Shown one piece after another: positions 1 through 25,295 of a stretch of DNA of 25,295 nucleotides. Positions within the stretch are counted from its first letter, which is position 1. Each line of letters starts with the position of its first letter. Location of the stretch: positions 1 through 25,295 of the IMG/VR virus record IMGVR_UViG_3300023179_000473. One strand, 5' to 3'. The notes beneath the pieces were generated by a model that was not told the origin of the DNA, did not search any database, and was given only the letters and a program-made list of their open reading frames with translations. A program made the position numbers and the translations under genes. The stretch comes from a virus.

Positions 1-156
1 GAACCGATAGGCTGGCAGTTGTATAATCCTGTGGGCCGCGAGCATTATCTCGTCCAGATAGCCCTCGACCAGATCGTCGGGCTCCTCCTGCAACACGTCG
101 CGGATGATGATGGCCGCGACACGTCGTGGCAGGCCTTCAATGTCTGGTATGGTCAT
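1..156 (-). CDS. Hypothetical small acidic protein (partial, runs off the left edge)
   Basis: The first 52 codons of a minus-strand gene are visible, beginning MTIPDIEGLPRRV and then an acidic helix-like stretch (QEEPDDLVEGYLDEIM). A GGAGG Shine-Dalgarno lies about 10 bases upstream of the ATG. It follows ninB after a gap of about 30 bases and so is probably the next gene of the same recombination operon. I do not recognise the family, and the C-terminus is outside the window. Confidence 0.55.
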   Translation of the reverse strand, partial: MTIPDIEGLPRRVAAIIIRDVLQEEPDDLVEGYLDEIMLAAHRIIQLPAYRF

Positions 157-187
157 ATGGCCTAATCCTCCAAGGGTAATGGGTGGG

Positions 188-577
188 TCATGCTGCTTGC
201 TCCTGTTCCAGTGCGATCCCCTCGCGAGCGGCGAAGGCATGGATCAATTCGAGAAGGTCGGAAAACTCGGCCTTGGTCATGGTGGACGTTCTGGCGCCCA
301 GGCTGACAAACCCGTTGCCGTCAAGGTTAGGAACCATCCGCAATTCTCGCTTGAGACCTGCCGTGAGGAGGTCCTTCCAGTCTTCCGGCGAGAGGGTCTG
401 GCCGTGCCATTTGACCTGCTCCGACAGGGCGGTCAGGTAGACCCACATGATCCTGTTTTGGCTGTCGGAGCGGACGGGCTCGGCAATCTCGACCCGGTGG
501 CCGTCTGGGGCATTGTCGATCCATTGCCGGATCAGGGCGCGGGTGCCCTTGTGCAGGATGAAGGCGCGGCGGCTCAT
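188..577 (-). CDS. ninB: NinB/Orf-type recombination mediator
   Basis: A 129-residue protein matching the phage lambda NinB (Orf) family by eye. It has the family pattern SQNRIMW, then QVKWHGQTLSPEDWK, then VPNLDGNGFVSLG, then STMTKAEFSDLLELIHAF. NinB binds single-stranded DNA and SSB and helps load an annealing protein, replacing RecFOR functions in phage recombination. The start at MSRRAFIL was chosen because its ATG forms an ATGA overlap with the upstream gene and matches the family N-terminus; a longer in-frame extension only reads through the upstream gene. It sits two genes after an Erf annealing protein, which supports a recombination module. Assignment is strong from the motif pattern; function here is inferred from the family. 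Confidence 0.88.
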   Translation of the reverse strand: MSRRAFILHKGTRALIRQWIDNAPDGHRVEIAEPVRSDSQNRIMWVYLTALSEQVKWHGQTLSPEDWKDLLTAGLKRELRMVPNLDGNGFVSLGARTSTMTKAEFSDLLELIHAFAAREGIALEQEQAA

Positions 578-1287
578 ATCGCGCGGCGCTCCTCGACGAC
601 AACAAAGCCCGGCAGGGTGCGCTTGCCGTTCTGCACGTCCGTCGTGGCCAGCGACAGAAAAAACGCCTCGCAAGCCTCGCGGTTGGTCTGCCAGTAGTGC
701 CGGGCTGCCTCCACCCCATCGACCAGCTCGGGCCGGAAATAGGACCGCAGGCCCGTTCCCGTGGTCGCGGCCTTGTCTGCCTTGCTCGCAGCCTTCGCGG
801 CTTGTTCCGCTTCCTTCACGGCATGCTCGGCGCGCTCTCGGGCCACAAGGTCATCGGCGGCTCTGGATAGTGCAGCGGCCTCCACAGCCTTTGCAGTGGC
901 TTCCTCGCGGGCCTTGCGGGCCTCCTCCTGGCGGATGCGTTCCTGTTCCTGCCTCCAAGGGGCTAGAGCGGCCTTGCAAGCCTCAATAGCCCGGACGGTC
1001 ATTCCCTTGACGGCCTTCGTGTCGCTGATCAGTGGGGCATAGCGCGCTTGCACCTCGGCCTTGCCTTCGTCAAACGGGCGGGCCTCCTCTTTGCGCGCAT
1101 TGTCTGCGGCCTTTTCGGCCTGGCGGATCATGTCCAGCAGGCTTTCAAGCGCGTCGGCCTGTAGCTGGTTGGTGATTGGCTCGCCGTCCAGCCAATTCCG
1201 CGCCTCAAGATACAGGTCTTCGATGTTGACCTTGACGGCTTCAAAAGGGCTTTGCGGCGGGTTGTTGTGTCCAATCGCGGCGCTCAT
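574..1287 (-). CDS. Coiled-coil phage protein between Erf and NinB
   Basis: A 237-residue protein starting MSAAIGHNNPP. Residues about 50-190 are a long, Ala/Glu/Lys/Arg-rich helical stretch with strong coiled-coil character (for example RQEQERIRQEEARKAREEA). The C-terminal about 45 residues look globular (LRSYFRPELVDG, then a segment ending GFVVVEERRAI). It overlaps erf upstream and ninB downstream by 4 bases (ATGA), so it is probably translationally coupled to both. Proteins of this look are common beside phage annealing proteins, but I know of no assigned activity; a structural or DNA-binding accessory role in recombination is inference from position. The start was chosen by the overlap and because an earlier in-frame ATG only reads through erf. 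Confidence 0.75.
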   Translation of the reverse strand: MSAAIGHNNPPQSPFEAVKVNIEDLYLEARNWLDGEPITNQLQADALESLLDMIRQAEKAADNARKEEARPFDEGKAEVQARYAPLISDTKAVKGMTVRAIEACKAALAPWRQEQERIRQEEARKAREEATAKAVEAAALSRAADDLVARERAEHAVKEAEQAAKAASKADKAATTGTGLRSYFRPELVDGVEAARHYWQTNREACEAFFLSLATTDVQNGKRTLPGFVVVEERRAI

Positions 1288-1916
1288 TCGAAAATCTCCC
1301 GCGCGACGTTGCGTTGACCAAGCGCCATCTTGTGCGCCTGGACTGCCGCTCTGATCTGTGCGCGGTCGCTGTCGCAATACTGCCGGATGGCGTCACCATT
1401 GGCTGTCAGCCACCCTTCAAGAGCCTCCGGGCTATCACAGAGGCCGATTGCCATCTTGGCGGCTGATACGGCTGCGGGGCTACCCTCTGGGGCCTTGGGG
1501 GCCGGTTTCTGGTTGTTGGCGGGCGGTCCTGACGCGGCGTTGCCGTCGTCGTCTTCTGGCGCCACCCCGGCAACCGCCAGGAGCGAATAGCGCCGCCCGT
1601 ATGTAATGGCCGAACCAATTCCTTGTGGATCAATTTTGGAAGGGCGCAGGCGCAGGTCAGACGTGACGGTCGCGCCGCTCTCATGCAGCAGCGTTGTGGT
1701 AATGGTGACCATTTCGCCATCGAACGCAGGCGACTGCAAAACCGCAATCCCGGCCTTGTTCATGGCCGGAACAATCGCAGCCACGACCGTTGCGAGGTCG
1801 GCGTATTTCGAGCCTTTGAACCCGCCGTTTTCGTTATCCTTTTTGATGGCCTCTATCGTGCCTTGGGCAGTGATAAACGCCTTCGCAAAGGCGCTTCTGT
1901 CTCCGTCGAATTGCAT
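1284..1916 (-). CDS. erf: Erf-family single-strand DNA annealing protein
   Basis: A 210-residue protein of the Erf superfamily (P22 Erf), ring-forming recombinases that anneal complementary single strands and can circularise phage genomes. The N-terminal core shows the family pattern: AFITAQGTIEAIKKDNEN, KGSKYADLATVVAAIVPAMNKAGIAVLQ, TTTLLHESGATVTSDLRL, and GSAITYGRRYSLLAVAGVAPEDDDGN near residue 110-135. A Pro/Ala-rich linker follows, then a short helical C-terminal domain. Two ATGs lie 6 bases apart. The inner one (1916) is preferred because AAGGA sits 7 bases upstream of it, whereas it is only one base from the outer ATG (1922). It is followed by the coiled-coil protein and NinB in one coupled minus-strand operon. 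Confidence 0.9.
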   Translation of the reverse strand: MQFDGDRSAFAKAFITAQGTIEAIKKDNENGGFKGSKYADLATVVAAIVPAMNKAGIAVLQSPAFDGEMVTITTTLLHESGATVTSDLRLRPSKIDPQGIGSAITYGRRYSLLAVAGVAPEDDDGNAASGPPANNQKPAPKAPEGSPAAVSAAKMAIGLCDSPEALEGWLTANGDAIRQYCDSDRAQIRAAVQAHKMALGQRNVAREIFE

Positions 1917-1926
1917 GGTCATGTCC

Positions 1927-2085
1927 TTAAAATGCCAGCCACAGGCCAGCGCACAGCATGGCAATGGCGGCGGTGTAGACAATAAAGCCAATGAAGGCCT
2001 TGACGATTGGAAGTGGCTTGGCGGGGAACTGCTGAACCAGCCGCACGAACGCCTTTTCCTCGGGTGAAAGGTCAGCCTCGGTCAT
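1927..2085 (-). CDS. 52-residue single-pass membrane protein
   Basis: A short gene of 53 codons including the stop. The product starts MTEADLSPEEKAFVRLVQQF, a charged N-terminal helix. From residue about 25 to the end it is hydrophobic (AFIGFIVYTAAIAMLCAG and beyond), a good single transmembrane segment ending at the C-terminus. Its ATG overlaps the stop of the upstream zinc-ribbon gene (ATGA) and its stop lies close to the erf start, so the spacing fits a real gene in the operon. No family is recognised; inner-membrane location is inferred from hydrophobicity. Confidence 0.65.
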   Translation of the reverse strand: MTEADLSPEEKAFVRLVQQFPAKPLPIVKAFIGFIVYTAAIAMLCAGLWLAF

Positions 2086-2258
2086 GCAAACCACTCCGCA
2101 TCATCGTCGTCTGTCTCAGCCTCGAAACAATCGTCACAGACCAGCCGGCCTGTCGTCTCAAAAGCCTCGACGTTGGGGCTGTAGTGGGTTTCGCCGCAAT
2201 CCCGGCAGGCCAGAGCCAGCCGGGGAGCGTCAGGAAAATGATAGACATTCGCGCTCAT
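2082..2258 (-). CDS. 58-residue zinc-ribbon protein
   Basis: A small protein starting MSANVYHFPDAPRLAL. It holds two CxxC knuckles, CRDC at residues 18-21 and CDDC at residues 41-44, separated by 19 residues: a typical Cys4 zinc ribbon. The C-terminal tail is acidic (EAETDDDDAEW). Start and stop both form ATGA overlaps with neighbours, which supports translation. Zinc ribbons of this size in phages can bind nucleic acid or a host protein; the partner cannot be told from sequence. Confidence 0.65.
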   Translation of the reverse strand: MSANVYHFPDAPRLALACRDCGETHYSPNVEAFETTGRLVCDDCFEAETDDDDAEWFA

Positions 2259-2518
2259 GACGTCATTTGCTCCGCCGCTTCATCAGCAAACAGGGCCTCA
2301 ATCATGGCCACTTGTTCCGGGGTCAGGTCAAACTTGACGGTGCGGGTGGTCTTAACCAACTGACCGTCCTTCAGCTTGTAGTCTGTAATATCGAACTTGG
2401 CGCCTTCCAGCACCACGTCTTCCCATCCGCCCGCATAGCCAACGTCAGGCTCTGCGCCGCTGTAGGAACCGGACCATTCCAGCTCCAATTCAATGGAGGT
2501 GTGCGCGGTGCCGCTCAT
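2255..2518 (-). CDS. Hypothetical phage protein, 87 aa
   Basis: Starts MSGTAHTSIELELEWSGSY, a beta-rich stretch with alternating polar and hydrophobic residues, and ends with a helix-like segment FDLTPEQVAMIEALFADEAA. No known domain is recognised. It overlaps the gene on each side by 4 bases (ATGA at both ends), which fixes both its start and its place in the operon. Function unknown. Confidence 0.65.
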   Translation of the reverse strand: MSGTAHTSIELELEWSGSYSGAEPDVGYAGGWEDVVLEGAKFDITDYKLKDGQLVKTTRTVKFDLTPEQVAMIEALFADEAAEQMTS

Positions 2519-2727
2519 GCTGCACACAGCCATTGAGCCACGCGGATCGACGCCCATTCGCGGCTGTCGGTCTCATCGTAGGACATGCCGGCCTTGACGC
2601 AGAGGTCCAGCAGGACGTTCTCCGCGCGGATTGCGGCGGTCACGTTGTCAAACGTCAGGCCGGATGACAGGGCAATCCTGGCCCGCGTATCCGCGTCCAG
2701 AGCGGTGGAAAGGTGTTCAAGGTTCAT
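2515..2727 (-). CDS. Hypothetical protein, 70 aa, first gene of the left operon
   Basis: Starts MNLEHLSTALDADTRARIAL; the rest is predicted mostly helical, ending REWASIRVAQWLCAA. The ATG at 2727 was chosen because a GGGAG Shine-Dalgarno precedes it at good spacing; longer in-frame versions would run through the divergent control region. It is the first gene after the control region and therefore a candidate early product. No family recognised. Confidence 0.6.
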   Translation of the reverse strand: MNLEHLSTALDADTRARIALSSGLTFDNVTAAIRAENVLLDLCVKAGMSYDETDSREWASIRVAQWLCAA

Positions 2728-2863
2728 TGCGCTTCTCCCGTTGCGATGACCCATAGAACGCGCTAATTCGCATCCGGTCAAGTGCAATTCACACGGCGCA
2801 ATGGCGAAAATTCCGTGCCATCTGCCCTTGACCAACCGTCTTTCATATGTGCAGGTTGAGGTC
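2728..2863. promoter_or_regulatory. Divergent control region between the left and right early operons
   Basis: 136 bases separate the minus-strand recombination operon from the plus-strand replication operon, whose first gene encodes a small Cro-like protein. Two inverted copies of a TTGACC element are visible: CTTGACC on the plus strand at 2827-2833 and its reverse complement GGTCAAG at 2776-2782, extended as TGC(C/A)CTTGACC. They could be back-to-back -35 elements or operator half-sites. For the minus strand, TTCTAT lies 17 bases downstream of TTGACC. No strong -10 was found for the plus strand at 17-bp spacing; ATATGT lies nearer, as in some alphaproteobacterial promoters. This is inference from layout. 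Confidence 0.4.
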
Positions 2864-3052
2864 ATGCGAACCCATAGAGACATCATCGAGGCGGCGGGCG
2901 GCTATCAATTGTTTGCCGCGAAACTGGCCCTGCCAGCCGAACGCGTGCGGTTCTGGCATCGACGCAACAGCATCCCAGCGGAGGCGTGGTTGGCTATTTC
3001 AAGCCGGCGCTTGTGTTCGCTGAAAGAACTAGCCTCGGCGGTGGCGGCATGA
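2864..3052 (+). CDS. Small Cro/YdaS-like DNA-binding regulator
   Basis: A 62-residue protein starting MRTHRDIIEAAGGYQLFAAK. The pattern DIIEAAGG-x-x-x-FAAKLALPAERVRFWHRRNSIPAEAW resembles the YdaS/carph-isopro helix-turn-helix group, short Cro-like repressors of phages. The second and third helices (about residues 15-38) would form the HTH, with the recognition helix near ERVRFWHRR. The start at MRTHRD was preferred over an upstream ATG at 2801 because the family begins here and an AGG-rich Shine-Dalgarno precedes it. Being first gene after the divergent control region suggests it regulates one or both early promoters. Its stop overlaps the next ATG. Confidence 0.72.
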   Translation: MRTHRDIIEAAGGYQLFAAKLALPAERVRFWHRRNSIPAEAWLAISSRRLCSLKELASAVAA

Positions 3053-3210
3053 CCACGCTGCCCCTTCTCGACATCATTCGCCGCGAAGAGATTAACCGCA
3101 TCCAACGCGAGCGCGTGGCCCTATTGCCTCGCCAGTTCGGACGCCCGGACAATCGGCGGCGGATGGCTGAATTGACGCATCAACAGTTACGGGAGGAATT
3201 GAAACGATGA
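3049..3210 (+). CDS. Hypothetical basic protein, 53 aa
   Basis: Starts MTTLPLLDIIRREEINRIQ; highly charged and helical, ending LTHQQLREELKR. Start and stop overlap both neighbours by 4 bases (ATGA), so it is coupled between the Cro-like gene and the helicase. It resembles a short coiled-coil or helicase accessory peptide only in general composition; no family recognised. Confidence 0.6.
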   Translation: MTTLPLLDIIRREEINRIQRERVALLPRQFGRPDNRRRMAELTHQQLREELKR

Positions 3211-4613
3211 GCGGGATTGAACAATACCGCGCGATGATCCAGGCCAAGCGGATTGCGTTTGTTCCTCGGGGCATGGAGGACATTCCGCCGCTCAATTCGG
3301 CGCTAAAGGACCATCAGCGGCACTCGGTGGAATTTGCGCTTAAAGCCGGATGCGCCGCGCTCTTCCTAGATACGGGCCTCGGCAAGACGCTGTGCGCGCT
3401 GGAATGGGGCCGGGTGGTGGTCGAGCGCACAGGTCGGCCTGTGCTTATGTTGGCGCCGCTCGCCGTCGCCGCGCAACACGAGCGCGAGGCGGTCAAGTTC
3501 GGCATCGACGCCAAGGCCATTCGCGAGCCGGAACAGATTGGCGAAGCGCGCATCTACATCACCAACTATGACAGGCTGGGCAAGTTCGATCCGTCGTTGT
3601 TTTCCGGGGTCATCCTCGACGAAAGCAGCATTTTAAAATCCTTCACGGGATCGACCACGCGGGCGCTTATGGAGGCGTTTCGAGATACGCCGTTTCGCCT
3701 GTGTTGTTCGGCAACGCCGGCGCCAAACGACCACATGGAACTAGGCCAGCATTGCCAATTCCTTGGCGTGATGAACTCCAACGAAATGCTGGCCCGCTGG
3801 TTTATTGCTGATCAAAAAAACATGGGCCGCTATCGGATCAAACATCCGGCTAAGGCGTCATTCTGGGAATGGGTGGCGAGCTGGGCGCGGTGCGTTTCCA
3901 AGCCCTCCGACCTGGGGTTTGACGACGCCGGCTATGATCTGCCGGACCTGATCATGAAGCGCCACATCGTCGCGGCGGATCGGTCGATCAACGCCGGCGA
4001 AGAGCGCGACGGACAAGCCCTGCTGTTTCGGATGCCTGACACCTCGGCAACATCCATCCATCGTGAGAAGCGGCTGACGATTGAGGCAAGGGCCGAAGTC
4101 ATCGCCGGCCTGGTCGCCAATGAGCCCGGCGAGCCGTGGCTGATCTGGTGCGACACGGACTATGAGGCGGACGCTTTGACGGACCTCATACCGGCGGCAA
4201 TCGAGGTTCGCGGCTCTATGAGCCCGGAAGTCAAAGAGCAGCGTCTAACGGCCTTTGCGACGGGTCAGGCGCGCATTTTGATCACCAAGCCGTCGATCGC
4301 TGGCCAGGGTCTGAATTTACAGCACTGCGCCCGCATGGCGTTTGTCGGCCTCTCGTTTTCGTACGAGGCATTTTATCAGGCAGTTCGGCGCTGCCATCGG
4401 TTCGGCCAAGTTCGATCGGTTCAAGTACATGTGGCTTGCGCCGATACCGAGGAATCGGTGTGGCAAGTCGTCAACCGCAAGAGCGGCGACCACGAGGGCA
4501 TGAAGCGCGAAATGAGCGCGGCCATGCGGCGGTCAATTTCAACATCGGAAGTCTTGCAGGTTTATCGCCCGGCGAAGCTGGCGGCGCTTCCTGCATTTTT
4601 GGGAGCGGCGTGA
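3207..4613 (+). CDS. SNF2/superfamily 2 DNA helicase-translocase
   Basis: 468 residues with a full set of SF2 motifs. Motif I is TGLGKT at about 56-61. Motif II is LDESS at about 137-141, a DEXX variant frequent in phage SNF2-like helicases. Motif III is CSATPAPND at about 167-175, motif V GQGLNLQ near 366 and motif VI RRCHRFGQ near 394, holding the arginine finger. Such proteins use ATP to move along or unwind double-stranded DNA; in phages they sit in replication and repair operons. Its ATG overlaps the previous stop and its TGA overlaps the methyltransferase ATG (TGATG). Coupling to a DNA methyltransferase resembles restriction-modification gene pairs, but no restriction nuclease domain is seen in this protein. 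Confidence 0.88.
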   Translation: MSGIEQYRAMIQAKRIAFVPRGMEDIPPLNSALKDHQRHSVEFALKAGCAALFLDTGLGKTLCALEWGRVVVERTGRPVLMLAPLAVAAQHEREAVKFGIDAKAIREPEQIGEARIYITNYDRLGKFDPSLFSGVILDESSILKSFTGSTTRALMEAFRDTPFRLCCSATPAPNDHMELGQHCQFLGVMNSNEMLARWFIADQKNMGRYRIKHPAKASFWEWVASWARCVSKPSDLGFDDAGYDLPDLIMKRHIVAADRSINAGEERDGQALLFRMPDTSATSIHREKRLTIEARAEVIAGLVANEPGEPWLIWCDTDYEADALTDLIPAAIEVRGSMSPEVKEQRLTAFATGQARILITKPSIAGQGLNLQHCARMAFVGLSFSYEAFYQAVRRCHRFGQVRSVQVHVACADTEESVWQVVNRKSGDHEGMKREMSAAMRRSISTSEVLQVYRPAKLAALPAFLGAA

Positions 4614-5638
4614 TGGAAGTATTGGATCAACACATCGGCGAGCGGTTCGCAGCCTATAATGCGGACACCGTGGAATTTACGGCCGAGATGCCGGACAGCT
4701 CGATCGACATTAGCGTCTACAGCCCGCCGTTTTCGTCGCTCTACATCTACTCTGAGAGCGAGCGGGATATGGGCAATGTCAGCTCGGATGAGGAATTTCA
4801 GGCGTTCTATAAAGTGCTCCTGAAGGACCTTCACCGCGTCACCAAGCCTGGGCGACTGTCCTGCGTTCACGTCAAGGATTTGGTTTATTATTCCAACGCC
4901 AGCGAGGACGGATCGCGCGGGCTGCGGGACTTCACCGGCGCCTGCATTCAGTCGCACATCGAGGCCGGCTGGGCCTTTCATAGTCGGGTGACGATCTGGC
5001 GCTGCCCAGTCAAGGAAATGACAAAGAGCAAGCCGGACGGGCTGCTTTACAAGAACTTCAGGACAGACAGCGGGCGTAATCGCGTAGGACTGCCTGAATA
5101 TATCCTAGTGTTCCGCAAGTGGGCGGAAGGCATGGATGAAAACCCGATCAATCACGTTCCTGGGCTCTGGCCTGAATGGGCGGGTGCTGGGGCGGCGTTT
5201 GTGAATCGGCGCGTTCCGAACCATGACGGATTGTGTGATCCGCTCAAGCTGACGGATGCCAAGATGCGCTCTGATCCGCGCTATGCCGAGGCGCTGGACA
5301 TCTGGCAACAATGGGCCTCGCCGGTCTGGATGGATACGCGCCAGACCGACGTTCTCAATGCCCAGATTGCGCGTGATGATGAGGCAGAGCGCCACCTTTG
5401 CCCAATGCCATTGGACCTGACGGACCGATGCCTGCGTCTGTGGTCAAACGCAAACGATGTTTGCTTTAGCCCTTTTATGGGCGTGGGCTCTGAAGGCTTT
5501 GCAGCGATGCGGGCCGGACGCCGTTTCATCGGCACCGAACTGAAGCCCGCGTATTACCGCCAAGCCGTTAAAAACCTGCTGGAAATGGAAGCGCAGTCTT
5601 CCGGTCCGTCGCTGCTGTCGTTGGCGGGCGCGGCATGA
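4613..5638 (+). CDS. DNA methyltransferase, beta-class N4/N6 type
   Basis: 341 residues. The catalytic motif IV, SPPF, is at residues 37-40, in the N-terminal half. The AdoMet-binding motif I, FMGVGSEGFAAMRAGRRFIG, is near residue 288 at the C-terminus, followed by E-L-K-P-x-Y. The order IV then I defines the beta class of amino-methyltransferases. SPPF rather than DPPY is more common in N4-cytosine enzymes, so m4C is possible but not certain. The central region (about 100-260) would hold the target recognition domain. The ATG at 4613 was chosen because it overlaps the helicase stop; an upstream start would read through the helicase gene. Likely role: self-modification of phage DNA against host restriction. 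Confidence 0.88.
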   Translation: MEVLDQHIGERFAAYNADTVEFTAEMPDSSIDISVYSPPFSSLYIYSESERDMGNVSSDEEFQAFYKVLLKDLHRVTKPGRLSCVHVKDLVYYSNASEDGSRGLRDFTGACIQSHIEAGWAFHSRVTIWRCPVKEMTKSKPDGLLYKNFRTDSGRNRVGLPEYILVFRKWAEGMDENPINHVPGLWPEWAGAGAAFVNRRVPNHDGLCDPLKLTDAKMRSDPRYAEALDIWQQWASPVWMDTRQTDVLNAQIARDDEAERHLCPMPLDLTDRCLRLWSNANDVCFSPFMGVGSEGFAAMRAGRRFIGTELKPAYYRQAVKNLLEMEAQSSGPSLLSLAGAA

Positions 5639-5994
5639 GGGAAAAGGTCGAACCAACCCCTCGCAAGGCCTTCACGCAAAAACAGCGGGCCGAGGCTTTT
5701 TTGAAAGCCGGGGGCCGCTGCGAGCGCTGCCAGACCAAGCTGACCGGAACCTGGGAGTTAGACCATATTATCACCCTTTGGATGGGTGGCGCCCATGACC
5801 CTAGCAACTGGCAATGCCTTTGCGTGGCTTGTCACCGCTGCAACAAAACCCCTGCGGATGCCACTGCAAGGGCCAAGGTCAAGCGCCAGCAGCGCAAGGC
5901 CGATCCGGTAACCCGCAAGCCCTCTCGGATGCAGTCCAGAGGCTTTGACAAAACCAAAACACGCAAATTCAACGGGAAGGTTGAACCACGATGA
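5635..5994 (+). CDS. HNH endonuclease (small, treble-clef type)
   Basis: 119 residues. The HNH fold is seen as a first zinc knuckle CERC (about 27-30), the motif ELDHI at 43-47, a central Asn in DPSNWQCL, and a second knuckle CVACHRC about residues 64-70. The C-terminal about 40 residues are Lys/Arg rich and probably bind DNA. Free HNH proteins in phages serve in packaging, as nickases or as homing enzymes; which applies here is not visible. ATGA overlaps join it to the methyltransferase upstream and the HTH gene downstream. Confidence 0.85.
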   Translation: MREKVEPTPRKAFTQKQRAEAFLKAGGRCERCQTKLTGTWELDHIITLWMGGAHDPSNWQCLCVACHRCNKTPADATARAKVKRQQRKADPVTRKPSRMQSRGFDKTKTRKFNGKVEPR

Positions 5995-6563
5995 ACGAGA
6001 CACAGAAGCTAATCCTTCAGATGCGCGCCGACTGCACAAGCAAGGACGTCATTTTCAAAGCGGTGGGCGGCTCCAGGGAGGCCATGAACAACCTCATCAA
6101 GGATATGGTCGAGGGCCGCGTGGAAAGCCCGGAAGGCCGCTACGATGGCCTGATCCGGCGCTACATGAACGCAGGCAAAGGCCAGCGGGAAACGGCGGAG
6201 CTGATCGGGCTTTCAAACGAGTATGTTTCCGAGCGCGTCAAGTGCATGAAACAGCCGAACGCTTTTCGTCGCAAGCCGCCGTCTTATGACGCACTGGCCA
6301 AAGCTGTTAAAGCGGGCCTGACCAACGTCCAGATTGTCAAGCTGTTCAAGGTGGCCAAAAACACCATCGGCCCGACGATTGCTGCCATTAGGCGTGACCT
6401 GAATATCCGAGGCGTGAGGGCGCCGGCGGAAACCAAAGAGCCGCAGGACGAATATGCAATTGTGAAAAGCTACGATGATTTGCACGTCAAGGCCTGCCTG
6501 GCTCAGGGCGGGTTTGTTTATCGAGAGGTCAGCAATGGCCGGGTGGTCGAGGTGAGGCCATGA
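5991..6563 (+). CDS. Putative HTH DNA-binding protein, 190 aa
   Basis: Starts MNETQKLILQMRADCTSKDV. Two or three helix-turn-helix-like segments follow one another: about 55-85 (GQRETAELIGLSNEYVSERVK) and about 95-125 (ALAKAVKAGLTNVQIVKLFKV, then KNTIGPTIAAIRRDL). Each has the spacing of a simple HTH with a recognition helix. The C-terminal part (YAIVKSYDDLHVKACLAQGGF) looks like a small separate domain. This suggests a repeat-type DNA-binding protein, perhaps a transcription or replication regulator. It is coupled by ATGA overlaps to the HNH gene and to the DnaA-like gene. No precise family recognised. Confidence 0.65.
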   Translation: MNETQKLILQMRADCTSKDVIFKAVGGSREAMNNLIKDMVEGRVESPEGRYDGLIRRYMNAGKGQRETAELIGLSNEYVSERVKCMKQPNAFRRKPPSYDALAKAVKAGLTNVQIVKLFKVAKNTIGPTIAAIRRDLNIRGVRAPAETKEPQDEYAIVKSYDDLHVKACLAQGGFVYREVSNGRVVEVRP

Positions 6564-6919
6564 AAGTTTTAAGCCTGTGGAAGGGCGAAATTTTGATTGC
6601 GTGCAAGACTATGAACCAGATTGGCGCGCTTGTGGCAGAAAATCACAACCTGACAGTCAAGGACTTGAAGGGCCAATCTCGGCTTAGGCCTATCGTTGCA
6701 GCCCGCCAGGAGGCAATGTGGCTGATGGCCGAGCAAATAAGACCTAGTGGCTCTCCGCGTTATACCAACGCCCAGATCGGCGAATGGTTTAACCGGGACC
6801 ACACGACGGTTATTCACGGGCGGCGGGCTCATGCAAAGCGAGCCGGCCTTGATCCTGGCTGGCGTGGACGGCACGCAGAGGCCGTCAACTGTTTTGATAA
6901 TTCCGAAACTGTGGCATAA
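6560..6919 (+). CDS. Stand-alone DnaA domain IV-like protein
   Basis: 119 residues whose core is the DNA-binding domain of the bacterial initiator DnaA. It shows VAENHNLTVKDLKGQSR at about 25-41, RPIVAARQEAMWLMAEQ at 43-59, and the family signature DHTTVIHGRR at 80-89. In DnaA this domain recognises 9-bp DnaA boxes; here there is no AAA+ ATPase domain before it, only about 20 N-terminal residues. It might block or redirect host DnaA, or act as a phage DNA-binding regulator. It is four codons-wide coupled to the HTH gene (ATGA, with GAGG 7 bases upstream of the ATG) and lies just before a replication initiator-like gene. Confidence 0.82.
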   Translation: MKVLSLWKGEILIACKTMNQIGALVAENHNLTVKDLKGQSRLRPIVAARQEAMWLMAEQIRPSGSPRYTNAQIGEWFNRDHTTVIHGRRAHAKRAGLDPGWRGRHAEAVNCFDNSETVA

Positions 6920-6924
6920 AGGGC

Positions 6925-6959
6925 GGGCGGGGTGATGTTGACAGCATCGGTCCCCGCCC
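6925..6959 (+). terminator. Strong hairpin after the DnaA-like gene (no U-tract)
   Basis: GGGCGGGG (6925-6932) pairs with CCCCGCCC (6952-6959), and inside the loop GATGT can pair with GCATC around TGACA, giving a two-part stem. It lies in the 65-base gap between the DnaA-like and HNH genes. No run of T follows, so it may be a weak or Rho-assisted terminator, an RNA processing site or a transcript-stabilising structure. The loop carries TTGACA, a perfect -35 sequence, but no matching -10 was seen. Confidence 0.45.
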
Positions 6960-6984
6960 TATCAACCGGCTATGCGAGAGCCAG

Positions 6985-7527
6985 ATGAACACTGAGATAA
7001 TAGACGAACCGCGTGACGGTTTCAAGTGGCGCCATGAGCGCAAGCCGATTGCGCCTAAAGTGCGCTTCGCAGTTTTCCAGCGCGACGGTTTCACCTGTCA
7101 ATATTGCGGAGCTGTCGCGCCGGACGTGGTGCTTCATTGCGACCATATTGAGCCGGTTTCAAAAGGCGGCGGAAACCAGAAAGAAAACCTCGTCACTGCT
7201 TGCGTAGATTGCAACATCGGCAAGGGCGCAAAGCGGCTTCTGAGTGAAAGTGAGCGAGAAATTCGCGCCTTGGTAAACAGGGGTTATAGGCGCGTTACGG
7301 AGCCACTTCTGAGAAAGCTAAAGCCGATTGCGGCCATACTGATTGGGCGGTTTGGAGACGATCCGAATGGCGATTACATGGATGAATTGTTGAGCCTGCA
7401 CAAATACGGCGTTGACTGTTTGACGATGACCTATTGCGCCCGAATTACGCCAAGCCCTCGCGATTTTTGGGACGACGCCCTCGATTGCGACGATATTGCG
7501 GGGGAGTTGTTCAATGGCGCGCATTAG
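6985..7527 (+). CDS. HNH endonuclease with an extra C-terminal domain
   Basis: 180 residues. An HNH module occupies about residues 20-85: FAVFQRDGFTCQYCG (first knuckle CQYC), HCDHIEPVSKGGGN (catalytic DHI), NLVTACVDCNIGKG (Asn and second knuckle CVDC). The remaining about 90 residues (from LSESEREIRALVNRG to the end) are helical and unrecognised. This McrA-like arrangement is common in phage HNH proteins. It is preceded by a hairpin-containing gap rather than an overlap, so it may be a separate transcription or insertion unit. Its 3' end overlaps the next gene by 14 bases. Confidence 0.85.
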   Translation: MNTEIIDEPRDGFKWRHERKPIAPKVRFAVFQRDGFTCQYCGAVAPDVVLHCDHIEPVSKGGGNQKENLVTACVDCNIGKGAKRLLSESEREIRALVNRGYRRVTEPLLRKLKPIAAILIGRFGDDPNGDYMDELLSLHKYGVDCLTMTYCARITPSPRDFWDDALDCDDIAGELFNGAH

Positions 7528-8500
7528 GTCGATACATCCCGGCATTTACACTGACGAGGCTTGGGCAGGCGTTTCAATTCCCGCCAGGTGGTTTGCCAAG
7601 GGAATTTGCACTGAGGCTGACGATAACGGCGTGTTTGAATGGAAGCCGCTTCAACTGAAGATGCGGATTTTTCCAGCTGATAACGTGGACCTTGTGGCGC
7701 TCTTGGAAGAGCTGGAATCCGCAGGGATCATCAAACGGTTTACGGGTGAGGGTCGCTCTTTGGGCGCCGTCCGCAATTTCTGCAAATATCAGAGACCGAG
7801 GAAGCCGAAAGCGTGGTTTCCCATAACGCCTGAAGTCGGAAAGTTTGTGGCGCTGGGCTACGAAATAACCGAACTTGACGAAGATGAGGCCGAGCGGGTT
7901 CCGAAAAAGTCCGAACCCGAAGCCGTTAAAGCTTTGCCCGTTCCGAAAAAGTCCGAAAAGTCTCCGCAGATGGAGGATGGAGGAGGGAGAAGAAAGATAG
8001 AAGCTAACGCTTCTTTGTCGCCGGGAGCGACGAAAAGAACCTATCCCGAAGGGTTTGAGGTGGTCTGGAAAGCCTATCCCCACACGCAGGGCCGATCATC
8101 CAAGCCGGAGAGCCTGAAACTCTGGGCCAAGATGCCAAACGACGAAAAGGCCGGGCTGCTCGGAGCCATCCGCCGGTTTACGCCGCAGGTGGAAAAGATT
8201 TGCGGGGGCTGCGGTGCGCCTGACATGGCTGTCTGGCTGCGACAGGGAAAGCACCTCGGCTGGATAGAGGCCGAGGCCACTAGGCCGACTGCTGTGACGT
8301 TTACGGGGCCGCAGGATGTCCGATTGGCGGTAGTCCAGGCCAAGGGCGAAGGCTTTGCATCGGCCTATCTCGACCATTGCAAATGGGATGAGGAATTGAG
8401 ACAGTTGCTGGCCAAGACAGACACGGCGGCAACAACGCTAGGCCGGGAAGTTGGGCGCGTCCTTCAGGAGCAAGGCGTGTCGATCGGCAGGATGTCCTGA
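7514..8500 (+). CDS. Phage replication initiator-like protein (winged HTH plus C-terminal domain)
   Basis: 328 residues starting MARIRSIHPGIYTDEAW. Residues 1-110 match by eye the N-terminal domain of many phage replication proteins: RSIHP, ARWFAKGICTEADDNGVFEW, and LLEELESAGIIKRF, a winged-helix pattern, then a YQRPRKPK basic strip. A charged linker (about 125-180) contains the six-residue unit VPKKSE twice. The C-terminal part (from GFEVVWKAYPH) resembles the DNA-binding or helicase-loader-interacting tail of such proteins. The ATG at 7514 has GGGAG 7 bases upstream, better than the ATG six codons earlier. A possible origin lies inside the linker-coding part, as in lambda O. Probable role: origin recognition and loading of a helicase. 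Confidence 0.7.
   Translation: MARIRSIHPGIYTDEAWAGVSIPARWFAKGICTEADDNGVFEWKPLQLKMRIFPADNVDLVALLEELESAGIIKRFTGEGRSLGAVRNFCKYQRPRKPKAWFPITPEVGKFVALGYEITELDEDEAERVPKKSEPEAVKALPVPKKSEKSPQMEDGGGRRKIEANASLSPGATKRTYPEGFEVVWKAYPHTQGRSSKPESLKLWAKMPNDEKAGLLGAIRRFTPQVEKICGGCGAPDMAVWLRQGKHLGWIEAEATRPTAVTFTGPQDVRLAVVQAKGEGFASAYLDHCKWDEELRQLLAKTDTAATTLGREVGRVLQEQGVSIGRMS
7895..8014 (+). other. Candidate replication origin inside the initiator-like gene
   Basis: Two identical 18-base direct repeats GTTCCGAAAAAGTCCGAA lie at 7898-7915 and 7940-7957 (42-base period). The first is embedded in a perfect inverted repeat CGGGTTC/GAACCCG (7895-7901, 7913-7919). The second is followed at once by a further CCGAAAAGT unit. 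Downstream, 7968-8003 is a 36-base stretch with no C and only three T on this strand, then a hairpin AGAAGC-TAAC-GCTTCT (7999-8014). Iterons followed by a strand-asymmetric tract within the initiator gene is the layout of the lambda origin. The repeats do encode a repeated peptide, so a protein-level cause is possible. Confidence 0.5.
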
Positions 8501-8534
8501 CCGATAGGGATTAATCATCAACGGGAGACGAAAA

Positions 8535-8810
8535 ATGAGCGTTATCGACATGACTGTTTTCGAAAAGCTGAACGCCAGGATCAAAGCGTTAGAAGCCAAC
8601 GCCGGGTTTTTGGAGGAGGACTTTGAACCTCTGGAAGCCTCCGTCCTGAGCGACTGGATGTGCGAAATGGAGGACCGGATCGACTGCCTGGAGGATGACG
8701 CCGAGGCGGCGATGTGGGCGGACAACTCGCGAGACTGGCGCGTGGTGGCGCTTTCCATTGCGGCGATGGCCTGCCTGACGGTGTTCATGGTTGCGGTGGT
8801 GATGGCATGA
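8535..8810 (+). CDS. Coiled-coil membrane-anchored protein, 91 aa
   Basis: Starts MSVIDMTVFEKLNARIKALE: an acidic coiled-coil-like N-terminal part (about 5-65, many Glu/Asp and Leu). A single hydrophobic segment (VVALSIAAMACLTVFMVAVV) follows to the C-terminus. This is a tail-anchored layout with the soluble part probably in the cytoplasm. A GGGAG sits 8-9 bases before the ATG. It shares its architecture with the gene at 9043-9240. Function unknown; a link to host membrane or lysis timing is speculation. Confidence 0.65.
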   Translation: MSVIDMTVFEKLNARIKALEANAGFLEEDFEPLEASVLSDWMCEMEDRIDCLEDDAEAAMWADNSRDWRVVALSIAAMACLTVFMVAVVMA

Positions 8811-9046
8811 CCGAGGTTGTGAACAACGGCCAACTGAAGGCCATCATCGAACGCATTGAATGCCTGGAGACTGACAAGGAAGCCGTCGCCACTGACATCA
8901 AGGAGGTTTATCACGAGGCCAAGGGCAACGGCTTTGACGTAAGGACCATCCGCAAGGTGGTTCGGTTGCTCAAACAGGACCGGGCCAAGCGGGCGGAGGA
9001 TGCGGCCATGCTTGACCTTTACCTGACTGCAATAGGTGAGGCATGA
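8807..9046 (+). CDS. gapR: GapR-like DNA-binding protein (DUF2312)
   Basis: 79 residues. Starting at MTEVVNNGQLKAIIERIECLE, the sequence follows the DUF2312/GapR family almost along its full length: GQLKAIIERIE, then IKEVYHEAKGNGFDVRTIRKVVRLLKQD, then a final helix AAMLDLYLTAIG. GapR is an alphaproteobacterial nucleoid protein that clamps overtwisted DNA ahead of forks and polymerases and stimulates type II topoisomerases. The start is fixed by the ATGA overlap with the upstream gene. A phage copy could help relieve supercoiling during phage replication or compete with host GapR; that is inference. Coupled by ATGA to the next membrane protein. Confidence 0.9.
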   Translation: MTEVVNNGQLKAIIERIECLETDKEAVATDIKEVYHEAKGNGFDVRTIRKVVRLLKQDRAKRAEDAAMLDLYLTAIGEA

Positions 9047-9240
9047 GCGACCAACTAGACAGCGTGCGCCTTCGCGCCCTGCAAACCCGGCAAGAGCGAC
9101 TGAGCGACGAGATTGAACTGCACTGCGAGCAACTGGACGACGACGACAAGCGCCTGACCCGTCTTGAATGGGCGGTCATTGCGATAAACGCCTGTCTGGT
9201 GGCAATGTTCGGCCTGATCGTCTGGGGGTTGCTGCGATGA
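9043..9240 (+). CDS. Small coiled-coil membrane protein, 65 aa
   Basis: Starts MSDQLDSVRLRALQTRQERL; residues 1-42 form a charged coiled-coil-like helix, and residues about 43-64 (WAVIAINACLVAMFGLIVWG) a single transmembrane segment ending in LLR. Same architecture as the 8535-8810 product, with the gapR-like gene between them. ATGA overlaps at both ends. No family recognised. Confidence 0.62.
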   Translation: MSDQLDSVRLRALQTRQERLSDEIELHCEQLDDDDKRLTRLEWAVIAINACLVAMFGLIVWGLLR

Positions 9241-9482
9241 CCAAAGCCCAAACCATAGCCAACCTATCCGCCACTGCCGTAGGCCATGCCGACGCCCTGA
9301 GCCGCTATTTGCTGGTTATCAAGCCGGATGACTTGGAGGCTATGCGGGAACTGCTCATAAGGGCATTCGAGGCGCTGCTGCATTTGTTGGAAACTATGGA
9401 CGCTATCAAACGCCTAGCCCCTGTATCAGCGGCTGAAGGCGAAGAGCGGGCAATCAAAACCAGGGAGGGATTGACGATATGA
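9237..9482 (+). CDS. Hypothetical helical protein, 81 aa
   Basis: Starts MTKAQTIANLSATAVGHADA. Predicted all-helical with a leucine-rich middle (MRELLIRAFEALLHLLETM), soluble rather than clearly membrane-spanning. The start is fixed by the ATGA overlap with the membrane protein gene and the stop overlaps the next ATG. No family recognised. Confidence 0.6.
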   Translation: MTKAQTIANLSATAVGHADALSRYLLVIKPDDLEAMRELLIRAFEALLHLLETMDAIKRLAPVSAAEGEERAIKTREGLTI

Positions 9483-9706
9483 CACTGCTCATTCAACGCC
9501 TGGCGGAAGTCATCGACGGCGAGCTGATCGCGCAAGGCAAAGGCCTGGACGGCATCGACGCAGAACGGCTTGCAGAGGGAGCCCTAGAATACCTCTGGGG
9601 CGCTCTGATAGATGCCGGCTGGATACAATCCTCGCAGTGGATCGCCGACGGCATGGCCAAGTCGAGGCCGGACAAGCCGCAGTTGGGGATCAACTATGAC
9701 ATCTGA
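9479..9706 (+). CDS. Hypothetical protein, 75 aa
   Basis: Starts MTLLIQRLAEVIDGELIAQG and ends PDKPQLGINYDI. Helical, acidic, with a hydrophobic core segment LAEGALEYLWGALIDAGW. Overlaps the previous gene by ATGA and the NusG-like gene by 11 bases. No family recognised. Confidence 0.6.
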   Translation: MTLLIQRLAEVIDGELIAQGKGLDGIDAERLAEGALEYLWGALIDAGWIQSSQWIADGMAKSRPDKPQLGINYDI

Positions 9707-10211
9707 GCGGGTGACATGGCATGTGGCCCGCGTGGTGTCTGGCCGGGAAATGGCCGCTACGGCGGATTTTCGGCGGATAGGGGGCGAAGCATGGTTCCCC
9801 CGTCAAACCCGCTGGAAGCGGACCAAGCGGGGTCGTGAGCGGGCGCTATCCGCTGTCCTGCCGGGCTATGTGTTTTTTGTCCTGCCGCAAGGCTGGCAAG
9901 ACGTGGACGCGCCTATAGACGGGCTGGTCAATCTGCTTCGCCAAGGTCGCAATCTGGCGCGGATTGACACAGAATGGATCGAGGAAACACTATCCGCCGA
10001 GGCGCGCGGGAATTTTGACGGAACCAAGGACCAGGGCGCCCAGACCTATTGCGTAGGGCAGAGGGTTCGCATTCTTGCTAATGCGTTTGCCGATCGGCTG
10101 GCGGTCATTACGCGGGTAGGGCCTAAGGAGGTGCAAGCGGATTTACAGGCCACGGGATGGCTCAAAGGTCACCGCGTAACCCTATCGCGCGGGGACGTTG
10201 CGCCGGCGTGA
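9696..10211 (+). CDS. NusG-like transcription antitermination factor
   Basis: 171 residues starting MTSERVTWHVARVVSGREM. The N-terminal NGN domain is seen as WHVARVVSGREMAA at 8-21, EAWFPRQTRWKR at 31-42, and LPGYVFFVLP near 55-64, the hallmark G-Y-[VL]-F of NusG/RfaH. A KOW-like segment starts about 118 (YCVGQRVRILANAFADRLAVI). NusG family proteins bind RNA polymerase and increase processivity; specialised paralogues such as RfaH act on single operons. Here it is the last gene of the early plus-strand operon, just before a long untranslated stretch, which fits a factor that lets polymerase cross terminators into late genes. GGGG sits 7 bases before the ATG. Confidence 0.85.
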   Translation: MTSERVTWHVARVVSGREMAATADFRRIGGEAWFPRQTRWKRTKRGRERALSAVLPGYVFFVLPQGWQDVDAPIDGLVNLLRQGRNLARIDTEWIEETLSAEARGNFDGTKDQGAQTYCVGQRVRILANAFADRLAVITRVGPKEVQADLQATGWLKGHRVTLSRGDVAPA

Positions 10212-10406
10212 CAAATCAGGTAACGTCACGGCGCGGTCATGCTTTCGGCGGATAGCCTCGCATTACCGGGCGCCCGCTTCGTGCGAAGGCGCCACGGTGG
10301 CAAGTCGTGACCAAAGAGACGCCGGGGCCGCTTCCCTCCCGTTGATGCCCGGCCAGGCCCGCTAGCGTGTGTTCCGCTAGTTCGCAGAAGCGATAATGAG
10401 GCCGCC
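10212..10406. other. 195-base non-coding stretch between convergent genes
   Basis: No credible gene in either direction: only 12-23-codon frames on the plus strand and low-quality reading on the minus. It holds a perfect hairpin CTAGCG (10362-10367)/CGCTAG (10375-10380) with a 7-base loop, and a GCCGGG (10321-10326)/CCCGGC (10348-10353) pairing. No T-run follows either, so they are not classical terminators, though they lie between the NusG-like gene and the convergent XRE gene, where a bidirectional termination or antitermination site would be expected. I checked for a tRNA and did not find a cloverleaf. Confidence 0.4.
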
Positions 10407-10646
10407 CTATTTGCCCAGCCCATCCAGGCCACACGGCGGAAGGGCTCCGGCCAGCATCATGTCAAGCGCCACGGCGGCGCACGGATGAACACTTGCAGAG
10501 CCCGTCTCGTAGGCTCTGATCGCCTTTCCAGGGTCCAGAGGACCAAAGCCAAGCGCGCGGCCAAGCTCTGCGCGGCGCAGGTCGCGGCCAAGGCCCCAAC
10601 GGATGCCAAGGGCGGTTCTGGCGGTTCGGATACGTTCGGGGGTCAT
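10407..10646 (-). CDS. XRE-like helix-turn-helix protein, 79 aa
   Basis: Starts MTPERIRTARTALGIRWGLG. The pattern MTPERIRTARTALG, then RRAELGRALGFG, then IRAYETGSASVHP, then VALDMMLAG is the shape of small XRE/HigA-type regulators, with the HTH at about 20-45. The start was chosen for its overlap with the upstream stop (ATGA) and because the family begins with MTPE. It is the last gene of a minus-strand block facing the early operon. Possible regulator of late or accessory genes; no partner toxin is evident. Confidence 0.68.
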   Translation of the reverse strand: MTPERIRTARTALGIRWGLGRDLRRAELGRALGFGPLDPGKAIRAYETGSASVHPCAAVALDMMLAGALPPCGLDGLGK

Positions 10647-10900
10647 TGGCCGTTTGCTCGTCTGGACAGAATGCCGCTTGCCGCGTGTGCCATGTCTACA
10701 TAGCGGCCGGTAAACTCGCCGTTGTAGGTTGTTGTAATTGACCACGCCTTGCGCGAACCAACTTTTACGCCGCGCATCCAGCCAAAAATTTGGCCGCTCT
10801 GGTCTTCAATTTGGTAGTCTCCGTCATGCGGATGAGCAACAAGCAAAACGCCAGAGCCCGGCACTCTGATCTGGCGGCCAAACATGGGACCGTTAATCAT
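10643..10900 (-). CDS. Hypothetical protein, 85 aa, beta-rich
   Basis: Starts MINGPMFGRQIRVPGSGVLL and contains short strands and turns (HPHDGDYQIEDQSGQIFGW, SITTTYNGEFTGRYV). GGAGG lies 8 bases upstream of the ATG at 10900, a strong start signal. It overlaps the XRE-like gene by ATGA, so the two are probably co-translated. No family recognised; pairing with an XRE protein might hint at a two-gene module, but nothing in the sequence names it a toxin. Confidence 0.62.
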   Translation of the reverse strand: MINGPMFGRQIRVPGSGVLLVAHPHDGDYQIEDQSGQIFGWMRGVKVGSRKAWSITTTYNGEFTGRYVDMAHAASGILSRRANGQ

Positions 10901-10933
10901 TGATCTTCCCTCCAAGGGCCTAATCACCCACAA

Positions 10934-10958
10934 AACAGCCCCAGGATCCGGGGCTGTT
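10934..10958 (-). terminator. Intrinsic terminator of the minus-strand basic protein gene
   Basis: A perfect 9-bp stem, AACAGCCCC (10934-10942) with GGGGCTGTT (10950-10958), 7-base loop. Read on the minus strand, the second arm ends in GCTGTTTTG, giving a short T-run, so it is oriented to end transcription of the gene at 10969-11160, whose stop is 10 bases upstream. Confidence 0.8.
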
Positions 10959-10968
10959 AAGTGAGGGG

Positions 10969-11160
10969 TTAAGCCTTGGCCTTTCTGGCCTTTGCCGCCT
11001 TCTTGGCTGCGGCGCTGCGCTTCTTGTAGGCTTTGACCTCGGCGGCCAATTTGGCGCGGAAAGCAACATGACGGCGGGCGCTGTCGTAAGCGGCAAGCGC
11101 CGTGTAATGCGGGCTTTCCCGGCGAATTTGGCGGTAGTAGTGAGCGACGGCGGTGTTCAT
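10969..11160 (-). CDS. Small Lys/Ala-rich basic protein, 63 aa
   Basis: Starts MNTAVAHYYRQIRRESPHYT. The C-terminal third is a run of Lys and Ala (AYKKRSAAAKKAAKARKAKA), resembling histone H1-like or DNA-condensing tails. A perfect AGGAGG 8 bases before the ATG and its own intrinsic terminator point to strong, independent expression. A DNA or RNA binding role is likely from charge alone; the partner is unknown. Confidence 0.72.
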   Translation of the reverse strand: MNTAVAHYYRQIRRESPHYTALAAYDSARRHVAFRAKLAAEVKAYKKRSAAAKKAAKARKAKA

Positions 11161-11239
11161 CGGGTAATCCTCCTGTTTCTACTGCCTTAGCCCGACAACC
11201 GTTTCCGGCGCCGGGCTTTAGGGGGAATGGGTGGGGCGG

Positions 11240-11452
11240 TTAGGCCGTCAATGCCGCCAGCCCGCGAAAGGCTTTAATGTTGGCTTCGACTTCGCCCAGG
11301 CTGTCAAACCAGCGGGCCTGACCAAAGCCAGCGCCCGAAAAGCGCGTTGACAGGACGCACCAACGGCCAGCAAGGCGGCTAACAAAATACGATACGCCCC
11401 GGTGGGTGGTTTCGTAAGCCGGGCCGGCGGCGGTTTCGGTCATCTGGATCAT
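11240..11452 (-). CDS. Hypothetical protein, 70 aa
   Basis: Starts MIQMTETAAGPAYETTHRGV. Looks like a compact beta-alpha fold: GVSYFVSRLAGRWCVLSTRF, then ARWFDSLGEVEANIKAF. GGGAG precedes the first ATG by 8 bases, favouring 11452 over the ATG three codons later. It is the first gene of the minus-strand block, just after a divergent promoter region. No family recognised. Confidence 0.65.
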   Translation of the reverse strand: MIQMTETAAGPAYETTHRGVSYFVSRLAGRWCVLSTRFSGAGFGQARWFDSLGEVEANIKAFRGLAALTA

Positions 11453-11496
11453 TGCTCTATCTCCCGTTAGGCCGGACCCGCTGGCCCGATGAGGAG

Positions 11497-11567
11497 ACAA
11501 TACGCCGTCACGTCGGTTTGTAAATAGGAAAACGACGTATCATCCGGTTTTTTCCGGGCTGGATACG
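11497..11567. promoter_or_regulatory. Divergent promoter with operator-like dyad and leader hairpin
   Basis: Minus strand: TTTACA (complement of 11519-11524), a 16-base spacer, then TATTGT (complement of 11497-11502), about 45 bases before the gene starting at 11452. Plus strand: TATCAT (11538-11543, five of six match to TATAAT) with TTGTAA 14 bases upstream, serving the gene at 11593. A dyad ACGTCGGTTT (11510-11519)/AAAACGACGT (11529-11538), 9 of 10 matching, covers both -35 regions and looks like an operator. Next to it CGTATC..CCGG-TTTTTT-CCGG..GATACG (11536-11567) can fold in the late leader. Promoter calls are by eye. Confidence 0.55.
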
Positions 11568-11592
11568 ACAACTAGTCGGAAAGGACTAAAAC

Positions 11593-12012
11593 ATGGGTAT
11601 CACGAACCTCGACAGCCTCACGCTCTCGGGCTCTCTCGTCGTCGGCGGCAATGCCGTCCCGGCTGCTGCGACTATCACTGTCGGCGCTGAAAGCACGAAC
11701 GTCCGCGCTATCACCATCGTCATGCGCGACGGCTCTGGCGCTGCAATGGCCACCCGCGCGGTTCTGACCCTCGTGGTCCTGGCTGACGCCAACGGCGATG
11801 CGTTCGCGACCACCGGCGGCTCGACCGGCATCGCCATTGGAACCAACGGCGCCCTGCTCACTGTCGTGGCGAAAAAGCAGTTTACGCTCATCACTGAGGC
11901 GGATGGCACTGCGGACCTGACATACACCGATACGGGCACAGAATCCTGCTTCCTCGGCGTGGTTCTCCCAACCGGCGAGCTGGTCATTTCTGCGGCCATG
12001 ACGAACACCTAA
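11593..12012 (+). CDS. Putative structural protein upstream of the terminase, 139 aa
   Basis: Starts MGITNLDSLTLSGSLVVGGN. Almost wholly beta-prone with Ala, Thr, Val and Gly, and no charged clusters: TITVGAESTNVRAITIVMRD, then LVVLADANGDAF, then ADLTYTDTGTESCFLGVVLP. Proteins of this look occur at the head of phage late modules and are often virion or fibre components, but I cannot name a family. AAGGA lies 7 bases before the ATG. It is the first gene after the divergent promoter, so probably the first late product. Confidence 0.7.
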   Translation: MGITNLDSLTLSGSLVVGGNAVPAAATITVGAESTNVRAITIVMRDGSGAAMATRAVLTLVVLADANGDAFATTGGSTGIAIGTNGALLTVVAKKQFTLITEADGTADLTYTDTGTESCFLGVVLPTGELVISAAMTNT

Positions 12013-12022
12013 GAGGCCTGAC

Positions 12023-12442
12023 TTGCCAGTTCTCGAAAACCGCAAGCAAGAGCTATACGCTCAAGGCCTCGCTAGGGGGGAACCCCAGATGAAGGCCTAC
12101 GAAAACGCGGGATACAAACCGCTGGAAAGTGCGGCGTCGAGGCTGGCAAGTCAGGTTAAGGTGCTCGCGCGCGTTCGCGAATTGCAGGCAGCTTCGGCAG
12201 AGCGGGCCGAAGTGACGGCGGCGGAATTGTCTGACCAGCTCGAAGACATCCGCAAAAAGGCCCTCGAAGCGAACCAGATGGGCGCCGCCGCTCAAGCCGT
12301 CATGGGCCGGGCCAAACTGCACGGCCTGATCATCGACAAGGCCGAGGTCAAGGACGTTACCCCGATTGATCCCGCTGCACGCCAAGCGGAGATTGACCGG
12401 CTTCTAGCCAAAAGGGGCGGCCATCTCCGTGCTGTCTCCTGA
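12023..12442 (+). CDS. terS: Terminase small subunit
   Basis: 139 residues starting with a TTG codon (MPVLENRKQELYAQGLARGE). The N-terminal HTH pattern, KQELYAQGLARGEPQMKAYENAGYKPLESAASRLAS, is the family signature of small terminases that recognise the packaging site. A coiled-coil-like stretch (about 50-95) would drive ring assembly. There is no in-frame ATG until codon 23, which would delete the HTH, and GAGG sits 6 bases before the TTG, so the TTG start is preferred. It overlaps the large subunit start by 14 bases, the usual TerS-TerL order. Confidence 0.88.
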   Translation: MPVLENRKQELYAQGLARGEPQMKAYENAGYKPLESAASRLASQVKVLARVRELQAASAERAEVTAAELSDQLEDIRKKALEANQMGAAAQAVMGRAKLHGLIIDKAEVKDVTPIDPAARQAEIDRLLAKRGGHLRAVS

Positions 12443-13979
12443 GGAAGAGGAGCGCCTTTATCGGCTGCTGGTTGATGAGGACACCTATCAGGCCGGGCGC
12501 AAGCTCTGGACTTATTACCCGGACGAGGGGCCGCTTAGGCGGGAGCTATACGCTAAGCACATCGAGTTTTTCGCGGCGGGTGTGAAATACAACGAGCGGG
12601 CGGCTCTGGCCGCGAACAGAGTCGGAAAATGCATCACGATTGACAGTCGCATTGAAACGCCTGATGGCGAGTTGACTGTCTCGGAATTGATGGATCGCGG
12701 GCCTGGATTGGTTTGGGCGTGGGATGGCAACAAGCGCGTTGCGGCGATGGCAACCCGGCCATTTAGAAAGGCCGGGCTGCATGAATGCTACCGCCTTACG
12801 TTTGCTGACGGTCGATCCCTAGAATGCGCAGATCATCATCGGATTTTATGTGTCGATGGATGGCGGCGGCTTTCCGAACTCCTAAAGCAATTCGCTCCTG
12901 ACCTTCCGGCGTCCAGTTTGGACACCTGCCAGTCAATTCCGCCCGAAGGTGATCGGCATTGCTCTGGAATAGCTCCAGATTGTCAGGGTGATTGTTCTGG
13001 GGATTGCCGTCGAGGTGGTGAACGACCTCTGAGCGTTCGAGATAGCGGCCTAGCTTCGCCTCCATCACAAGGCGATGCTCGGCAACACGGCGCTGTTTCG
13101 TGCGGTTCGGATGGTCAGGGGAATAGATATACCAATAGCCCCCAAGAAGGAGGCGCCCTCCTTTCCAGTCAGGATGGCCCGCTCCTGCCCGTGGGCCGGT
13201 TCTCTGGGTCTTCCATCCCTGTTGTATCGCCCATCGACCGACGACGCCTCGGCCAATCCCTAGAAGCGCCTCAACGCTTCGCTGGGTCATCTGTTCTTCT
13301 TCCACAAGGCGGCGAGCCTCGGCAACAATCTCGGGGCTGGTCTTTGCAGGCATTTGAGGCGGTCCTATCGGTTGCGGGAAACCGCATTATATCATGCGTT
13401 CCGGTTGGCGCGAAACCAGTTTATGACCTGACGGTTGACGGGCTGCACAACTACATTGCCGGCGGCATTGTGCATCACAACACCGAGGGCTTGGGGGCTT
13501 TCGAGGTCACGCTACACCTGACGGGTCTATATCCCGATTGGTGGCTTGGCCGGCGATGGGATCGGCCCATCAACTGCCTAGCGGGTGGCGACACGGCGAC
13601 GACGACGCGGGATATTCTTGTCGCCAAGCTACTAGGGCCACGGGAGGCCAGGGGGACCGGCATGATCCCGCGCGAGGTTCTGGGCAAGCCGGTTCCGGCG
13701 CCGGGTATCCGAGACCATGTGGATTTTGTAAAGGTCAAGCATACGTCGGGCGGTTTCTCTACCCTGCAATTCCGTTCCTACGACCAAGGGCGCGAGGCGT
13801 GGCAGGGAACGGAACGCGACATCGTTTGGATGGATGAGGAGCCTCCGGAAGCCGTTTACACCGAGGGCCTTTTGCGGACGATGACCACGCGCGGCATGGT
13901 GATCTGCACGTTTACGCCGTTGAATGGCCTGACTGACGTGGCGCTTTCGTTCATGCCGGAACTGGCCGGGGCCGCATGA
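12429..13979 (+). CDS. terL: Terminase large subunit, packaging ATPase part, interrupted by an intein
   Basis: 516 codons from a GTG start. Residues 1-67 and 352-516 form the N-terminal ATPase of TerL; residues 68-351 are an intein. Spliced, the P-loop reads AANRVGK+TEG, and Walker B appears as IVWMDEEP in the C-extein, followed by the coupling motif TFTPLNG. The spliced product would be 232 residues. The frame then ends at ELAGAA, exactly where the nuclease domain should begin; that domain is in the next frame (13976-14704) with an ATGA overlap. The ATPase drives DNA translocation into the prohead through the portal. Without intein removal the P-loop Lys and Thr are separated and the motor should be dead. 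Two-polypeptide TerL versus frameshift cannot be decided by eye. Confidence 0.9.
   Translation: MLSPEEEERLYRLLVDEDTYQAGRKLWTYYPDEGPLRRELYAKHIEFFAAGVKYNERAALAANRVGKCITIDSRIETPDGELTVSELMDRGPGLVWAWDGNKRVAAMATRPFRKAGLHECYRLTFADGRSLECADHHRILCVDGWRRLSELLKQFAPDLPASSLDTCQSIPPEGDRHCSGIAPDCQGDCSGDCRRGGERPLSVRDSGLASPPSQGDARQHGAVSCGSDGQGNRYTNSPQEGGALLSSQDGPLLPVGRFSGSSIPVVSPIDRRRLGQSLEAPQRFAGSSVLLPQGGEPRQQSRGWSLQAFEAVLSVAGNRIISCVPVGAKPVYDLTVDGLHNYIAGGIVHHNTEGLGAFEVTLHLTGLYPDWWLGRRWDRPINCLAGGDTATTTRDILVAKLLGPREARGTGMIPREVLGKPVPAPGIRDHVDFVKVKHTSGGFSTLQFRSYDQGREAWQGTERDIVWMDEEPPEAVYTEGLLRTMTTRGMVICTFTPLNGLTDVALSFMPELAGAA
12796..13353 (-). CDS. HNH homing endonuclease encoded antisense inside the intein
   Basis: 185 residues on the strand opposite to terL. 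Residues 5-45 form an HTH-like segment (SPEIVAEARRLVEEEQMTQRS, then VEALLGIGRGVVGRWAI). Residues 73-135 are an HNH_3-type nuclease: GYWYIYSPDHPN, AEHRLVMEAKLGRYLE, EVVHHLDGNPQNNHPDNLEL, DH. The catalytic set is present (H93, H112-H113, N116, N121, N125, H135). A conserved-looking tail CPNWTPEGQERI follows. It lies between intein blocks B and F, where a homing domain is normally fused in sense; its last about 25 codons are antisense to block B. AGGA is 9 bases before the ATG and TGATATAAT lies further upstream. Expected role: cutting intein-less terL to spread the element. Confidence 0.88.
   Translation of the reverse strand: MPAKTSPEIVAEARRLVEEEQMTQRSVEALLGIGRGVVGRWAIQQGWKTQRTGPRAGAGHPDWKGGRLLLGGYWYIYSPDHPNRTKQRRVAEHRLVMEAKLGRYLERSEVVHHLDGNPQNNHPDNLELFQSNADHLRAELTGRCPNWTPEGQERIALGVRKAAAIHRHIKSDDDLRILGIDRQQT
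13386..13394 (-). promoter_or_regulatory. Extended -10 promoter element for the antisense HNH gene
   Basis: On the minus strand this reads TGATATAAT, a perfect match to the extended -10 consensus TGnTATAAT, 33 bases before the HNH ATG. Only a weak -35 (TTTCGC) lies 18 bases upstream, but extended -10 promoters tolerate that. The same bases on the plus strand encode Ile-Ile-Ser of intein block F, using an ATA codon unusual for this GC-rich genome. Confidence 0.55.
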
Positions 13980-14704
13980 AGTGGGCCATCGGCATAACCT
14001 GGTCGGACGTTCCACACCTATCCGCAGAGGATAAGGCCAGCCTCTGGGAAAGCATCCCGCCTCACCAAAGGGACGCGCGGGCCAAGGGCATTCCGGCGCT
14101 AGGCTCTGGCGTCATCTACCCGGTGAGTGAGGATGTTTACCTAGTCGATCCGTTCGACCTTCCACCGCATTGGCCTCGGGCCTATGGCATGGACGTGGGT
14201 TGGAAGCGCACCGCTGCGCTTTGGGGGGCTTGGGATCAAAGCCAGGACATCATCTATCTTTATTCCGAACACTACATGAGCGAGGCCCCTCCGCAGGTTC
14301 ACGCGGACGCGATCCGGGGCCGGGGCTCATGGGTTCCGGGCGCGATTGACCCGGCGTCTTCAGGGTCTAGCCAATTCGACGGCAAGAAGCTGATCAACGA
14401 GTATCGCTCGCTAGAGCTGGACCTTGCCTTGGCTGACAACGCAGTCGAGGCGGGGCTTCACGCGGTTTACCGGCGCTTGGTCTCTGGCCGGCTCAAGGTG
14501 TTTAGGACGCTGAATAGCTTCCTTTCGGAGATCAGGCTTTATCGGCGCGATGAGGCCGGAAAGATTGTCAAGGAGCGGGACCACCTGATGGACTGCCTCC
14601 GCTATCTTGTGATGTCTGGCATGGCTCGGGCCACGACTGAGGCCCATGCCAACTACGACGACCACCAGGCCCCGGAAGGCCGCGACAGAGTGACGGGGTA
14701 TTGA
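13976..14704 (+). CDS. Terminase large subunit, nuclease part (separate reading frame)
   Basis: 242 residues starting MKWAIGITWSDVPHLSAEDK. This is the RNase H-fold nuclease of TerL: RDARAKGIPALGSGVIYPV links from the ATPase, then GMDVGWKRTAALWGAWD near 74-90 carries the first catalytic Asp, PGAIDPASSGSSQFDG near 122 another acidic residue, and ERDHLMDCLRYLVM near 206-219 the last Asp. It cuts the concatemer at the start and end of packaging. In related terminases this domain is fused to the ATPase. Here its ATG overlaps the ATPase stop (ATGA), shifting frame by -1. The sequence is intact, so it is probably functional as a coupled second subunit. Confidence 0.88.
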   Translation: MKWAIGITWSDVPHLSAEDKASLWESIPPHQRDARAKGIPALGSGVIYPVSEDVYLVDPFDLPPHWPRAYGMDVGWKRTAALWGAWDQSQDIIYLYSEHYMSEAPPQVHADAIRGRGSWVPGAIDPASSGSSQFDGKKLINEYRSLELDLALADNAVEAGLHAVYRRLVSGRLKVFRTLNSFLSEIRLYRRDEAGKIVKERDHLMDCLRYLVMSGMARATTEAHANYDDHQAPEGRDRVTGY

Positions 14705-16722
14705 TGGAAGACGACGAAACCGGCGAGATGCCAGAGATGGAAGCCGCGATGGAAGATGACGGCATGGTCGAGAACGACCAGGGCCAGCGCTTCACGTCGC
14801 GCCTGCTGGAATTTGCGGACGCAGAAGGGGACATTTCCGGCCTGCTGGACGCAAACGAACTGACCGAATTGGGCTATCGCGTTGTGCAGGACTGGGAGCG
14901 CGACAACGCCGACCGGGCCGATTGGCTAGCCTCGACCGAAAAGGCGCTGGCTGTTGCCGCTCAGGACCCGCTGCCGGAAAAAACATACCCTTTCGACAAC
15001 GCTTCTAACGTCAACTATCCCATCCTCGTCGTGGCGGCTCAACAATTCGCGGCGCGGGCATATCCGGCCATCGTCAAGGGCGATACGGCTCTACGGGTCA
15101 AGGTCATTGGGGACGATCCTGAAGGCCTGAAAGCGGATCGCGCCGCTAGGGTGCGGGACTATCTGAACTATCGCCTGTTCTATGGCATGGTCGGATGGGA
15201 AACCGACGTTGACACGATGTTGAACCAGATGCCGGTGACGGGCATGGGGTTCAAGAAAGTCTATTACGACCCAATTGACGGGGTGCGGTCGGACTATGTG
15301 GCGCCGCAGCGGCTGACTGTTCCCAAAGGCACGGTGAGCCTTGAGCGCTGCCCTCGGGTGACGCAGGACTTTGACCTGTATCCGTATGAAATTGCAGCCC
15401 GGATGCGGGCGGGCGTCTATCGGACGCTGGAACTTGATAGGACCGACGAGGACGAACAAAAGTCGCGTCTGATCCTTGAACAGCATCGTATGGACGATCT
15501 GGACGAGGACGGGACCGAGGAGCCCTATATCGTCACGGTCGATAAGGAAACCAACCAGGTCCTGAGGATCGAGGCGGCTTTCACGCGGGCCGATGTGGGC
15601 TTTGTCGAGGGGGAAGTGGTCGCGGTTCAACGGTGGATGCCGTTTGTTGACTTCCCGTTTCTGCCTGATCCGAAAGGCGGCTTCTACGCGCTAGGCTTTG
15701 GCAAGCTGGTGGAAAGCCTCGGCTCGGTCATCAACACGTCCATCAACCAGCTACTCGACGCGGGTCATGCCCAGGTCGCCGGGGGCGGGTTTGTCACGGC
15801 GGGCCTTCGCATTCAGGGCGCCGGGCAATCGTCAACGATCCGTTTTAAACCTGGGGAATACAAGACGGTTAACGTGCCGTCTGGCGTGGCGAAGGACGCC
15901 ATCTGGGACAGGCCCGTCCCCTCGCCAAGCCCTGTGCTGTTTAGCCTGCTGGACATGATCCTGGGGGCCGCAAAAGACATCTCGTCAATCAAGGATGTGC
16001 TGACGGGGGATGCCCCCGCTACGGCGCCGGTCGGGACCACGCTAGCCCTGATTGAGCAAGGGCTTCAGTCGTTTACCGCCATCTACAAGCGCATCTATCG
16101 GTCAATGCGTATCGAGTTCCGCAAGGTCTATGAGTGCGAAAAGCGGTGGGGTTCGCCCGAGGACTATCTGCGGGTTCTGGATGATCCCAAGGCCAATTGG
16201 GAAAAGGATTTTGAGGGCGACGGTCAGGACATCATGCCGGTGTCTGACCCGTCAGTGGTCACTCGCTCGCAAGCCTTGGCTAAAGCGGCGTTCCTTCAAC
16301 AATTCATGGCCGCGCCTTTCGCCAACGGTCCGGAGATTTTCCGCTTTGCTCTTGAGGCTGCGGAGATTGACGACGTTGACAAGTTCCTCGCCGCGCCTCC
16401 GCAGGGGCCGCCACCAGGCGCTGCCGAGGCTGTCGAAAAGGACAAGGCGCAAGCCGAAAAGGACCACACGCAAGCGGTCCTGAACATGGCGAAAGCCGGT
16501 CAGATCACAGGAGAAACGCTTGACCCTAGAGGACTGGGAGGGATGGCGGGCGCACCCGATGACGCAATGGGTAATGCGGGCGCTGGAATCGGCGGCGGAA
16601 ACCCAGAAATTGGCATGGGTCCAGGGGACATGGGACCAGGGCCAGAGCCCGGACCCCTTGATCTTGACGGAATTGAAGGTCAGGGCGGACAGCTTTCTGG
16701 CCTTGAGCCAGAGCAGCTTTGA
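14704..16722 (+). CDS. P22-like portal protein
   Basis: 672 residues. Segments typical of the P22-type portal family: KTYPFDNASNVNYPILVVAAQQFAARAYP-like stretch near 95-125 (KTYPFDNASNVNYPIL seen), GMVGWETDVDTMLNQMPVTG, RFKPGEYKTVNVPSG, a long helix AIYKRIYRSMRIEFRKVYEC near 460. Length is close to the P22 portal (725). The portal ring sits at one head vertex, docks the terminase and later the neck proteins. The C-terminal about 65 residues are Gly/Pro/Met-rich and low in complexity, and are overlapped by another gene in a different frame. Start taken as the ATG forming TGATG with the nuclease stop; a TTG lies one codon earlier. Confidence 0.9.
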   Translation: MEDDETGEMPEMEAAMEDDGMVENDQGQRFTSRLLEFADAEGDISGLLDANELTELGYRVVQDWERDNADRADWLASTEKALAVAAQDPLPEKTYPFDNASNVNYPILVVAAQQFAARAYPAIVKGDTALRVKVIGDDPEGLKADRAARVRDYLNYRLFYGMVGWETDVDTMLNQMPVTGMGFKKVYYDPIDGVRSDYVAPQRLTVPKGTVSLERCPRVTQDFDLYPYEIAARMRAGVYRTLELDRTDEDEQKSRLILEQHRMDDLDEDGTEEPYIVTVDKETNQVLRIEAAFTRADVGFVEGEVVAVQRWMPFVDFPFLPDPKGGFYALGFGKLVESLGSVINTSINQLLDAGHAQVAGGGFVTAGLRIQGAGQSSTIRFKPGEYKTVNVPSGVAKDAIWDRPVPSPSPVLFSLLDMILGAAKDISSIKDVLTGDAPATAPVGTTLALIEQGLQSFTAIYKRIYRSMRIEFRKVYECEKRWGSPEDYLRVLDDPKANWEKDFEGDGQDIMPVSDPSVVTRSQALAKAAFLQQFMAAPFANGPEIFRFALEAAEIDDVDKFLAAPPQGPPPGAAEAVEKDKAQAEKDHTQAVLNMAKAGQITGETLDPRGLGGMAGAPDDAMGNAGAGIGGGNPEIGMGPGDMGPGPEPGPLDLDGIEGQGGQLSGLEPEQL

Positions 16723-16762
16723 AGACTTTTGCGCCATGAATGGCGAGCAACCCGAGGACTAG
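16520..16762 (+). CDS. Small phage protein overlapping the portal 3' end, TTG start
   Basis: 80 residues starting at a TTG codon (MTLEDWEGWRAHPMTQWVMR). The body is helical with a W-x(3)-HP-x-T-x(2)-V pattern, then LKVRADSFLALSQSSFEDF, a make-up I associate with small proteins found next to phage portals. AGGAG at 16509-16513 is 6 bases before the TTG, an ideal ribosome site lying inside the portal gene. It shares 203 bases with the portal in another frame; there the portal reads Gly/Pro-rich low-complexity sequence, suggesting the small gene is the more constrained of the two. Function unknown. Confidence 0.7.
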   Translation: MTLEDWEGWRAHPMTQWVMRALESAAETQKLAWVQGTWDQGQSPDPLILTELKVRADSFLALSQSSFEDFCAMNGEQPED

Positions 16763-16763
16763 A

Positions 16764-17111
16764 ATGGGAATGATCCCGAAACTGGAAGACTGCAAGCCGG
16801 GTTTCTATCCGGTGGAATACAACGTGATTATAGCCCCCGAGGAGATGGAGAGCGTCACCAAAGGCGGGATTATCCTCGCTGATCGGACGAAAGAGAGCGA
16901 GGAACTGGCCCAGGTGCGCGGCCTTCTGGTCGATGCATCCCCGCTGGCGTTCAATTTCGACGACTGGCCTGCCGGCACGTCTGACCGGCGCCCGAAACGC
17001 GGCGACCATGTGATCTACGGCAAATACGCCGGAATCCTGATCAAGGGCGACGACGGGCGCGAGTATCGGCTTTGCAAGGACAAGGACATAGCGGCGGTCA
17101 TCGTCGCGTGA
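16764..17111 (+). CDS. Phage GroES-like co-chaperonin
   Basis: 115 residues of the Cpn10 fold: GFYPVEYNVIIAPEEMES, the mobile-loop region VTKGGIILADRTKESEELAQ (compare the KTxGGIVLP of GroES), VRGLLVDASP, then RPKRGDHVIYGKYAGILIKG and a final strand DKDIAAVIVA. GroES caps the GroEL folding chamber; phage versions (T4 gp31 is the classic case) help fold the major capsid protein. The ATG at 16764 has GAGG 6 bases upstream; a further ATG lies two codons on. Its place between portal and scaffold/capsid genes fits that role. An insertion between VDASP and RPKRG makes it slightly longer than bacterial GroES. Confidence 0.88.
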   Translation: MGMIPKLEDCKPGFYPVEYNVIIAPEEMESVTKGGIILADRTKESEELAQVRGLLVDASPLAFNFDDWPAGTSDRRPKRGDHVIYGKYAGILIKGDDGREYRLCKDKDIAAVIVA

Positions 17112-17143
17112 TCGGCCCATGAGGGCGAACCAGAGGGGATACG

Positions 17144-17908
17144 ATGGCTGAAGAGCTAGAACCCGTTGACATTGACGCGACGGAAATTGTCGCGGATAAT
17201 GTGGACGACGTGCCAGAGGTGCAGGACAAAGCCGAAACCAAAGCCTTGAGGGCTGTTGCTCGGCAGATGGGCTGGAAGCCTGAAGCGGATTGGAAAGGCG
17301 ACAAGTCGGGCTGGGTAGATGCCCCTGACTACATCGCGAAAACAACCCGCGAGAACCGCTCTCTGAAAGAGCAGGTGCAACGCACCGCACGGACTGCCGA
17401 AAAGATCATCGAACGCGAACGCAAAGCTTCCGAAAGGGAGATTGAGCGGCGCATTCGGGAACTTACGGAAGCCAACGACGCCGATGGCGTGATCGAGGCG
17501 ACCCGGGAATTGGCGGAAGTCCGAAACACTGACAAGTCAGGCGTCCAGCAATTCGTTGCCGACAATCCCTGGTTTGAGACGGACCTGATGGCCCGAAATA
17601 TCGCCATTGCGGCCTCCGAACTGGCGGCGCGGCAAGGCAAGAGCGAGGCGGAACAATTCGAGGCTGCGAAGGCCAAGGTCCGCGAGATGATGCCCGATCT
17701 GTTTGACGATGCGCCGGCGAAAACTGCCGCTCGCACATCGCCAAAGGCCCCACTGGTGCAGGCAGGCTCGCGAGGCCACGCACCGACCAAGGCCAAGGGC
17801 TGGACTGACATTCCGCAAGCGGCTCGAAATGCCGCCGCAGAATTGGTCAGGAAGGGCATGTGCTCCGAAGCTGAGTACGCCGCAGAATATTGGAAGGATA
17901 ACGCCTAG
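17144..17908 (+). CDS. Scaffolding protein
   Basis: 254 residues starting MAEELEPVDIDATEIVADNV, with an acidic N-terminus, a long charged coiled coil (about 65-125, for example SLKEQVQRTARTAEKIIERE) and an Ala-rich, partly disordered C-terminal part with Lys/Arg (KTAARTSPKAPLVQAGSRG). This composition and the position just before capsid genes are typical of phage scaffolds, which guide prohead assembly and leave before packaging. AGAGGGG precedes the ATG. No protease domain is visible. The call rests on position and composition, not on a sharp motif. Confidence 0.78.
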   Translation: MAEELEPVDIDATEIVADNVDDVPEVQDKAETKALRAVARQMGWKPEADWKGDKSGWVDAPDYIAKTTRENRSLKEQVQRTARTAEKIIERERKASEREIERRIRELTEANDADGVIEATRELAEVRNTDKSGVQQFVADNPWFETDLMARNIAIAASELAARQGKSEAEQFEAAKAKVREMMPDLFDDAPAKTAARTSPKAPLVQAGSRGHAPTKAKGWTDIPQAARNAAAELVRKGMCSEAEYAAEYWKDNA

Positions 17909-18361
17909 ATGGCTCCTCGCTCAAGACAAACCGCCGTCCGCACTGAGCGGAGAAACCGGGACGCTGGCACCCTGGACAGGCTGCAACGGAACAAGCTGGC
18001 GCTGCCGGCAGAGTTTCGGGGAGATACGGACCATACCTATCGGTGGGTTAACGATGTGGACAACCGCATCCATGACCTGACCGTTGACGGTGAGTGGGAC
18101 GTCTGCACCACGGCCAACCCTGAGACCTCCGAAGAGGTCAAGCTTTTTAAGCCGGTAGGAACGAAAGACACCGGCGAACCTCTCTATGCCTACCTCTGTC
18201 GTCAACCGAAGCAGTTCTACGACGAGGACCAGGCGGCGAAGGTCGATCTGATCGGCGAAACTGAAAAGCTGGCGCTATCGGGTCAAACACCATCCTCGGA
18301 GCTTGGAGACGCGGGCTACGCGTCGAAGGGCAACACAATCAAACGGGGTTATTCCCCATAA
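17909..18361 (+). CDS. Hypothetical head-region protein, 150 aa
   Basis: Starts MAPRSRQTAVRTERRNRDAG, with a very basic first 20 residues, then a segment AEFRGDTDHTYRWVNDVDNR, and a C-terminal tail rich in Ser and Gly. It begins directly after the scaffold stop, with AAGGA 10 bases upstream. The basic N-terminus and the position between scaffold and decoration-like genes suggest a minor virion or DNA-contacting protein. No family recognised. Confidence 0.68.
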   Translation: MAPRSRQTAVRTERRNRDAGTLDRLQRNKLALPAEFRGDTDHTYRWVNDVDNRIHDLTVDGEWDVCTTANPETSEEVKLFKPVGTKDTGEPLYAYLCRQPKQFYDEDQAAKVDLIGETEKLALSGQTPSSELGDAGYASKGNTIKRGYSP

Positions 18362-18370
18362 GGAGGCTTA

Positions 18371-18955
18371 GTGCCTAACACCTCTGCTCCTGCGGGCCTC
18401 ACGCCCGTTCGGATGGGGAACGGAAGTCCTTACGCTGGACAGTTGACCCGGTATTTCGTGCCGGCCACTGACAGCACGGCTCTGTTCATCGGCGATCCGG
18501 TCATCATCGCAGGCTCTGCCGATGCTGACGGCGTTCCCACCGCCACCCGCGCTACCGCTGGCGCCACCAACCGCATTACTGGCGTTGTCGTCGGTTTCGT
18601 TCCTTCGCCGACCATCGTGGCGAACGGCTATCGTGTGGCTTCGACTGCGGAATATATCCTGGTCGAGACCGGCTCTGAAATCGTCTACGAGATCGAGGAA
18701 GATGCCGTGGGCGGCGCTCTTGCTGCTACGGATGTCGGCCTGAACGCCGATCTGGCCTCGGGGTCTGGCTCCACCGCCACCCGTCGCTCGGGTTTCGTTC
18801 TGGACACCTCGACCAAGGGAACCGGCGCCACCCTGCAAGCGCGCATCCTGGGTTTTGTCCAGCGTGCGGATAACGAGATCGGCGCCAACGCCAAGGTTCT
18901 CGTTCGGATCAATCTGCCCACCGAAACCGGCGCCGCCGGCTCGACTGGCGTGTAA
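18371..18955 (+). CDS. Putative capsid decoration/stabilising protein, 194 aa
   Basis: GTG start with AGGAGG 4 bases upstream. The product (MPNTSAPAGLTPVRMGNGSP) is beta-rich throughout, with Gly/Ala/Thr/Val and a repeating strand-turn pattern: ITGVVVGFVPSPTIVANGYR, then VETGSEIVYEIEEDAVGGAL, then ILGFVQRADNEIGANAKVLV. Placement immediately before the major capsid gene is where decoration or head-stabilising proteins usually sit. Role inferred from position and composition. Confidence 0.7.
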   Translation: MPNTSAPAGLTPVRMGNGSPYAGQLTRYFVPATDSTALFIGDPVIIAGSADADGVPTATRATAGATNRITGVVVGFVPSPTIVANGYRVASTAEYILVETGSEIVYEIEEDAVGGALAATDVGLNADLASGSGSTATRRSGFVLDTSTKGTGATLQARILGFVQRADNEIGANAKVLVRINLPTETGAAGSTGV

Positions 18956-18969
18956 AGGAGGATTGAGCA

Positions 18970-19878
18970 ATGGCTGTAATCACCCGCTCAAATCACCCGG
19001 ACGCCCTTTGGCCCGGTGTGAAAGTCTGGTTCGGAAAGACCTATCAGGGCCTTCCCCGTCAATGGGGCGAGATTTTCGATATGGACACTTCCGACAAGGC
19101 CTATGAGTATCTGATCGAAACCACTGGTTTTGGTCTGGCTCCCGTCAAAGCTGAAGGCCAGTCGATCAGCTACGACAGCGACGGCCAGGGTTACAAGACG
19201 ACCCTGACCCACGTTGTCACCGGCCTGGGCTACATCGTCACTCGGGAAGAGCTGGAAGACAACCAGTATGCCGCCGTCTCCAAGACGCGCAGCAAGTCGC
19301 TGGCGTTCTCCATGCGTCAAACCCAGGAGGTCATCCACGCGAACGTGCTTAACCGCGCGTTCTCGACTTCCTATCCCATCGGTGACGGCGCGGCCCTGCT
19401 TTCGGCTTCGCATCCGACCCGCTCGGGCAACCAGTCGAACCTGATTGCGGTGGCTGCCGACCTCTCGGAAGCCTCGCTGGAAAGCCTGCTGGTGCAGATC
19501 GCCAATGCTCAGAACAATCGCGGTCTCCGCATTGGTCTGCGCGGCGAAAAGCTGATCGTCCCGACTGCCGAGATGTTCAACGCGGAACGCATTCTGAAGT
19601 CCCAACTTCGGACCGGCACCGCAAACAACGACATCAACGCAATGCGGTCGATGGGCCTCCTGCCCGGCGGCTGTGCGGTCAACAACTACCTGACCGACAC
19701 GGACGCTTTCTTCATCAAGACCAACGCCCCCAACGGCATGGTTTCCTACTGGCGTCGTCAGCCTGGCCTTGAGCAGGACAACGACTTCGATACGGAAAAC
19801 GCCAAAGCCAAGTCCACGCAGCGTTTCGTTGCTGGCACTGGCGACTGGCGCTCCATGTACGGTTCGGCCGGCGCGTAA
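18970..19878 (+). CDS. Major capsid protein (HK97-fold, Mu gpT-like appearance)
   Basis: 302 residues starting MAVITRSNHPDALWPGVKVW. Features recalling Mu gpT-like head subunits: FGKTYQGLPRQWGEIFDM near 21-38, GYIVTREELEDNQYAAV near 89-105, HANVLNRAF near 122-130, DGAALLSASHPTRSG near 138-152, and SYWRRQPGLEQDNDFDT near 260. It has the best ribosome site in the module (AAGGAGG, 8 bases before ATG) and codon use biased to C-ending codons, both consistent with the most abundant virion protein. The HK97 fold is inferred from family likeness. No N-terminal delta domain is obvious; a separate scaffold is encoded upstream. Confidence 0.87.
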   Translation: MAVITRSNHPDALWPGVKVWFGKTYQGLPRQWGEIFDMDTSDKAYEYLIETTGFGLAPVKAEGQSISYDSDGQGYKTTLTHVVTGLGYIVTREELEDNQYAAVSKTRSKSLAFSMRQTQEVIHANVLNRAFSTSYPIGDGAALLSASHPTRSGNQSNLIAVAADLSEASLESLLVQIANAQNNRGLRIGLRGEKLIVPTAEMFNAERILKSQLRTGTANNDINAMRSMGLLPGGCAVNNYLTDTDAFFIKTNAPNGMVSYWRRQPGLEQDNDFDTENAKAKSTQRFVAGTGDWRSMYGSAGA

Positions 19879-19884
19879 GGAAAG

Positions 19885-19906
19885 GGGGCCGGTTAACGCC
19901 GGCCCC
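19885..19906 (+). terminator. GC-rich hairpin after the major capsid gene
   Basis: GGGGCCGG (19885-19892) pairs perfectly with CCGGCCCC (19899-19906) around TTAACG, 6 bases after the capsid stop. No T-run follows, so it is probably a partial terminator or an mRNA 3'-end stabiliser that sets high capsid expression relative to downstream genes. Confidence 0.55.
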
Positions 19907-19913
19907 TGACCCT

Positions 19914-20150
19914 ATGTATCTTTCAGGCCAACCCTGGGCGATTTGCGATAGGTGCTCCTTCAAGGTGCGCCACACGGCGCTATTCAAGGAATGGACGAAC
20001 CTGATGGTTTGCCAGCCCTGTCTAGACCCTCGCCCTGCCCAACTTACACCTCCGAAGATTTGGCCGGAAGGTGTCCCCATTCGTGACCCGCGCCCTCGCC
20101 CGCCTGACATATTTGTCAGCGATAACGAGGTGACGGCGGATGACTTTTAG
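19914..20150 (+). CDS. Zinc-knuckle phage protein, 78 aa
   Basis: Starts MYLSGQPWAICDRCSFKVRH. A first pair of cysteines CDRC at residues 11-14 and a second CQPC at 33-36 make a Cys4 zinc-binding module with a W-I-C-D-R-C-S-F-K motif seen in small proteins after phage capsid genes. The rest is Pro-rich (DPRPAQLTPPKIWPEG). Function unknown; virion-associated zinc ribbon or nucleic-acid binder are both possible. The start lies 8 bases after the capsid hairpin, which might limit its translation. Confidence 0.7.
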   Translation: MYLSGQPWAICDRCSFKVRHTALFKEWTNLMVCQPCLDPRPAQLTPPKIWPEGVPIRDPRPRPPDIFVSDNEVTADDF

Positions 20151-20159
20151 GAGGCCTTC

Positions 20160-20774
20160 ATGGCCCTGTTGAACTATACCCAAGTCCTGCCCTTCGCCGG
20201 GGACCTTGTGACCACGACGGGCAAGGCGGCGCTCAAGAGCGACGGAACGCAGGGTCTGGCCATGTATGTGGCGCCCGCTGTGGCGGGGGCTGCGGTATCG
20301 GCCTCCAACCCGCTGCCGGTGGGTGGCAATATCGGCGTCATTTCGCAAAGCCCGACGGTATCGGCCTCGCCTGCCTATTCGACCGGCGACGTAATCGGGA
20401 CCAAGATGACGTTTGCTGCGTCGGTCCTTGCGGCGGGTGGCTCTGGCCTTGTCCAAGCGGTCAACATCGACTGCAAGAGCGCGCAAACGGGCGCAATGGA
20501 CCTGATCCTGTTCAACGCCGACCCGGCTGCATCGACGTTCACTGATAACGCTGCTCTGGCGGTCAACGCGGCCGACTTTGACAAGGTTTGCGGCGTGGTT
20601 CACATTAGCGATTGGACCAACCTGGGCACGCCCTCGTTTGCTCAGGCGCAAAACCTCGCGCTGCCTTTCGCCTTGGCCGGAACAAGCCTGTTTGGGGTTC
20701 TCGTGGCTCGCTCGACGCCGACCCTTGGAAGCACGTCGGACCTTACCATCTCGGTTAATGTGATCCGCAACTGA
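20160..20774 (+). CDS. Putative virion protein, 204 aa, beta-rich
   Basis: Starts MALLNYTQVLPFAGDLVTTT. Mostly beta strands with small residues, and a segment AGGSGLVQAVNIDCKSAQTG, then LILFNADPAASTFTDNAAL, resembling proteins that phage annotations list as structural. AGGAGG sits 5 bases before the ATG, pointing to high expression. It overlaps the next gene by TGATG. No precise family recognised. Confidence 0.7.
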   Translation: MALLNYTQVLPFAGDLVTTTGKAALKSDGTQGLAMYVAPAVAGAAVSASNPLPVGGNIGVISQSPTVSASPAYSTGDVIGTKMTFAASVLAAGGSGLVQAVNIDCKSAQTGAMDLILFNADPAASTFTDNAALAVNAADFDKVCGVVHISDWTNLGTPSFAQAQNLALPFALAGTSLFGVLVARSTPTLGSTSDLTISVNVIRN

Positions 20775-21589
20775 TGCAATCGCTCGCAGCCCGCGTCGCC
20801 ATTTTGGGCGCAAATCTCGATCCGGACGCGGCGCGATGGATTGCGACCGTGGGTCAGGCCAATATCAGCGCTTCGCGCGGCCGGCTAGTTTCTGACACCA
20901 TCCGCGAACTGAAAGCGGGCGGCGTCTGGGCCGATCTGGACTTCCTGCCGGTCCTGACAGCCGAGAACGAAGCGTCGGCTCTCGTGGATTGGAAGGCCCG
21001 AAAATCAATGTCGGTGCAGACTACCGTTGTGACCCTGCCGACGTTTACCGTTGATCGGGGTTACGCTTTTGATGGTTTGACAAACTATATAAGCACCGGG
21101 TTTGTTCCTTCTACGGATTGCGTAGCTGCAACCGGCACGTCGTTCATGTTGGGAGCTTATGAGCGAACCAACGTAGGCACGGCCTCGGCGCGCGCTATGG
21201 GGGCACTGACTTCGGCCACTAGAACGGCATTGCTGGTTCCGCGAAGCTCGACTGTGGCGCAAGCCTCGCTAAACGCGGCGGCGGTAAGCATTGCAACGGG
21301 CCTTTCTGACAGCCGGGGGCTGACCATTGGCGTGACCGATGGAGCTAACGGCACGGGCTACAAGAACGGCGCTGTAGGCGTCACAACGGCACTGACCACG
21401 CCCGGCTCTGCGCTGGTTAACATAGCCCTATTCATGGGCGCCTATAACAATGCGGGCACTCCCGCAGCGTTCCGCGCCTCGACCCTTGCTATGGGCATGT
21501 TTGGCCGCAACGCTTGGACTGCCACGCAGCACGCGCAATTCTATGCCATCATGCAACGGTATATGACGAAGCTGGGGGCTAACGTCTAA
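20774..21589 (+). CDS. Putative virion protein with a LamG/concanavalin-like domain, 271 aa
   Basis: Starts MQSLAARVAILGANLDPDAA. Residues 1-75 are helical; from about 90 the sequence takes on the look of a jelly-roll carbohydrate-binding fold: YAFDGLTNYISTGFVPST, SFMLGAYERTNVGTASAR, NGTGYKNGAVGVTTAL, ALVNIALFMGAYNNAGTPAA. Such domains decorate capsids or tails and can bind cell-surface glycans. The helix at the end (TATQHAQFYAIMQRYMTKLG) is typical of this phage protein type. Coupled by TGATG and a one-base overlap with the next gene. Confidence 0.68.
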   Translation: MQSLAARVAILGANLDPDAARWIATVGQANISASRGRLVSDTIRELKAGGVWADLDFLPVLTAENEASALVDWKARKSMSVQTTVVTLPTFTVDRGYAFDGLTNYISTGFVPSTDCVAATGTSFMLGAYERTNVGTASARAMGALTSATRTALLVPRSSTVAQASLNAAAVSIATGLSDSRGLTIGVTDGANGTGYKNGAVGVTTALTTPGSALVNIALFMGAYNNAGTPAAFRASTLAMGMFGRNAWTATQHAQFYAIMQRYMTKLGANV

Positions 21590-22254
21590 TGGCAACGTCC
21601 GGGCAAATCACGGCGCTTCTGACGGTTCGCGACTATGTGTCGGCGGCGCTTCAGCTTCTCGGGGTGATTGCTCCTGGGGATGACATCGAAGCCGACGAGG
21701 CCGATAGCGGCATTCGGTTTCTGTCGTCCATGCTGAAGGCTTGGCAGTCCGATGGCTGCAATCTTTGGCGTGATGATGAGGTTGACATCACTTGGCCGGC
21801 TAACACTGCGCAGTGCGACCTGTCGCCTAACGTGATTGACGTCATTTCCGCGCGCTACGTCCAAAATACGACCTATGAGCGGTGGCTAGATCGCTGGGAG
21901 CGGGGTTCTTATCAGACCCTGCCGAACAAGATTGCAGCCGGCTATCCGACGATATTTGTGTTCATCAAGACGCGGGGCAATCCGCAAATGGCCGTTTGGC
22001 CGGTTCCGACGACGGAAATTACCATTCGGGCCGATGTGGCGCGCGTCACCGAGGACGTCACTGACGTAGATCAGAACCTAGATATTCCGCAGGAATGGGC
22101 CGAGTGCGTCTATTACAACCTTGCTGCCAGGATGGCCGGGACGATGGGCGCCAATCCTAATATTGGGCGGGACGTGAACGATAAGGCGCGCGAGATGTAC
22201 GTTCGCATGAGTTCCTTTGATCGGCCGGGCTCTTATACCTTGGAGGCGTGGTGA
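21589..22254 (+). CDS. Head-tail connector, P22 gp4-like
   Basis: 221 residues. The stretch RDYVSAALQLLGVIAPGDDI, then SGIRFLSSMLKAWQSDGCNL (about 10-60) is the recognisable N-terminal pattern of P22 gp4-like tail accessory factors. Later, YPTIFVFIKTRGNPQMAVWP and a helical C-terminus with NLAARMAGTMGANP. Gp4 binds under the portal after packaging, closes the head and gives the platform for the tail needle. Consistent with the P22-like portal upstream. The ATG shares one base with the previous stop. Confidence 0.82.
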   Translation: MATSGQITALLTVRDYVSAALQLLGVIAPGDDIEADEADSGIRFLSSMLKAWQSDGCNLWRDDEVDITWPANTAQCDLSPNVIDVISARYVQNTTYERWLDRWERGSYQTLPNKIAAGYPTIFVFIKTRGNPQMAVWPVPTTEITIRADVARVTEDVTDVDQNLDIPQEWAECVYYNLAARMAGTMGANPNIGRDVNDKAREMYVRMSSFDRPGSYTLEAW

Positions 22255-22901
22255 TGACGGTTCTTGACATCATCAAACGGGCCATGAGGCTCAACGGCTC
22301 GACGGACGCCAATTCTGACCCATCGGACCGCGAAGCTAACGACGCGCTGATGGCCTATAACCAGATGGTTCGGGGCCTGTTCGGAACCGTCATCGGCCCA
22401 AGGGTCACGCCGCAAGCCACAAGCGTCAGCCGGACCGCTCAAGCGGGGCGGACCTATGTGGTGGGCACTGCTGCGGTGACAATCACCCTGCCCTATGCGC
22501 CGCGTCCTGGGGCGCGTGTGGGGGTGGCGGACGGCAACAACGCGCTGGCCACCTACAACACGACGCTGGCCCGCAATCGCCGGCTGATTGAAGGGTCGGC
22601 AACAAACAAGGTGCTGAACACGAACGGCTATAACGCCGTCTGGTTCTACCGGGTCGATACGGCCAACTGGACGCTGGAGGAAGATCAGGACTTGACTGAT
22701 ACGCCCTATTTCCAAGCGGATTTGATTGCGCGACTGCCTTGGATGCTGGCCTATACCCTTGCCTCAGAATTTGGCGCGGAACTGCGGCCTGAGGTGGCGC
22801 AACAGGCTACGGAAGGCCGGCAACATTTCCAGCGCATCTATGGGCGGAATGGTCGAGTGCGAATTGACAAGCCGCTTGGCTCGCCGGTGGCGCCCAACTG
22901 A
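22254..22901 (+). CDS. Neck/tail accessory protein (gp4-related, with inserted beta domain)
   Basis: 215 residues starting MTVLDIIKRAMRLNGSTDAN. The helical start (ANDALMAYNQMVRGLFGTVI) and end (RLPWMLAYTLASEFGAELRP) recall the gp4-type fold of the preceding gene, suggesting the two are related. In between is a beta segment (RTYVVGTAAVTITLPYAPRP, then NNALATYNTTLARNRRLIEG) of the kind found in phage fibre and baseplate proteins. ATG at 22254 chosen for GGAGG 7 bases upstream and the TGATG overlap; two in-frame GTGs lie just before it. Confidence 0.7.
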   Translation: MTVLDIIKRAMRLNGSTDANSDPSDREANDALMAYNQMVRGLFGTVIGPRVTPQATSVSRTAQAGRTYVVGTAAVTITLPYAPRPGARVGVADGNNALATYNTTLARNRRLIEGSATNKVLNTNGYNAVWFYRVDTANWTLEEDQDLTDTPYFQADLIARLPWMLAYTLASEFGAELRPEVAQQATEGRQHFQRIYGRNGRVRIDKPLGSPVAPN

Positions 22902-25295
22902 TGGCCGCTCTCTTTGACAGGGTGCGGGTCGAAACCGCCACGACGGGAACCGGCTCGCTCGCGATGGGCGCGGCGGTGGGTGGCTATCGCACGTTCATTC
23001 AAGCGGGCGTTCCGACAAGCACGCAGGTTAGCTACGTCATTGAGGACGGCTTGGCGTGGGAAATTGGCGTAGGGACATACACCTACCCATCGACCCTGAC
23101 GCGGGGTTTCACATCGTCGTCCACGGGCGCGCTGTTGAACCTCACGGGTCAGGCGACGGTGTTCATCGGCGCGTCATCGGCGGACATCCCGTCATCCTTT
23201 GCGACATTGACCACTCTGGATGATGTCGAAACAATCAACGCCTTTTTGCAGGTTCACGCTGGCGAAACGGTTTTCATCCCGCCGGGAAGCTACAGCCCCA
23301 ACTTTCTGGAGGCTGGCGAGCCTATCAGCATTCCGGCCAACACGACGCTGCAAGCGCTTGGCCTGGTGGAGATTAGCTCCGACAATCCAACGCGGCAAGT
23401 GTTCAATCTGGCCGGTGACCGGGCGGCATTGCTGGGCAATTTCCAACTGACTGGCAACTATACGCGGCCAAACTTTTCGTGGCGGGCGGGGGAATATACG
23501 TCTTGGGCCACGGCATGGAACGCGGCCAATCCGGCCTATGCAATCGCCAACTGGACGACGCAATCGTTCAGGAACGCATGGAACGCGGCGAACGACCACA
23601 GCCAGATCACGCCCCTTGGCCCCCTGAGCGGCTCCGACCGAGCAGCGGCCATCACGTCCTATGACGCCTCCAACATCCTGATTGACGGCCTGACCATCAC
23701 GGGCTTCCACGCGGGTGTTTGTCTTGAGGGCAAGGATGTCAAGGCGGCAACCTATCTGACGGCCAATTACGGCTCGCCGCCATATACTGACGCAGAGATC
23801 AGGTCCGCTACGGCGGCGATGCAGACCGAAAATAACCGGGTGGTCAACATCACCTTGGACGAATTCGACTTTGGCATCCTGGCCAAGAAGCAGCGCGACT
23901 TCATCATAGATAACATTTCAACCGAATGGATCGGCTGGCGCGTAAATCATGGTCAGCCTCATCTTGTCTACCTGGGGAACGAGACGGCGGACTATGAATA
24001 TTCATGGAACGTCCACTGCGGCACGATAAACGCCTATGGCTACGAGGGCGGCTCGGTCTTTAAGTCCAAGGGCTGTCTCGGCCTGAGCTGGGACATTATC
24101 AACTGCCGCTCGGTTCATGGCGCCGTGGCCATCGTCGAGGGCTGCACGGGCCTTGGCGGCGCTGTGATCGTGACCGATCACCATGAAACGACCGACCCGG
24201 TGAATGGCGCCGGGCAAAAGTTCGCGGTGTTAGTGTCCAACTCGCCGGGCTTCGTGTTCTCGGGTGCGATCTACGTCCAGCAGCGCGAAAATGAAGACGA
24301 GATGAGGGGCTGGGCCGTCGATAACAGCGACGGGGTTCGGTTCCTTCAGGGCTGTGAACTGGTCTGCGCCAAGGCGGCTGACGATGAATACAGCTTCCGG
24401 GTCCGGTCATCGAGCAAGGTCTACAGCGGGCCGACGAAATACACCGACACGAACAATCGAAACGCGCTGCTCTTCAAGCTGTCGGACGACCAGGAAGATG
24501 GCGGCAACGCCTCAGACTGTGTGCTGGAGTTTGCGGAAGTCACCGGGTCAACCCGCTTGGCTGAGTCTTTCGGCCTGTCGTCTGACAATCAGGTCTGGGC
24601 CGATCCGACAAAGGTGGCGACGTGGGACGCAACGGCTGCCTTGGTGGACAACGGCTTCGGCATGGGCAACGCCCTGATCGACCCGCGCGAGACGGTGCAG
24701 AAGGTGCTTGCCGTCTCGGCCACGACGGACCTGAGCCTGAAGGCGTCCAACGCGCTGACCATCACACGAGAGGGTCCAGACCCGCTCGACGAGGACGCGC
24801 TGCCGCCTCCCTATGTGTTCGCGAACAACGACACGATCACGATTGGATCGCGGACCTACACTTGGAAGACGACGCTTTCTGGCGCCAACCAGATCAAGAT
24901 TCCCGACGCGACCCTGGTTGCCGCCTACCCTACCATGACGGCGGAGTACGGCTATCTCCAGATTGCCTTCCTCAACGCCGCCATCATGGGCACGACGTAC
25001 AAGGGAGCTGGTGCAGGGGCCATTTACGGCACCGGCACGGCGGTAAATTCGCAGGTCGAGAGCGAGTGGGGCGGCAACCAGATTAACGTCAGGGCCAAGG
25101 CGGCGGGTGCGGGGGGCAACTCCATCGCCTGCTCTGTCTCCATGACGGGGAGCCATGCCGCATGGGCTACGGGGACGCTGACGGGTGGCGGTACGGCGGA
25201 TAATGCGCTGCTGAACCAGACTGTCCATGTGACCACTGGCGGCTTGGCGCTGACGATGACGCTACCAAGCACGGCGCCTAATGGATCGTTTGTCA
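22901..25295 (+). CDS. Tailspike/tail fibre with beta-helix-like body (partial, open at the right edge)
   Basis: 798 codons are readable without a stop; the end is outside the window. The N-terminus (MAALFDRVRVETATTGTGSL to about 95) is the virion-anchoring domain type with YVIEDGLAWEIGVGTYT. From about 110 (DDVETINAFLQVHAGETVFI, PPGSYSP) a pectin-lyase-like right-handed beta-helix begins, as in tailspikes that bind and cleave host surface polysaccharide, with repeating short strands to about 550. From about 630 a different beta module appears (TITIGSRTYTWKTTLSGANQ, then GGNQINVRAKAAGAGGNSIA), a domain found in many phage structural proteins. The ATG forms TGATG with the preceding gene. Confidence 0.82.
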   Translation, partial: MAALFDRVRVETATTGTGSLAMGAAVGGYRTFIQAGVPTSTQVSYVIEDGLAWEIGVGTYTYPSTLTRGFTSSSTGALLNLTGQATVFIGASSADIPSSFATLTTLDDVETINAFLQVHAGETVFIPPGSYSPNFLEAGEPISIPANTTLQALGLVEISSDNPTRQVFNLAGDRAALLGNFQLTGNYTRPNFSWRAGEYTSWATAWNAANPAYAIANWTTQSFRNAWNAANDHSQITPLGPLSGSDRAAAITSYDASNILIDGLTITGFHAGVCLEGKDVKAATYLTANYGSPPYTDAEIRSATAAMQTENNRVVNITLDEFDFGILAKKQRDFIIDNISTEWIGWRVNHGQPHLVYLGNETADYEYSWNVHCGTINAYGYEGGSVFKSKGCLGLSWDIINCRSVHGAVAIVEGCTGLGGAVIVTDHHETTDPVNGAGQKFAVLVSNSPGFVFSGAIYVQQRENEDEMRGWAVDNSDGVRFLQGCELVCAKAADDEYSFRVRSSSKVYSGPTKYTDTNNRNALLFKLSDDQEDGGNASDCVLEFAEVTGSTRLAESFGLSSDNQVWADPTKVATWDATAALVDNGFGMGNALIDPRETVQKVLAVSATTDLSLKASNALTITREGPDPLDEDALPPPYVFANNDTITIGSRTYTWKTTLSGANQIKIPDATLVAAYPTMTAEYGYLQIAFLNAAIMGTTYKGAGAGAIYGTGTAVNSQVESEWGGNQINVRAKAAGAGGNSIACSVSMTGSHAAWATGTLTGGGTADNALLNQTVHVTTGGLALTMTLPSTAPNGSFV

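Follow-up and report, generated by a model that had tools for sequence, protein, structure and literature searches.

A Phage Terminase Intein with a Probable Homing Endonuclease Gene on the Opposite Strand of Its DNA

Introduction

Inteins are taught as single proteins in which the splicing and nuclease parts are fused, the large ones containing an in-frame homing endonuclease that is of the LAGLIDADG or sometimes of the HNH type. The window analyzed here, i.e. the whole 25,295-nucleotide stretch of viral DNA from the IMG/VR record IMGVR_UViG_3300023179_000473, raises the question of whether the two parts can also be encoded separately, on opposite strands of the same DNA, as was proposed in an earlier, sequence-only reading of its terminase (TerL) gene. 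The answer that emerges is that the locus very likely represents a mobile intein whose homing endonuclease is encoded by a complete gene of its own, lying antisense within the intein. At the level of sequence, this is supported by the two reading frames themselves, the conservation of their layout, purifying selection on the opposite strand, the enrichment of expression signals, and the existence of presence/absence alleles.

The Intein in the TerL Gene

The features of the locus are as follows (coordinates are those of the window):

12429..13979, plus strand: TerL N-terminal (ATPase) open reading frame, 516 aa (Terminase_6N, phrog_31467), with Walker A split by the intein
12630..13481, plus strand: intein, 284 aa (Cys1...His283-Asn284; +1 Thr) (TIGR01445/TIGR01443, PF14890)
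12630..12899, plus strand: N-terminal Hint part, blocks A and B (AlphaFold pLDDT 93-98 for residues 1-80, 82 for residues 81-90)
12796..13353, minus strand: HTH and HNH_3 endonuclease gene, 185 aa, start at 13353, stop codon at 12798-12796 (Pfam, PHROG)
12900..13379, plus strand: sense linker with predicted disorder, for the most part complementary to the HNH gene (AlphaFold pLDDT about 42-63)
13363..13366, minus strand: AGGA, a weak Shine-Dalgarno-like site ahead of the HNH start
13380..13481, plus strand: C-terminal Hint part, blocks F and G (...HHN) (pLDDT 92-98; TIGR01443)
13386..13394, minus strand: TGaTATAAT, a promoter-like element of the extended -10 kind and perfect in sequence, with the HNH start codon (ATG) 32 nt downstream
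13976..14704, plus strand: TerL nuclease half, a separate open reading frame (Terminase_6C, phrog_5653), a natural split

The sense frame of the ATPase half runs straight through the intein uninterrupted by stops. The 284-aa insert is placed between the K and the T of the TerL Walker-A motif (AANRVGK|T), with Cys as its first residue (12630) and HHN as its last ones (13481), followed by Thr. The closest TerL relative of the window (L206, 90%) is empty precisely at the intein junction, its in-frame site reading AANRVGK|TEG without interruption. Matches to the NCBIfam intein N- and C-terminal models, to PF14890, and to the DnaB mini-inteins of the PDB are confined to both ends of the insert, and in an alignment of 51 inteins the residues C1, H70, V269, and N284 are invariant. 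The sequence criteria for an intein, namely a nucleophile at residue 1, the block-B His, the C-terminal His-Asn, and a +1 residue (Thr in the window), are thus satisfied. The Hint fold is further supported by AlphaFold models, made from alignments assembled in this analysis with two phage-collection rows omitted from each, in which both ends reach pLDDT values above 90, and by Foldseek, which led to DnaB mini-inteins (TMt 0.75). The proposed contiguous sense-frame intein with Hint blocks is borne out by these results, with splicing activity itself remaining an inference.

Between the Hint ends lie some 155 residues that are predicted to be disordered, with AlphaFold pLDDT values of about 45-55. 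No nuclease domain was matched by domain models in the sense frame of the intein, in agreement with the original reading, and the idea that the linker is a degenerate nuclease was rejected, given the lack of a domain match and its disordered model.

The division of TerL into ATPase and nuclease halves, whose reading frames overlap by ATGA, is common to the window and several of its nearest relatives (L206, L208, L214, and L215), while in others the gene is contiguous. Further downstream, in the phage structural region of the window, a GroES-like co-chaperonin gene is predicted (16740-17111; phrog_3188, E 1.4e-11).

The Antisense HTH-HNH_3 Gene

The minus-strand gene is contained entirely within the intein DNA, antisense to TerL. 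Its product matches Pfam HNH_3 (PF13392; E 4.9e-11) and the PHROG HNH endonucleases (E 4e-25), and the HNH_3 catalytic residues are present, with H113 and N121 invariant across the family alignment. The AlphaFold model is confident (mean pLDDT 89), its N-terminal helical part being the HTH. The 185-codon HTH and HNH_3 gene described from the letters alone has been confirmed. Foldseek returned only weak matches for this model (DeoR HTH, I-HmuI), and a PDB sequence search with the protein gave no match. The gene had been placed between blocks B and F, but it is not confined to that interval: its 3′ end extends into block B and includes the codon of the invariant His70 (12837-12839).

Distribution of the Antisense Arrangement

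A profile of six HNH homologues, constructed without reference to inteins, retrieved 540 relatives from IMG/VR, of which the best 80 were kept, and in 80/80 of these the HNH lies antisense within a long open frame, in one relative phase. A second scan, with a profile from divergent members, found that same phase in 72/72 newly fetched loci, some of them on contigs already met in the first scan; together the two scans yield about 100 distinct sequences as judged by sense-linker identity. The sense intein alone, used as a query against IMG/VR, retrieved no sequences, which is explained by the lack of conservation in the linker, and a plasmid search gave no match.

The host gene is TerL in most loci, but the antisense-HNH inteins also occur in a Strawberry-notch helicase (L097) and a primase-helicase (L091), always in the P-loop at neighboring positions (GK|T, GNR|SGK, and GxG|SGK), with the HNH type partly following the insertion position. 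Two inteins that are 50% identical and have sister HNHs (L048 and L054) occupy sites within one P-loop that differ by three codons (GNQ|SGK vs GNQSGK|T), which is an insertion-site shift. Some inteins have unusual C-termini (HKN, NRN, or QKN) and may splice poorly.

Among the named carriers are the Pectobacterium phages Koroua, Amona, Taid, Pappous, Sabo, Ymer, and Abuela, Dickeya phage Setonix, and Pseudoalteromonas phage PHS3. In the isolated Pectobacterium phages, the interrupted TerL is the only TerL recognized in the stretches examined. The records of these phages annotate the long CDS and lack the HNH, while that of PHS3 (L008) has the HNH annotated but the TerL cut off, the gene call having gone to the antisense HNH, whereas the TerL frame really continues through the intein. 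This amounts to an annotation blind spot, in that only one gene of the two is labeled in the records examined, the HNH being missed or the TerL shortened.

Dual-Strand Coding and Selection

In the relative phase shared by the two frames, any HNH dicodon of the form NTT-A, NTC-A, or NCT-A produces a sense stop, and an HNH Phe followed by Ile, Met, Thr, Asn, or Lys is therefore forbidden. In a set of 58 non-redundant loci, the number of sense stops is 0, whereas permutation of the synonymous codons of each HNH predicts about 268 and gave no fewer than 236 in any of 200 runs; the number of forbidden dipeptides is likewise 0, compared with 27.8 expected. Free-standing HNH relatives, which served as controls, contained 102 such stops vs 108 expected and 12 such dipeptides vs 10. 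The 58-locus set had been prefiltered for a long sense frame, a filter that discarded none of the best 80 loci.

The same dual coding is reflected in the substitutions among close relatives. Of those in the C-extein, 71-90% are found at sense position 3 in the two largest clusters, while of those inside the overlap 55-73% are found at sense position 2, which is the wobble position of the HNH. A fine profile of 22 haplotypes places the flip of this periodicity near intein residue 81 and its return near the C-terminal block. The switch from position 3 to position 2 shows clear purifying selection on the HNH frame and a sense linker whose main constraint is to remain open.

The earlier reading had named several outcomes that would refute it, and none of them came about. 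The linker does not behave as a conserved domain, having low identity among relatives, the low pLDDT values given above, and a concentration of its substitutions at sense position 2; selection on the HNH is not lacking, as the codon-position substitutions indicate; and the sense frame is never broken. The HNH frame is broken only in L046, by an internal stop, and in L043, near the contig end, with the sense frame open in both, as the model allows. The L046 allele (L046:2534-3040) would fit a nuclease in decay with splicing preserved, but its stop may also be a sequencing error. Selection maintains two proteins on two strands of the DNA, even where the codon of a splicing His that never varies and a putative promoter have to be accommodated in the sense frame. 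These loci are a natural system for studying antisense gene overlap.

Expression Signals of the Antisense Gene

Signals upstream of the antisense start were compared with a null model in which the sense codons were resampled synonymously, i.e. with the sense amino acids controlled for. Shine-Dalgarno-like sites are present in 37/57 loci, against 16 (maximum 24) under resampling, and a perfect extended -10 element (TGnTATAAT) in 9/57, against 0.7 (maximum 4), its position being 29-32 nt upstream of the HNH start in many loci. In one cluster, the 60 nt upstream of this start are nearly frozen at all codon positions. A two-hexamer sigma-70 scan of the window found nothing, with no -35, and missed the extended -10 of the window, which was recognized by direct reading of the region. 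Weak points of the promoter reading are that the perfect -10 occurs in only 9 of the loci and that the Shine-Dalgarno site of the window is weak. Expression of the antisense HNH separately from TerL, as had been anticipated, is supported by these Shine-Dalgarno and promoter signals; there are no transcription data, and antisense transcription is inferred.

Mobility and Alleles

Among the close relatives of a lake-phage TerL, about 51 of 80 are empty and about 21 have a 295-aa antisense-HNH intein, and others have a 136-aa mini-intein without HNH at the same site, which according to the alignment is a distinct, clearly diverged lineage. Relatives with and without the antisense gene at one insertion site, which the earlier reading had suggested looking for, have thus been found, and the mini-intein alleles lend support to its suggestion that the nuclease can be gained or lost without breaking splicing, splicing being inferred. 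In the pair L075/L077, the intein is almost identical while the exteins differ at 22% and 12% of third positions; in other pairs, from an 885-nt cluster, divergence of the N-intein often equals that of the extein, the HNH and C-terminal Hint part being less diverged and younger. Conversion tracts accordingly vary in these sequences, and what moves may in some cases be less than the whole intein. The criterion for mobility by a homing endonuclease, i.e. allele polymorphism together with extein/intein discordance, is satisfied, and because near-identical TerLs occur empty, with the mini-intein, or with the antisense-HNH intein, there is strong comparative evidence that the last of these is mobile.

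Alternative Explanations

The same alleles could also mean that the HNH is a second-tier selfish element, which homes by itself into inteins, with a mini-intein as its target, and is not the engine moving the whole intein into empty genes. HNH-less mini-inteins at the same site in near-identical TerLs and the lower divergence of HNH and C-terminal Hint part in the 885-nt cluster would be explained in this way, but L075 and L077 share the whole intein, N part included, despite their diverged exteins, the mini-intein lineage is distinct, empty alleles are common, and the HNH type partly tracks the insertion position. This reading is considered unlikely, though homing of the second-tier kind remains possible. 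Considerably less probable still is a role of the HNH as a packaging factor, akin to the free-standing HNHs adjacent to terminases, with its location in terL being regulatory and not selfish: most of the loci are within terL and some phage terminases are known to have HNH partners, yet the gene is missing from most near-identical TerL alleles, is found in the two helicase hosts as well, and, in common with homing nucleases, includes a DNA-binding HTH part.

A fractured terL gene, in which split-intein halves would flank a free-standing endonuclease, shares its components with the locus (Hint halves, an endonuclease gene of the free-standing type, and terL), but it was ruled out, the sense frame being open in the window and in every antisense locus although stops would be expected, and hardly any credence is left to it. 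The least tenable of all, with a probability close to nil, is a chance antisense frame over an ordinary degenerate intein linker. Long antisense frames are indeed frequent in high-GC genes, but loci of 32-41% GC, HNH homology, antisense codon-position selection, and the enrichment of Shine-Dalgarno and promoter signals all speak against it; it was ruled out by the stop-avoidance and codon-position tests.

Proposed Mechanism

In the preferred model of a mobile intein with a nested antisense endonuclease, the TerL precursor would be translated in sense straight through the insert, following which the Hint ends, bridged by the disordered linker, would fold and join the TerL parts by splicing. The putative promoter and Shine-Dalgarno site in the block-F region, on the other strand, would drive the HTH-HNH endonuclease, which most likely cuts intein-less P-loop alleles, with repair then copying in the whole insert; such empty-site cleavage is inferred. 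Production of the nuclease early, ahead of the late TerL protein, is an attractive rationale, its advantage likewise being inferred. The model would explain how the nuclease of an intein can be produced independently of a host protein that is made late, and how its loss can leave splicing unharmed, and it suggests the class as a source of disordered-linker inteins for engineering.

Relation to Known Systems

The antisense-HNH intein shares with large inteins the Hint ends, the placement of a nuclease between blocks B and F, target sites in conserved active-site motifs, and presence/absence alleles, but differs from them in that their nuclease is fused in sense, whereas here a separate protein with its own start signals is encoded on the opposite strand and the sense linker is not a nuclease; the criterion of a canonical fused endonuclease is thus failed. 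One TerL (L189:2279-4909) is empty at the P-loop, but its nuclease domain contains an intein of the canonical LAGLIDADG type, encoded in frame. The nested homing endonuclease genes of group I introns are similarly located in a splicing element and separately expressed, but they need not leave a protein frame open, whereas in the window intein both strands code. Fractured genes with split inteins and free-standing endonucleases were reportedly described by Dassa et al. in 2009; they have in common with the window a free-standing endonuclease located at an intein, but are broken in two there, while the host gene and intein of the window are contiguous.

The closest prior art is the ShiLan domain, a same-strand HNH in the “third frame” of a phage methylase gene, without a splicing domain or a detectable RBS (Arsenault et al. 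2025, PMC11855218). Both cases have a mobile HNH hidden in another frame, with the host frame left open. The window does not meet the ShiLan-type criterion, in that its HNH is antisense and situated in a real intein, with a Hint domain and with Shine-Dalgarno and promoter signals.

Searches of the open-access literature, whose scope did not extend to the actinophage preprint of Gosselin et al. from 2025, turned up no endonuclease gene lying antisense within an intein. That preprint is said to deal with actinobacteriophage inteins of “non-canonical architecture”, is cited for overlapping reading frames, and constitutes the main risk to priority. The sequence-only reading had regarded the arrangement as apparently undescribed, which holds for the literature searched; it is, however, widespread and not unique to the window. 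There is a good, though lesser, likelihood that the loci make up an undescribed and widespread class of P-loop phage inteins having an antisense nuclease with its own promoter, in which nuclease production, possibly early, is separated from late-protein splicing and in which the hiding of nucleases out of frame evolved repeatedly, twice in antisense, with different nucleases and phases, and also on the same strand.

Independent Out-of-Frame Nucleases in Inteins

The HNH tree including free-standing relatives is poorly resolved, and a single origin of the antisense state is for that reason neither shown nor excluded. The TerL intein of Escherichia phage BUCT618 (OM735461; L359:2020-2691) has an antisense NUMOD4-HNH_3 open reading frame, in a different phase (codon register) and at a site outside the P-loop. 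This is a second antisense case, apparently of independent origin, and TTA, CTA, and TCA codons are absent from it (P about 0.009). In Mycolicibacterium phage phi1_186018 (PP947710; L009:1023-1478), a same-strand out-of-frame endonuclease VII frame overlaps the TerL intein, which is the likeness to the “non-canonical” actinophage inteins. With these two cases and that of L055, the out-of-frame arrangement seems, on comparison of the loci, to have arisen repeatedly. The L055 TerL has two inteins, the first with an antisense HNH and the second with a same-strand out-of-frame HNH_3 frame (L055:1241-1852, minus strand).

Follow-up and report, generated by a model that had tools for sequence, protein, structure and literature searches.

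A putative homing endonuclease gene lies antisense to the linker of an intein in a phage terminase

The stretch of DNA analysed here, called the window throughout, is a viral record of 25,295 bases (IMGVR_UViG_3300023179_000473). In its central part, the plus strand carries an open reading frame (ORF) for the ATPase half of the phage large terminase (TerL) with an intein inside it, and the minus strand carries, opposite the intein, a gene for an HNH endonuclease. The features are the following:

12429-13979, plus strand: ORF for the ATPase half of TerL (Terminase_6N, 2e-11), containing the intein.
12630-13481, plus strand: intein of 284 amino acids, from Cys1 to HHN, with Thr as the next residue, recognised by TIGR01443, invariant residues and AF2/Foldseek.
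12798-12854, plus strand: intein block B region, TFADGRSLECADHHRILCV, opposite the tail of the HNH gene; the intein frame appears to be the selected one.
12867-12899: changeover zone (intein residues 80-90), in which relatives show slow change at each of the three codon positions.
12900-13349, plus strand: intein linker, predicted to be disordered (AF2 pLDDT about 45), antisense to the HNH core; its peptide is apparently not selected.
13399-13481, plus strand: C-terminal splicing region, ending in NYIAGGIVHHN, outside the overlap with the HNH gene.
12796-13353, minus strand: HNH endonuclease gene of 185 amino acids, ATG at 13353-13351 and stop at 12798-12796, assigned by PF13392 (HNH_3, 4.9e-11), PHROG HNH families and family alignments.
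12796-12837, minus strand: HNH tail, residues 173-185 and the stop, of low model confidence and probably mostly read-through opposite block B.
13386-13394, minus strand: promoter-like extended -10, TGATATAAT, within the C-terminal codons of the intein and 32 nt upstream of the HNH ATG.
13363-13366, minus strand: AGGA, a weak match to a Shine-Dalgarno, 9 nt upstream of the HNH ATG.

The intein interrupts TerL at its P-loop, between RVGK and T, and the TerL of EBPR podovirus 1, which aligns to both exteins, represents an intein-free relative. The window protein matches TIGR01443 above its cutoff (28 vs 15.6), PF14890 (Intein_splicing) below it (31.9 vs 35.8) and TIGR01445 also below its cutoff; a further match is PRK07773, an intein-containing helicase. 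Cys1, His70 in block B, His283 and Asn284 are invariant across 34 aligned inteins, and the residue that follows the intein is Thr or Ser at nearly all loci. A Lys at intein residue 47 (window 12768-12770), preceding block B, is likewise invariant in the 34 aligned inteins. In the AF2 model, residues 1-90 and approximately 241-284 have pLDDT values mostly above 93, with about 45 in the linker between them, and the top PDB matches of this model in Foldseek are the Ssp and Npu DnaB mini-inteins (E about 5e-7). Judged by residues and predicted fold, the element corresponds to a class 1 intein with an intact splicing domain, which would be expected to splice. The linker, read in the plus frame, has no match to any endonuclease, and the window element therefore lacks the in-frame endonuclease of large inteins. 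A group I intron was also considered and rejected, as no Rfam match was found in 12400-14100.

The TerL of the window is split, the ATPase ORF being followed by a separate nuclease ORF at 13976-14704, with an ATGA overlap between them. At L032 and L100, the intein-bearing ORF likewise ends near the ATPase/nuclease junction, and no start of an adjacent ORF was found there within 30 nt of that end. At L074 (452-3976), the intein-bearing ORF has 1,175 amino acids and is longer than those of its relatives, which suggests that, downstream of TerL, a fusion occurred or a stop is missing.

The entire HNH gene, and not just its tail, is antisense to the intein ORF. Intein codon position 1 lies opposite HNH position 1, intein position 2 opposite HNH position 3, and intein position 3 opposite HNH position 2; thus, the HNH wobble position is intein position 2 and the intein wobble position is HNH position 2, making the two constraints separable. 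The final 24 codons of the HNH gene (12799-12870) pair with those encoding TFADGRSLECADHHRILCVDGW, which is block B. It had been claimed from a reading of the sequence alone that the antisense gene runs into the splicing domain, and this is borne out by the position of its stop opposite block B; of the interval 12786-12869 given for the overlap, 12786-12795 falls outside the HNH gene, since its stop is at 12796-12798, and the remainder holds. The AF2 model of the HNH protein is confident up to about residue 172, where its last helix ends opposite intein residue 70; its confidence falls to a weak value of about 55 in residues 173-185, which face intein residues 57-69. Its N-terminal helices are HTH-like, with weak structural matches to HTH domains and to I-HmuI, and a Foldseek search of the model against the PDB gave no significant match. 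Thus, the product combines an HNH motif with a putative DNA-binding part of the kind expected in an HNH homing endonuclease. Two more HNH-like ORFs, judged by eye, are present on the plus strand of the window at 5635-5994 and 6985-7527.

Relatives were gathered by searching with the HNH protein, the presence of an intein not being required; viral contigs were scanned three times with alignments and genome contigs once. Queries built from HNH alignments proved productive; a scan with the window intein sequence gave no relatives. All 113 further distinct relatives with an HNH profile score of at least 125 are antisense, in the same register and inside a long ORF; in the score bin of 100-125, 13/16 HNH relatives are without the antisense arrangement, and none of those scoring below 100 has a long antisense ORF. 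Both the N- and C-terminal splicing profiles are matched by 112/117 distinct long antisense ORFs; of the others, most are truncated at the end of a contig, and neither profile is matched by L110 and L111. At 85% HNH identity, 57 representatives were left. It has to be noted that many loci are metagenomic contigs and that some groups, such as L065-L082, consist of close relatives; locus counts therefore overstate independence. Isolated carriers include the Pectobacterium phages Koroua and Sabo and the Pseudoalteromonas phage PHS3. Across loci, the insertion points lie in the P-loop, at GK|T, just before SGKT/SGKS, or at G|TGKS or G|SGKS, and the host proteins tested match terminase families, some of them weakly.

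The strand that encodes HNH also carries candidate expression signals. A Shine-Dalgarno of at least 4 nt precedes 52% of HNH starts vs 8% of control ATGs, and one of at least 5 nt precedes 24% vs 1.1%. The extended -10 of the window was first noticed by reading the sequence and then tested in the representatives, 19/55 of which have a -10 score of at least 6 vs 4.9 expected when the intein codons are replaced synonymously; the positions cluster at 29 and 32 nt. In PHS3, a 6/6 TTGACA is found at proper spacing. A promoter/terminator tool found nothing in 12400-14750, a blank result explained by its requirement for a -35. Some groups (L065-L082, L097-L099 and L101) have no clear -10 or Shine-Dalgarno, and L041 and L048 show no convincing start or ribosome site. 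The -10 and Shine-Dalgarno elements are consensus matches, putative signals present in many members of the family, the window included.

Codon-position differences were counted in pairs of relatives and not in the window, whose closest HNH relatives are 40-60% identical; taking into account that the window has no close relative, selection on its genes is deduced from the family. In the linker (3,208 codons, 20 disjoint pairs), differences at intein positions 1/2/3 amount to 388/884/313, and the pattern is HNH-like, with the HNH wobble position the most variable, in 20/20 pairs. It is strongly supported by this comparison that, opposite the linker, selection acts on the HNH protein, the only demand on the linker peptide being that its frame stay open. 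Where the HNH gene overlaps the N-terminal splicing part (438 codons, 20 disjoint pairs), the counts are 81/60/117 and the pattern is intein-like in 11/11 informative pairs (sign tests); the N-terminal codons that encode the intein alone (1,192) give 201/151/557. Opposite block B, it is the intein that is selected, the HNH tail being for the most part a drifting read-through to the next stop within sequence constrained by the intein. The switch between the two patterns occurs at intein residues 80-90, just past block B, and this zone is, from the codon-position data, the best candidate for a real dual protein constraint.

The sequence-only reading had gone further, in that block B was considered to be constrained in both frames, and relatives whose HNH gene ends before block B were named as the observation that would speak against it. 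Such relatives exist, since in L065-L082 the HNH stop lies at intein residue 83; outside this group, its position is scattered between intein residues 11 and 84. A drop of variation in both frames had been anticipated as well, and here the outcome is divided: in the N-terminal overlap the intein wobble position is the most variable one, contrary to the proposal, and in overlapped block B there is a weak extra slowdown in its favour, intein wobble variation being 0.275 there vs 0.446 in the non-overlapped block B of other pairs, beyond the 0.459 vs 0.521 of the neighbouring part, in a difference-in-differences check whose control pairs come mostly from one closely related group. This slowdown makes a slight constraint on the HNH tail possible. 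A functional dual coding of block B, in which the HNH C-terminus would need these codons and be fitted onto the splicing motif, is nevertheless unlikely: the slowdown and the last helix of the HNH model, reaching residue 172, speak for it, and the intein-like codon-position pattern, the scatter of the HNH stop over about 70 codons and the low model confidence of residues 173-185 speak against it.

Evidence of mobility comes from closely related pairs. Among L016, L017 and L018, wobble positions differ by about 0.3-0.5 in the flanking exteins and by about 0-0.1 over most of the intein, with the change in divergence falling near the intein boundaries, and L087 and L090 behave alike. Judging from these profiles, the intein-HNH unit appears to have moved recently between diverged phages in two groups, as homing predicts. 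Mantel r values for HNH, splicing-domain and extein distances are 0.61, 0.53 and 0.57; as all of them correlate, they are alone no proof of transfer, for which the close pairs are the basis.

Our preferred reading, with a probability of about 0.85, is that a mobile intein sits in the phage TerL of the window and that its homing endonuclease is encoded by a gene of its own, complete and placed on the DNA strand complementary to the linker. It could be supposed instead that the HNH protein is a packaging-accessory nuclease that merely happens to sit in the intein, taking into account its location in the terminase gene and that packaging in some (cos) phages involves HNH proteins encoded next to the terminase. 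However, HNH occurs only together with the intein and travels along with it, TerL relatives without the intein exist, and the gene is on the strand opposite to the packaging operon, which makes this role very improbable. Marginally less credible still is that HNH, once active, is now a decaying passenger whose antisense frame stays open only because the intein needs it. The few copies without a convincing start or ribosome site (L041 and L048) would fit such decay, whereas the HNH pattern conserved in 20/20 pairs, the absence of any broken HNH frame among relatives scoring at least 125 and the recent transfers of the intein-HNH unit argue against it.

The coexistence of the two frames was compared with chance by means of synonymous shuffles, in which codons are exchanged among identical amino acids within each gene, keeping the protein and the codon usage. 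The intein frame is stop-free in 79/79 distinct HNH genes, whereas shuffled HNH genes contain 6.3 stops per gene on average, with a mean probability of being open of 0.005; for the window gene, the shuffles have 3.9 stops on average in the intein frame and 0.7% of them are open. In 77 homologues that do not belong to the family, the equivalent frame contains 4.5 stops per 100 codons and is closed in 76 cases. Thus, HNH synonymous sites serve to hold the intein ORF open. The notion that the ORF of one strand is real and the other a meaningless long antisense ORF, for which the open shuffles of the window's own gene and the frequency of long spurious antisense ORFs in GC-rich genomes could be invoked, was rejected as practically negligible on the basis of the shuffles and the outside homologues, many of the 79 genes having 40-50% GC, HNH homology and a purifying pattern being found on one strand and a splicing domain on the other, and all 113 relatives with a score of at least 125 sharing the arrangement.

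For the mobile intein with its antisense endonuclease gene, the following sequence of events is proposed. HNH would be transcribed from its own antisense promoter and would cut intein-free TerL genes at the P-loop; repair would then copy the intein together with its HNH gene, and TerL, made as a precursor carrying a disordered antisense peptide, would be restored via protein splicing.

Several known systems share part of this organisation. Split inteins may have a free-standing endonuclease gene between their halves; as in them, the endonuclease here has a gene of its own at the intein locus, but the intein is unsplit and its ORF runs through the endonuclease gene. Inteins in the P-loop of TerL are well known, for example the mycobacteriophage TerL1-a inteins, which are large and have an in-frame homing endonuclease (PMC5050341). 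The element described here shares with them a Hint-type splicing domain, the P-loop Lys|Thr site, a linker at the endonuclease position and spread between phages; it differs in that the endonuclease is outside the intein protein: an HNH_3 gene, with a start of its own and often also a Shine-Dalgarno and a -10, lies antisense to the linker. Antisense homing endonuclease genes are known in nuclear rDNA group I introns, such as I-DsqI of Didymium (PMC9548176). There too, the endonuclease gene runs opposite to both the splicing element and the host gene and is expressed from the other strand, as it would be here; unlike in those introns, whose other strand needs no translation, the opposite strand is here one continuous frame.

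The ShiLan domain is an out-of-frame, same-strand HNH in a phage DNA methylase, without a splicing domain (PMC11855218), and ShiLan-type phages occur among the HNH homologues. In both cases an HNH gene is hidden in a host ORF, and this ORF stays open across the insertion; here, however, HNH is encoded antisense and what is inserted is an intein. A ShiLan-type hidden HNH insertion was accordingly discarded for the window, its HNH being on the opposite strand and a splicing domain being present. At L111 (3004-3471), an HNH gene lies antisense in a DNA methylase ORF (N6_N4_Mtase) with no detectable splicing blocks, and this locus has the look of a ShiLan insertion in antisense orientation. Searches of an open-access paper collection turned up no description of an intein with an antisense endonuclease.

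The arrangement leads to poor annotation. For the loci L010 and L241 (KX912252.1), this is visible in the public records: that of PHS3 calls HNH, with TerL shortened to make room for it, and those of the Pectobacterium phages contain the long ORF alone, as a hypothetical protein, and omit HNH.

It can tentatively be considered, although the odds are against it, that these elements form a distinct intein class, in which one stretch of DNA would serve as linker, as selfish endonuclease gene on the opposite strand and, in the C-terminal splicing codons, as promoter of that gene, and in which the antisense transcript would also alter terminase timing, so that the element would affect packaging as well as its own spread.

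The endonucleases of large inteins are normally in-frame domains, and here a large family has its endonuclease on the other strand. An antisense endonuclease could be expressed independently of the host protein, although the bases of its gene have to specify a translatable linker as well. In addition, the family provides more than 100 natural overlapping gene pairs for the study of dual coding, with constraints that can be measured in the HNH protein, the stop-free intein frame and the antisense -10.
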